This document shows, one piece after another, positions 1 through 64,000 of a DNA stretch of 64,000 bases. The stretch lies in contig MCGO01000075.1 in NCBI GenBank assembly GCA_002104985.1, positions 124,001 to 188,000 of the forward strand. Direction: 5' to 3'. A model generated the notes under the pieces. The model was not told the DNA's origin. It did not search any database and saw only the letters and a list, made by a program, of their open reading frames with translations. This stretch comes from Rhizoclosmatium globosum. Its lineage: Eukaryota; Chytridiomycota; Chytridiomycetes; Chytridiales; Chytriomycetaceae. Position 1 is the stretch's first letter. Each line of letters begins with the position of its first letter. Made by a program: the position numbers and the translations under genes.

Positions 1-1501
1 GTAAATCAATTCCACCAATCACATTTTCATAATAGTGGGTTCTTGTACTAAGCGCGGAAAGAACCCTTTCATCAGAGATCAGCGTTGTTGACATTTGTTT
101 ACTACAAACTGAAACAGCTGATACCAAAGCAGCCAAGTCTTCAGCACACGGATTGATTCGTCCGTCTTTTAACAAGAGTTGAACAATGTCGGAACGCTTA
201 TTGTTGATTGCTTGCACAAAAATGCTGGCGCTCTCTGGCAACAAAGTCATTCGAGGGTCTTGAAGGAATATTTGGATTACTACAGCTGAAGCAGCCATTG
301 AGAAGATAGCCTGATTCTCAAAGTTTGGATCAATTCGAGAATCAGCAAGAAGTGTCCGAATGACATTTATGTGATGATGCCTAATAGCATGTTTCAAGGC
401 TTTGTTGTCTTGAGTTGCTGGATCTGCTCGTCCGGCAGCAAGAAGAGACTCAATTAACAGCATATATTGAGAAGCACAGCTATCTATGAACAGTCGATTG
501 TTGTCACGTGTCACGTTAATTCGAGGATCCAAGAGAAGCCTTTCAAGAATGTGTTTGTAATGTCCATGTCCGGCACTGAGAAGCGCTGCATTGTTATCCA
601 AAGATGGGTCAGTTCGAGGATCTTCTAAAATTCGTTCCACAATATCCAACCTCCCCTTCTTTGAAGCCCTTGACAGTGCATTGCAGTCATTAGGATTCAC
701 TCGACCGTCAGAAAGCAATACATTGACGACTTCAAAGTGTCCATTCTCGACTCCAAAGAATAACGCTAACGATTTGTCAACGGAAGGGTCAATATGGGGA
801 ACAAGAATCCAAGATTGCAACTCTTCATGCACGCCATATATGCACAATAAATTCAAATAGTTGAGACCACTTTGTAGAGTCATTCTATCGAACCGAGGAT
901 TTTTGAGAAGAAGCCTCGCAATGTGCGTATGCCCATTGGCCCGGGCTATATAAAGCGCCGCATTCTTGTGTGCTGAGATGTCAAGTACTGGATTTTCCAA
1001 ACAGATATCAACTACATCCGTATTTCCCAACTCGCATGCCCAACGAAGAAGCCGATTTGAAGGTTGATAATTGAGCTGGTCAACAATTGCCTGAACAAGA
1101 GCCAGTAGGCACTTGCCTGACACAGAAAACATGTGGTAACTCTTGATTTTGAAACAAGCATCTGGTGCAATAAGAGCTTGATGAAGGAACGCAGCTTGAA
1201 TCGGAAAAGGTAAAGACATCCAATTATTGCCATTGAAACCAGTCAACTCCAAGAACATCCAAACAGACTTAATGCCTGATTGAATCAATTGGTTCCTCAC
1301 AAATGCGTTTGCTGATTGGACTGAAGTGATTGGAGATGCCAGATATATAGCCTTGGATGTAAGGCAGACCCCATACAAGAGGCGATCAAATGGAAGCATG
1401 AGAAAGATTAGTTGGAGGATTTCAGGGGGCAATGACTGAAGGGATACACTTGTGAGTGCGTTGCTGTTTGTGTGTTGGCAGGGATTCATCTGGGGATTCA
1501 T
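1..1501 (-). CDS. F-box / ankyrin-repeat protein, 3' end beyond the window
   Basis: Open reading frame on the minus strand from an ATG at 1501 to the left edge, with no stop in the window, so the C-terminus is missing. The N-terminus has an F-box-like segment (residues about 15-45, SLQSLPPEILQLIFLMLPFD). After a spacer come about ten degenerate ankyrin-type repeats of about 33 residues with the signature LLLxDPRxDPSxxNNxAL, for example LEDPRTDPSLDNNAAL. In known F-box proteins the F-box binds Skp1 and the repeats select SCF ubiquitin-ligase substrates; that role is inferred here. The nearest relatives are the copies at 3665-6225 and 22146-27635. Both the family assignment and the start are well supported; the substrate is unknown. 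Confidence 0.85.
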   Translation of the reverse strand, partial: MNPQMNPCQHTNSNALTSVSLQSLPPEILQLIFLMLPFDRLLYGVCLTSKAIYLASPITSVQSANAFVRNQLIQSGIKSVWMFLELTGFNGNNWMSLPFPIQAAFLHQALIAPDACFKIKSYHMFSVSGKCLLALVQAIVDQLNYQPSNRLLRWACELGNTDVVDICLENPVLDISAHKNAALYIARANGHTHIARLLLKNPRFDRMTLQSGLNYLNLLCIYGVHEELQSWILVPHIDPSVDKSLALFFGVENGHFEVVNVLLSDGRVNPNDCNALSRASKKGRLDIVERILEDPRTDPSLDNNAALLSAGHGHYKHILERLLLDPRINVTRDNNRLFIDSCASQYMLLIESLLAAGRADPATQDNKALKHAIRHHHINVIRTLLADSRIDPNFENQAIFSMAASAVVIQIFLQDPRMTLLPESASIFVQAINNKRSDIVQLLLKDGRINPCAEDLAALVSAVSVCSKQMSTTLISDERVLSALSTRTHYYENVIGGIDL

Positions 1502-1655
1502 GCTAACAAAGTTGTGGTGATATTATTATATTATAGGTTGAATAGTCCTTTTTAAAACACACCTCTATTCTCTACAACGTTCATTAATCATATCATTCGC
1601 GTGTTGAAGCGAAGGAATTGCACTCAGAGTATCTCGGAATAGTTTAATCTTTTTT

Positions 1656-3608
1656 CTAATAATAAGCCAATTCATTCACTTGCTCAAAAATCTGCGCAAA
1701 CGTCAATCTCGACACTGCTTCTACTTTCAAACATCCAGCTACAACTCGAAGAAATTTGACTTTCAACGCAATCGTTGAGCGTTCAACAAATTGATCTTCG
1801 GAATCTGCAAATGCCATTTGTGCGAGATTCAACTGCGACTGCGCCCATTCTTCAAGAGCCTCGTGTGTTGACACAGATCCATCAATCACGTGCCGAACAC
1901 CTTCCAATTTTCCTCCCAACTGTGCCAGTACATATCCAAACATCCACACATCACTGGATGGAACAACTTTTTCATCAAGCGGATACTGCAACCTGGATTT
2001 GCTCATTGGATTTTCACGAACCCCATTCGCAGGTGCACAGAAATCATAATCAATTAAATGTGAATCCGACCAATCATCTTTTGAGGTACAAATGTTTCCA
2101 AGTCGAATATCCATGTGGCAGTAGTTCACAGCTACAAGAGAGCAGATTGAATTGCGATATACAGACAACACAAGGTTCTTAATCATACTGAATGTGATAT
2201 TTGGAATCAAAGCTGGTGGTTTCGGAAATATGCGGTTGTGGAGACTGGGACCATAATCTGGAAGAGCCATAAACGGTTCACTCAGGACCCAATTTTCAAA
2301 TGGATTAACTGGAATTTGAGGCAGGGACTCATTGACAATTGCAAGAGTTTCGGTTTGGTGAGCATTTCTCAATAAAGCTTCTTGGACCTTCTCTAATTGC
2401 TGTACTCGCGCGTTGAGCGCTTTGATCACACAGTCTTGAAGTATTCCTACTAGCTCAGACAATCGCGAGTATTGCGTCTTTGAAAAATGAGAGCGATATA
2501 TTCTGCAATAATAGTTTCCAAATTTGATGATCGGGTTTGTAAATGTTTGTGTGTATGATACAGGTTCTCCCTCTAGAAACGAGAATTTGAGTGTATACTC
2601 ATTTGCAGGCAACCAACAAAAGCGTGAGGGTTTGGGAAACAGAATAGGAACAAGGACCTTAACTTGGTTCAGAAGACGGATGCTTTCGAACACAAATGAG
2701 ACAATGTTCTTGGCATATTCATCTCCTTTCAATTGCTCAGACCAGACAACGGTAAATTTACCACTATCATAGAATCCACAAGGTGAGACTTTGATGATAA
2801 AAGCAGAATTTTGAGTGAGCAAAAGGCCATACATTTCGATATTTTCGCCGAAGACTCGTAGCTTCTCATGTTCTGACAACTGTGAAAGGATTCCCAGCAT
2901 TGAATACAAAGTATATGCCGCGGCCTGAACGATAGCACCGTTGTGTTTTGGAGGAGAAGATGTTGTACAGGTTCCAACATCAATGGTGTTTTCTCTCTTG
3001 ACTTCAATGAGGGATGCAACTGGAAGCCCAAGCGCAGGATAATTGTTTGTGACTTCCCACTCCCAATTTTGTCTTGAAGATTTCATTGCACGAAATGAAT
3101 TTGGTGGCGCCAAACCAATTCCAAAGTCTGCTTTTCCGCTCGTTGGAAAGTGGAATGGAAGGGCGAGGGGTTGCGGATCGGTGGCCTTCACAGACACATT
3201 ATCAACTGACGGCAAGCTACATTCTCGTAAGAGCAAGAACCGACCGCCTCCGTCGTCAATGGGATCTGCAACGTCAAGTGCTAAGGAAAATTAGCTGTTT
3301 TGTTTCATCATAAGTTAAACTTAAGCACTTGTCTCACCACGGCGCAGGATCTTGCCAACTGCCATCTGTACACTGACATCGTCGTTGTTACTATTGTTTT
3401 CAACTTCTCGAGTCGTAGGGGAGATGCTGCTTTGATAATCGACTTCCTCTTGTACAGCAACCACAGCTCGCTCATAGCGCACACTGTTAACATGCGGAAC
3501 TCTTAGTGTTTTATCATGCTGAAATTTGAACACATTGCTTTCAAGAAACTGTATATTCGGATTGGTGTCGGTGTGTGAGCTTCCGGAAACAGATGAATTG
3601 TTCTGCAT
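1656..3608 (-). CDS. PD-(D/E)XK nuclease-like plus protein-kinase-like protein (CRN C-terminal type, no CRN header)
   Basis: Two exons, complement(1656..3280, 3338..3608); the 57-nt intron runs from GTGAGA to CTTAG and the join gives 631 aa in frame. The middle part has a restriction-endonuclease-like core: LIEVKRE (E-x-K) followed by a helix with QAAAYTLYS. The C-terminal third resembles a degenerate kinase: YCHMDIRLGNIC in place of HRDxxxxN and LIDYDF in place of DFG, then SSDVWMFGYVLAQLGG. Nuclease plus kinase is an architecture known from C-terminal regions of Crinkler effectors. The N-terminal 90 residues are polar and do not resemble the CRN header, and I see no signal peptide. It lies between F-box/ankyrin copies. 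It could instead be a lineage-specific housekeeping kinase. Confidence 0.65.
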
Positions 3609-3664
3609 TTTTTGAAGGAGGAAACTTCAACTTCAATTTCATCCTTTATTTCGATTACTCTCCC

Positions 3665-3937
3665 TTATTTCAGTTGCTGCGAGAAAAATTCTTTCAATCC
3701 TCTGATCTTGCCTCGCAGCAACTCCTCATACATGCCATATACGCACAATAAATTCAAATAACTGATTTTGTTTTGGTCGTCCCTTTTATCGTAGCGAGGG
3801 TGTCTAAGGAAAAGCTTCGCAATGTGGATGCGTCTATAGCGATCGAATGGAAGCCTGAAATAGATTAAGTAGAGAATTTCAAGGGGCAACGACTGAAGTG
3901 ATGCACTTCTGATTGCGTTGCTGTTATGATTCATCAT
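3665..3937 (-). pseudogene. Truncated F-box/ankyrin copy
   Basis: A 90-aa reading frame that fuses an F-box start (SLQSLPLEILYLIYFRLPFD) directly to an ankyrin stretch (HIAKLFLRHPRYDKRDDQN) and ends soon after YGMYEEL. In complete relatives about 150 residues separate these blocks, so an internal deletion has joined them and most repeats are gone. The ankyrin part closely matches the neighbour at about 4960-5060 (HIAKLLLNDPRYDKRDDQN), which suggests a local duplication. It keeps an ATG and a stop, so a small F-box peptide could be made, but a relic is more likely. Confidence 0.7.
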
Positions 3938-4030
3938 AAAAAATCATAAAAATTGTGAATAAAACTGTGAACTCTCGTGATATTTATTATAATAATGATA
4001 TAGGTCAAATAGTACTTTTTAGAACACACC

Positions 4031-6225
4031 CTAGAACACTCTTTTCTCTTGCGTCTTTACTCCAAACAATAACGTCAAGTGAGACAACCTATTCTCAATC
4101 AAAACCTTCACCATATCAGCTCGAAATTCTCGAGGCGCGTCAATTACACCAATCACATTTTCATAATATTCTCTTCGTGCACAGAGCTCAGAAATAACTC
4201 TCCGATCAGAAAGAAGCATTGTTGAGATGGTTTTGTTTTGCTTTGAAACAGCAGTCACCAAAGCGGCCAAGTTCTTTGCACATGGATTGATTTGTCCATC
4301 CTTCAACAAGAGTTGAACAATATCGGAACGATCCTTGTTGATGAGTTCCACAAGAACTCTAGCACTCTCTGCCAATAAATTCATACGAGGATTTTGCAGG
4401 AACGTTTTGAGAATATTAGCTGGAACAGACATTGACAAGATGGCGTTATTGCCAAATTTTGGATCAATTCGAGAATCATCAAGAAGGGTATGGATAACAT
4501 CAGTGTGACGATGCCGAATAGCATATTTCAAGGCGTAGTTTCCCTGAGCTGTTGGATCTGCTCGACCATCAAGAAGGAGTGCCTTAATTAAAGGTACATA
4601 TCGACGAACACAGCTGTTTATAAATAGGATATTGTTGTCAAGAGTCACGTTGATTCTTGGATCCAAAAGGAGTTTTTCAAGAATAGTTTTGTAGTTTCCA
4701 TGTCCGGCCATGAGAAGCGCCGCATTGTCTTCCAACGATGGGTTAGTTCGAGGATCTTCCAAAATCCGTTGGACAATATCATCCCTCCCCTTCTTTGCAG
4801 CCAACTTCAACACATTTCGATTATTCGGATTTACTCGGCCATCAGTAAGCAATACATCAACGACTTCAAAGTGTCCATTTTCGATTGCAAAAATTAACGC
4901 TTTTGAATTGTTTTCGGAAGGATTAATTCGGGGATCAAGAATCCAAGATTGCAACTCCTCATACATGCCGTATATGCATAATAAATTCAAATAACTGATA
5001 TGGTTTTGGTCGTCCCTTTTATCGTACCGAGGGTCGTTAAGGAGAAGCTTCGCAATGTGTGTATTTCCAAGAACGTGAGCAATATAAAAAGCCGCATTCT
5101 TGTGTGCCGAGATGTCCAGAAGTGGATTCCTCAAACATATATCAACTATTTCGACGTGTTCTAGCTTGCATGCCCAACGAAGTGTCAGGGGATCTGACGG
5201 AGGGAGGGTTGCGGACTTCTCTTTTATTCTTTCTTTATTTATTTGTTTATTATCCGGTGGCTGTGTGGGAAGAAGCACCGGAAGGGGAAAATGTAAAAAT
5301 AGAAACTACCTTGTGAACAAAGCAGCGTGCGAACGGGCTCTGTTGGTGGAGGGCGTCTGGAACAGGACGGGGCGCCACCCGACATACTTGAGCGAGGTGG
5401 CCTAGGTACGTTTCTCCCCCTTTTGAGCGTAGTGTCTAGCCTGAGCGTCGGGTTGACCTCGTGTAAGGGATGGAAGGGAGGCACCATGACTGCAGGCATG
5501 TAAGGACAGGAGGGTTAGTACGGGTTTCAAAGCTGGATGGTTTCCCACCTACCCAGACCCGCGCTACGGGAATAGGGGACTGATCAACGATCAACCGGGG
5601 ATCACTGGACGGGTTCGGTGGATGTGAACCGAGGACAGTGATCGACTGCGGATGCGAACAGGACGGCTTGCGACAGGGATTCGCTGTAATGTGGGCTTGG
5701 ACCTACTGGACGGACTGTGGGAAGGAGGGGACTTCCACTGGCGCATCCGAGATGAGGGGATCGGTGATAAGGTGACGTTTTCCTTTTTTATGTATGAGTG
5801 AGATACTATTGACTACGTGCTAGGTACCGTTACGTCGGACATGGACAACCTGACATGCTTGGCAACGGCCGAGCCGGTATCCCGGTCACAGAAGCAACCG
5901 ATTGGTTGGTTGATAATCGAATTCTTCGATAATAGCTTTTACCATAGCCAGTAAGTACTTATTTGATACAGTAAACATTCGGTAACTCTTGATTCCGATT
6001 AATCCAGTTTGACTGAATCAACCGAAGCTTCACAAATGTGTTTGCTGATTGGATTGAAGTAATAGGAGACGAGAGGTACACCGACTTGGATGTGAGACAG
6101 AACTCTAACAAGAAGCTGTCTAATGGAAGCCAAAGAAAGATTACGCGAAGGATTTCGGGGACCAACGACTGGAGTGATGCTTTGCTGAGTGTGCTGGTGA
6201 CGAGTGGTTCAGCAGTGTGAATCAT
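4031..6225 (-). pseudogene. F-box/ankyrin gene interrupted by a solo LTR
   Basis: Minus-strand copy of the family. The 5' part (6225 to 5895) encodes MIHTAEPLVTSTLSKASLQS and an F-box, then shifts frame and lacks about 50 codons present in the intact copy at 26046-27635 (around nt 5995-6015). It resumes as MFTVSNKYLLAMVKAI and ends at PTNRLL. The reading then breaks at a 708-bp insertion, and RWACKLEHVEIV resumes at about 5182. From there the ankyrin region is open to the stop at 4031, with repeats such as LEDPRTNPSLEDNAALL. The insertion falls inside a codon run, so the gene cannot give the full product. The long 3' open frame suggests recent inactivation. Confidence 0.85.
5183..5890. mobile_element. 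Solo LTR of a retrotransposon
   Basis: A 708-bp GC-rich block with no plausible coding content, beginning TGTCAGGGG and ending GGTCACA (TG..CA ends). It is flanked on both sides by GAAG (5179-5182 and 5891-5894), a 4-bp target duplication. Removing the block and one GAAG rejoins the ankyrin frame (..NRLL-RWACKLEH..) found in intact paralogs, so the borders are set by comparison with the empty site. No internal retroelement genes are present, so this is a solo LTR left by LTR-LTR recombination. Ty3-type ancestry is a guess. Confidence 0.85.
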
Positions 6226-6318
6226 GAATTTATCAGAATATGCAACAAAGTTTTATGTTGCGAGAATCAGTGATGAAACTCTACAAAAGTATACGCATTT
6301 TTCCTTCCCTATCAAACA

Positions 6319-9300
6319 TCAAAGGAACAAACTTGGATCATCCAGCTTCAACTGCTGATCCATCAACCCTCCAATCAACACCTCAACAGAATACAAAGGA
6401 ACCCCAAATCCCCTCAACTTATCCCCAAACATCTCTTCATCCTCTTCACAACTCACCAAAATAACTTTCCCTTTATCCCCCATCGGAACATCTCCACCCA
6501 AAGGACTACTATCCCCCAACGACCGCCCCGCATGCGTGAATATCCGGATATCCTTCGTAGACAGTTTCCGTATCGACATTGGAGGAATCATTTTTCCACC
6601 CGCGCACTCCACAAGCCGCTTCAATATCGCCCAGTCCGGAGAAACCCTCGGCGTCGCATACACATTAAACCCACTCAATAGTTTCTTCGCCTTTGCCCGC
6701 GATATCGAAACACCAACAGAAAACCCAGGATACTCGCCTGCATCGTCCAAAGGCCGATACTCCTCCACATCCGCCCACACACCTGCTTTCAGAGACGCGT
6801 TTACCCACGCGCTCGTGACAATCTGTTTCCCAAGCGTGATTGCCGCGATGAATTTCTCGGTGCGCACGATTTTGTTGGTTATGAGGTGTGTGCAGGTTTC
6901 GATTTCTTTGGCGTCGGTGCAGTTGAGGAGGGTGGTTAGGTCTTTCCAGAGGGTTTTGTCGATTTTTGTGCCGCCGGTTGTTATTAGTTTTACGGGTGGA
7001 GGAGGTGGGGGTTGGGAGTTTCGACGCGCGCGTTTGTCGCGGGCGGAGGTTGTGAATTCAATGTCGCTCCAGTTGTCTGAGGTTGGGCCTGTTGAGTTTC
7101 TGCGAGAGCGTTTTGCGGGGATCGTTAAGGTAGTCGAAGTTGAAGTTGATGGTCTGGTTATTGTTGAAGCGGTAGCTGGTTGCCTTAAAGGTTGAAATGG
7201 CTTTGTACTGGAAGAAGAGGAAGGTTGGTTGGGCGTTTGTAACGATTTTTCCTTGGAAGCAGAAAGAACTGTACTTTGATGCCTGAGGGATTCAGCGATT
7301 TCCGCTGCTGACGTTGGTGTTTTTGTTGATGAGGCGATTGATTTCCCCTTTCCAGAAATACTTGTAGCTGTTGAGGTAGAAAGCTTAGCTGTCGTTGCAG
7401 TAGCACTAGGTTGAACCGGCTTCGTCACATTTGAAGTAACTGGCGGATTGGGAGGTTGCAAAGTTGTCTTCGTCGTTGCCGTTGTTACGGGAGCAACTGC
7501 ATCTACTGACGGCGTTGTTGATTTCACAGTTGAAGCTGAAGCTACATTTTTCACACTCGCAGACACAGCCTTCGCCACCACATTCGACCCAGAAACCGTC
7601 GTTTTCTTATCAACCACCGGAACAACAACAGCCCGATTTGTCGTCTTCATTTTCGCCACAGAAGCAACAGAATTTAAAGCCTTGGCCACATTCTGCACTG
7701 CATTACGTTCCCGCGTTTGACTCGACTCGTCACTGACTGCATCGAATTCGAACTGGTTTCCAACTTCTTCTGTGGAATGATGTTGTACGTTTTCTATTAC
7801 AGGAACCTGTTTTGGAACGTGCTCTTGCGGAACAGGTGCAGCTGGTGGAGTGGGTGCAGTGACAGGCCCAGGAGTTCCGGACGTGGAACGGCGTCGTGAT
7901 GTGTATGTGACTGAAGGAGTTTTGTGGGCTGGCGACTTTGGAGGTAGTGTCACAGCCTCAGCTGCGACTGGAGGTACATCAGATACGGTGGGATGAGATG
8001 GGATTGTGGCTTTTGGTAGAGGAGGCGATTTTGCAATGACGCCTGTGATTGGGTTTTTGAAAACGAGTTGGGATTTGAGGGCACTTGATGACGCTGATTT
8101 TGGCTTTGTTGGTTGTGTTGTTTTTGTCTGTAGGATAGCTGGAGTCGGCTGGTTTGTTGAAGTTGCCGATACCACAGGTTCATGAATAACTCTCGGAGGT
8201 TCGGCCGCTTTAGGCGTTACAGCAGCTTGTGGCAAGACAGTACTCGATTTGATGGTCGAACCCGTCGTAGCAGTTGTTGAAGCAACGTCATGTTGCGAAG
8301 CCCTTCGTGACTGTACTTTCCTGACACCCACAACCGGCGTCGCCTTCATCTTTTCTTGTTTTACAATCTCAACTGCTTCATCCTGAATCACATCCACCCC
8401 CTCATCATCACCCTCACAAAACGACCCAACAACCGGCAACCCAGGCCCCCTCTCCACAAGCCCACCCATACTCTGCGCACGTACCAACCCCGCCTGTATA
8501 TCCAACGCCCTCTCCGCCGCCCGAACAGACTTCTCAACGCGATGCGGGAGAACCCAAGCATCCCCCACAATCCGAGCAAGACAAACCGGAAACACGAGAA
8601 ACTCCATCCGCGTTGGAGAAACAACCTTCTCTTGACGGTAGCATTCCTCAAGCCACAGATGGTTCAACACGGGGATGTCCCATTCATGTGCGCGTGTGGT
8701 TTTTTCACTGAAGGGTCTGGGTTTTTTGAAAAATTTGTGAGGATGAATACACCCATTTGATGCATGCTCAAAATCAAGATTATATTTACCTTGCGCATAT
8801 TACGTGTGTGTTTTCTTGTGTCATTTGACGCGTGTATGTTCCACCCATTTGTGTGATGAGGATCTCAATGTCGCTTCTGGCTTGTCCGACGTAGTTCGTT
8901 GCGCAGATGCGGAACCCTGAAAAGTGCGGGATGGGGTTTGCGGGTGCAGGGTAATGCAAGAGTTTGTGTTTTGGTGGGGGTAGGGTTGTGGTTGCGAGAC
9001 TGTCGATGAGGTATCGAGGGGTTGCGAGGAGTTGGGTTGGGTGACGTTCAGCTTGGATGTAGATTTTTCCTTCGCGTTTTGGGAGAATAACGATTGTGCA
9101 GGATGTATTGTATTCTGATGTGATGGTTGCGCCGTGGGATTTGAGGGATGCGATTGTCTCTTTTGAGATTTGGCTTGCAGATTCCGGACCAATGTAAATC
9201 ACTTGGCCTTTGAGGTAGTTTGCATTCTTTGGAGGCATTTGCTCTATTTTCCATTTAATTAGAATATTGTTGGATGTGATGGTACAATTGCCACGCATTA

Positions 9301-10352
9301 AACTTTAAGTAACCAACTCCATTCGTTGCCAGGCGACGCACGTTTGCTCCACAGGAACTCGTTCTTTGCGCTCACTTAATCACTTCTTTCGCTGTTACGA
9401 CAACGAGCGTTGCTCTTAGAATCACTTCACACTCATCTCCAGCCTCACTTCACATACACTCCACTCGTTACCTCGCTACAAACCCACCTTTCGCTGACAA
9501 CGGTAAATTAATCACGCCAGTTCCGAGAGGACCCCACTCCAGATTCGCCTTGAGAATACCCGGATCAGGCCAACAATACGCAGATTCGGACAACCTCCTC
9601 TTCACTTTGACGCAATCATCAAAGTAGTGGGGCAGAATGAGCCGGAGACCATTTCCAGTGTATATTTGAGTAGGATTTGAGTCCAAGTTGTCCCAGCGTT
9701 GCGGTTTTTTAGATTGGGCAAGTGCAGCAGAGTATTGTTTGTTTGAGGGAGAGAGAACGATGAAGTGGGTTGTGTCGTTTGTCAATTGGGTGCGGTAGGA
9801 GCCACCGAGGGCCAGAACAGAGCCGAATAAAGCTGCCTGGTCGTGGAGGGAGATCTGATTGATTGATTGGTTGGTTGGTTGGTTGAGAGGGAGTGGGTCA
9901 GTACTTGTCCAAACACAGACAAGAACAAGAACAAACACCTCTTCACTCGCAGCAACAACCACGCCAGAAAAGAGGAACGACGGGTCCGTTGAATGCAGTT
10001 TCAGACTAGTTTCGCACGTGTGTTTTAGTTCGTAACTTCTACTCGAAACCAAACAAACACACTCGTCTTTCACGCCCAAATTGATCCATTTTCTGAGCCA
10101 CGAAACACGAACGCTCTTTGACTCGGTCGCTGCATTCGACTCGGCGGAAACAACAACGCTCGATTCACTTGCATCACTAACTTCGCGAAGCCCGAGGAAC
10201 TCAAGGCCTCGCCGAATCTGTTTGGATTTGGTTTTGAGTTTGGTTGTTTCGTTGTTTGATTCGATGGTGGTTTGGTTGGATGGTTGGAGGGAAGGGCGCA
10301 CCTGTGCTTGCTCAGTGTGTGGCAGGAACGGATCAACGTACACAGACGTCAT
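6319..10352 (-). CDS. Multi-BRCT DNA-damage response scaffold (Rtt107/Brc1/PTIP-like)
   Basis: Four exons fit, complement(6319..8707, 8790..9243, 9488..9854, 9939..10352), summing to 1207 codons in frame. The N-terminal region has three BRCT-like modules: FLFSGVVVAASEE..LALGGSYRTQLTNDTTHFIVL; LKGQVIYIGPESA onward; and FSGFRICATNY..MGGTYTRQMTQENTHVICAS with VLNHLWLEECYR. A long Ser/Thr/Pro-rich linker follows (about 450 residues). The C-terminal BRCT pair includes THLITNKIVRTEKFIAAI and QIVTSAWVNASLKAG, a pattern typical of the phosphopeptide-binding C-terminal pair of Rtt107, Brc1 and PTIP. Such proteins dock on gamma-H2A at stalled forks. The 244-nt intron 9244-9487 is unusually long; if it is not an intron, the gene splits at an ATG at 9238. 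Confidence 0.75.
9244..9487 (-). repeat. Long intron with shared repeat motif, BRCT gene
   Basis: A 244-nt intron where most others here are 43-58 nt. On the gene strand it contains GTGAGCGCAAAGAAC (9361-9375), a 13/15 match to the motif in the introns at 34874 and 56776, and further GAGTGG/GAAGTG-type units. Confidence 0.55.
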
Positions 10353-10767
10353 ATTTCGAAAACAGAAATGAAAAGAGTAATAAAGGAGAGAGAAAGGAAG
10401 AGACGCAAACCACAGTTTCTGGTTTGATGCCTTCTTGAATTATCGGAAAAGTAGAGGTAATCATTTCGCAGACATAATATGAAGCGATACCGAAGCCAAT
10501 TGAATTCAAAGGAATGATATTGTGGACTTCACTCTCAAATGTTCTGTATTCATTTGGTATTTTAAAAAATATTGGCTCATGTTGGTAAATGTTTTGACCG
10601 CTGGTAAAGAATATGTCATTCAACTCTAAAGCGTCCTGCACAACCCTGCTAAAATCAATTGTTAAATATAATGTACAGATACAATATGAGAGGGGTTGAT
10701 GCGACGTGCCACGAATCAAAGCCGCCAAAACAGCTTCCTCCCAAAACATCAAGACCCAAGATAACAA
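10333..10767 (-). CDS. Uncertain fragment, weakly like a fumarylacetoacetate-hydrolase fold protein
   Basis: A 144-codon minus-strand frame whose middle (about 10430-10660) looks coding: QDALELND, then HEPIFFKIPNEY, then NIIPLNSIGF and YYVCEMI. The order resembles the FAHD1 N-terminal region (HAxELN..EPxFFxKPxSxY..IxxP..VxxExE), but the match is weak and no metal-binding Glu cluster is clear. A splice acceptor (GATTTTAG) precedes it at about 10640-10650. It ends across the start of the BRCT gene. I cannot find the rest of such a gene, so it may be a relic. Confidence 0.25.
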   Translation of the reverse strand: MLSWVLMFWEEAVLAALIRGTSHQPLSYCICTLYLTIDFSRVVQDALELNDIFFTSGQNIYQHEPIFFKIPNEYRTFESEVHNIIPLNSIGFGIASYYVCEMITSTFPIIQEGIKPETVVCVSSFLSPLLLFSFLFSKYDVCVR

Positions 10768-11052
10768 ATACCCTCAAGATAATAACCGTACATCATATTA
10801 TATTAAAATGGTTTTGTTGCGAACCGTGACACCTCTTCCAATAACCTGCTTCCCCTTTCCGTTTTTTTTTTCATTGCAATCAAGGTGAAACACACTGTCC
10901 CCAAGATCCTTGCCTGAGTGCCCCACTAAACAAAGCTGTAGCTACTGAGGATGTCTCCTCCATTTTGATGCCGCAAGGGAGCTTTATTGTGCTCACGTCG
11001 TGTTTCCAACCAACCAACCAACACTAAACATCCCAAAAGGCCATCAAGAAAA

Positions 11053-11107
11053 GGTCGTACCCGGATTCGAACCGGGGTTACGGGTATCAGAAACCCGGGT
11101 GATAACC
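11053..11107 (-). tRNA. tRNA-Gln(CTG), 3' part of a split gene
   Basis: Read on the minus strand, this stretch starts inside the D-loop (GGTTATCAC). It has an anticodon arm CGGGT-TTCTGAT-ACCCG with anticodon CTG, a T-arm CCCGG-TTCGAAT-CCGGG, and the 3' acceptor strand TACGACC followed by T. A run of four T lies directly downstream (11048-11051 on plus as AAAA), a Pol III terminator. The 5' acceptor strand and the first half of the D-arm are missing here and are found 5.2 kb away at 16316-16333. The sequence is close to yeast tRNA-Gln, as I recall it. As it stands the A and B boxes are separated, so the gene should be inactive. Confidence 0.85.
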
Positions 11108-11250
11108 CCAAAAAAGCAAGAAAGGAGGGAAATCCTCGCCTTGAAAAAATTTTGCGGGTGGCTCATCTCTTTTGTTTCGAACACGCTTCGCGTGTCCGAA
11201 ACCCTAACAAACGGGCCCGGAAACAGCAGTCACGAAATCCTGCGGGTCAG

Positions 11251-11342
11251 CAGCCACCATTGAGAAAATCCTCTCTTTTCTTTTGGCAAGCAGCCACCAG
11301 CCAGAAAATCCGGCCAGTCCTCATCCACCATTCACAAAATCC
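11251..11342 (+). repeat. Three 21-nt subterminal direct repeats of the element
   Basis: Copies at 11251-11271, 11291-11311 and 11322-11342 share CAxCCACCAxxxxxxAAAATCC (written with gaps). They lie just upstream of the recombinase gene and contain the core AATCC also present in the GAAATCCT octamers at both element ends. They could be binding sites for the recombinase's N-terminal finger or for its promoter; that role is inferred. Confidence 0.6.
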
Positions 11343-11438
11343 CTCACCACCGCACCACCACAACCCTCATCCCATGCCCTCTCCATCTCAATCTACACAT
11401 TAAATGATATATTTTATTGAAACTAATACACAATATAA

Positions 11439-14400
11439 ACTTTCTACAGAGTCTACTGCTGCCAATGCGGCGATGAATGCCACGAAGACGACGATATCGA
11501 GTACCACCAGATTACCTGCTTCTTCTGTCGCTGCAATCTACACAGGGAATGCTCGTCGCGAACGATTGGATCAAGCAATGGTTTCTTTCAGTGCAAGGAC
11601 CGTTCGATTTGTGATGCTCGCTCTTTAATTTTGTCCTCAACACCATCTCAACCACAACACCCTCAACCACGTGTGCCCGTCCCAGAATCTGTTACTGAAA
11701 TGTCGGCTGGCTACTCGGAAGGACCGGCTTTCCCTCACGACGACCCTCGCAATGTTGTCGACCACCAACTCGCACCAAATGAACCCAGCAACACAGCATT
11801 TGACGCGTCTCGCTTCATCGATGGTGCGACTGGCCTTCCTCTGTCTCAGACGGACCCGGCACGTCTTCGAATGTTTCAAGCTTCGCACTATCGCGCTGTT
11901 CAGCAAAATAGGCAGGACCAGATGTAAGCACTTCGTCTAACAAAGCGCTGCGGTCCTAACTAACCATCTTTCTTTAGATTCACAAATGGTCCGAGTCAGT
12001 TGCCTCCGAATTACGTCGCGCCGTTGTTCTCCGGTCTTGTTGGCACAAGTCGACCAGAACTCGGACATCGTCCAACTGCTGCCACTGCCCCTCCACCTCC
12101 CGAACCAGCCACCGCCTCCTCCTCTTCCTCAAAGCCGAAAGCCAAAAAAGCGAAGACGGATTCTGCCGCCGACGCTCCGCCGCCACCACCTGTTCTTTGC
12201 AACCATTGCAATGAGCCTGTTACCAACACCGCCCCGGGATCCCAGTGCTTCTACGCCCCTCACGCTGTCCACAACAAGAAAGCGTGCTCTGATCGACACC
12301 AAAATGGACGTGCGTGTCACGACTGTATTGCGAACAAGATTGAAGGTAAGGTTGTTCCTCTATCATTATCAACGCTTACACTCCGCTTTTGTTGTTTAGC
12401 ACCTGCTCATCGTTCGAAAAATAATCGTATGTTCAAAGTTACCGGCAAGAACCACTTTGTTCCTTACCAAGTGCCGGCTCCGTCAACCTCTACCTCCACT
12501 GCCAGTGTTGCAAAACCGAAGAAAAAGTCTGGTCCACGGAAGGACAAGCCCAAGGCTTCCGTGGCACTTGTCGATGGCTCTATTGTTCTTCTTCCCGCCA
12601 CTGATCCCATTCCCCGTCCTCTGCCTCAGCCGGTTCTTCAATCCTATCTCCTCCGTGAAGATATGAACTTTCCCCTCGTTCTCGAGTTCGACCGAAAGAC
12701 GCCACTTCAAGACATACTTGATATGGCAGTCCGCGTTGCTGCCAGATTACTTCAAGACGAGCTTTTGGAGTACGTTCGTGCGAAAGGTAACCAATGCTTG
12801 GTTCTGTGTGTATTTCTAAACAAATAGTCAGTGGTTTTCATAGACGCAGGTGGAATTACTCGTCCTGACATTGAGGCGCAGTCGCACTTTAATTTGTTGA
12901 TCCTCTTTGGCCGTGGATACCATTTCACAAGAAAGCCCATCATCGCTATTGTTGACATGTATGATACATGCCTCCGAGACGTCTCCGACCATGCCATTTT
13001 GGAAAATCGCAACGTTTTTTTCTCAAACATGAGAAAAGCCGCAAGGTGGATGTGCGAACCAGATCAGAGAACCCACACAGCTCATGTTCGATACTGGTGT
13101 TATTATCTGGTAAGTTTGCCGATTTCTGTCTTCAGTCTTTGCTCAACAATTGTTTTCAGGAATTGATTCCAATTTGGATTGAAAATCAAAAGGCTGCTGG
13201 ATACGGCGTGGCACATTTTGAATCAACGTACCACATTACAATCTACTCGTCCCTTATTTCTCGGTTTTTGGAGATGCTTCTCGTGACAGATTCAAAGAAG
13301 GGGGACTTTGACGGCGACACTGGAAAGAAGAGTGTATGTTTTGTGATTGTGTTTTTTCCCTGACGTTTCTGTATAGGGTGTTCTTAAAAACGCCCATTCA
13401 AGTATTGCTTGGGTATCTCGAGCATTTCGTTGCGTGAATATGCATGTTCCCCTTGAACAGTATGGCTGTGGAGGAAGATCGTCAGACCAGTGCATTACAC
13501 ATCATGATGCCCTTGAGTCTGGAAGATTGCATAAAGCAAGCCGAATTCGAGAGTAAGTGAAACATCATTTATTTTACTCTTCTCATTCATAATGTATGTA
13601 GGAAGCAAGCGCACAACCCACACGGAACTATTCAAGGACAGCTCGAGAAGTTTCTCGATTTTGACACCCAGATGAAAATGCGACGTTTTCTCTTCCGCCA
13701 AGACCGAACAACTCTCCAGTCCTCTGGTTGGTTTGTGATCAAGATTATGAACTACGAGTGGGCTACTGGGAATCGGGTTTCTGAAGCTCGCCATCTTACG
13801 TGGGCTGAAAACAAGTTGATGAAGTTGGAAATCAACAAGAGCGAAAAAGTAGACGAACACTTGTCTTCGTTGGTGCAGGGTCCGAAGGCGCCTGAGGTGA
13901 ATGGCGAGTTTCTGTATGGTGCCGCGTTTATGATTACTGGAGCCAAGACTGCTGTATGTGCATTTATGAACTTCATTCAAATGTTAACATGATTTCAGAA
14001 TGCTCGCGCCGCCTCGGGCAAGGGAGACGCTCACTATGCATACTTAGCAGAAACGCAACATCCACTCATGTGCTTTTCATTCATTGTGATGTTGGAGCTT
14101 GTGATGGAATACCATGGCTTCTTGAAGACTCCCGAGCAAAAAAAGGCGTTTCTTCCATTCCACCAAGGTATTGCTGGTCTTCGAGCTCGTTACGTGTTCT
14201 ATGGTGCAAACTGGGAAAGTCCTGCTTCATACAGTTGCTTCTATTACCAACTGGTCAAAGTCCTCAAAAAATTCGATCTTAAAATTGATGGTATGTGCAC
14301 GCATTGACCTCTCGCAACTCGCATTCTAACATTATCCTCAGAAAAAGCGGTTCACATGTTTCGAATGCTCTGGGGAGAGCGACTACGTGCAGCTGGTGTT

Positions 14401-15930
14401 CCTGAAGATGCTATTGAGAGTCTGTGGAACTTCGATGATTCGTCGAAGAAAAAAGCGAGTGTCAAGGATGATTTCTATATTTACACTCCGGCTCCCGCGA
14501 CCGTCGTCGCCTCTGGTAACCACAACCATCGTGCAAAATCGATTCCAATCCATCGAAAGTGCGATATTCCCTCCTCGCTATCATCTTTGGTTTTTGACGG
14601 TGCCGTCGTCCAGTTCCGAATCAATCTGTCAGATCCTGAAAAGGCCAAACCACTCTGCCTACGCTTCAACTCGAACACTAATCAGATGGATGAAGGTCTT
14701 GAGTCTCTTGTGTCGTTGAAGTATATCTGCAGTTGGTTTGAGTGGGCTGTTGATGGATTATTCTACAACATGGCCTTCCTGCGAGTGTTTGAGACTGAGT
14801 TGGTTCCGTGGGAGGACAATAAGGAGACAGGAGTGAAGAGTAAGCTTATCTATTTGTTTATTGAATTTGACTCTTGCGCTATAGAATCCCCGATTTGGAT
14901 GTTACTTCCGACGGCTTTTGAATCTGTTGAGTTTCGTACCATTTGTGTAAAGGTTGAACGACAGGAAAAGGAGGCGTTCGCACAACGTAACGGCAACTTG
15001 AACGGAACTTTTCGCTCTGATATGAATCCAGCATTGTTTGACGACTTCCTGAGTCGATTGTTGCCCGAAGTTTCGGAGAAAATCCAGAATTCTGCTGATG
15101 CTTTACTGGAAAGGCTGGACTCTGCATTTACGGCAAAGTTGAACGTCATTTCGAACTTAGTCACTGGCATTGCTCGTTCAACTGGAACTCCTCTGATTGA
15201 AGCTGATTCTAATGGTGCAACTGTCTCGGTTCCAGTCGTCCCTGTCGATCCAACTCCAGTTGCTTCTGTCGCAGTTGATCCTGTACCTGTAACTACTGTC
15301 AGCGAGCTGCCGCAATCAATCGAATCGCTGTCGTTGTCGACTTCAGCGACTACTGGTCCAATGTCAAATCCCGAATTCGTTGATGCCCAGCAATGGGGTC
15401 TGCTTTCTGTGAAATACCGCAGACCGTACGATTCTACTTCGTTGCCAGAATCTCTCGACAATATCCCCATTTGTGACTTGGCTAACTTTGGTCATCCAAC
15501 ACCGAAAGCGATGATTAATGAAGTGGTTGATACTGCCATCACTCACTTCCCTGTGATGCATCGCCGCCATTTTATGAATTGGAGAAAGGCGCCGCACAAT
15601 CCCTTGGAGAACAAGTATGCTCGGTACGGGAATGTTGTGGCTCATGTCGTTCACGCTATTGAGAAGTTGAAGGAAGAGGGGAAGAGTTATACGTTGCAAG
15701 ACGGGATCGACAGTGTATACGACGACAAACGTTTTTGGTCATCAACAAAAAAGGATGGCGAGATTGTTTACCTGGCTTTTTCATTGACTATGCTTGCGAA
15801 AGCCGCTCCGGGACTAAAGAAGGACGATTTTGGGTTGAAGGCAGTTGAGGCGGAGGTCAAAGCGAGGAGTGCTGAAGCGTTGAAGAAGAAGAAGGAAAAT
15901 GAGAAAGTTCGAAGAATGTTGAATGATTGA
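11439..15930 (+). CDS. Zinc-finger tyrosine recombinase (Crypton-like), 10 visible exons
   Basis: Exons by eye: <11439-11923, 11978-12345, 12400-12786, 12844-13109, 13160-13333, 13377-13552, 13602-13953, 13999-14290, 14342-14839, 14885-15930. The frame runs through every join. The N-terminus has a Cys/His cluster YCCQCGDECHE..CFFCRCNLHREC and a second one CNHCNEPV..CHDC. The catalytic domain shows box I TGNRVSEARHLTW (Arg codon 13774), a Crypton-like HPLMCFSFIVMLELV, H-x-x-R in HMFRMLW (14353-14364), and Tyr in FYIYTP (14475 or 14481). That gives R..HxxR..Y. About 450 residues follow, with a basic helical C-terminus. The start codon is unresolved: no ATG lies in frame before the first stop upstream (about 11436), so a first exon may be missing. 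Confidence 0.8.
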
Positions 15931-16315
15931 TAAAGTTGTTATGTGTTCTTTATTTGTTTTAAACTATCTTCGAAACGATGAACAACGTCACCGACGATCC
16001 ACCCCCGTACGTTACCATCTGCGACATCCTTTCCGTCAACTCCTATTCAAATCGACTTTCTCAATACCTGCGTGTCTCTGCTGAGCGTAGCGATTGACTA
16101 TTGGTTGGAGCAGTTATGTTCAGTTCGCTCTATCACACCCAGGCCGATGTTCTGCTTCATCCACCCCTTAAACCTTATCAGTTATGATCCTTACCACCGG
16201 TTCTGGCGTTTGGAAGTGGCCTTTAGCCACGGATGGCCGGTGACGGTGGAGGATGGTGGTGGTCGAAATCCTCCCCCAAAATCGTTTTTCAGGATTTCAG
16301 GACCATTGAACATAC
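15931..16315. other. Right end of the recombinase element, non-coding
   Basis: This 385-bp stretch between the recombinase stop and the tRNA 5' part has no convincing gene. It holds the octamer GAAATCCT in both orientations (16265-16272 plus, 16291-16298 minus) and a purine-rich GGAGGATGGTGGTGG block. It probably contains the transcription end of the recombinase gene and the recombination site. Confidence 0.6.
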
Positions 16316-16333
16316 CCACTACACTATACAACA
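16316..16333 (-). tRNA. tRNA-Gln 5' part of a split gene
   Basis: On the minus strand the sequence reads TGTTGTA (acceptor 5' strand) then TAGTGTAGTGG (D-stem and A-box start), and stops at the D-loop where the other part at 11107 resumes. Fourteen consecutive bases, GTATAGTGTAGTGG, match the expected tRNA-Gln. Six of seven acceptor positions pair with the 3' part (one is a G-T wobble). The first pair is mismatched, which fits decay after disruption, or a mimic carried by the element. Confidence 0.75.
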
Positions 16334-16718
16334 CTTGACGTTCCACAGAGGTGTCGAGGGCCTTGTAGCCAAAAAAAAATACTCAAATTAGAGTTAAAAC
16401 GATCTTCCACATACTGATATCAATATTTCTAGCTTTATTTACTGTTTGGTTGCAGATTTTAGGTCTAGGTGGGAGTTCTAGCTGGATTTGGGTGCGTTTG
16501 AGATTTGAGGTTGCACCCCTCCAGTTGAGCTTTGTTTCAACGTCATTGTTATATATCCTTGAGGGGATAACTCGGCAGCACTTCATACGTATTCACATGT
16601 TCAGTTATTCCGAAGCTGATCGCTTTTTGAGGCTGGCGAACAGCGATCTCCTCTTATCAACTAACTCACTAATGCTATTTATTATGATACTACATGAGAC
16701 CTCTCACAACACACTTTC
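16334..16718. other. Intergenic, nothing recognised
   Basis: No coding stretch with family resemblance. It includes an A9 run (16372-16380) and the region that would be the 5' flank of the split tRNA gene. Confidence 0.5.
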
Positions 16719-17552
16719 TTAATCCTTTCGTTCCTTTCCTTCCTCCAATCTCTGTACATTCCCGCTTACGTTCTCGCGAGAAACCTTTTCGTGCCATGCG
16801 CATACCTTCCTCCACAGTACTACAACATTGTCCGTCGTGCGATACTTCTGGAATTCAATACCAAAGCAGAATTTAGCCATTTGGCTCAACGCAAGTTCCA
16901 CCAGTGCATAGAACAAAGTAAGACTGACTGCGGCACACACAACCTGAATAACAACTTGGAGCGGATACGGAATCATTGCAAGTGACGTGGCGGTGCGTTT
17001 GACAAAGTAACTCATGACAGACATTGAGAGAACAAGGGTATTCGAGAACGCATCTTCAGTGATAATCGTTGCAGCAACTTTCACAGTTGGTGAATTTCGC
17101 CATCTTTTTGACTGGTTCATTATAACTGCACTTGCTATGATGCATGCGTTGAATCGAGCGTGGAAGGAGAGGAGGGTGGTTTCATAGATAGGATCGATGT
17201 AGATGAGGAAGAGGAAGTAGAGCGGGGTGCCGAGCAGGAAGAGGGGTTGCTGACAGCGGAGGTATGCGGCAATTGTGAGTGTACTGAATGCAAAGAGAAA
17301 GACGGGTTGGAAGCACGGCTGGAACTCTGGGATTCCAAGCATGATGCCAAGACCGACGATGAATGGAAGTGCAATGGCGTGGATTTGACGGGATATATCC
17401 GTTGTGTATCCTACAATTTTGTCGAGTTCGGAGTCGGATAGCTCGGACAAGTCGTTGTGACGAGGTATGGTGAATTGAGTGAAGGTGGTCATCACGATGA
17501 TTTTGGCAAAGTTTGTGGCTGGCAGTCCGCTAACATTCACACCGAAGAACAT
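16719..17552 (-). CDS. Multi-pass membrane protein of unknown function
   Basis: Single-exon frame of about 277 aa; ATG at 17552 (a later ATG at 17492 is possible). I see about five hydrophobic segments: ALPFIVGLGIMLGI, PVFLFAFSTLTIAAYL, FLLGTPLYFLFLIYI, a weaker one near ACIIASAVIM, and VVIQVVCAAVSLTLFYALVE. A soluble basic C-terminus follows (KVCAWHEKVSRENV). No motif identifies the family. Its position beside the tRNA/recombinase insertion is probably coincidental. Confidence 0.6.
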   Translation of the reverse strand: MFFGVNVSGLPATNFAKIIVMTTFTQFTIPRHNDLSELSDSELDKIVGYTTDISRQIHAIALPFIVGLGIMLGIPEFQPCFQPVFLFAFSTLTIAAYLRCQQPLFLLGTPLYFLFLIYIDPIYETTLLSFHARFNACIIASAVIMNQSKRWRNSPTVKVAATIITEDAFSNTLVLSMSVMSYFVKRTATSLAMIPYPLQVVIQVVCAAVSLTLFYALVELALSQMAKFCFGIEFQKYRTTDNVVVLWRKVCAWHEKVSRENVSGNVQRLEEGKERKD

Positions 17553-17579
17553 AATTTGCGATGAGAAATAGATGGTCAC

Positions 17580-18010
17580 TTTGAACTTTATTTATTACTC
17601 ATTATACGCAAACCAAATGAAATTCTCCCATCTTCAAACAAAAATCTGCAGGCACTCTAACAATAATCATGTCTAAAATCCAAGTGGATCAAATTATCCC
17701 ATTCAAGGCCAGGCATGCGAGCATGTTCTAAAATGCTTGACGTTGAAGGAGCCAACCTATAATTATGAGCTGGAGTCCGAAATGCGATGTAACGACCGTG
17801 ATTCTCTGGTTACTTTCTTGACGCTACTCAAAATGTTGATTTCCGCGTGTGGCTTTCAGTTTTTGAGACAAACAATTAAATTTCCAAATATATAGGTACA
17901 TAGAGAATATTTGTTAACGGCAAAACACATAAATTTTGATGTGCTATTTCAGGAATATGTACATGTCCGTTCTACTGCTCTCATCCTAGGTTTACTTTAT
18001 TCACGTCACT
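17580..18010. other. Intergenic, nothing recognised
   Basis: AT-rich spacer of about 430 bp between two converging or tail-on genes; no RNA gene, repeat or coding fragment was recognised. Confidence 0.5.
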
Positions 18011-19136
18011 TTACCAACTACCAGGACGACTTTCTTTTATAGTCCATCGAAATGTATTCAACTCGGAGCTCCTGTTTCCTTGAAGATTTACTTTTTTCCA
18101 GGAATAGGAGGGTCTCTCACTGAATTTTCTATCGTAGAAGCCTGCAGGCACACATCCTTCCAATCGGTTCTCCTGCAAATACATGTACCACAGTTTATCT
18201 AACTTCGAGAGATTATTTGGAATCTTCCCATATAGACCACAGTTATTCAAATGTAGTTCCACAAGCGACTTCAGCTGACCCAATTCAGGCGGAATCTTGC
18301 AATTCAGATTTGTGTGGCTCAAGTCCATCAATCTAAGGTTCTCGAGTTGACCATATTCTGCTGGAATGGGCCCTTTGATACTTGTATAAGGCAGCTTCAG
18401 TTCACTTAAGTTCACAAGACGTCCGAATTCGGGCGGAAGTGTACCCGATAAAGTTGGATTGTTGCCAAAATTGAGAGTTTCCAGATTAATGAGGCAACCT
18501 AATTCAGCGGGAATCGGGCCTTTCAAATCGTTGCATGACAGATTCAGGTACTTCAAACGATTCAGGTGGCCGATTTCTTTTGGAATGGGTCCAACAATAC
18601 GGTTGTTGTACAAATTGAGTGTTGTTAGGTAAACGAGGTTACCCAATTCAGAGGGAATGGGACCGTTCAGATCGTTGTATGTCAGAATTAAGTACGTCAA
18701 ACGATCCAGTTGGCCGATTTCTTTTGGGATAGGTCCAGTGAAACTGGAGCGTGCGAGATTTAACGTCGTTGCGTTTGTCACAAGTCCAAGAGCAGCAGGG
18801 ACATAAACATTCGAAATTGGATGATTTAATAATTGGAAGTCAATTGCTTGCAAGTCTTGCATACAGTTGAGAGCGATTGCTTCTTGGAATTGGGGAGGGG
18901 ATGTTGAGGAACGAAGCAATCAAGTCCGCCTTGTTCGCAAACTCGCAAAGTACCATTCGTGCATATTCAGATGAATAAACATAGTCTTTGAAAGGTCTGG
19001 ATACTCTGGCAATGCGGAATGCCTCACGTGGGAGGAGCCAGCTGAATATCATCATGATCAGCTCAAAAGGTAGCTGGACTGTGCCTTCTTGCGGTCTAGT
19101 GCTCGTTTCGTTGGCTACTTGCTTGTTCTCACTCAT
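18011..19136 (-). CDS. F-box protein with plant-type leucine-rich repeats (frame break inside)
   Basis: The first frame (19136 to 18840) starts MSENKQVANETSTRPQEGTV and has an F-box-like segment LPFELIMMIFSWLLPREAFR. The second (18919 to 18011) carries about eight repeats of about 24 residues with the pattern LTxLNLxxNxLxGPIPxELGxLxxL, for example LNGPIPSELGNLVYLTTLNL. The frames overlap by 80 bp around PSPxPxF, with no credible intron, so one base is lost or gained near 18870-18900 (C-rich run). GPIPxELG is the extracellular plant-specific LRR consensus, rare inside an F-box protein. Either a pseudogene or an assembly error. Confidence 0.7.
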
Positions 19137-19223
19137 AGCGAAGTACTGATATTGAAAACTTGATGGTTGTTCCTTTCAGTTCAGACACAATAAATAGAAC
19201 AGATTTTAGCTGTCAAACATTGA

Positions 19224-20469
19224 ATGTCATCTCGAAAGTACAACTTGCGACATAGAGAACATGCTTTATTCCTATGCGCCATTGTCGGATCTTTGTGTTA
19301 TGTCCTGCTTCAAACTATTGGGTGGACCGAGGAACGTTCAACATTCCTCATAAACTCATCCCAGGACTACAACCAACATCCGACATTCACTAAAATTGAT
19401 CCAAACGATAAAGAAGCTCTCATAAAAAGTGGCTGTTTCGTGGATCCGCAAGCATACAAACCCGAAACGAAATTCAACGAGTCTCTATCAGACACGGCTG
19501 AAGATGCGTGGATCCGAATATTTCACACATGTTCTGCTATTGAGCCGGCGCATTTGAAGCGGTGCCCAATTCCGAATGCCTTTCATGGTGTTATGGGGAA
19601 TCATATGAAGTTCAAGTTCATTCACTATGTCGCGCTCAAGAGTGTGTACGAGGTTATGAAGCCATTTGCGATCTATATTCATGGTTTTAACTTCCCGATG
19701 GAGAATAAGCTGTTCCAAAAGGTACCTTTTCATTTGGGTTTCCATCCAACCTCATACCCAAATTCAATAGGCTATCCAAGACTTCAACCTCATTCTGATA
19801 CCATCGCGACGGCCTGATATGGTCTTTTTCAACGAAGTTAAGAATATTCAACACCAGTCCGACATTCTTCGAATGGAAATCAACATTCTCTATGGAGGAA
19901 TATACGCCGACTTTGACGTCCTCTGGCTACAATCTCTGCAAACAACTGATCTACTGTCTGGAAAACACGAAACAGTCCTCGCTGCCCAAACTCCAACAAA
20001 CCGTCCAAAAGGATGGATCGCAAACGGGGTCTTGATCAACAAACGTTGTGCCAGGTTCATGATTGATTGGTACAAGTTCTACGTCGTATTCAACGACCGT
20101 CTTTGGGATGCGCATTCTGTTGTGCTTCCGCACTTGCTCTGGAAAACCATTGCGAAGGAGGGGACTCGTTCAGGAGAGGTTTTGCATGTGGAGTTGTCTT
20201 CAATGCAGCAGCCGAGTTATTTCAGTCGGGAATTGATTCATACGAAGAAAGGATTAGTGGCTTGGAATTGGACGCAGAATATTGCTTGTCATTTGTGGTT
20301 TCGTTCGTATCCTGCGAAGAAAGCGTTAGGGTTTGGAACTGTGGAGAGTTTTGATGATCCTGTGGGGAGAATGGTGAGGTGGATATTATCTGGGGACAAA
20401 CGAGAGCCGTTTGATATGAAAAGAACGTATTTTCAGAATGAGACTCATATGAAAATAAACTCTTTGTAA
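19224..20469 (+). CDS. GT32-like glycosyltransferase, type II membrane protein, copy 1
   Basis: Join(19224..19721, 19771..20469), 398 aa; the 49-nt intron starts GTACC and ends CAATAG. An N-terminal signal anchor (ALFLCAIVGSLCYVLLQTIG, residues about 14-33) is followed by a lumenal catalytic domain. The DXD motif lies in YGGIYADFDVLWLQ, with RMEINILYGG before it; this is the sugar-nucleotide binding signature of the DXD-containing glycosyltransferase family (GT32, Och1/Sur1-like). Likely a Golgi mannosyl- or hexosyltransferase; donor and acceptor are unknown. It is a tandem partner of the gene at 20707 with the intron at the same site. Confidence 0.8.
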
Positions 20470-20706
20470 AATCGGGGAAGTGAAGCACTTGCACCAGAGC
20501 TGAGTAAAATTAGCCAAACTGTCTTAAAAGTGCCCAAGCATAATTTCTCGCCTCACATTAGCCGAAAGGTCGCGACTTCAGCTTCACAACACTTTTGTTT
20601 GTTGCCCGCCCTGTCAATTTTTTCAATCGACATTCCCAGTGGTGCCTTCATCCACCGTAAGACCCTCATGTGCATGAATTTATAACAGTTTTTATAGTGT
20701 TCATAG

Positions 20707-22041
20707 ATGTCCGATCGAAAGTTCCGATACCTCCTCATCCCAGTCGCAGGAGTTGCCCTCATTCTGACAGCCCTCGTCGCACTCAACACCCGCCACCACA
20801 AATTAAACCTGAGCCCGCGAAAACTATTCTGGAATTCAGAATCCACAAATCTTCAAGCTGGTGCAAAGAAAGCCCCATGGACGGGATGGGATGACAAAAA
20901 GTGGTTTGGAATTAGTACTATCGATCCAAACGACAAGGAGGCGCTTATCGCTGCGGGATGCTTTGTAGATCCTACAACGTATAAACCGGAAATTCCTGTG
21001 AATGAGCCGCTTCCTGATACTGCGAATGACGCGTGGGAACGGATGTATAATTCGTGTGTGGATATTACACCTCCAATGTTGACGCGTTGTCCGATCCCGA
21101 ATGCATATCACGGCGTGTTTGGTGATGGAATGGAGTTCAAGTTTCATCATTATGTTGCACTCAAAAGTGTGCATGATGTGTTGAAGCCGTTTGCCATGTA
21201 CATTCATGGATTTAACTTTCCGATGGAGAGTGAATTGTTTCAAAAGGTGAGTAGCACTGATGTATAATGTTCGGCAGATAACTCAAACCTATGGGAATAG
21301 GCAATTCAAGACTTCAACCTCATTTTAGTTCCAAGTCGCAAGGCCGACAAAGTATTTCATCTCGATGTCAAAGTATTGGAGCATCAATCCGATATTCTTC
21401 GTATGGAAATCAATACTGTGTATGGCGGTATCTACTCTGATTTTGACGTGTTCTGGCTACAACCCCTTCATCGCGAGCAGTCTGAAATCACCGACTTTTA
21501 CAAAGAGTTTTTAGATGGTGAGCATGAAACTGTTCTCGCTGGACAGTCTCCTCAAAATGGTGTCATCGGCCGAGTTGCGAATGGTGTCTTGATCAACAAA
21601 CGTTGTGCACGCTTCATGCAGGATTGGTACAAACTGTACCTTCTATTCAACGACCAAGATTGGGAATTTCATTCAGTCATCCTCCCGCATATTCTGTGGA
21701 AGACGATCGGAAGAACGGGAAGCCCGGCTGATGAACTGGTGCACGTCGAGCACTCATCTATGCAGCAACCTAGTTATGATTGGAGATCTTTGATTCATAC
21801 GCCACGAGGATTCACGGAATGGAACTGGACACAGAACATTGCGTGTCATTTATGGATTCGTGAATATGAGGGACGCGACAAACTCAATTTTGAGTCTATC
21901 AAGACTGTAAATGATCCTATTGGACGCATGGCTCGGTACATTTTGTGGGGGAACAAGAAGGAGAAGTTTGATATGAATATCAACTACTTTATCAATGAAA
22001 CGGACTTCCAGGAGGTGAAAAAGCGGGGTAATTCCGATTGA
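20707..22041 (+). CDS. GT32-like glycosyltransferase, type II membrane protein, copy 2
   Basis: Join(20707..21246, 21301..22041), 426 aa. Same layout as the copy at 19224: N-terminal anchor (YLLIPVAGVALILTALVAL), stem, conserved block DPNDKEALIAAGCFVDP, then DXD in YGGIYSDFDVFWLQ and a shared tail (IGRMARYILWG). The intron position after LFQK is identical, so the pair arose by tandem duplication after that intron was gained. Both keep catalytic residues and full length, so both may be functional, with different acceptors possible. Confidence 0.8.
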
Positions 22042-22145
22042 AAATGAATGATTGAATTCTTTGAGGGTTCTTTCTGAATAGATTCGTTACATTTATTGGA
22101 AATTTAACTTTTTCGCAAATCAGAGCATCACTTTCGCCATCATCT

Positions 22146-23779
22146 ATGCCATTTGACGCTGCATCACCAGGCTCTAGTTCATTCTTCGAATCGATGTTTG
22201 ATGCTGAACAGCTCGAAAGTGACCAGTCTGCTATTCAAGTTCCTGTAACTGACACGAGTGATCCAAGAAGTCCGCACCGACCGTCCAAAGCAACGATTCA
22301 GTCATTGACTTCTGAAGTACTTGATATGATTACTCTCTGGCTTCCGCTTGATCGCCTTCTGTTGGACTTCTGCCTGGCATCCAAGGCTGTGTATCACTTG
22401 TCCTTCTTGGCCTCCTTCAAATCGGCGAAATCGTATCTGATCCTGCGAATGAAGTCAAAGATGTTCGAAGATATTTGTGGGTTCTTGGCTGAAGAGGCTG
22501 TTGATTGGGACTACTGGAAATAACTCCCTTTCACCCTCCAAGTTATCATCTTCCACCGAATCCTTAACTCTGTGGATTCTCAAAAAGCAATCGTGCAATT
22601 TTTCATCCAATTATGCACTTGCTCTTGTCCAGTGTATGATGAAGGAACTTGAATTTACCCCTTCAAGTCGTTTGCTTGCTTGGGCGTGTCAGTCAAACTA
22701 TACAGAAATTGTCGAACTATCCTTGAAAAATCCATCATTGAATCCATCATTGGACGTAAACGCTGCTTTTGGAATCGCTAGTTGGTGGGATTACAAAATT
22801 ATAGCCAAACAGCTTCTCAGGGACCCCTGCTTCAGTAGAAACCACGATTATTTGAATCTGTTGTGCAAATATGGTGTTCATGAAGAGCTAGAAGCTTGGC
22901 TCCTTGATCCTCGTGTGGATCCTTCTGAAGATCGTTCGCATGCATTGAAGTTGGCTGTTCAATTTGATCACTTGGAAGTCGTCAATATATTGCTTGCAGA
23001 TGGTCGAGTAAATTCGCAACATCACATGGTGCTTTGAACTGCCATCAAGTTGGGTAAAGTAGACATTGTAGAGCGGCTTTTGGAGGATCCTCGAGGAACC
23101 ATCATATAGAAACAATGCAGCTCTTATTGGTGCAGCAGAAAGTGGAAATGTTGCTGTGATGAAGCGCCTTCTCTTGGATCCAAGGACGCATGACAATAAT
23201 ACGCTCTTTCTCTATAGTTGTCGTGCTCAATTATTGCCCCTTGTTGAAGCTCTTCTCCTTGACGGACGCGTGGATCCGACAGTTGAAGAAAACAATGCAT
23301 TGAGGGTTGCCGTTCAGAATGACCATTTAGATGTTGTCCGCCTTCTTGTTGCTGATTCTAGAGTCCGTCAAATGGTTGAAAATCGAACGCCGTTCTTTCT
23401 TTCACTTTCAAAGTCTGCAAAGGTTGTCCAGCTATTGCTCCAGCATTCTAATGCGGATCTTTTTCAAGACAGCTGCAGCATATTTATGGACGCTGTTGTC
23501 AACGCGCGCGACGAGATTGTTCAAGTTTTATTGCAAGATCCGCGATTTGATCCTTGCTCGGGAAACTCGGTGGCTTTCATTTCCGCTGTTGGGGCTCAAA
23601 ATGAAACCATTTCCAAGATTCTTCTCTCAGACCAACGAGTTGTGGATCAAGTTCGTGGAAATTTGGAATACTTTGACAACGAGTTGAAGAAACACAGTTT
23701 GTCTCTGGAATTTCGGCTTGGGATGTCGTCGTTTTTAATTCAGAATGGATTGTTGGACTTGGAGATTCTTTTTCATTAA
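22146..23779 (+). pseudogene. F-box/ankyrin pseudogene
   Basis: A full-length family member by similarity, with several lesions. An intact start and F-box (TIQSLTSEVLDMITLWLPLD) run to an in-frame TAA at 22521-22523 (WK-stop-LPF, where relatives read through). A frame change near 22595 leads to the repeats (SRLLAWACQSNYTEIVEL). Two more frame changes lie near 23020 and 23090, after which MKRLLLDPRTHDNNTLF continues to the C-terminus. With one stop and at least three shifts this is best called a pseudogene, though one or two shifts could be sequence error. It lies directly before the intact copy at 23846. Confidence 0.8.
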
Positions 23780-23845
23780 GCTGTAATTATGAAATATAAG
23801 ATTTATACAGAGAAAAACACTCTACATCCAAGCAGCTGCACCACA

Positions 23846-25537
23846 ATGGCCAACAATGGATCTCATTTTCAAGAAGAGAATGACGCCTCTGTGAACGTGT
23901 ACAACTCAATGTTGTATGAACCGGCTCCTCTCATGAACAAGGATCAAACATCGGAGCGAATGCCTCTGATTGGCCAGTTCTGTCGACACTCCACGAAATC
24001 AATTCAGTCTTTGTCTTCAGAAATACTTCAGTTGATTTTTATCAAGCTTCCCATTGACCACATTGGACTCTTCTTGACCTGCAAATATGTATACCTTGTG
24101 TCTCCATTGGCTTCCATCGAATCAGCACAATCGTATTTGAAGCTCCGAATGATTCATTTGGGGTGCAATTCAGTATGGGATTTCTTGCCGAAAGAGGTGT
24201 CTGGATGGACTAGACCCAAGACCCTCCCATTCAATCTACACGTTAACATTTTGTATCGAATGCTCAAATCGCAGGCAACACACGAAACAATCACAAACTA
24301 TAAAATCATCAAGATTAATTCTTCGAAACATGCGTTTGCTCTAGTGAAAGCATTGGTGGATTCGAAAGTTCTAATGTACAAGCGTTCAAATCGGTTGCTT
24401 TGTTGGGCTTGTCAGTTGAATTATGAGGAAGTTGTCAAATTCTGCCTGGATTATCCGCTTTTGGATCCATCTGAGAACGATAATGCTGCACTCACGATTG
24501 CCCATCGTTTCCGGTACCAGAATATTGTGAGACAGCTTGTGAAGGACCCTCGGCACAAAAGAGCACTTGGCGGACATAATTATTTCAATCTATTGTGTCA
24601 ATATGGCGTTCATGAAGAGTTACAGGGTTGGTTTCCTGATGATTCACTAACCAACTTTTCGTTTGGCCTGGAGCTTGCAGTGGGATCTGGTCACTTAAAA
24701 GTTATCAATACGTTGCTGTTAGACTTTAAAGTGGATCCAAACCAACGAAATGTACTTGCATACGCGGCAAGCTTGGGGCGAATGGAAATTGTCGAAAGAC
24801 TTTTGGAGGATCCTCGAGTGTATCCCTCAATGGGAAATAATGCAGCCCTGATTGGTGCGGCAAAAGAAAATGACATTGCAGTGATAAAGCGTCTCCTTTT
24901 GGATCCAAGAATCAATGTGACCTACAACAACAATCGGCTCTTCATACACAGTTGCCGACTACAACTATTGTCTCTGGCTCAAGAGCTCCTTCAAGATGGA
25001 CGTGCAGATCCAACCGCTCAGAATAATGAAGCCTTGGTAACTGCTATCATAAATAGCCAAATTGAGGTTCTTCAACTGTTGCTTGCTGATCTCAGAATCA
25101 AATCAGAGTTTGAAAAACAAGCTCGATACTTTCTTTCTATTTCGAAGTCTGCCCAAGTTTTCCGACTCTTACTTCAGCATTGTCGAGTGGGTGTACTTTC
25201 TGAAGATTGCTGCAGTAATCTCCTCACAGACTCTATTGTCCACAAGCGTGATCAAATCCTTCTCGTTATGCTCCAAGATCCCCAATTTGATCTCAGTGCC
25301 AGAAATATTAACATGGCAGCTTTAATCTCTTCGGTGACAGCTCAGAATGTGACCTTCACCAAGATTCTATTTTCAGATAAAAGAGTTGTGACTCAAATTC
25401 GCACAAATGCGGAATCCTTTGATAGAGAACTACAAAGGAGTGGCTTATCTCCAAAGTTTCGGATTGCCATCGCAGAATTTTTGATTGAAAACGGATTGTC
25501 TGATTTGGCACTTATTTTTTCCGTTAGACAGTCGTGA
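23846..25537 (+). CDS. F-box / ankyrin-repeat protein, intact
   Basis: Uninterrupted frame of 563 aa from the ATG at 23846 (MANNGSHFQEEND; an upstream in-frame ATG at 23789 is possible). The F-box is at about residues 50-75 (SIQSLSSEILQLIFIKLPID). Degenerate ankyrin repeats fill the rest, for example LLLDPRINVTYNNNRLFIHS and LEDPRVYPSMGNNAALIGA. Single exon, like its relatives. Probable SCF substrate adaptor by analogy with F-box proteins; target unknown. Confidence 0.85.
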   Translation: MANNGSHFQEENDASVNVYNSMLYEPAPLMNKDQTSERMPLIGQFCRHSTKSIQSLSSEILQLIFIKLPIDHIGLFLTCKYVYLVSPLASIESAQSYLKLRMIHLGCNSVWDFLPKEVSGWTRPKTLPFNLHVNILYRMLKSQATHETITNYKIIKINSSKHAFALVKALVDSKVLMYKRSNRLLCWACQLNYEEVVKFCLDYPLLDPSENDNAALTIAHRFRYQNIVRQLVKDPRHKRALGGHNYFNLLCQYGVHEELQGWFPDDSLTNFSFGLELAVGSGHLKVINTLLLDFKVDPNQRNVLAYAASLGRMEIVERLLEDPRVYPSMGNNAALIGAAKENDIAVIKRLLLDPRINVTYNNNRLFIHSCRLQLLSLAQELLQDGRADPTAQNNEALVTAIINSQIEVLQLLLADLRIKSEFEKQARYFLSISKSAQVFRLLLQHCRVGVLSEDCCSNLLTDSIVHKRDQILLVMLQDPQFDLSARNINMAALISSVTAQNVTFTKILFSDKRVVTQIRTNAESFDRELQRSGLSPKFRIAIAEFLIENGLSDLALIFSVRQS

Positions 25538-25589
25538 ATAATTGTGATGATATGGAGTTTCGAATTAATTAATAAACTAAAAATGAAGT

Positions 25590-25815
25590 TCGCTGAAACG
25601 GGCTTCCCATCCAAAATACATGGTAGTTTTGGTGTTGAAATTATCTCAATGATGCTTCTCTTTGATCCGCGAGTTGCTTCTGAGCTCTGAAATACTAAAA
25701 AGATGTAATTTGTGGGACGGATATGCATACGCCTCTGGAATTTCGAGTTGCGATGGCTGAGGTTTTGGTGCGAATAGGATGGCCCACTTGGCGCTTTTCT
25801 TTGGAGTGAAATATC
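25590..25815 (+). pseudogene. 3' relic of an F-box/ankyrin gene
   Basis: Short decayed stretch whose conceptual pieces match the family C-terminus in order: EIISMMLLFDPRVASEL (compare KIISTMLLSDERVITVL), then LEFRVAMAEVLVRIG (compare REFRSSMVEFLIQRR), with stops and shifts between. The following 80 bp also resemble those after the relic at 27770. Confidence 0.6.
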
Positions 25816-26045
25816 TAGAAAATGATGCATTCTTATTATGAAGGGGTTTTTTGGTGTAATTGGAGATGTATAATGTCTTACTTTATCAAAAATCGCACCG
25901 TGAACTTCGCCCTAAATTCTGAATGTAAGTTGTGAGTTGTGACCCCTTTAACTGCTTGAACGCATTCAAGAGAATCAATACTTTCATCCTGCAAATCGTG
26001 TATTTATATGAGTTTTTGTCTGCCTTTTGTGAATAGAACTTGATC

Positions 26046-27635
26046 ATGGAGACTACCATCAGTGCACTCAACAAATCATTGCTACAGTCCTTACCCGCAG
26101 AAATAATCCAGCTTATCTTTCGTAGGCTTCCATTTGATGGCTTGCTAGAATTCTGCCTCACATCCAAGACAGTCTACATCGCTTCCCCTATTGCATCAAT
26201 GCGATCAGCAAACACCTTTGTGAAGCTTAAGTCGATCCATTCAGGCATTAAGTCTATTTGGCAGCTACTGGAACAGGAGAATCTTGCGAGCGACAATTGG
26301 GTGTCTCTGCCGTTTCCACTTCAAGCAGCTATCTTCCACCAAACACTTATTGCGCCAGATGGCTTGAAAGAGATAAAAAATTATCCAATGTTTACTGTGT
26401 CGAATAAGTACCTGATGGCTCTTGTAAAGGCTGTGTTTGAAGAACTCAATTTTCAACCTACCAATCAATTCCTTTGTTGGGCGTGTGAGCTCGAACACGT
26501 CGAAGTAGTTGGTATTTGCTTGAAAAATCCACGTATTGACGTCTCGGGACACAGGAATGCGGCTCTTGACGTTGCTCATGCATCAAAAAATACACATATT
26601 GTGAAGCTCCTACTCAAAGATCCTCGTTTCGACAGAATGAATTTCCAACGAGGAATCACTTATTTGAATTTACTGTGCTTGTATGGCATGTATGAGGAGT
26701 TGCAATCTTGGATTCTCGATCCCCGAATTGATCCTTCTGTCGATAATTCGCTGGCCTTATATCTTGGAGTTGACGTTGGTCATTTGGAAATCGTCGATAT
26801 ATTGCTTTCTGACGGTCGAGTGAATCCAAATGATCGAAATGTGCTTCAGTGGGCCGCAAAGAAGGGGAGAGTGGGTATTGTAGAACGAATTTTACGAGAT
26901 TCTCGAGTTGATCCATCGTTGCATAACAATTTCGCGCTCCTCAGTGCAGTAGGTGAAAACCATACTCCTCTTATCCAAAGACTTCTCTCGGATTCAAGAA
27001 TTGATGTAACTCGTGATGATGATGCATTGTTCATCGAAGCCTGCAGATGTCGATATGTACCTTTAATTGAGGCCCTCCTTCTTGATGGACGTTCAGATCC
27101 AACAGCTCAAGAAAACCAAGCCTTGAAACATGCAATTCGGCATCATCACTCTCTAGTCATTGATACACTTCTTGCTGACCCTCGAATTGATCCAAAGTTT
27201 GAGAACTGCGCCATCTTATCAATGTCTGTTCCAAATTATTTAATCCATACATTCCTTCTCCATCCTCGAATGAATTTGCTCTCAGAGAGCGCCAGAGTTC
27301 TTGTGGAAGCAATCAACAACAATCGTTCCGATATTGTTCAGCTCTTATTGTGGGATGGACAAATCAATCCATGTGCTGAGAACTTGGCTGCTTTGGTATC
27401 TGCTGTTTCAGCTCAGAGTAAAATCATCTCAACGATGCTTCTCTCTGATGAAAGAGTTATTACTGTACTTAGCGCAAGACCCGAGTATTATGAAAATGTG
27501 ATTGGTGGGATTAACGTCCCTCGGGAATTTCGATCGAGTATGGTGGAGTTTTTGATTCAGAGGAGGTTGTCTCATTTGACGCTATTGTTTGGAGTAAAGA
27601 CGCAAGAGAAAAGACTGTTCCAGGGTGTATTCTAA
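26046..27635 (+). CDS. F-box / ankyrin-repeat protein, intact
   Basis: Uninterrupted frame of 529 aa from an ATG at 26046. F-box at residues about 12-40 (LLQSLPAEIIQLIFRRLPFD), a spacer of about 90 residues, then about eleven repeats such as LLLKDPRFDRMNF, LLSDGRVNPNDRNVLQ and LRDSRVDPSLHNNFALL. It is closest to the minus-strand copies at 4031 and 1 (shared tail LTLLFGVKTQEKR), so sequences on opposite strands 20 kb apart derive from recent duplication. Used here as the intact reference for the broken copies. Confidence 0.87.
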   Translation: METTISALNKSLLQSLPAEIIQLIFRRLPFDGLLEFCLTSKTVYIASPIASMRSANTFVKLKSIHSGIKSIWQLLEQENLASDNWVSLPFPLQAAIFHQTLIAPDGLKEIKNYPMFTVSNKYLMALVKAVFEELNFQPTNQFLCWACELEHVEVVGICLKNPRIDVSGHRNAALDVAHASKNTHIVKLLLKDPRFDRMNFQRGITYLNLLCLYGMYEELQSWILDPRIDPSVDNSLALYLGVDVGHLEIVDILLSDGRVNPNDRNVLQWAAKKGRVGIVERILRDSRVDPSLHNNFALLSAVGENHTPLIQRLLSDSRIDVTRDDDALFIEACRCRYVPLIEALLLDGRSDPTAQENQALKHAIRHHHSLVIDTLLADPRIDPKFENCAILSMSVPNYLIHTFLLHPRMNLLSESARVLVEAINNNRSDIVQLLLWDGQINPCAENLAALVSAVSAQSKIISTMLLSDERVITVLSARPEYYENVIGGINVPREFRSSMVEFLIQRRLSHLTLLFGVKTQEKRLFQGVF

Positions 27636-27769
27636 AGTTCTATTTCTCCTTTATCATTATTATAATAAATAGCACGAGAGTTCTCTGTTTCGTTCACGAA
27701 TTTTTATCATATGTCATGCGTACGTTTTTGCTGCTCCTCGACTTAATCCAAAATTCGATATCTCAACGA

Positions 27770-27900
27770 TATTTTTCTCTGATTGGAGATTTATTTCTGA
27801 GCTCTGTACACGAAGGGAATACTATAATGGATTGATGGGATTAAGATGCCTTGAGAAAATTTCGAGTTGCAATGGCGGAGGTTTTGCTTATTTGGAGTGA
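27770..27900 (+). pseudogene. 3' relic of an F-box/ankyrin gene
   Basis: Another decayed C-terminus: ISTIFFSDWRFISELCTRREYYNG aligns with the KIISTMLLSDERVITVLS..EYYEN region of intact copies; what follows is out of frame. The downstream sequence resembles that after the relic at 25590-25815, so these two flanking relics look like duplicates of one segment. Confidence 0.55.
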
Positions 27901-28064
27901 TATATCCGGAGAATGATGTATTAAGTCACAATATTGAAGTGGATGTTTTTAATATACTTGGAGATGTATACTTTCTTAATTTATCACCTTCAAAAAGCCC
28001 TTTGAACAGCCTCGTCGCTTCTTCCAGCGGACGCAGCACCCTTACCTCTTTAGAACTCATCAAT

Positions 28065-28747
28065 ATGTTGAATCTATTCACATCAATTCAGCGATGGTAC
28101 AACGAGCATCCTGCAGTACAATGGCTGGCAGCCTTTGTCAAACAATACGGCATCTCCTTCTTTATTGCGGACCTGATCGTGGGAACATCCACATTCTTAG
28201 TATGTCTTATCTTACTACTCATGGCTGGTAAGCATCCGACCAAACCGGCGTACCTGCATACTGTAAGAAAGTTACTAAATTAGATCATACAGACGTTCAA
28301 CCACTACAAATCGCAAACTGGCTACACCTGAAAGAAGACTCAGTCTGGCGAACATGGATCAAAGACTATGGTGTCTTTGCGGCTGCTTTTGTGATTATGA
28401 AGCTTCTGTTTCCGATGAGGCTGGCGTTGGAAATCGTTTTGACTCGGTTGATTCATGGGACTGTGAATCGAAATGTGCAGCCTGTTTGGGATCGTGTGTG
28501 TGGGTTTTGTGGGTGGACTGGGGAGGAGGGGGATGATGAAGGTGGGGAGGGGAGTGGTGAAGGGAGGGAAATGCTGGGGTTGCATAGTTATAAAGAGATC
28601 GTGGAGGATGAAGATCATGTTCTTTTGGCGGGAGAGGCTAGTGAGGATGTGGAGACTCTTGTTGCTACGGAAAGGAATTCATGGAATAGTCATGTTGGGA
28701 GGGCCAGTTCACCAACGTCAAGGTTTCGACATTCATCACAGGAGTAA
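28065..28747 (+). CDS. DUF1279/FAM210-like membrane protein, copy 1
   Basis: Join(28065..28227, 28284..28747), 208 aa; 56-nt intron GTAAGC..AATTAG. It contains a FAM210-type domain with two hydrophobic segments: VKQYGISFFIADLIVGTSTF continuing into LVCLILLLMA, and YGVFAAAFVIMKLLFPMRLA (the family pattern is YGxxxxxxxxxxx..APxRxxxT). An acidic, Ser-rich C-terminal tail of about 80 residues follows. FAM210 proteins are mitochondrial inner-membrane proteins in animals and yeast; location here is inferred. Tandem with a diverged copy at 29030. Confidence 0.65.
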
Positions 28748-29029
28748 TCTACTTTCGCATTTCTTCAGCGTCTCCTATATTCCCACACAAGTTAAATGTC
28801 ACGTAACTCATTGTTCAATACACAAAACAATAAGATACCCCATATCTCTGAAAATAAATCTAAAATGTATTCTCTTTATTTCCCTTATTTATTTTGAGAA
28901 AGTGATACCAGGTTCACACCCTAGCGCCAATAATGGCTGTGTCAGGTGTCAGTCAGGTGCCTCCAGATGTTTTTCTTCTTGACTCAGAACATTGTTCCAT
29001 CCTTCACTGTAACCTACCCACGATTTCCA

Positions 29030-29651
29030 ATGATCAAATGGCTCCAACGCAAGTACGAAGAAAGCGAGCTAGCGCAGTGGCTTGCGGGACTAGTAGCCGA
29101 GTACGGACCGGCCTGGGTGGTTTCAGCGCAGATCGTAGGCTGGTTCTGTTTCTTTGTTCTTTGGGCGCTGTTGATTGTTGCTGGTGAGTCATCGTTTGCT
29201 TGGGTGGTTGCTTGGGTGTTTGGGAAGGTTAACGTTGATTCAGATGTGCATCCATCGAGAATCGCTGATTCGTTCCAGTTGGCCGATGATTCACTCTGGC
29301 GCTATTACATCGATGTCTATGGCGTTCCTGCCGCGGCTTATGTTCTGAATCGTATTATATTTCCGATAAGGATTGCGATGGAGATTGTGCTGGTGAGGCA
29401 GATACATAAGCCTGTGAATGCTGTTCTCGTGTTTGGGGTGTACTTCTGGGACAAGGGAAGGTGTCGATGGAGAGGAGGATGAGGAGGATGGGGATGTTAC
29501 AGAGATGGCAGAGTACAAGGGTGTTCCGGAGTCTGATGCTTTGGATGACCAAGATGAGGAAGAAGCGAATGATGATCTGGCTACATTATGCGTAAACGAT
29601 GGAGACTCAATAATAGCGGGTAAAGCCTCAAAAGATTCATCGCGGCATTAG
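29030..29651 (+). CDS. DUF1279/FAM210-like membrane protein, copy 2 (frame break near the tail)
   Basis: Exon 29030-29183 (MIKWLQRKYEESELAQWLAG), intron to 29243, then exon from 29244 with DDSLWRYYIDVYGVPAAAYV and NRIIFPIRIAMEIVLVRQIH, matching copy 1 across both hydrophobic segments and the intron site. After KPVN the frame that matches copy 1 (CLGCTSGTREG..; compare CGFCGWTGEEG) is shifted by one base near 29415. Unshifted, the protein ends at 29482; with the shift the acidic tail runs to 29651. Pseudogenisation or a one-base assembly error are both possible. Confidence 0.55.
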
Positions 29652-29877
29652 TGTTCAGTCTTTGGAAGCGCTGGGAAGGTGTGACACATAATCTGCCACC
29701 TGAACTATTATTTATATACCCATCACAATTAAAATCTGCATATGTATCTCGGTATATTCTTAAATCATTCTATGATGATTCTACAGTCAAACTTAGGAGT
29801 GAATGTGTGAAAATGAAATGTAACTTTATTAAAACTTTAAAAATGAAATTGAATTGACTGCGAATTGAAATTCGTAC

Positions 29878-31782
29878 TTAAGCAGGTACGGATTCAGAAT
29901 CTGTTGGAGGTTGTGGAACAGTTTCGTCGTCTGTGGCAACGGCTTCTTTAGGAGCTTCTTCTGACTCTTCAATTGGTGCAGGAGCTTCAGGGGAAACTTC
30001 TTCAACTGGTTGCGATGCAGATTCATCAGTTGGTACAGGTTCCTCACTCTTTGGTTCTTCACCTGATGTTTCTGTTGCAACTACTTCTGGTGACTCCGCG
30101 CTTTGTTCTTGAACCGCTTCAGATTCTGCTACTGGTGCAGACTCAGGATCAGCTTGTTCTTCAGAAGAGGGAACTTGCTCTTCTGCCACAGCTACTTCTT
30201 CAGCGGGTGCAGCAGCATCAACACCACCTTCCGTATCAACTTCCTTCGATTCCTCAGCAGGAACAGTTGTCGCACCTCCATCTTCACCACCAGCTTCAAC
30301 AGGTTCCTCAGTCTCCGGCTTATTCAACGTATCACGACTCAACTTCTGACGCGTCTTGAATCCGCGGAACGTTGCTTGGAGTTTCACAGCGGCTTCATGT
30401 TGTTCTTCAGTTGCTTGGGAAGGATCGAGGAGTTGGTCTGTTGTGTCGTCGGTGTTTGCTTCGCGGGATTCTTCAGCGGGGACAGTGGCGGCGTCGGTGG
30501 AGGGAGGTTCCACGGGATGTGCAGAGTCTTCGGATTCTGGGTTGTTGAGGGTATCGCGGCTGAGTTTTTGACGGGTTTTGTAGCCGCGGAATGTTGCTTG
30601 GAGTTTTACGGCGGCTTCTTTTTGTTCTTCGGTGGCTTGGCTTGGATCGAGAAGGGGTTCTTGAGCGGGGTTTTGGTCTTGGGATTGGGATTGGGTGGTG
30701 GAAGGGTCTTGGGACTCGGCTTTGATTGTGGAGGCGCGTTTTTTGGGGGATGTCAGGTTTTGGAGGGATGTTGAGAGGCGTTGGGCTAAGTTTGAGAGAC
30801 TTGTTCGTTTTGAGGATGGAGCTGTTGGGTGTTTTGATGATGGTTGTGCTTGTACAGGCTCTGATTGAGGAGCAGTGGGTTCAACTTGTTCTGTAGATTC
30901 TGGTGCTGCTGCTGAAGAGCTTCCCGATTGCTCAACTTCAGCTGATGCATCTGATGAACCCGATCCACCTTCTCCCCCCGCCACAGCTTCAGCAGGAGGT
31001 TTAACATCCCCACCGACATCTTTCCCAGGAACAACCGCCGTCGCAGCAGCACCAACAGCTTCATTCGCCTCCGCCTTCTTCTTCTCCTCAATCTCCCTCC
31101 AATTCTTGGGCCGACTTATCGCCTCCATCCGCTGCAACTGCTTCTCCGACATAACAAGCCGATGCGTCATCGGCCGCCACTCGCTCACCTCCTTCGGGAT
31201 CCCCGATTCAGGAAACTGGTATACGGGGTACACCACGCGCGGCTTGCTGAGTCGCTCGATCGCGGCTTGGGACGGGGGTGGGTGGTCTTTTGGCTGGAGT
31301 TGGATGGGTTGGGGTGGTGGGGGGATGGGTTTTGGGGTTGCCATGCGGGTGAAGAAGTCTGGGGGTGGTGGGGGTTGGTGGTGGTGGATGCAGTGTGGGC
31401 GGGCGTTGTCGACTTCTTCGACAAAGTGCTTGCATTGGGTGTGTTGCGCGAGGCGGGTGAAGACTGAGCCGTCCGAGCGGGTTGAGGGTGGGTTTGTGGG
31501 GTGCGAGGGGAGGTGCAGGAGGTAGCGGTATTTTTGGTAGCGGGTTTTGAGCTTTTGTTGGAGGATGTGTGGGGATTGGAGGTCCGTGGGGATGTTTTTG
31601 TGGCGGGGTGGGTGTGGGTGGTATTTCTGTTTTGGGGGAAGGCCGGGGGCGTGAGAGAGGGCGTCTGCAGCGGCTTCTTCGCGGGTGTGGTGATGGGAGG
31701 GGCGGCGGATTTTGTGCAGGGCGTGTTGGTGGTGATGGTGGTTATGTTCGTGCAGTTGACGCGTTTTAGTGACTGTTGACAT
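29878..31782 (-). CDS. IQ-motif protein with THEG-like repeats, possible flagellar protein
   Basis: Single frame of 634 aa. The N-terminal third is His/Pro-rich. Residues about 170-240 carry short motifs resembling THEG repeats (AIERLSKPRVVYP, QRMEAISRPKNW). The middle has two IQ motifs, each AAVKLQATFRGxKTRQKLSRDTLN, duplicated with their flanks (SQATEEQ-x-EAAV). The C-terminal 200 residues are acidic and low-complexity (Glu, Pro, Val, Ala). IQ motifs bind calmodulin or light chains; THEG-type repeats occur in proteins of sperm-tail microtubules. A role in the zoospore flagellum is an inference. Confidence 0.6.
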   Translation of the reverse strand: MSTVTKTRQLHEHNHHHHQHALHKIRRPSHHHTREEAAADALSHAPGLPPKQKYHPHPPRHKNIPTDLQSPHILQQKLKTRYQKYRYLLHLPSHPTNPPSTRSDGSVFTRLAQHTQCKHFVEEVDNARPHCIHHHQPPPPPDFFTRMATPKPIPPPPQPIQLQPKDHPPPSQAAIERLSKPRVVYPVYQFPESGIPKEVSEWRPMTHRLVMSEKQLQRMEAISRPKNWREIEEKKKAEANEAVGAAATAVVPGKDVGGDVKPPAEAVAGGEGGSGSSDASAEVEQSGSSSAAAPESTEQVEPTAPQSEPVQAQPSSKHPTAPSSKRTSLSNLAQRLSTSLQNLTSPKKRASTIKAESQDPSTTQSQSQDQNPAQEPLLDPSQATEEQKEAAVKLQATFRGYKTRQKLSRDTLNNPESEDSAHPVEPPSTDAATVPAEESREANTDDTTDQLLDPSQATEEQHEAAVKLQATFRGFKTRQKLSRDTLNKPETEEPVEAGGEDGGATTVPAEESKEVDTEGGVDAAAPAEEVAVAEEQVPSSEEQADPESAPVAESEAVQEQSAESPEVVATETSGEEPKSEEPVPTDESASQPVEEVSPEAPAPIEESEEAPKEAVATDDETVPQPPTDSESVPA

Positions 31783-31958
31783 CTTGTAGTATCTTTTATT
31801 AAAGTATAATATTAGTGGCTATGATGTTGACGTAGAGTGAACTTACTCCAGCTCACTAGTTCCCACATAAGGGTTACTAACCCTCAACTGAAACAGTTTC
31901 CGAAAATGCGACAACTCTTTCTCCCGTTCTAAATATTGCCTAAGTTTCCATCCACTCT

Positions 31959-32366
31959 TTATAGATCGAAACTCAAACCTTTCTGCAACCGTTGCGACAA
32001 GTATTCCAACGGCCAGTGTCGATGAAACTCAAGCCCCTTGAAATCAACCAACGGCCTCAGAATCGGTTGCTTCCGTATCAACAGCGGGTCTCGCGATGGA
32101 TCATAGCCGTGGAACTGGTACGCGTGGACATAGGGAATTTGCTTCTGGCTGATCTCGTTTGCGATTTCAGTGGCAATGTCTTGGTCTATCTGCACTGGTT
32201 TTGCTGGTTCTGTTGAGGGTGCTTCGTCTTTGAGGGAGACATGGCGCTCTTGAGTTGGGATCGCGGGAAGCATAGATGTTTGATGGATGTTCGCGTTTTT
32301 TGTCTGAAGGGGAATGTGATTGGCGTTCTGTGGATTTTCGAGAAGTTCGACAGTTGGGTACATCAT
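31959..32366 (-). CDS. Small protein of unknown function
   Basis: A 135-aa frame with its own ATG (MMYPTVELLENPQN) and stop, without signal peptide or membrane segment. The C-terminal half is rich in charged and aromatic residues (DPSRDPLLIRKQPILRPL, EFHRHWPLEYLSQRL). It lies upstream of the IQ-motif gene on the same strand, with about 180 bp between. No family recognised; the composition looks coding. Confidence 0.5.
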   Translation of the reverse strand: MMYPTVELLENPQNANHIPLQTKNANIHQTSMLPAIPTQERHVSLKDEAPSTEPAKPVQIDQDIATEIANEISQKQIPYVHAYQFHGYDPSRDPLLIRKQPILRPLVDFKGLEFHRHWPLEYLSQRLQKGLSFDL

Positions 32367-32921
32367 TCTACTTGTTTATTATTCAAAAAGAGGAAAATGA
32401 TAGATTGATCTCAACGAACCTTGTATATAATATCGAAAGAATAACATGGGTAACTATTCCACAATAGACGAAGCTTGACGTTTAAAATAGTTGTGTCTTC
32501 ATTCCAAAAGGAGGCTAGATCATATATCCAAGCTTGTTTGACTGCGCTTGGATGACTGGTTCGTTGTCCGCAGCAAGGGGTTGCTGTGTGTTTCAAGATT
32601 CTTGTGGGTGTATTTTCGAATAGGAATGGCTATTCTTTGTTAGCACATTATTTACCGTATATATAATCAAATCAGATCGCATCGCACTTTGGTGGCGAAT
32701 GGTGTTTTTTGGTCCGAAAGCTGTCCAAGCAAAGATAACTGCCTGCCACACACAAAATTCCCACTGCTTTCATCCCCAAAAACCGACAAGGGGACGTTCA
32801 GCATCCCCTCTTTCAGCATTCATAAAACTCCTTCAACTTAATTCATTCCTTCAGATATACCCTTCCAACCCACACACACTCTGTCTCACACACACACACA
32901 CACACACTCAAAGAAACACAA
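32367..32921. promoter_or_regulatory. Intergenic region between divergent genes, with a CA microsatellite
   Basis: This 555-bp spacer separates the minus-strand small gene from the plus-strand cyclin gene and should hold both promoters. It contains a CA run at about 32889-32907, just before the cyclin ATG. No defined operator was recognised. Confidence 0.45.
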
Positions 32922-33861
32922 ATGAACTTGTTACACACAGCAACCCGACCCACCTCTCCAACCCCACCCCCAAAATACATTCTCCAATGCTTACACCTCC
33001 TCTGGAACCAAGGCGTCGACCCGCTACAGTATTCCCCAAACTCTCCAACAACACCACCATTGAGTCCGAGCAGCCCCACGTTGAATGAAGGGCTGCAAGT
33101 GCCGTTGTGGGAACAGCCGCATTTGGTGCATCATGTGGCGCGGTTGATTAGTCCTGCGACTATGACGAGTGAGACTGTGCATCTTGCGCTGTTGCTGGTT
33201 TGTCGGTTGAGGGGGATGAATCGGGGGGAGGGGGTGCGTGTTGGTGCTGAGGTTAGTGTTTTTTGTTTATTTGAAGGGGTTAGATTTGGGGCTAATGAAT
33301 TTTAAATTACTATAGCCGCATTTGTTGTCGACTGCTCTGTTGATTGCGTTGAAGGCGTTGGATGATTGGAGGATTGATTCGTCTGCGTGGGTTGCGTATT
33401 CCAAGGTTTCGTTGGAGACGCTGAACGCGATGGAGAGGGAGTTTTTGGGGAAGGTTGGTTGGAAGGTTGGGTGTTCGAGGGAAGAGTTTCGGGCGTTTGT
33501 GTGTGCTTTGGAGGGAATGTTTTTGGGGAGGGATTGTGGTGGGGAAGGGGGTGTGCCGGGTAGTGTTGTGAGGAGGCAGAGGAGTGTGGGGGTTTGTTTG
33601 GGTGGAATGCAACAGCAGCAGCAACAGCAACAGCAGTATAAGAAGGCGACTGGTGTGTATCCGCAGAGTTGTTATGCACCTCCTTTGCCTATGGCTGGTG
33701 GTGGTGGTGTGCAGGTACTGAATCACAAGGGAGGGTTGGACGCGTCTTATCATTCTTCAAGGACGCCGACTGAGAGTACCAAGAAGGTACGGGCAGTGCA
33801 TTCACGGTATGCATCGAATCCACAGCTTCCAAGTAGTTCTACTTGGCGGGTGGTTGGTTGA
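32922..33861 (+). CDS. Pho80/PCL-type cyclin
   Basis: Join(32922..33251, 33316..33861), 291 aa; the intron begins GTTAGT and ends CTATAG. The cyclin box spans the splice site: LVHHVARLISPATMTSETVH, ALLLVCRLRG, then TALLIALKALDDWRIDSSAW and LNAMEREFLGKVGWKV, the helix order of Pho85-type cyclins. The C-terminus has a polyGln stretch (about 33610-33635) and a Ser/Arg-rich tail. It probably activates a Pho85/Cdk5-like kinase. A second cyclin of this class is at 50111. Confidence 0.72.
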
Positions 33862-33994
33862 AACACCCCACGGAGACAGTATGATATATATTTAAGTGTA
33901 AATAATAAGCAAGCAAGCAAGCGTTCTTTTTCTTCTTCTTCTTCCTTTTCATTCCTGCATAATAAATGACCCATATTTTCAAAGTCCGAAAAAG

Positions 33995-36900
33995 ATGTTT
34001 CGTCCGTCCACGAAGCAACAGTCGCCGTTCGCAACAACAACAACGACAACAACGACACTGAAAGCGACCCGGTCAACACGCTCAGTCCCACCAAAAGAAC
34101 CCGACGACGACTCCGAAGAAGCCAAAGAGAATCCAAGCCAGTCTCAGTCTCAATCGCAACGTGTTAGTACACCAACGAGTGCAGTACTCGAGTACCTTGC
34201 CATCACCCAGCCTGTTCATCCTCTTTCTATCTTTCTATCTATCTATCTATCCATCCATCCTACTTTCAATCAATCCTTTTCTTTCTGTGGCTGTAGTTTT
34301 GACCTGTCCTGCCTCTCTCTCCTAATCTAACCCACCAATCCAACCAACCAACCAATCCAACTAAATCAAATCAAATCAATCCAAAAAGAGCCAAATGAAG
34401 CGGCGTCTCATCAACGACGACGACAACCGACAACGACAACGAATCGGACACCAACGCCAAAAACAACAACGAAATGGACATTGACGACGACGACCAAATC
34501 GACAACATTCGCCCACCAGCTGCGAAAAAACAAAAGAAGTCCGGTGCTCGTTCAATTAAACTGTCGAAGGAGAAGGTGCTTGCTCTGCCCGCTTGCACTG
34601 GCTCCCTCGAACGTGTCGAGCTTGTTCAATTCATGTGTCACCAGTTCTTTGAGGTACGTGCTAAGTCGTACTACTACTCCTCGTTTTTTATTTATTGGTA
34701 ACTCATAATAATTCTACATAGCTCAACTTTAACCCGAAAATTAACTTTGTTATCGGTCATAATGGGTCCGGGAAATCCGCTATTTTGACGGGGATCATGG
34801 TTTGTCTGGGAGGAAAGGCGGGGACTACGGGCCGTGGTTCTAGTGTAAAGAGTTTGGTCATGGAGGGGAAAAGGTTAGTTTATTTGTTTGAAGAGAGGGA
34901 TGGGAAGTGAGTGAAGTGAGTGGAGCCAGGTGACAAGAGTTTGGCGAGTCTTTTGAGTGGAGTGCCGGGGCTGTTGGAAATGTGAGCGCAGCGAACGATC
35001 TTCCGCGGAGCGAAGAGAATAATTGGAGGAGAGAGGCGAGCCTTATTCGCGAAGCGAGTTGATTGAATAGATCTTTCAAGAAGTGGAAGGAAATATGTTC
35101 TATTTCAAAAGAGGTGTGAGACTAAAACTCAACGCCCAGTGTCGGCTCTGTCTCTGTCTCGTTGCACAACAAAGGCCCAGACGCGTACAAACCCGAAATC
35201 TATGGTCAAACAATCATCATTGAGCGTCGACTTTCCAAAGAAGGCGCTGGCGCCTACAAAATCATGGATGCGGATGGACATACGCAATCTACTCGAAAAC
35301 AGGACCTCACGGCCATTCTAGACCATCACTCCATCAGTATCGATAACCCACTGAGTATCCTCACGCAAGACACGTCCCGCCAGTTCTTGGCCAACAGCAC
35401 ATCCAAAGACAAGTACAGCTTCTTTGCGAAGGGTACACTGCTAGAACCCTTAAGTGAGAGTCACACGTACGCAAATACAAAGTTTGCGGAAGCAACCGAG
35501 TCGTATAAGCAGCGAACTGCGGTGAGTTTCACTCTATTTCTCGCGTGATATATTATGGTTCTCAAAAACAAACAAAACAGCTCCTGCCAGACATCAAGAA
35601 AGAATATGAAGCCGCTCAGTTGCTATGGAACGAAATGAAAAAGTTTGATAATCTGGAAGACGAGATTGCAATGTTGAAGCAGAAGGTTGCGTGGGCGCAT
35701 GTAGAAGCAAAGGAGGCGGAAGTCAATTCTGCGGTGCGGAGGTTGCAAAATGCTGAACGAAAGATGGCTGAACGGGCTCAGAGTCTTGCTTCTGCTGAGG
35801 TTTAGGAATTTTGTCAAATATCCTGTGTTTTGAACTCATCTCTCATAACCAACGCAGGAAAAACTTCAACTCCAAGTTGAACGTGAAGAAACTGTCAAAG
35901 AGTTTCTCCAAACAATGGAAGGATCCGCGGAGCCTTTAAACGCGCGGTTTCGTGAAGCTCAGGCGGGAATCCGTGAGATTCAAGAGCAAGCGTCTACATT
36001 CGACGGAAACATTGCGAATGCGAAGCGTTTGATTACGGCCGCGCAACAGACGCGTACGAAAATGATTCAACGTATTGCGGAGGAGACTAGAAAGCTTGGT
36101 GGTGAAGATCGGGCTGTGAGAGAGCAGAAGCGAGCTCAGATTGAGACGTTGAAGGCGGAGATGGAGGCTGCTGGTGCGGTTATTACTCAGGTTCAAATCT
36201 TTCGATCGTGTTGAGTGTAACTCTGAACAGTGTTTTTGGATCAGATTTCCCAAAACTTGGAACTCGCCGAAATCGAGAAACAGACTATCGAGTCGAAGCT
36301 CTCAAACCTACGTGCCACACAAACTCGTCTTCGAACTAGTATCCAAGATGAAGACCGCGCAAAACAGCAGCTCCAGAATTCGTCATATGACCGAGTTGCC
36401 GCATACGGACAGAATATGACTCAAGTCCTCAATGCCATTCAGGATATCACCAGACGTGGCGGGTGGGAAGGAAACGAGCCTATTGGACCGCTTGGATTGA
36501 GTATTCAGCTCAAGAAGCCGGAGTATCGACAGGTGATTGAGAGTGTGCTTGGCGGGCTTTTGAGGAGTTTTGTGGTGGATACGCAGAGGGACCGAGCGAC
36601 GCTGAATAGTGTGTTTCAAAGGTTTAATATGTGAGTTTGTGGTGAGGTTAAGAGGAATCTGGTTCTGATTGATTTGTTACAGGCGAGGGATTAGTGTTCT
36701 TAAGCAGGATGGAAGAGAGATTAATGAAGCTTCTGGAATGCCTGATCCTCGATATGAAACCATTATCGTGCGTTGGAGGTAAATCTTACATTATCGTATG
36801 TTTAAAGTTAATATCCCTTGCGTAGATCAAGAACCGTGTCGTAACAAAGCAACTTGTCATCCACCTCCACATTGAAAGACTCGGTCTTGCTATGACGAAC

Positions 36901-38673
36901 ATGGAAGCTGATGAAATGGTCACGTCTGGTGAAGGAGGGCGTGCACCTAGAAACCTGAACTGCGTGTGGACGAAAGATGTAGTTCAGATTGGAGGTGCTG
37001 GAGGTAGTTTTCAGACAAGTGCCAAGACAATCAAGGCGGGTGGGATGCCGATGTTGGGGGTTGAAGTTGAGCATGAGATTCGGTACGTTTTTTGTGGTGT
37101 TTTCGGCGTTGGTTGAGTACTTATTGGGTTTGTGCAGACACCGAAAGGAGGTCATTGATCGGTTGAATCAAGAATTGGTTGGTGTGAATCGCGAGATTGC
37201 TCAAGCTGAGCATGAATTGGGGGTTGTCAATGAGAATATCAGGAAGTTGAGGGTATTTGAACTTTTTTTTTCTTGTATTGTGCGTGTGTGGTATCTGATT
37301 ATGGTTTTGGATTTTAGAGTGATCGACAACGAAGTGCTCAGGCGACAGGTCGCTGTAATCACGAAATTCAACGGCTTCAGGATTCGCTTGTTGAGGAAGA
37401 GCCTGCTCAGATTGGAGTCTTTGAGGATCAGAAGAAGGTGAGTATTTACAAGTATATCTAAAAGTCTTAATTTTCTGTTCAGCAAGCGGAGGAGGAAATT
37501 GAGGGGCAGGAAATGCAGCTCAAGGGTTTGGAGGAGAGCAAGAGGGCGCTGCTGCAAGAAATGGCTGGGAAACGAGCTGAAGCAAATGCTTTGAAGAATG
37601 AATTGGACCAGATCGTGGCGAATCGAGAGGCTGAGAGGGTATGATGAGTTTGATTCTGTCGTATTAACTGACGAGTCCTATCTCTAGCGTAAATTACGTG
37701 AAATCCAAGAAGAAAAGATACGTCTTGACCGTCTCAAGCAGGAGATAAATGCAAAACACCAAGAGCTTGTTGATGCCACCAAGCAAGCAAAAGCGCTCAT
37801 TACAGAGCTGGAGGATGAAGTCTCTGCAATGAGCGAGACTGCGATGCAAGTCTCTGATGGTGTTCGTGTTGAAACGGAGGGGAAAACTGTGGAAGCTTTG
37901 GGACAGATTATTAGAACTAAAGAAGCTACGCTGAGGGAAAGTTTGAGACAGTTGAGTTTCCTCAATTTGTTGTTTTCAGTTGTTCTGATGTGGAGTACAG
38001 GCTTGGTTCGCGAGAGCAAATCAGTGCGAATTTACAGGAAAAGAAGCAAACGTATGAAGAAGCCAGAGAGGAGAAAATGAAAGTTGCACAATTGCTGAAG
38101 CTTCTACAAGAATCGATTGACGGACGAATGGATGATTGGAAGCTCTTACAATATAAGATTACAAAGCGAGCCAAGAACTCGTTCACAATGCTGATGGACA
38201 AGCGCGGATTCAACGCGCAACTCTTGATTGACCATAGCAAATCGGAACTGGATCTCAAAGTTGACGTGCATAACTTGGGACTGTCGCAAGGAAAGAATAA
38301 GGACAAAGATCCAAAGACGCTGTCTGGAGGTGAAAAGAGTTTCAGTACTGTTTGTTTGTTGTTGAGTTTGTGGGAGAGTATGGGTAATCCGTTCCGTGCT
38401 TTAGATGAGTTTGATGTGTTTATGGTGAGAGTTTTGTTTCAATTATGGTTTCGACTGAATCATGTCGTTTAGGATGCTGTCAATCGCAAAATCAGTATGC
38501 AAAACATGATTCGATATGCTCGAAAGGATGCGATCACGCCTTGTCAGTATATCTTTATCACCCCTCAAGACATGAGTCACGTTCCTGAATTCAACGCGCC
38601 GGATGTCAAGATTCAGAAGTTGAATGATCCTGAACGTGGACAGACAACGCTGAATTTCCCGAGGCAGGATTAA
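33995..38673 (+). CDS. SMC6: Smc6, structural maintenance of chromosomes protein 6
   Basis: About a dozen exons; the first are 33995-34191, 34401-34653, 34722-34873, 35140-35521, 35581-35799 and 35858 onward, the last ending at 38673. The N-terminal head has VQFMCHQFFELNFNPKINFV and Walker A GHNGSGKSAI. YKPEIYGQTIIIER follows, then long coiled coils around a hinge (GPLGLSIQLKKPEYRQVIES). The C-terminal head has the ABC signature TLSGGEKSFSTV and Walker B PFRALDEFDVFMDAVNR, which is diagnostic for Smc6 rather than Smc5. With Smc5 and Nse proteins it acts in recombination repair in the nucleus. The intron 34874-35139 is unusually long and shares a motif with two other introns. Confidence 0.9.
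34874..35139 (+). repeat. Long intron with shared repeat motif, Smc6 gene
   Basis: A 266-nt intron holding GTGAGCGCAGCGAAC at 34982-34996, identical to 56850-56864, plus GTGAGTGAAGTGAGTGGAGC and GCGGAGCGAAGAG units. Confidence 0.65.
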
Positions 38674-38954
38674 GGAGTGGTTGGGGGTTTGTTACATAGT
38701 TAGGACAGTGTGTGAGCGATACTGAAATCTTTCGCAATTTGAAATAAACCAATGAGTTTTGTTCTTTTTTAAGAATGTTGGTGAAGATTAATTTGTGGTC
38801 CGAGGAGTGTAGAATTTTTGATCTAACAAAGGAATGTCAATCCTATGAAAGAGATTTGCTGGGAAAGGCACAAAGGAAATTCTTTCAAAGTCGACACCGT
38901 TCTTTATATGAATGATACGAGCAAGTTGCCGGAGGTTTAAGCACGGAGAGAACC

Positions 38955-39368
38955 TTGTCCACTGCGACACTTGTTGAAGCCAGTGTTCAAGAACTTGAAA
39001 GCAAGGCTGTGGAAAAGACTGTAGAACCAGAGAAAACTCCAGCTAGAAAAGGACTCACTGCAAAAGAATTGATAAAACGTAACATCGTTCCACGAAAGTA
39101 TGTCGAAAAACCAAAAGAACCCGACGTTAAACAAAAATCCGTTAAAGACGAAGAAGCGGAGCTACTGAAACTTTTCAGTAAAGAAATCTCAGCTTTGAAC
39201 GACATACAGGAAATGAAGGATAAAGGAGAAGATCAAAGCTTGTTGGGAATGCTTATTGGATGTCCCTATCTCACAGGGAAATCACGAAAGGAAACTGAGG
39301 AATTACTTCAACGTTATGGTGGTTCATGTCCTATTACTTCTAATTCGGCACTGTCCGACGGTGAATAA
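38955..39368 (+). CDS. Small charged protein of unknown function
   Basis: Frame of about 137 codons ending at 39368. It begins at a TTG (ATLVEASVQELESK), so the true start is probably in an upstream exon or lost to a frame error. Lys/Glu-rich with a likely helix-rich C-terminal part: AELLKLFSKEISALNDIQEM, then LLGMLIGCPYLTGKSRKETE. No signal peptide or membrane segment. Family not recognised. Confidence 0.45.
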   Translation: MSTATLVEASVQELESKAVEKTVEPEKTPARKGLTAKELIKRNIVPRKYVEKPKEPDVKQKSVKDEEAELLKLFSKEISALNDIQEMKDKGEDQSLLGMLIGCPYLTGKSRKETEELLQRYGGSCPITSNSALSDGE

Positions 39369-39528
39369 GACAGTGTATGAAAACTAGGTTCTACAAGGAA
39401 TAAACTCTTGTTTATTTGAATAAAACGGGATCCTCCATTTCTTTGATTGTTAAGTAATAAATAAATTTTCATTTGAAGATTCATATATTGCTTTTTCCTG
39501 TTTCCATAGGTATGGAATCATCAAGAAA

Positions 39529-41487
39529 TTACTCGTACTGAAACTCTGCAGCAACATCCCAACGACTTCCAGGAGCTCTCGCCCCACATACTTGATAAAT
39601 CTCATCACTTCGCCTTCCCGCATAACCAAATTCAAACAATTACTAGTCGCACTCACACTCAACAAAGCCCCTCCATCACCTTCAGCCCATCCTCCATCTC
39701 ATTCCCATACCCACTCTTTTGTGCACGATACTGCGCGGGATCCTCGTTTCCTTCATCCGGTGCCATGTAACAATCAAATCCACCGACTTCATCACTAGCC
39801 CACGCCTCTGCGTCCTTCTTTGTCCGTTCACACACGAAACAGAGCGTCGCGTCGAGAACACCGAGGTCTTCGTTCGCGCTGGAGGTTGTAGCGAGGGTGT
39901 AATCCATTCCTGGGCGGAAGCGGCGGATTCGGGAGCGGAGGGAGGTTGGTTTTAGGGATGTGATGAGGTAGAGGAAGCGGAGGAATGGTTTGGATGTGAA
40001 GAGGGTGTGTTGGATGGATGCTAAGTCTGTGGAGGGGTCGGTTTTGGAGAGGGTTGGGGTCTTTGGGTGGGGAGGGGGTGGTTTAGTTGGAGGAACGGTG
40101 TTTGTGGGAGGGGCCTGTTGGGGTCCAGTTTCCTTTGATGCCGGCTTCGTAGTTTGCGATTGGGGCTGGAGTTTTTGGGGAGCGGGGCTTCTTGGGGAGG
40201 AGGTCGTCGTGCTCATCTTGGTGAATTGTGGAGGCTGTGAGGGATGCAGCAAGCGAGGGTTCAAGGAAGGAGGTGAGTTGGATCGAAGATTCGGAGCAGA
40301 ATCGTTCATTGGCTTGGGCAATACGGAAGGTTTCAAGTACATTGGGTTGATAAATGGCTTGAGGAATGCGATTTCCTCAGGAGTAAGTGGAGTTGAATCT
40401 TCATCTTCGCCTTCTTCTTCAGGTTCAGTGGGTGCTGGAAGTGGGAGCCCTTGACTGAAAACTTTGGCAAATCGTGGAATGGAAACTCGCCATCGTCGTT
40501 CATGAGCTGGTCCAACGAAGCAGTCGCCTTTTCAGCACCCAATTCAGCCTGCTCCTTCTCGTACGCAGCAAACTCTTCCTCTGTCATGTCTTCTGGCTGC
40601 ATAACATGGAACCAACCAGAAATAGATGGTCTGTCTCTGTCAACAGAAACAACTTCCGCTACAGAGTGGAACGAGTGACCTGTTGCAGAAATTAGAATCA
40701 TATCATTAATACACGAAAAAAAACATACCAGGCTGAACAGCAAACATGGCCATTTGATTCCAAGAAGGTGGAATAATGACTGTTGGATGAACAGCTGGAG
40801 TTCCCTTACTCACAACAGGAAGCAATTCCAAGCCTCCACCGTCTTCAGGCTTCCAAGGGTGATCAGGGTCAGTTAAGTAGATAATGTACGACACGCTACG
40901 AGTTCCAATGACATCATCGTGACACAGAAGGTGACAGCCCGCCTTGTATCTGTTGTGGGACAGATCCGCCTTTGACGGGCTCAGCTTTCCCACGCCACAA
41001 ACCTTCCCAACAAAGTCTCTGAATTCCTCCGAATAAAGTGCATTTCTGAGTTCAAGCAAATTCGAGAGTTGTTTGAGTTCGTGGTCGGGAAGCCCGTCCA
41101 AGTTTGCCAAATCGCCCGTTTGGAACACGCGGTAAATGTCAGTTTCCTTTCGAGTTGCGTGGATTGCGAGGAGCTCTTGGCGCACTCGGCGGAGGAGGTC
41201 GTCGGAGACCAGCGACGGGATCACAATGTGCTGGTACGGCCCGGCTTGATTGGGAGATAGTTGGATTGAATAAGGTGGCAGAAATAGATAAGGGAAGGTA
41301 GTTTAGGTGTAGTCAGGTTGGAGGCAGTTGACTCACACTTGACATAGTCCTTTCGCAGAGTTTCAGCTTCGTTCAAAAGGCCCTGACGAAACACTTTTTG
41401 TGGATTGGCTTCTCCTTTGAGTCGCTTGATCAATCGAGGCTTCTTTGGAGACGTTGCTGCTGCTCCTTCGCCGTTGGGATGTTTCAT
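39529..41487 (-). CDS. Tpa1/OGFOD1-like prolyl dihydroxylase (2-oxoglutarate/Fe(II) oxygenase)
   Basis: Exons complement(41337..41487), (40729..41244) and 40679 downwards to 39529. Domain 1 has the iron ligands H-x-D in LLCHDDVIG and the distal His in HSFHSVAEV, with the 2-oxoglutarate Arg region RPSISGWFHVMQPED. A C-terminal Ofd1-type degenerate dioxygenase domain follows (FLRFLYLITSLKP, ATLCFVCERTK) and the family end APGSRWDVAAEF. Tpa1/OGFOD1 hydroxylates a proline of ribosomal protein uS12. The last exon needs three one-base corrections to stay in frame (near 40455, 39660 and 39565); the last two lie in G runs. Assembly error seems likelier than loss of such a conserved gene. Confidence 0.8.
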
Positions 41488-41675
41488 AATTGCTTTTTTT
41501 GTTTTTGGAACTGTCAAGTGTGACTCATTGGACTCAGTTTATTCCATTATTATTTTGCGCTTTACGTCAGATTTACTTGCTCAGATTTGAAGGATTTCTC
41601 ATGCGTAAAAGAGATTTGCGTTTGGAACAAACGTGTTAATCTTGCCCTTCCTCTGTTCACTTCAACTTACTCACC

Positions 41676-43151
41676 ATGGGTGCGCTTTGTAGCTCCAACA
41701 CAGATTCTCCAGGAGCCGCAGTAAACCGCGAAATAGAAAAGGCGATTGAAGTGGAACGAAGGCAGCAACAAAAGGTTATAAAACTATTGCTTCTAGGTGA
41801 GAATACCAACCAGTCGGATACTTCCTAACTATCCTGATAGGGGCGGGAGAAACAGGGAAATCAACCATTCTTAAACAATTTCGACTGATATATGGGTCAG
41901 GATTCTCGAATGAGGAACGGGAATCATTCAAGACTATCATCATCGTGTCAATATATCAGAGTATCCAAACGCTTTTATTCGCAATGGACACTTTAGAGAT
42001 TCCGTTCGGCTTTAACCCAATCAACCATGCACCATCAACAACACTCAACCACCTTCATGAAGAACTATCCACAAACTTACTGTATACCACATCAAATAAA
42101 AGCATGAAATCAAGCTCTTCGATCAAAAGTTCTGCGCAAACGTCTGTCTGGAGCAGTCATTTAGACAAAGCCAGTGTTATAACAGACAAATCGGATAGGC
42201 CTCCAGCGCGCAAAAAGGATCCTTACGCAGAAATAGCAAGCAAAATATATCGGGAAACTATTCCTTTGCCAAATCCAGTGAGAGAGGCTGCATCAAGGCT
42301 CAAAGACATGGATCTACTCAGCCATGGCTTCTTGGATCAATTGGAACCAGAAACTGTTGATGCAATTAAGACTGTTTGGAAGGATAGTGGGTTGCAATAT
42401 TGCCTTCGAAGGGCAAATGAGTTTCAGCTGAGTGATACGTGTGCCTTGTAAGTCTTGAAACGAATGTCCATAGTCTCTGATAAGCTTAATTTCCTCGATA
42501 TATAGCTACTTGAACGATTGCGATAGATTCTTTTGTCCAGGATATGTCCCAACTGATGCCGACATCCTCAACATGCGACTTATGACCATTAAAGTAACAG
42601 AAACAAAGCTAGCGATAGGAAAGGCTCTATATCGGATAATAGATGTAGGGGGACAGCGCCTGGAACGAAAGAAATGGGCCTACTACTTTGACGATGTTCT
42701 TGCAATCTTATTTGTGGTTGCCTTGAGCAGCTATGATCAAGTACTTCTTGAAGCACACGATGTTAATAGAAGTGAGTTCGGTATCAAAATATAAATGAAG
42801 TTAATATTCTTCTAAGTGATGGAATCATTGAACCTGTTCGCTTCAATATGCAACCATCCCCTATTCAAAAAGACGTCTATGATTCTTTTCCTCAATAAGA
42901 TTGATATCTTCACAGAGAAACTCAAGACTTCAATGGTGGTCGACTACTTCCCAGACTTCCACGGAAAAAACGAGTATCAACAAGCGTCAGACTTCTTTCT
43001 GCAAAAGTTTCTCGACATCAACAAGTACAAGGAAAAAGCCATATATCCGTACTTTACAAAGGCCACTGACACGAAACAGACGCAAGTTGTTTTGACAACT
43101 GTCACTAATATCCTTGTCCAAATTGGATTACAGGAAACCGGATTTATGTAG
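41676..43151 (+). CDS. Divergent heterotrimeric G-protein alpha subunit, copy 1
   Basis: Join(41676..41796, 41841..42447, 42506..42771, 42817..43151), 442 aa, all joins in frame. N-terminus MGALCSS offers myristoylation at Gly2 and palmitoylation at Cys5. P-loop GAGETGKSTILKQFRLIYG, switch II DVGGQRLERKKW with the catalytic Gln, guanine motif FLNKID and TKATDTK. It is about 90 residues longer than usual (about 350) because of a Ser/Lys-rich insertion in the helical domain (residues about 105-160). Switch I reads RLMTIKVTET: the arginine and threonine are kept, but the usual TTGI glycine is replaced. The C-terminal receptor tail (LQETGFM) is atypical. First of three tandem copies. Confidence 0.85.
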
Positions 43152-43421
43152 CCGAAAAATATTTCGTTGTTATGATACGTATGTGAATAAAAATGTAATA
43201 CATTGTGTAAATCCTTTACATGCAAGAAACGTCTATAGGATATTCGAAAGTGGGCGACAACGGATAGAAAGCAAGCAACGGGCGGTGCTGTTTTGTTTAT
43301 CCGTGAACAATTTTTGATTGGTTTAGCTTGAAAGAAATGGAATTAATATAAGATTGGATGTATATATCATTAAAATTTAATTTGTTATCTTGAGAATAAT
43401 CACCTGTTTAAATCGGGTTTC

Positions 43422-43510
43422 AGGAAACCGGATATATGCAACCAAAAATATTCTTTGTTATGATATGTGGATAGCGCTGTAATAAATCGTGTCAAAGATT
43501 TACAATCGAG
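43422..43510 (+). repeat. Duplicated 3' end of the G-alpha gene
   Basis: CAGGAAACCGGATxTATGxA and the following 70 bp closely repeat 43131-43220, the last codons and 3' flank of copy 1. It marks where tandem duplication of the G-alpha unit broke or rejoined. The rest of the 43152-43553 spacer holds no gene. Confidence 0.6.
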
Positions 43511-43553
43511 AATCACTCACAGTTTGAAGTCCCTCGCGCTTTTTACCATCCAT

Positions 43554-45039
43554 GGGCTTATGTACTAGCTCAATACAAGAAGTTGCGCTTCATTCTGTGA
43601 ACTGTTCGATTGACAGGGCGATTGAGTTGGAACGAGCTGAGCGTGAAAATGAAATCAAACTGCTTCTATTAGGTGGGATCTCGATACAGCAATGATTGAA
43701 GAAGCTAAACCTTTGTCTCAAGGAGCCGGTGAAACAGGAAAATCCACGATTCTTAAGCAGTTCCGATTGATTTATGGAACAGGATTCACAGATCAAGAAC
43801 GAATATCGTTTCGAACGGCTATTATTGTCAATATCTGTCAAAGTATCAAGACGCTTCTTTTGGCGATGGATACGCTTGAAATTCCTTTTGGATTTGATCC
43901 TGCACTTTACCCGCATGATACTCAGATAGAGGATGAGGAGGAAACTCTTGTCAGAAAGATAGAGACGACAACCGTGTTTGATGTATTGTCACCTCCTCAG
44001 ATTCCACAGTATTTGTCGTTCGCCTCGCACTCTTCAATAGACATTGTTCGACCTTCAACTACTGTTAATCCAAGAAGAGACCCACTCGCTATAATAGCAT
44101 CAAAACTGTATAAATCTAGTACAAAGACTGCGCATATACAAAATGCAATTGAAGCTATAGTAGGCATTGATATTGGCGTTGGGTTTCTGGATGATGTTGA
44201 TGAATCTGTCATTGGCGCGATCAAGACGATTTGGAAAGACCCTGGAATACAGTATTGTTTCAAACGGGCTAACGAGTTCCAGTTGAATGATACATGCCAA
44301 TAGTTGAGTTGAAATGAATCTACGGGATTGCTAATAAGATATTCGATAGCTATTTGAACGATTGCGATCGATTCTTTGCATCTGATTATACACCTTCTGA
44401 TGACGATATTTTGAACGTCCGAATTATGACGCTTAAAGTAAGCGAAACGAAGGTCAAGGTTGGGGATAAAGTCTACAAGATATTTGATGTCGGTGGACAA
44501 CGAATAGAGCGTAAAAAATGGGCTGCACTGTTTGATGATGTGATAGCGATCATTTTTGTCGTGCATTGAGTAGCTACAATCAAGTGTGCTTTGAAGACCA
44601 TACCACGAATCGAAGTAAGGCAACATCGTTTCCAAGTTAAACAACTTATGTGTATCGGATGATAGTCACAGAATCCTTGAATCTATTTTCTGCCATATGT
44701 AATCATCCATTATTCAAAGACACAGCAATGCTGCTTTTCCTCAACAAGACGGATATATTCCAAGAGAAGTTACAATTCTATGCCGTTTCAGATTATTTTC
44801 CGGAATTTACAGGTTTGCTTTGTTATCATTTGTTGAATAGTCTGATTCTTTCAGGACAACGAGTAGAACCTGCGGGAGCATTCTTTCATAAACTATTCAT
44901 TGATTTGAAAAGTATAAAGACAAGAAGCTGTATACCCATTACGTGAACGCAATCGATACCAAACAAACCGAAGCAGTGCTTTTGTCAGTAAATAACATCT
45001 TAGTTCGTTTAGCGTTGAAAGATATGGGATTAATATAGT
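43554..45039 (+). pseudogene. Divergent G-protein alpha subunit, copy 2, with frame breaks
   Basis: Exons 43554-43672, 43723-44302, from 44350, then two or three more. It starts MGLCTSSIQEV (Gly2/Cys4 lipidation pattern) and has GAGETGKSTILKQFRLIYG, switch I RIMTLKVSETK, switch II DVGGQRIERKKW and FLNKTDIF. Its tail LALKDMGLI is closer to a normal G-alpha C-terminus than copy 1. The frame is lost by one base near 44563 (FVV-ALSSYNQ expected) and again near 44915 (before KYKDKKLYTH). All motifs are otherwise intact, so this is either a young pseudogene or two one-base assembly errors. The helical-domain insertion is present here too. Confidence 0.7.
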
Positions 45040-45142
45040 TTGAATTTATGATATGTATAAAAGAAGATCACCCGTTTATCAGAAAGACTCTAACAGATTT
45101 ACAGGCCTTTACTCGCCAATCAACTCTTGCTTCTGGCCAACT

Positions 45143-46642
45143 ATGGGAAACTGCGCGTCAAATCCAGAGGAAGTAGCTGCAAAAGCCATCAGCAGGCAAA
45201 TTGACCAGACAATCAGCGCCGAGCAGAAGACATCGGGGTTACAAGGAACTATCAAACTGTTGATATTAGGTATTCCCACAAACTCTGACCCTGTCAAGTG
45301 TCCTCAATAATAATATCGATACGAACAGGAGCGGGCGATACAGGCAAATCAACAGTTCTCAAACAGTTCCGCTTGATTTATGGGACTGGCTTTACTGAAC
45401 AAGAAAAAGTATCGTTCCGGGCCGCGATTCTTCTCAATATTCTTACCTCCGCTCGAGCACTTGTGGAAGCAATGGATAAACTCAAGATTCCTTACGGCTT
45501 TGATCCGTCAGATACCGAGAAATATGGAGAGCTGATGAATCACGGAGCAAGCGTGACAAATATGGCAAAGAGTATACCAAGTTCGCGGCGGCAGACGCTT
45601 GGAGCCAGTGGAAGTATTATCCAACTCGCAAGTGTCGGAAGTGAAGCGAAGCAGAGTTTATTGGATTTGAAAGTTAGTCATATGGATGGATTGGTGGATG
45701 TGCCGAAAGACGCGACTGCTCGGTTAGCGGAAATACTGTATAATAAGCAAAAAGTGCCAGAGACTAGTCCAGTATATTGGGCGAGTGATCGCGTGAGGGG
45801 ACTCGAGTTGATTCCCTATGCGATTCCGGGGACGCTGTTGACGCTATTAAATGTGTTTGGGAAGATCCTGGAATTCAATATTGTTATTCGCGACGAGGTG
45901 AAGTTCAGTTGATGGATACCTGTGCCTTGTGAGTGTTTGTTTCCTCGAATACACGTTGATTAGATGGTTCCAGCTTTCTGAATGATATCGATCGATTCTG
46001 TGCAAGCGACTTTGAACCAACAGATCAAGACATTTTGAATGCACGAGTACTCACTACGACTATTACCGAAACTAAATTTGTGATACAAAACATTTTGTAT
46101 CGCGTGTTTGATGTTGGGGGACAGAGAAGTGAACGGAAGAAATGGGCTCCGTATTTTGATGATGTTTCGGCAATTATTTATCTAGTTGCGATAAGCAGTT
46201 TTGATCAGCGATGTATGGAGGATGAAAGTGCGAATAGAAGTAAGATTCTGGCTGATTAAGTAGTGACTAATTGGACTCTTACAAAAGTGCTGGAAAGCTT
46301 GAATCTATTTGGAACTATATGTAACCATCCCGTGTTCAAAAAGACGAATTTCATTCTGTTCATGAACAAAATTGATCTTTTCAAAGAGAAGCTCAAAACC
46401 ATATTGGTCTCAACATATTTTCCGGATTATACTGGTCTGATCGTTAACATCCCTGAAGATATCCTAAACTGTTTCTTAAAGGACCCAATGAGTATACAGC
46501 GACATCACAATATTTTTCCTCTCGGTTTCAAGGAATCAATAAGTACCCCGAAAAGAGCATCTACACACATTTCACATGGGCGACTGATACGAAACAAATT
46601 AAGAATGTGCTGGAAACCGTTCGAGGAATAATACAAAAGTGA
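45143..46642 (+). pseudogene. Divergent G-protein alpha subunit, copy 3, with frame breaks
   Basis: Starts MGNCASNPEEVAAKA (lipidation pattern), exon 45143-45269, then exon 2 from 45329 with GAGDTGKSTVLKQFRLIYG and the helical-domain insertion. Near 45830 the frame must shift to give [15 protein letters not shown]. The later part has switch I RVLTTTITET, switch II DVGGQRSERKKW, FMNKIDLF and FTWATDTKQ; another shift lies near 46540. It ends ..VRGIIQK, without the usual receptor-contacting last residues, so even a corrected protein would have a shortened C-terminus. Confidence 0.7.
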
Positions 46643-47253
46643 GCAACACCCCTGTTAAATGTGGAAACTATTTTACTAACCTATTGAAGACAAAATTTGG
46701 CATCGTTGGGATTGACTTGATCATGAAAACAAGAATGTAGAGTGAACTTATACATACAATAAATAATTGAATAGCCACATCAGGTCGTTCGTTAATGCAT
46801 GGTGTTAGAACTAGAATTGAATGCTCGTTAGGAGGAAGGGATAACGTAGACAGAGCATGGCCGTGAGTCCATATCGTCACTCCACAGAGAACAATTGTGC
46901 TGGTCATGTGATAACAAACACATCACCACGTTCAAAATCTCAATTATAATGCATTGATTCAAGAGTTGTCCTTCGAAAGCAAGGATTATGTGAGCCAAAG
47001 GAGCAGAAACAAAGTAAGGTCTATATCGAAAGCCTTGCATCAACGAATGTTAATAGGGGTCACGTGCAATTAAGTGCCACTGAATCGCCAGGGCGGAGTT
47101 ATGGCTCCAACTGAACAAGAAAAGAACACGTCGCTGCAAATTGACCATATGCATGGAATTGTTGGCTGTCAAAGTGCGTCTAAATGGCAAGAATTTGAAA
47201 TTTGAAATTGACGAGTGGGGAAAGAGGTGGCGTTGTGGAGATTTTGAAAACCA
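46643..47253. other. Intergenic, no gene recognised
   Basis: About 610 bp between G-alpha copy 3 and the secreted-peptide promoter. No conserved coding segment or RNA gene seen; the short open frames here show no family resemblance. Confidence 0.5.
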
Positions 47254-47260
47254 TATAAAA
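47254..47260 (+). promoter_or_regulatory. TATA box of the small secreted peptide gene
   Basis: TATAAAA about 55 bp upstream of the ATG at 47315, the expected place for a TATA element of a strongly expressed short gene. The assignment rests on position and sequence only. Confidence 0.45.
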
Positions 47261-47314
47261 AGCGATGGCCAAACAGCGGAAAGATGCAACCAATTAACAT
47301 CCAAACTCGATCCA

Positions 47315-47500
47315 ATGAAGCTCTCATTTGCCCCTCTTGCAGTCGCCTTGATCGTCGTTGCTACCAGTGTCTCTGCCGTTCCCGTTGACCGCATTGACGC
47401 AGCTCCAGCTCCAGCTGCTGCTGATTCTGCTGTCTCTCCAAATCTTTTCAACCTTTATGGTTGGTGTACCTGCTTCCCATGCGGCAAGAGATGCGAATGA
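47315..47500 (+). CDS. Small secreted cysteine-containing peptide precursor
   Basis: A 61-aa single-exon frame. Residues 1-21 form a clear signal peptide (MKLSFAPLAVALIVVATSVSA), cut probably after SVSA. The rest is an Ala/Pro-rich propeptide-like stretch and a short C-terminal end with four cysteines (WCTCFPCGKRCE). Size and layout fit a secreted small Cys-rich protein or a processed peptide. A TATA box lies about 55 bp upstream. It sits next to the G-alpha array, but a ligand role is speculation. Confidence 0.65.
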   Translation: MKLSFAPLAVALIVVATSVSAVPVDRIDAAPAPAAADSAVSPNLFNLYGWCTCFPCGKRCE

Positions 47501-47714
47501 TTGCAAGTAGTTATTCAAGTTCGTTACTTGCTTCATTTGATTTAGAGTTCTGAATAAAGAATGTACTTTGTATAAATTTGTTACTTTAGTTTATCCATTT
47601 CGTTCTTTCCATTCATATCGAAGGCTGAGCAGGAGGCGCGGTTGAGGGGAAAGCAAACCAGAGGATTGGCGGCTTTGTGAGGGCTGAAACAAACAATCCC
47701 GAATCCAACTTCGA

Positions 47715-48421
47715 ATGCAGTTTCCCTTCAGCCTGAGCTCCACCGACACAAACAAGATCCCTTCGCAATGGCGGGATAGGTTTGTAACCTTGATCGAATC
47801 TCTCCAATACTCCTTCAACTTCAACGTGTAAGCCCTTACTAAGCCATCACCAGGAAACACGCATCGGCCTTCCTCGCATCGACAGTGTCCCTCGAGTCGC
47901 CTGCGTTGGTCGTTGCATCGAACGTGGGTGCTGTTCCTGTCGCGGTCTGTCTCGCAAAGAAAGCAAAGAGCAGAATCGCTCTCGTTTCAACAAACAACGA
48001 AAACTTGAGGCATTTTAATGTTTCAAAGGAGGAAGTGAAAGGTCGCGTGGTGGTTGTTGTTGATGGTGAGTAGTGCCTCCTTCAGCCAAACCAATTAACT
48101 AAGCCACCTGAATTAAGATGGAATAGGACCAGATACTCAGTTTGCTGTAAAGTCATTGCAGAAAATGTCGCCTGAAAAGATTGTGGTGGTTTCTCCAGTT
48201 GGCCCAATTGAATCTTGTGAGACGCTCGCTCGAGAAGTGGATCGCTTGATTGTTCCCCTTCAACCCCGCAATTTTCAAGCTGTTGGACTTTGGTGTGGTT
48301 TTAATTAAGTGCTGTTTTGTGTTTAACTCTTTGGAATTTCTACAGGTACGATAATTTCCCTCAAGTTGATGATACAGAAGTGATACAGTTGTTGAATCAG
48401 TCAAAAGAGTTTAGATTGTAA
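47715..48421 (+). CDS. Phosphoribosyltransferase-fold protein
   Basis: Join(47715..47827, 47854..48065, 48118..48292, 48346..48421) gives 191 aa exactly in frame. The PRPP-binding loop is VVVVDDGIGPDTQFAVKSL, like the type I PRTase signature (hydrophobic strand, DD, loop). SPVGPIESCETLAREVDRLI and YDNFPQVDDTEVIQLL are typical of a bacterial-type predicted phosphoribosyltransferase family. Substrate base unknown. The first intron would be only 26 nt (47828-47853), with donor GTAAGC, branch-like TTACTAAG and acceptor CACCAG; without its removal the frame stops at once. Confidence 0.7.
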
Positions 48422-48549
48422 TAAATTGTATATTCATTGATTTAATGTCGAGTTCGATCTTTATGCCCTAGTCCTAAAATGACAAACCCGCCGATTCGCA
48501 TCCAAAATATCACTCAAATAACCTCCAACGATCACCACCTGCAGCCAGT

Positions 48550-49959
48550 ATGACATTCCTTCGTTCGCCGCGGACACCTTCAGATGGCTCGCACGACATT
48601 CCACTCAAGCCACTCCCTCTGTCCGACTCAGACTCAACTCTCCTGCATACAGAACCTAAGGGCATTTTGGAACCTCCACAGACTCCTCCCACAAAAACAG
48701 ACCAACTCACAACTCTTATCACTGAACGTGCACAAACCCTGAAAAACACTTGCACGGCATACTACACATACAAACCCTGCAGATACACAATCTACGGAAT
48801 AATCGGATTCTTCCTCGTCTCCATCATCTTCACCCCTCTGTTTCTTCGGTTCGCACTACCTGCTATCATCGAATCTCAGTTTTCAAACGGCGCTCTCGGA
48901 AACAACGCGCCGATCGTGATTTCGTTGTTCCGTCTTGACGCCATGAACGCGACGACAAAGACTCCCGGCACTCTGGGTACACTTACGTTCTCTACGAATT
49001 TGACGCAGGGCGGGTATAACGGTCTTGTTCCGTTTGGTATTCCGTTGTATATTGGTGGAATGACGTGGACGGTGGAGCTTGGTGTGAAAGGGGAGGGGAA
49101 CTCGAGTGGGTATGTTCGGACTACTGAATCGTTTTATGAGATTGCGGAGGTTACGTTGAAGGAAGGGGTTTCTGTGCTTGGTGGGAATTTAGGTATGAGT
49201 GTGGATCATGCTGTGGTGAAGGTTTTGGATTTGGGGGAGGTGGAGGGTGTTTGTGTTGGGGCAGACTTTTGTGCAAAAAGTTTTGGGGTGTTTGATGAGT
49301 GGGTATGCGGCGGATGGACCGAGAGTTAGGGTTTCTGCAAATGTGGATATTGGGTGGGTCTCTGTTGGTTCCAATGTGTATTGAAACGCGTTATTGATTT
49401 AGGACAGATTATGGTTGATGCTCGTAAGTATTACTTTTACGGTTTTAGTTGGCTAATGAGTTGTATTTATAGGCATGCCCTTCCCTCTGGCGTCCACAAA
49501 TCCAGTAGATCCATCTCAGTCCTTCCATTTGTATTTATCAAATGCGAAAGTCTTACTCAGTGGAGGCGATACAACCGCGTCCATTTCATTCCCCCTGCTC
49601 TGTATCCAGTCAATCCTTTATCACTTAGCCTCACATCATTACAATTCCGCCTGAACATATCTCAAGTTCCTGCGTATAGCATTACAGCACCTGTAGTCTA
49701 TGCAGAGCAAGGATCGCCAAACGTTACGATAGGGATGAATTTTGGACAGCTGGGAAGTACATTGGATTTGGTTAGTAGTTTGCTGCTTCAACAGAACTTG
49801 AAGGTTGGAATTGATAGGGTTGATGTGAGAGATGCTGTTGGTGGACGGATTGGGTGGTTGAGTGATTTGTGTGCAGCTGTGTGGGTGCAGCTTCCTTTGT
49901 CGTTGTTGGGGAACTTGGGGTCGTCTTTTACAATGGGTAGTAGTAATGGTCGGCGGTGA
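48550..49959 (+). CDS. Type II membrane-anchored extracellular protein, unknown function (frame breaks)
   Basis: The N-terminal cytosolic stretch (about 75 residues) is followed by a membrane anchor (IYGIIGFFLVSIIFTPLFL) and a lumenal beta-rich domain (TLTFSTNLTQGGYNGLVPFG, GGMTWTVELGV). The frame is open to 49329, but better continuation (GYAADGPRVRVSANVDIGW) needs one base fewer in the TTTT at about 49268. An intron follows, then SNAKVLLSGGDTTASISFPL, with another shift at about 49600 into LQFRLNISQVPAYSITAPVV, ending 49959. Fungal proteins of this layout often contain LEA-2/DUF3712-like domains; I cannot confirm that here. Confidence 0.5.
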
Positions 49960-50110
49960 TGGGATTGAGTGATGGGTATTGGCATGTTGTATTTAATAAG
50001 TTTTAAGTTTTGTATTACATTTATTGTATTTCTCCTCACCACCACCACCCACTTCTGTCATTATTCAAATTACACCATACTCGTATCTTTAAAATCCACC
50101 AAATTTTTAC

Positions 50111-51560
50111 TCAACAGTACTTTGCCCGCTTTACTTCTCGTCCATGATCCTCTCCGTCATCGCCAGCTGGACTCGTAGCTCTGGAATTCTTTGCAGATAC
50201 AACGTGGATCATATCGTTACTGAATTCAGAAGTCACCGCGCTGGGAAGAAGCACGAATTGAGGTGTTGCCACGACGTAGTACTGTGGTTGATGACTTCCT
50301 GGAATCTGTACGACTGGAGATGCACCCACCGAAGATGCTTGTAAAAGGCCGTATGTCTTTGGAGCCACTGACAGGAATTCTTCGAGAGTTGATGGCGTTG
50401 GGGTTGAGTTATTTGATCGAGGTGGGAGGAAGGTTGATGGAATCAGGAGAAGTGGAGTGATGGTTTTTGGAGGTTGAACGCGAGTTGAAGATGTGGCTGT
50501 GTCTGTTGTGATTGGAGGTGTGATTTCTTGGGGTGTCATTATTTTTGGTGCGGGGGTGGATTGTTGGTTTGGTGCCAGTGATTCTGTAGATGATGTTGGG
50601 GTTTGGAGAGATTGTTTTTGTGGGAGGTTTGAAGTGACGATGGGTCGAGGAATGTGTAATGCTTTTCCAATGAGGGAGTCACTTGTCATGGCAATACTGG
50701 CGTTCCATTCTCGAGCTAAGGCTTGTACACCGCGACAGAAACTCCCGTATTCATTTTCAGGGACGTATAAGTTGTATCCTAGTTCTCCCAAGAATTGAAT
50801 CTCAAGCCGTGTGAGGTCAAGTGCATTCAAGCCAAGGACTTTCCCCCACATTTTGTTTCCATATGGCGTATCATCGCTGTACTTTTGGGCGAGGATCAAA
50901 GCTACAGAGAATATTCTTGTTTCGTCGTTTTTTGTGGGTTGTTTTGAGTGGGGGATGGAACGGAGACGGCGTAACCGTTGAAGATATTTTACAGCGAGAG
51001 TTACAACTGGTAATGGGATTCGTGTTATTTCAAGTATATTCTATTTTGTTGAAATTATAGGATGTTGGGTTAGATGATTGGTGCTTGTGAGTTGGTTTGG
51101 CGGATTGGGGTATTGGTTGTTCTGGAAGGGGGTCAGCTTGTGCCAAGCCTGAATAGTTACCTTTACAAAAGTGATGAGGAATTGGTTTGTATTCCTCACG
51201 TCTAGCGTTTGGGATAGTGTCTTTGAGGTCCATACATGGTAGACGAGGAGGGAGATGAAGCACGAGAGGCGTGGGATTTGGTCTCTTTCTGTTGTGGAAT
51301 TAAGTGAGTATACCTGTGGCATGAATTTAGATTTGGTAGCATACCATATCCGGGTGGTGTTAAGTGAGATGATACTGTCCGTCGATGGCCTGGCTGGGAT
51401 GTAGCAGTTGGTGCCGGAGCGAAGAAGACTTCTGGTGACAAGCTTCTCGGGATGGGGGACGACTATTGTCCATAACTACTGACAGGTAACTGTGACAAGC
51501 CTTTGAATTATTACTTCCAGATCCAGGAGCTGAACTTGATCGCATATTGATGGACATTGT
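50111..51560 (-). CDS. PCL-type cyclin
   Basis: The last exon (from about 51020 to 50111) has TLAVKYLQRLRRLRSIPHSK, SVALILAQKYSDDTPYGNKM, LTRLEIQFLGELGYNLYVPE: cyclin-box helices 2-5 of Pho85 cyclins (Pcl1/2-like). Upstream minus-strand exons supply helix 1 (RLSCFISLLVYHVWTSK, about 51190-51300) and a Ser-rich N-terminus (MSINMRSSSAPGSGSNNSKA, ATG at about 51560). Exact exon joins in between are uncertain. The C-terminal 170 residues are Thr/Pro/Ser-rich. It probably pairs with a Pho85/CDK5-like kinase. Confidence 0.7.
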
Positions 51561-51955
51561 AGACAGGATGTATGTGGGGTGGGGTGAAAGGGAAAGCTTC
51601 TTATTATGGAAAACTCCGTAGAAGTTATAATTCCTTCTCGAGTGTTTCGGAGTAGTGTTGGCAGGAAAGGATTCTAAAATTGTTCGGACGCCTTCAAGAA
51701 CGCTTTTGACAACCGAAGCTTCCAAGTGTTCCAAAAATGGGATTGGCTCAAATGAGATCCATAGAACATTAATTATATATGGAATTCCATTTGCAGGAAT
51801 ATTGAAGATAAAAGAAGTGGTATATTAGAAAGTAACGAACATGGGATATCAAAAAGGAAAACAAGAACAAAACCACCAACACCGATGAACGAAAACCTTA
51901 GTACTGAAAACCAAATACCCGCAACTTTCCAAGCCATGCTACACTCACTGATAAC
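51561..51955. other. Intergenic, nothing recognised
   Basis: Spacer upstream of the cyclin. The cyclin frame stays open upstream to about 51734 (MEHLEASVVKSVLEGVRTIL), so a longer N-terminus is possible. No other feature seen. Confidence 0.4.
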
Positions 51956-51956
51956 C

Positions 51957-52918
51957 AGCTGTAGAAAACTCGGCCTTTCCACCAGTAACATTCGATCGCA
52001 ACCCCTTCATTGCATTCGAATTCACCACGTCCCGAACACTCGGCGATGAAGGCGCAACTCGACCTCCTTGCAGAGAATTAACATTCACTTCTTTATCGTT
52101 TCTCCGTTGAGGCTTAGGACCGCTAAGAAGCAGTCGGACCTCCATTATCAACGTCGTGACCAACAGAATAACATTCACGGATCCTTATTCAAAAACACAT
52201 TAAACTTTTTCAGGATATTAGAGGGAAATCACAGAGCTTACCGAAAAGCGAGCCAGCTGTCTTCGACCCTTTCGCTTTGAATAATACTAAGGCGATTATC
52301 CACATGAATGCGAGTGTGGAGTCGAGGAGGAGTACTGCGAATACGTATTCTGCACGTTCCCGGATTCGAGGGATGATAGGCATGGAATGTGTGCGCCGGA
52401 GTAGAATGCGGATATGACTATTACATAGATTGCAAGTTTTTAGCGACTGTCTCATTATCTATTTTTTGGTAAGTAATATAGAGGGGTTGGTCAACAGACC
52501 TACCTTTCATACCAAAGCCCAGGGAGTTTACGAAACAGAAGAATACGATTACGGAGAGAATGCATTGTGTTATGCGAAGGATCAAGAATGTTCTGTTTTG
52601 GTTTTGTGGGTCTTGAGTTGATGGCGTAGGCAGGTCTGGTTGAATTTGTTGTTTTTCGTATCCTTCTTTTGAAGAGACATCGACGTGATTGATTGTGACT
52701 ATGCTTCCATGAGAATCGCGTAAGGTGTGGTTGATAACATGGTGTCCGTCAAAGTGTGTTGATGCACGACGGTCGAATGTTGCTGTTGGAGTCAGGGGCG
52801 GTGAGGCGACGGGTGTTCCGCCAGGTGGATGTTCGAGGTTTATGTGTCTATCGTGGATACGAATATTTCTTCTCGAGGGTTAGACGGCCTGATGACAGGT
52901 CATCGTGTGAAGTCATGT
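51957..52918 (-). CDS. MARVEL-like four-span membrane protein
   Basis: Minus-strand, at least three exons. Four hydrophobic segments in order: TFLILRITQCILSVIVFFCF, AIYVIVISAFYSG, EYVFAVLLLDSTLAFMWIIA and VNVILLVTTLIMEVRLLL, with the first tied to LRxxQ as in MARVEL-domain proteins. The N-terminal cytosolic part is polar and the C-terminal tail of about 55 residues is Ser/Asn-rich. The frame must shift by one base between SGAH and the segment starting MPIIPRIRERAEY (about 52380). The exact start is unresolved (an ATG at 52918 leads into a stop after 22 codons). Confidence 0.5.
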
Positions 52919-53195
52919 TTTTGGTTGGTAATCAAGGGGCTTGACGGAGCGTTTTGATTCAAATGTTGATGTTAACCGGGATTCTCCTTAGGTTTTTTGC
53001 AGTTTGGTTTGGCGATTGTTGATGTGAGGTGCTCTTTGTTGTTGTGTTGCAAGAGGTGAAGTTTGCGGTTCGATCTATTTTGATTGGATTGCGGGAGACA
53101 ATGGATGGAAGTTCTGGCTGACTACTAGAACTCAACTGAATTAAATGGAACAAAGAATAACAGGTTAATATGCTTAAATTATCGGATCTCTCTTT

Positions 53196-55529
53196 GTGAA
53201 CCCTGCTTTTTTAAGACCAAAATTAGGGCTTGGGGTCCTTGGCCAGCATGAAGATGACGACATTTCTGCACGCAACCAATCACGGATCCTTAAACCGGAA
53301 GAGCAACGTCCACTCATGGCATCATCTTCCAAGTATACCCAAGATCCACTTATGCCCGACCCAAAACAACCAAAAGCAGGTTGGGAACCTCGTTATCGTC
53401 TTATCAACCATGACTAATCAACCTAAAACAGGATCAGCCACGACACCACCAACAGCACCACCACCAATCCATCCATTTCCAACAACACCCTCCTTCTTCA
53501 GCATACCGCCAACGATCCCTCTCGCCCCCACGCATCAAATCAACACCCAAATTCACATCCTCACCACCAACACAATTCCTCCGATCCCCTGCAATCGACC
53601 ACGTCCTCGACATCCAGTCCTCCTCTTCCCGTCAACAAGCGACCTAAGCGAGTCCAGTCGGACAAAACCTTGAGAAAACCTTTCTACCAGAGTTACTACA
53701 CACACCCGACCACCCCGGATCTCCCAACATCACACCCCGAAAGTCGTTTGGAGCTGTCCCCAGTCTCCTCCTCAACCGCGCATCCTTCCATTTCGATACC
53801 GAGGCCAGCGGTGCAGGCGGTGCAGGAGCTGGAGAGGAGGAACATGATTTGGGACGGTTATGAGAGGAAAGGGATCAGTCCATGGGCTGCAGCAGCGGTA
53901 TTGGGAAGCGGTGCCATCTCTGTCACATCAATTGAAGAAAAAGACTTCGGCCTTGGAATCAATGTCGACAACACAGACAACGACAGTTTCACAAACGGAC
54001 CCGCTCTCGAATCCGTCCTCCCACCACCACCACCACCACCCCCAAATTACCCACAAATCGATCCCCTGAAAGAGTCACGCGAGGAAACTTTAAAACGCGC
54101 GTTCATAATCCACCTCTCGAAATGCTTCTTCAAGTTCGGCGCACCGACGCATCAACTCGAGCCGCATTTGACACAGGTTTCAAAGGCGCTTGATCTGCAG
54201 GCGGAGTTTTTGCTGTTACCTGGGATTGTGTTGATTTCTTTTGGGGGTGGGTATGAGTCGAAGGTGCATTTTGTGAAGCAGCATGCAGGTAATTAGGTTT
54301 TTGAAGGGGCGTGTGGGTGGAGTTGGATACTGATTTGTGCGGTTGGTGTAGGCATGAATATGAGTAAACTCGCGCAGACGAATGCGCTTTGTCAGACAGT
54401 TACGAAACGGCTTGTGGATGTGTAAATGCGGTTGAGTTGTTGGAAGCGATTGAGTCGGCAGAGGATTACCCGTGGTGGGTTAATCTTGTCACTTTCCCTA
54501 TCACGAGTTTCTGTTTCGCACTGTTGATGTTTTATACGACGTGGTTTGAGGCGGGGGTTGCTGGGATACTTGGGTTTATTGCGGGTGCTATTTATGTTTA
54601 TTTGGGAAGTAGTGTGTTATCTTTTTGCCAGAGTTTTTGGCAGGGTGAGTATTTAATTTTGGGTGTGACGTTGGCTAATGGAAAGACAATAGGCTTTGCA
54701 CGGCGTTCATAGCGAAAGCAGTACAAAATACGTTCTATGCGAATGGAATCTGCTTCGATCCTTTGAAAGTCACCTGGCTGCGTTGATCATGTTCTTGCCT
54801 GGAATGAGTTAACGATTTCCGTGATTGAGTTGTCAACAAAGAACCTCGTGAGTGGCACGATCCGAATGTTCCAAGCACTGTTTTGTGCCATGATGCTTGG
54901 GTTTGGGATTACAGTGGGCGAGTCACTAGTGTTGTGGCCACTTGCGACGTACACGGCACCGACATGTGCACCTACGACTCAGTTATGGGCGATTCTGTTC
55001 TTTGTACCGATGGCAATGTCCATCAATATTCTGTTTCAAGCAAATAAGCATCAGTTTGGAATCATGTGTTTCACGAGTTTCGTTGGGTATGCGATGTATA
55101 ACCTTGTGAACCTTGTTCCGTTCTTAAAAGAACAGCCTATTGCTGTGAATACAATTGTTAGCGCTGCTATTGGTATTACTGGAAATATTTGTAAGTGTTC
55201 GATGGAGTGTTTATGTTGATAAGATTTCAAGGTTCACTAAAACAGATTTCTTTTCAGACGCGAGAGTAACTAAAGATGTGGCAGTGGGACCGATTTGGAC
55301 AGCTATTTGGATCCAGGTGCCTGGATCGCTGAGTGTAAAGAGTACAGTTGGGTTCTTTGTGGCTAGTACGACGGCCAACAATAGTACAGGATTTGGAGGA
55401 GTTACGGATGGAAGCAATTTCATGGTATCAATGCTGACAGTAGCTATTTCACTTGCCCTGGGGCTGTTCTTTGCAAGCATGTTAGTGTGGCCGCGACGAA
55501 GGCCGAAGTACGAGTATTTAACAATCTAG
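53196..55529 (+). CDS. ThrE/Prm10-like (DUF1212) multi-pass transporter, with frame breaks
   Basis: The N-terminal 250 residues are low-complexity and Pro-rich, with at least one intron. The ThrE domain begins TLKRAFIIHLSKCFFKFGAP and FLLLPGIVLISFGGG. The first membrane half has WVNLVTFPITSFCFALLMFY, the second ALFCAMMLGFGITVGESLVL and VSMLTVAISLALGLFFASML. Frame errors of one base occur near 54421 (RLVDV/NAVELL), 54770 (VT/LAALIMFLPG) and 54810 (MS/LTISVIEL). The last exon from 55259 is clean. Homologs are the yeast pheromone-regulated Prm10 and bacterial threonine/serine exporters. With three shifts it is a pseudogene or a poorly polished stretch. Confidence 0.65.
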
Positions 55530-55671
55530 ATTTCTAATATTAATAAATTTGGTTGCATTTCACGGAACGCAGAGGGAGATGGGGCCCTCGGGGGATACCG
55601 GGAGTGTGATCTGCTGTGGCTCCCCATTTGACCCTTCACTTTTTTGTCCTTCTTTCTCTTATTGAACAACA

Positions 55672-58600
55672 ATGGCATCGAGGGTAGGCCAGGCAGCAGC
55701 TCGGACGCTGTTCCACGCACAAGCCCAAGCACGTGCTCTTTCCAGTTCTTCTTCGCGGAATGTTGTGCAGCACGGCTTCTCGTCGTTGAGCGACAAGAGC
55801 GGCCAAGTCGAGCGCGTCAAGGCCATTCTCGAGAACCGCGGCTTCATTCCAAAGCACCTGATTGGTCAGGAGGTGGACTACTTCTTTGGGTGTGTTTCCT
55901 TGTTTTCTTGGTTGTTTCCTAGGCTGTGTTCCTAGGGGCCTCCTTGTTTCCTAGGAGAACCCTGTAACTAACCCAGTTAACTCCGCCAGCAAACTCGGCA
56001 TCTCGGACCTTTACTTCAAAGTCGAGCCAGCCGAAACTGTCGCAAACCACATTCTGTCGCTCTACTCGGCAAAGATTGTCGCTGATGTCAAACACGAAAG
56101 CGTTCTTGACATCAACCTTGAAAAGCAAACTGACTCTAACGCTGTCTTTATCCACACAAACATTCCTGGTGTCGGTGCTGTCTCAGGAAAGAACTACGAA
56201 AAGATGTGAGTATTTCGGAGCAAAGAACTGGAAGCATGCCTTCCAATAACGGTTCGGAAAAAAAAGCCACAAAACTTGACCTCTGAATTTTCTTGAGCGA
56301 AGTCAACATTATATCGTGATTGCGGAGCTGTTGGAGGCCGAATCTTTAATCCCTTCAATCTAACAACTTTAAAAAACCAGTATCGACGAAAAGTACTTGG
56401 ACATTACAACCCCCTTCCGTCTCGAATCCTACCGATCCGAATCCTCTGAAGGAGCTATTAAATCCCACCTCCGTTCCTACTTCCTCAACAAATGTTCCTT
56501 CCCACCCACTCCAACCACTCCCACCCCTGACATCCGTGCAATCTCCGACGCTGCCTTCTCAGAAGCCATGACCGACACCACCGAAAAACTCTACACCCGT
56601 GTCATCCAACAAGTCCTTGCTCAAACCGGTCCTGTCATTGAAGTTCATGATGTCGCTTCCTCTGGTGAAAAGCGTTTGGTCGTTGGATTCAAGACTGGTA
56701 CTGCTAGACTGTTTTTGAGTGCTGTTACCGATTTGTATAAGCATTATGGGTTGAGATGTTCAAAGAAGTTTGTTGGTGAGTTTGTTCTTTGGAATAGTGA
56801 AGCGAGGAACGAGCGGAACTTTTGGTCGTCAGGCGGAGCCAAGAGATAAGTGAGCGCAGCGAACAAGATGAATAGATTGCAGGCAAGAAAGTGGGTGTGA
56901 AGCGAGTGGAACGAGCGGAACCTTCTTTCATCAGGCAAAGCGAGATTCATAGACAAACAATTGTACCCATCAAGACACACTTAGCTAATAAGTACAATAG
57001 AACCATTCTCAAATGGTGTCACTGTGATTTCATTGTACCTCGGTCCATCCCTCAAGAAGGATGCCCGTCCATTCGAATACAGTGTCGGTCAAGTCGCCAA
57101 GGAAACCTCTCTCCTTATTTGTCTCCCATCCACTCCTTTCCAAGACCTCTTCAAGTCCGGAAAGCTCTGTGTCCAGGAAGCAATGTACGCCTACACCAAC
57201 TGGATTTTCGCTCAACACTTTGTCAACCGTCTCGGATCTGAATACACTTCCCTCCAAACCCTCCTCGACGGAAAGAACAACCGCCACGTTGAAGTTTTGA
57301 GCAAGATCAAGAAGAGATTGAGAACTGATACTTTCACCCGCGAGCACATCTTGGATATCATCAAGATGTACCCAGAATTGATTAAGCTTTCATATGCATC
57401 TTTCGCTGCTGAGCACCAGGCTGATCGTTCAAATGAGTTGGCTGTTACCAAGGCTCTTTCTGAGAAGGAGCTTTTGGAAGTGATTCGTAAGACTGTTGCT
57501 AACGCTCAAGAGGCTATGATTTTCGAGTCATTTGTTACCTTCAACAAGCACGTTCTCAAGACCAACGTAAGTTTGCATTCTTTTTTCAAGAACTGTACTG
57601 ATTACGTTGCATGCAGTTCTACCAATCCACCAAGGTTGCCCTTTCCTTCCGCATGAACCCAGCTTTCCTCCCAGACGTTGAGTACCCACAACCACTCTAC
57701 GGAATGTTCCTCGTTGTCGGTGGTGAATTCCGTGGATTCCACCTCCGTTTCCGTGACATTGCCCGTGGAGGAATCCGTGTCGTCAAGTCCCGTAACCGAG
57801 AAGCCTACTCCATCAACCTCCGATCCCTCTTTGACGAAAACTACGGTCTCGCCAACACCCAACAACGCAAGAACAAGGATATCCCCGAAGGCGGTTCCAA
57901 GGGTACCATTCTCCTTGACGCTGCCCACCAAGACACAGCCAAGCCGTCCTTTGAGAAATACGTTGATGCGATTTTGGATTTGGTTGTTCCACCTGCTGGG
58001 AGCAACATGGTTGACAAGTACGGCAAGCCTGAGATTCTGTTCTTTGGACCTGATGAGAACACTGCTGATTTCATGGACTGGGCGAGTTTGCATGCCAAGA
58101 AGCGTGGGGCTGGGTTCTGGAAGGCGTTTACTACTGGAAAGAGTCAGAGTATGGGTGGAATCCCACATGACACGTACGGAATGACGACGAGAAGTGTTCA
58201 TCAATACGTTTTGGGGATTTTGAGGAAGCTTGGGATCCAGGAGTCTGCTGTTACCAAGATGCAGATGGGTGGACCTGACGGTGACTTGGGATCTAACGAG
58301 ATTTTGATTTCTGAGGATAAGACTATTGGTATTGTTGATGGATCTGGTGTTGTGTATGATCCTGTTGGATTGGACCGTGGTGAGATTGAGAGACTTGCCA
58401 AGGAGCGTAAGATGATTTCGCACTTTAACGTTGCCAAGCTTGGACCAAAGGGATTCCGTGTCTTGTTGGATGATGTTAACGTCAAGTTGCCAGGTTTGTG
58501 ATTTTAATTTGGTGCTTGAGGGTAAATATGCTGACGTTTGGTTTTTCAGATGGAACTGTTGTTGACTCTGGACTCAAGTTCCGTAACGAGTTCCACTTGA

Positions 58601-59316
58601 ACCCACTCTCTTCTGCTGACTTGTTTGTTCCATGTGGTGGTCGTCCAGAGGCTGTTGACCTTGCCAACGTGCACCAGCTCTTCAACCCAGATGGAACCCC
58701 TCGTTTCAAGTACATTGTCGAAGGTGCCAACTTGTTCATTACTCAAGACGCTCGTTTGAAGCTCGAAGCTGCCGGAGTCTTGCTTTACAAGGACGCCTCT
58801 GCTAACAAAGGAGGAGTCACTTCTTCTTCCCTCGAAGTCCTTGCTGCCTTGTCTTTCAACGACGCCGAGTTCAAGCAACATATGGCTGTTACCAACGGCG
58901 TTGTTCCAGCCTTCTACGCTGAATACGTCAAGTCTGTCCAAAACTTTATCGAAACTGCTGCTACCATGGAATTCGAATGTCTCTGGCGTGAGTCTCAACG
59001 CACCAAGCTCCCCAACTCGATCCTTTCCGACAACCTGTCTGTTGGAATCGTTCGTTTGAACGAGGAGTTGCAGAACACCACCTTGTGGGAGAACGAGGCG
59101 TTGCGTCGTGTTGTTCTCGCTGAAGCGTTCCCTAAGCTGTTGATTGACAAGTTGGGTTTGGACACCTTGTTGGAACGCGTTCCTGAAAACTATGTCAAGG
59201 CCATCTTTGGAAGTTACTTGAGTTCGAGGTTTATTTACAAGTATGGAACTGAGCCTAGCCAGTTTGCCTTCTTTGAGTTCTTGGCGCCTTACTTTGCCAA
59301 GATTGAGAAGAAGTGA
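55672..59316 (+). CDS. GDH2: NAD-specific glutamate dehydrogenase, large fungal type
   Basis: Join(55672..55889, 55990..56205, 56381..56775, 57001..57566, 57617..58493, 58550..59316) gives 1012 aa, all in frame. The N-terminus (MASRVGQAAARTLFHAQAQA) is Arg/Ala/Ser-rich without acidic residues, a likely mitochondrial presequence. The catalytic part has FRGFHLRFRDIARGGIRVV, NKDIPEGGSKGTILLD and the NAD domain (GPDGDLGSNEILISEDKTIG). Oxidises glutamate to 2-oxoglutarate and ammonium. Length and order match yeast Gdh2. The intron 56776-57000 is unusually long and contains a repeated unit. C-rich, preferred codons suggest high expression. Confidence 0.93.
56776..57000 (+). repeat. Long intron with shared repeat motif and an internal tandem copy, GDH gene
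   Basis: A 225-nt intron. It holds GTGAGCGCAGCGAAC (56850-56864) and two direct copies, 100 bp apart, of a roughly 45-nt unit beginning GTGAAGCGAG (56797 and 56897) and containing GGAACGAGCGGAAC or a close variant. Confidence 0.65.
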
Positions 59317-59695
59317 TGATGATGATGGGGATTATTGTTTTTTTTCCTTTTTGTTTGGCCTTTTATTCATTTAAGTTATGTTTGGACTTTACTCGGAATT
59401 AAAGTGGTATTACTTTGATTAAAAAATTAGGTTCAGACTGTTGAGATAAATGAGTGACAATCTATAATTTATAAAAGATGATGAGAGAGTAGGTGAATAA
59501 AGTGGAGCCATTCTTTTGGGTTTGTAAGTCCTTGAATCTGGTGATAACAGACTGCTCTGAATCTCATTGCAACATGTATAACTCTCCACTTATATTTAGA
59601 CTCAAATAATCTGCACAACTAAGACGAATTAAACTTAAGAACGGGCCTTGTAATGTGTGTAGTTAAAATATAAGGACTGAAAGTTGTGCCAAGAG
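59317..59695. other. Intergenic, nothing recognised
   Basis: About 380 bp with T-rich sequence after the GDH stop (a probable 3' untranslated region) and the presumed promoter of the next gene. No other feature seen. Confidence 0.5.
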
Positions 59696-61870
59696 ATGCA
59701 AGTATTGATACACACTCTAGTCCTGGCTTTACTCACTGTGTCAGCGACAGCCACTGTTGGTGCTTCATACAAACGTCTATTACGACGCCAGTTTGAGAAC
59801 CATACCAGCCATGATGCCAGAGACTGGAATCCAACCCACGGCCCTACCGATCCAAACACATGGCCAGTTCCCGTTTCGTGGCAAGGCGGAGCAGTTCTCC
59901 AAAACGTTGAAATCTCACCAATCTACGTCGGCGCTGCAAAGTTCCAATCCGACTTTGACAAGTTCTACACAAGTATCGCTTCATCGACGTTCATAGACGG
60001 TCTTGCGCAGTACGATACTCCAGATGGACAAAGGATTCGACGAGGCCGTTTTGTACGCTCCTACACGAGCGATGCGTCTGTCGTTGTCAAGGTTGGGAAC
60101 GTGAATCCTAATGCTATTGTCGCATATCTCATGGCTCAAGGTGTTATCGTGAATCAAAATGCGAACAGTTACTTTCCGGTTCACTTTGGGCCGGAGTATG
60201 ATCAGCTGAATTCAAACAATTGTCAGAACTATTGCGCATACCACTCTTTCGTTTCTTTCAATGGGAAACGATATGCTACTGGTGCGTCATACCATTTAGT
60301 TTTGGCGATTTAGTTGAAATATGATTCTAGGTATGATCCCGGATTGTTGCGGTTCCGAGTACGGTATTGATGGGATCAGCCCCGTCGTTTCTCATGAGCT
60401 TGTTGAAGCCATCACCAATTCTCTGACCTCTGGTTAGTCCGAGAAATTTCTAAGCGTGCTAAACACCACCACTGTTCAGATAAAAATGGATGGGTGAACG
60501 CTCAACAAAATGACGAGATTGCTGATATCTGTGTCGGTCAGTTCGCCCAAATTAAAGGTATGATTTAACGTTTTTATTATTATGATGTTAACAGCCAAAT
60601 AGGCGGAGATGGCAGAGCCATCACCGTCATGTACTATTGGTCCAATTTCGACAACAGATGCATCGTTGCTGGAGGACCTGGTGTTCCCAGTGAAGATGTT
60701 CATCTTGTTGGAATCGGGTCGGATAATCGATTGTACTCCAAGAATTCGCTTTCGTCTCCATGGATAGGAACATCGTCTGTTGGGCAAGGAATTGATATGA
60801 TTCAATTACCCGATCTTTCTTTCCTTATCATCAGTCCTGATTTCAATCTCTGGGTATGTTCGTCTCTTTCTGCCTCAGCACAATGTAGCTTTATTCCAAA
60901 CTCTGGATATGTCAAAAGTATTGACCTTCTCTCTGATAAATCCACTCTTATTGGAGTTGGCCTTGATGGCTGGTTATATACGCGTTCAGGACTCTATGGC
61001 TCCTGGAATCAGATCCAAAATTCTGGAAACGTTGTTGATATTACCGTGTTGTCAAATGGAGTTTTGGTTGGAACGGGACCTGATGGAAAACTGTATACGA
61101 GAAACTCTTTGTACGATTACTGGGCTCAAGTTCCAAACTCGTGCTGTGTTGTTAGAACTTCTGTTACTGCTGATGGCATAATTCTCGGTGTTGCAGGAGA
61201 CGGTGGGGCATACCAAATGCAATATCTTGGTGGTTCATGGACCTTTGTTCAGAATTCATACACTGTTAAATCAGTGACACCAAAAGCCTCATTCCTAGGA
61301 GTCGCATGGGATGGTACTCTTTGGGCAAAGGGGTCTTTTACGGCACCATGGACTCAACTTCGTGTTGTCGCAAGAGGAATCGACTTGGTCCAGCTTCCTG
61401 ACTCTACTTTTGTCGTTATTGCTGCCGATTTTTCTGTTTGGAGGTGCCCTACTCTAATGGTGTGTGCGCAATACCCAAATTCAGGGTCAATCAAGAGCAT
61501 CGACTTGCTTCCAGACCAAACTACTTTGATTGGTGTGGGGCTGGATAACCAACTATATACCCGAGTTGGAATCACGAGTAGTTGGAATTTAATTCCGAAC
61601 TCAGGATCTGTTGTAGATATAACAGTATTGTCAAGTGGCGATGTGTTGGGGACAGGTACTGACGGATGGCTATATACCAAGCAAAACGAGGGTGAGAATT
61701 GGGTTCAAGTTGCAAACTCATGTTGCGTGAAACGCACGGCTCAGCTGGCGGATGGTACCATTCTTGGCGTTGCTGGCGACAACGCTGTATACAAGAAGTC
61801 GTCCAAGGAAGCGAATTGGTTCCTTGTTCCTAACTCTAAATCAGTTGTGAATGTAGCGGCCTTGCAGTAA
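59696..61870 (+). CDS. Secreted HExxE protein with a tectonin-like beta-propeller
   Basis: Join(59696..60281, 60331..60432, 60480..60557, 60603..61870), 677 aa in frame. Signal peptide MQVLIHTLVLALLTVSATAT. The N-terminal domain (about 290 residues) contains VVSHELVEAITNSLTS and NDEIADICVGQF, a pattern I associate with secreted putative metalloprotease-like proteins of bacteria and fungi (His-Glu helix, then acidic metal ligand). The C-terminal part is about ten tectonin-like repeats such as LIGVGLDGWLYTRSGLYGSW and VVGTGPDGKLYTRNSLYDYW, which would form one or two propellers and could bind glycans. Secreted or cell-surface; substrate unknown. Confidence 0.7.
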
Positions 61871-61940
61871 TCAGTTTAATTAAAGAGTTTGATGATTTGA
61901 TACCCTATTTTATACATCATGACTGTTTCCCCAAACACTC

Positions 61941-63968
61941 TCATTGATGGCATCCCGCATTTAATTGGAACTCACTCCACCATCCATCAGCAAGGGCCAA
62001 ACACGATACATTATCTTGATTGAGTGCATATTGATCAATCAATGTCGTGATAAATTTCGGCAGTACAACATCATGCTTGAGATTGAGAATCGACCGTGAA
62101 AGCGCAGAAGCATCCTGTTTCCACCTCAATCCCACATTAAAATACGAAAACCGAGGGTCAATCCAAAGCAATTGATTGTCGTCGGTTTGAATCAAATTCG
62201 CAAGACGCGAGTCGCCGTGCTCAAAGCCTCCTTTATGAAGAGCAAACAATGCCTGCGCAATTTGATGCAAAAGTTGAAGAGAAAGGTTTCTCCGACTGAT
62301 AGGGCTTCCAACGGGAGAAATCAGCATTCCAGCAGCTGTTCCATCTCTGAATCTCTTGAATTGTTGAATAACTGACGCAACAACACCAGTTCCATGAGCA
62401 GATTTCAATAAATTACATTCATCATGGAGAGAGTATATATCAACGTCATCGATTTCGACAATAAGCTTTAGCGCAAATGTTTCGGCTGTTTCAAGTCTAC
62501 GGACTTTGAATACACACCCTGTTGCGCCAGCTCCAAGGAAGGCATTCGAGTCTGCAAGTTCGACATTGAAAATATTGCACGCTTCGAGAACAACGCTTCG
62601 CCATGGATCCAAGGACGACAGAATAAAATCGACGAATTTCTGCTTTGAGCCGCCGAATGGCCAATTTACTTCTTCGATTGATCGAATGTCGTGGTTTTCA
62701 CGCGTTCGAATAAGCCAACATCTTCTCCTGTCGAAGAGAACAGCATACGCATGTTCGTTGAGATGCTCAAGATACCGCACAACCTAATTGTTTGTAAGTT
62801 GAGTGAAGTGCCAGGTTTATCACTTACTTCACCAAAGTCTTTCTCTTCATTAAAGTTGAGCTTGCTTTGAAGAATTGTGACAGTGTTCCAAAGCTCTTTC
62901 GGTGGATGTCCAAAGTGGAATGTAATACCGTGAGTTTCACGGGCAAGATTCCGTGCTTCTTGAGAATCATCCTTTGGTTCGTCCTTTCTTTCATACAGTC
63001 CTTTAAGTGTGACGATATAGTCAGGCTGAAAATCAGTAACAGTACAGACGCCTGTTTCCTGCAACCAACGATATACTTCGCTGTTTGCAATATCAACGTC
63101 AGGATCGAGTGACCAACGATGAGCTCCACTGTTGACAAGATTCACATCAAGACCAAGCGCATTCTGTATAATGTGCGTCATTTTCACATCAAACAGTTGT
63201 TTGGTGAGAGTTTCAGGACGTTGAGAGTCAATCAATGAATTCAACTCGTTGGCGTCTTGTTCTGTAAGCATTGGTTCAAGTAAAGGATTGTGCTCGTGTT
63301 TGGAAAATAGATTGAGATCTTTGACGATGCGGAATGTTGTTTGTCCAAGTTCTTGTTCAGATTGAGATGGGTTGTGAACCATCAATTTGGCGAATTTCTG
63401 GTGCAACGCCGCCAACGCGAGCAGCTGTTTCATTGCATCTGGTGTCAATATCTTAGCTACCACTGGCAAGGTATCGACATTTGTACGTGGAGGAACTAGA
63501 ACCAGTACAAGGTGATAAAGCTTAGCTGGAAGAGGCTCCGTGAAGAATGACAGCTCCTTCATAGAGTTCATGACCTGGATTTTTGCAGACTCTTGAGCAA
63601 TGGCGGGACAAGATACGATTACCAACCTTCAAAGTGAATCCGTCTGAATCGCTGGAAAGACAGGCCCCAGTGGTATCGCAGAACATAGAGATAGTATCCT
63701 TTTCATGTTCTGTGTCTTTGGAAAACAAGTCTTTGTTTGAGCTGATCAGGTCCAGCGATGCATATACTTCCTCTTTCGTCAATCCCCAAACACCCTCCTT
63801 GAAGACCCTCACAATGGTGAGATTTGCTGCATCGACACCAGCTAAACGGACTGGGTTATCTTCGTGAATGGCGTCTTTGAGATGCCCAACAGTGAGTGAA
63901 TCATCAATGTCAACTTCAAATGGAGTGTGGACACCATCGTCAAAGAACACACAAAAGATTTTAACCAT
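61941..63968 (-). CDS. Crinkler (CRN)-family protein with nuclease-like and kinase-like C-terminus
   Basis: Complement(61941..62783, 62828..63574, 63627..63968), 643 aa in frame; introns of 44 and 52 nt. Residues 1-130 are the CRN ubiquitin-like header: MVKIFCVFFDDGVHTPFEVD, LTVGHLKDAIHEDNP, LTIVRVFKEG, ending MKELSFFTEPLPAKLYHLVL and VPPR. Residues about 200-390 fit a restriction-endonuclease-like domain (DFQPDYIVTLKGL, then RYLEHLNEHAYAVLFDRRR). The last 220 residues are kinase-like: FLGAGATGCVFKVRR, FALKLIVE, HGDSRLANLI (HRD region) and LLWIDPR (DFG region). No signal peptide, as is common in CRNs. In pathogens such proteins act in nuclei; free-living fungi also have them, so competition or self-recognition is possible. 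Confidence 0.82.
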
Positions 63969-64000
63969 CTTTTTTATCTCTTTTGGTATAATGTATACAT

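Follow-up and report, generated by a model that had tools for sequence, protein, structure and literature searches.

The window analysed in this work is a stretch of 64,000 nucleotides (C394:124001-188000) from the Rhizoclosmatium globosum assembly, which comprises 56.9 Mb in 420 contigs. A tRNA-Gln(CTG) gene was found on its minus strand in two separate parts. In minus-strand order, the 5' part (16316..~16334), containing the acceptor 5' strand and the A box with G18-G19 as its last bases, ended in ...TATAGTGTAGTGG at 16316. It was followed by 5.2 kb of other DNA and then by the 3' part (11053..11107), which started with TTATCACCCGGG and extended from the D-loop after the A box through the anticodon arm, the T arm and the B box to the 3' end at 11053. 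Both stretches were also present in an intact tRNA-Gln gene on contig C235, that of the 3' part in identical form. The DNA in between, a tyrosine-recombinase element of 5.2 kb (11108..16315), cuts the tRNA gene after the invariant D-loop G18-G19. Its ends are uncertain by 2-3 bp, because both junctions fall within a G run (tRNA sense), inside which the target and the window junctions have GG in common. The initial annotation had placed the two tRNA halves at 11053-11107 and from 16316 onward on the same strand, which was borne out by the sequence.

Comparison with contig C235 revealed the state of the site without the element. A whole-genome DNA search showed that at C235:40331-40489 the left flank (query 29-108) adjoined the right flank (query 5313-5401) with a 6-bp overlap, and ARAGORN called an intact tRNA-Gln(CTG) at this join. 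The block C235:35401-45400 corresponded to window positions 21336-16312 followed by 11107-6023. The right flank (16312..21336) showed 95.3% identity over 5056 bp, with the match breaking at 16312; the left flank (6023..11107) matched C235:40410-45400 at 93.1% identity along 5106 bp, with the match stopping at 11107. Since the window and the C235 block were colinear to the left and to the right of the insertion, only the element was extra in the window. The two tRNA halves are not a chance resemblance, since both flanks meet in the intact tRNA-Gln of C235. The homologous block on C235, either an allele or a paralogous copy, is the empty site of the window insertion, and it also supplied the intact tRNA-Gln copy that the initial annotation had proposed to look for. 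That the insertion disrupts the gene, as had been suggested, was confirmed: neither ARAGORN nor Rfam detected an intact tRNA in the window. No second copy of the element was found in the assembly by a DNA search in which simple repeats were skipped.

A single recombinase gene had been noted between the tRNA halves, and the element indeed contained a plus-strand gene of 10 exons (11440..15930), antisense to the tRNA and encoding the catalytic residues R, K, HxxR, W and Y. Exons 1-5 were located at 11440-11923, 11978-12345, 12400-12786, 12844-13109 and 13160-13333, and exons 6-10 at 13377-13552, 13602-13953, 13999-14290, 14342-14839 and 14885-15930. The nine GT-AG introns (43-57 bp) were placed by hand, which gave 1346 open codons with the stop at 15930. 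The first exon showed no plausible start codon, and the only upstream ATGs of the element, at 11374 and 11404, were not joined to it by an evident intron. An internal ATG opens a stretch (MSAGYSEGPAFP) common to the gene of the C91 element. Inspection of the protein by eye suggested a Cys/His-rich N-terminus, followed by the catalytic domain and a long C-terminus. The catalytic domain (13660..14496, plus strand), recognised in an alignment of six families, was spread over four exons. Phage_integrase was the only Pfam match; its E value was 0.023 with the complete protein and 3.6e-4 with the catalytic domain by itself, neither of which passed the curated cut-off. No reverse transcriptase or DDE transposase was detected in the gene by Pfam. 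Beyond the gene, the element extended for only ∼330 bp at one end and 385 bp at the other. An assignment to DIRS, Ngaro or VIPER was rejected, because the gene contained no reverse transcriptase and there was no room for one outside it. A Starship was also rejected: DUF3435, the captain domain of the giant, cargo-rich Starships, was absent at E values up to 1 and 5 (Pfam), and the elements that were read spanned 5.2-9.0 kb. Two protein-database searches returned the same single relative, a protein of 923 aa from Rhizoclosmatium hyalinum, which differed at 3 of its 923 residues (99.7% identity) from the protein encoded by the C91 element.

Four protein searches of the genome revealed at least 19 recombinase loci, the window included. 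In the alignment of the catalytic domains of six families, pairwise identity ranged from 18 to 45%, and the 11 invariant columns included R, K, HxxR, W and Y. The residues that define tyrosine recombinases (R, K/beta, H-x-x-R, H or W, and Y, in this order) were present in all six families. Library matches were weak, and the assignment to the tyrosine recombinases rests on these invariant residues. The best solved structure for the recombinase profile was XerD, with an E value of 0.42, and no recombinase was among the PDB matches of the full-length profile. The product of the C408 element matched NDC10_II with an E value of 5.8e-4, and this was the single match, below the cut-off, in an NDC10_II search of the genome. 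GCR1_C, the C-terminal domain of CryptonF proteins, gave a non-significant E value of 0.28 in one of four proteins; the GCR1_C search of the genome matched nothing, controls included. When viral contigs were scanned with the recombinase profile, three pattern matches were obtained, and none of them was confirmed.

Both ends were read at 10 of the 19 loci, and at all 10 both junctions lay inside a tRNA gene. These loci, on nine contigs, represent eight independent sites in five tRNA types (Gln, Phe, Glu with two genes, Cys and Leu), after merging the two C91 copies as well as C1 and C42, whose surroundings are repeated or homologous. The junction count leaves out C415:84.7 kb, C301:153.9 kb and C101:72.6 kb (tRNA-Leu half in reach), and further C395:161 and 163 kb, C46:519 and 523 kb, C301:163 kb and C76:19.7 kb. 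On C91, two near-identical copies were found in a tandem array with tRNA-Phe(GAA), which was split between CATCTGGG and AGAGC at the D-loop GG. A tRNA-Glu(TTC) was split between CCAACGG and TCAGG on C1 and C42, in homologous blocks that count as one insertion event, and a second tRNA-Glu with other flanks was split between CCAACGG and TTAGG at 94 kb of C415. On C365, a tRNA-Cys, assigned from its GCA anticodon, was split at CAGT-GG-TAGAGC. The C408 element was found in a tRNA-Phe with the 5' junction at CATCTGG, the 3' part restarting at TAAGACTG and 7 bp of the tRNA lost. In total, the break was clean at the D-loop GG at five of the eight independent sites, and a sixth (C408) had one end there. 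The remaining points of entry were different. At 104.7 kb of C301, an element entered a tRNA-Gln variant on the opposite strand between ACCAGGG and TGATCACC, near position 26. On C113, a tRNA-Leu(AAG) was entered between the D-stem and the anticodon stem, with AAAGGCG and TAAGGCC at the sides and 6 bp lost. The recombinase gene was antisense to the tRNA at 9 of the 10 loci, C301 being the exception.

The location of the elements was compared with chance by a rough bound. The 3174 first-look tRNA candidates (63 scored), at 75 bp each, cover 0.42% of the genome, so that eight of eight sites in tRNA genes would have a probability of ∼1e-19 by this rough bound. Chance is excluded as the cause of the tRNA location. 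It had been anticipated that the proposed targeting would fail if other copies sat at unrelated sites, and none of the 10 loci with both ends read (19 found) did so. The proposed recognition of the A box and D-loop was supported by the five clean sites; at C301 and C113, other points of the tRNA were used. The suggested test asked whether further copies each split a tRNA at GTAGTGG/TTATC: relatives do split tRNA genes at the D-loop, but this exact sequence is the tRNA-Gln form only.

Inverted repeats were found near the ends of four of the six elements tested. In the window, a subterminal arm at 11129..11161 on the tRNA 3' side aligned with one at 16270..16298 on the tRNA 5' side, and the alignment score was reached in none of 1000 mononucleotide shuffles. 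The corresponding numbers of shuffles were 0 for C1, 1 for C365 and 5 for C113; the repeats were not significant for C91 (112/1000) and C408 (162/1000). The junctions had 1-4 bp of the G run in common with the target. In family 2, each of the two tRNA-Glu genes had 2 G at one junction and 3 at the other, and tRNA-Cys had 1 and 4, as if exchange had occurred at varying points of the same GG with a GGG donor. The circle junction implied by these family 2 ends would be ATAGA-GGG-TCTAT, an inverted repeat.

The insertions separate the two internal promoter boxes of the tRNA gene. Since the A box stays with the 5' half and the B box with the 3' half, as was seen from the sequence, neither half has both. 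At C1, C42 and C415, ARAGORN called a shortened tRNA-Glu of 66-67 nt, which was composed of the 3' half and the element end and had no A box. No rebuilding of a whole tRNA gene was seen; in the window, ARAGORN and Rfam called no tRNA. The genes for tRNA-Gln, tRNA-Phe and tRNA-Leu are multicopy in this genome, so the loss of a split gene may be tolerable.

We interpret the window element as a tyrosine-recombinase DNA transposon inserted in a nuclear tRNA-Gln gene, belonging to a related group that uses tRNA genes as attachment sites, and assign this reading a probability of roughly 0.87. Its basis is observed: the recombinase residues, the clean insertion relative to the empty block, and the tRNA location at every locus with both ends read (10 of 19). 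A broader reading is favoured with less confidence. Chytrids would probably host distinct, multi-family eukaryotic tyrosine-recombinase transposons that read the A-box/D-arm as an inverted-repeat attachment site, exchange strands in G18-G19 and destroy the gene rather than rebuild it.

In the proposed mechanism, the element would travel as a circle, and its recombinase would bind the inverted repeats near the circle junction. The same enzyme would also bind the A-box/D-arm DNA of the target, a short, naturally occurring inverted repeat whose loop contains G18-G19. It would pair the circular form with the D-arm, in a way that parallels the use of the anticodon arm by prokaryotic integrases (PMC8371274), and exchange strands inside the run of G. 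The product is an element between two tRNA halves, each left with a single internal promoter box. The simplest form of this mechanism does not account for the bases lost at C408 and C113 or for the sites off the D-loop at C301 and C113. Tethering to the Pol III machinery might act instead of direct recognition or in addition to it.

As a full alternative, such tethering would mean that a recombinase of little sequence specificity is brought to the gene by Pol III factors at the A and B boxes and cuts whatever DNA is exposed. The off-D-loop sites at C301 and C113 would fit, and the Pol III machinery figures in discussions of eukaryotic tRNA-associated retrotransposons (PMC5006619). However, at five independent sites the break falls within the same two bases, the four tRNA genes concerned being unlike each other outside the A box, and 9 of 10 loci show one fixed orientation. 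Moreover, as described in the available text of PMC5006619, those retrotransposons land beside tRNA genes and not inside them at one base. We consider tethering alone unlikely.

A different route of insertion, with the recombinase genes as mere passengers, is much less probable still. The vehicle would then be a Dada-type DDE transposase or homologous recombination between tRNA genes, and Dada does insert inside eukaryotic tRNA genes, in some cases in the A box, by means of a DDE transposase and with 6-7 bp target duplications (PMC3706591). But no DDE transposase was detected by Pfam in the window gene or in the ORFs of families 1b, 2 and 5, the junctions have 1-4 bp of a G run in common instead of 6-7 bp duplications, and all catalytic residues are kept in six divergent recombinases. 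A Dada-type transposon was rejected because neither the transposase nor duplications of that length were seen. An assembly artefact, in which chimeric joins arise at repeated tRNA genes, is slightly less plausible again. The joins were judged from the assembly alone, which consists of 420 contigs with near-duplicate blocks; nevertheless, at ten loci on nine contigs the two ends of an element carry halves that complement each other exactly to one tRNA, and colinear flanks of 5 kb border the window site to the left and right, so this explanation was rejected. Finally, prokaryotic elements often carry tRNA pieces, but the idea that the halves are a captured tRNA, cargo or att sequence of the element is the least credible and was rejected, since they lie in the flank common to the empty C235 block, near-identical elements sit in tRNA-Phe (C91) and tRNA-Gln (C301, 104.7 kb; 99.3% identical), and the ∼97-98% alike C365 and C415 elements sit in tRNA-Cys and tRNA-Glu. 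This also contradicted the outcome, regarded beforehand as damaging, that every copy would bring along the same tRNA halves.

With the insertion of a tyrosine-recombinase transposon into tRNA genes as the preferred reading, the elements can be compared with known systems. CryptonF elements have a tyrosine recombinase and 4-6 bp terminal direct repeats, and are described in the accessible text of PMC3212892 without terminal inverted repeats; Cbf2/Ndc10 is described as Crypton-derived (PMC3212892). The chytrid elements resemble them in having a tyrosine-recombinase gene as mobility enzyme, no detected reverse transcriptase, a size of 5-9 kb, a fungal host, a short shared core and, in C408, the weak NDC10_II match (PMC3212892). 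In contrast to CryptonF, they target tRNA genes, carry imperfect terminal or subterminal inverted repeats in four of six tested cases, and share a core of 1-4 bp rather than direct repeats of 4-6 bp (PMC3212892). The word tRNA occurs 0 times in the available text of PMC3212892. Judged by the portions of PMC3212892 and PMC7175516 consulted, the features of Cryptons are present in part only. The element had initially been called Crypton-like, which stands as a resemblance in recombinase, size and short core; its terminal-repeat features differ, and membership is not established. CryptonV is likewise a eukaryotic tyrosine-recombinase transposon with a defined target, but that target is microsatellites and not tRNA genes (PMC8869645).

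Other mobile elements share the target or the enzyme. Dada elements are also eukaryotic DNA transposons at fixed points of tRNA genes, with the A box used in some families (PMC3706591, PMC8869645). The retrotransposons Ty1, Ty3 and TRE similarly take multicopy tRNA genes as a landing place; unlike the chytrid elements, they are reverse-transcribed and, in the text available, are reported beside the gene and not within it (PMC5006619). For the polinton-like viruses of cryptophytes, many of which have a tyrosine recombinase, the part of PMC12220804 consulted reports no tRNA gene within 1 kb of insertions.

Targeting of tRNA genes by tyrosine recombinases is classic in prokaryotes. The best-known places where integrases dock in bacteria and archaea are tRNA genes, a preference ascribed to the stem-loop symmetry and conservation of these genes. 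Prokaryotic tyrosine integrases have their attachment sites inside tRNA genes, with stem-loop symmetry as the likely reason; the whole gene is rebuilt on integration, which usually takes place in the anticodon or T region or at the 3' end, and pTN3-like integrases use the 5' half (PMC8371274). The chytrid elements are alike in the tyrosine recombinase, the site within a tRNA gene (10 of 10 read loci, of 19) and the stem-loop symmetry. They differ in favouring the D-loop and leaving the gene in halves, and G18-G19 does not belong to the positions that prokaryotic integrases commonly use. The repeated insertions suggest that a form of the tRNA-gene targeting familiar from bacterial viruses and islands exists in its own right in this fungus. 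What seems new here is a group of tyrosine-recombinase DNA transposons with specificity for tRNA genes, mostly at the D-loop; prokaryotic tRNA targeting and Dada were already known. In the openly licensed literature, which does not include Repbase reports, none of the papers listed by our searches announced, in its title or the opening of its abstract, a eukaryotic tyrosine-recombinase element with tRNA genes as its target, and an earlier description elsewhere is possible. If the multi-family reading of the A-box/D-arm is true, bacterial-style tRNA attachment evolved separately in eukaryotic nuclear genomes. Eukaryotic recombinases acting on the same genes, mostly at the D-loop and without rebuilding, would offer an independent test of the explanation by symmetry and conservation. 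The group may also supply recombinases with a short, nearly universal, many-copy nuclear target.

Censuses of half genes agreed with the targeting of tRNA genes. The 5' half of tRNA-Phe gave 24 matches in the genome, 21 of them in intact genes and 3 split by an element (two C91 copies and C408), which points to a recurring cost to the tRNA gene set. The 3' half gave 23 matches, with a pattern that misses the damaged C408 3' half. For tRNA-Leu(AAG), the 3' half gave 19 matches, of which 13 had the 5' half at the normal distance; five were split or orphaned (C28, C101, C113, C168 and C359), and on C383 part of the anticodon arm was lost. The C168 halves were 4.2 kb apart, with the 5' junction within the anticodon loop. 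Some suggestive observations, not counted above, were also made around tRNA-Leu. A 5' half was found at C415:81172, near the recombinase locus at C415:84.7 kb, and at the C101:72.6 kb locus a 3' half starting at the D-loop GG was found 6 kb off. The locus at C301:153.9 kb lies in a tRNA-Leu array, in which one spacing was 11,735 bp compared with 1,604 bp elsewhere.

The family 2 elements, which carry a related recombinase and are inserted in tRNA-Glu (contigs C1, C42 and C415) or tRNA-Cys (C365) genes, were found to be 9 kb long with a second gene after the recombinase. This arrangement was observed in the C415 element (about 90.99–99.87 kb; loci L026 and L035) and in the copies on C1, C42 and C365. 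The second open frame contained a Pif1 2B domain (E = 5.5e-10), and helicase-like motifs were also present in it. The recombinase together with this further open frame indicated that family 2 elements are two-gene elements.

ARAGORN called shortened tRNA-Glu genes of 66–67 nt at C1, C42 and C415, which were composed of the 3' half of the gene and the element end (ACCTATAGAG...), and from which the A box was absent. The calls looked as if this end could pair with the acceptor strand.

Other tRNA genes in the assembly were interrupted or shortened. A tRNA-Leu(AAG) gene was split by 4.2 kb inserted at the anticodon loop (C168:229638-233928). Because protein searches of the genome gave no recombinase match within this insertion, it may be non-autonomous or unrelated. 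The A box of a tRNA-Gln copy on C32 (about 24.06 kb; L007 / L032) was short by 11 bp; the gap was bounded by two TAT repeats and lay exactly around the target GG. It may be a scar left by excision, or it may have arisen by simple deletion. In a tRNA-Leu gene at C383:230430-230560 (L063), an 18-bp stretch extending from D-loop to anticodon stem was absent.

Tandem arrays of tRNA-Phe and tRNA-Leu genes, with units of about 1.0 and 1.6 kb, were located on C91 and at C1:149-158 kb, C301:144-161 kb and C418:38-50 kb. The C91 array combined tRNA-Phe with tRNA-Ala, and its unit was repeated including the inserted element. The C91 recombinase differed from a Rhizoclosmatium hyalinum protein at 3 of 923 residues, and such near-identity suggests either that spread was recent or that the host is very closely related.
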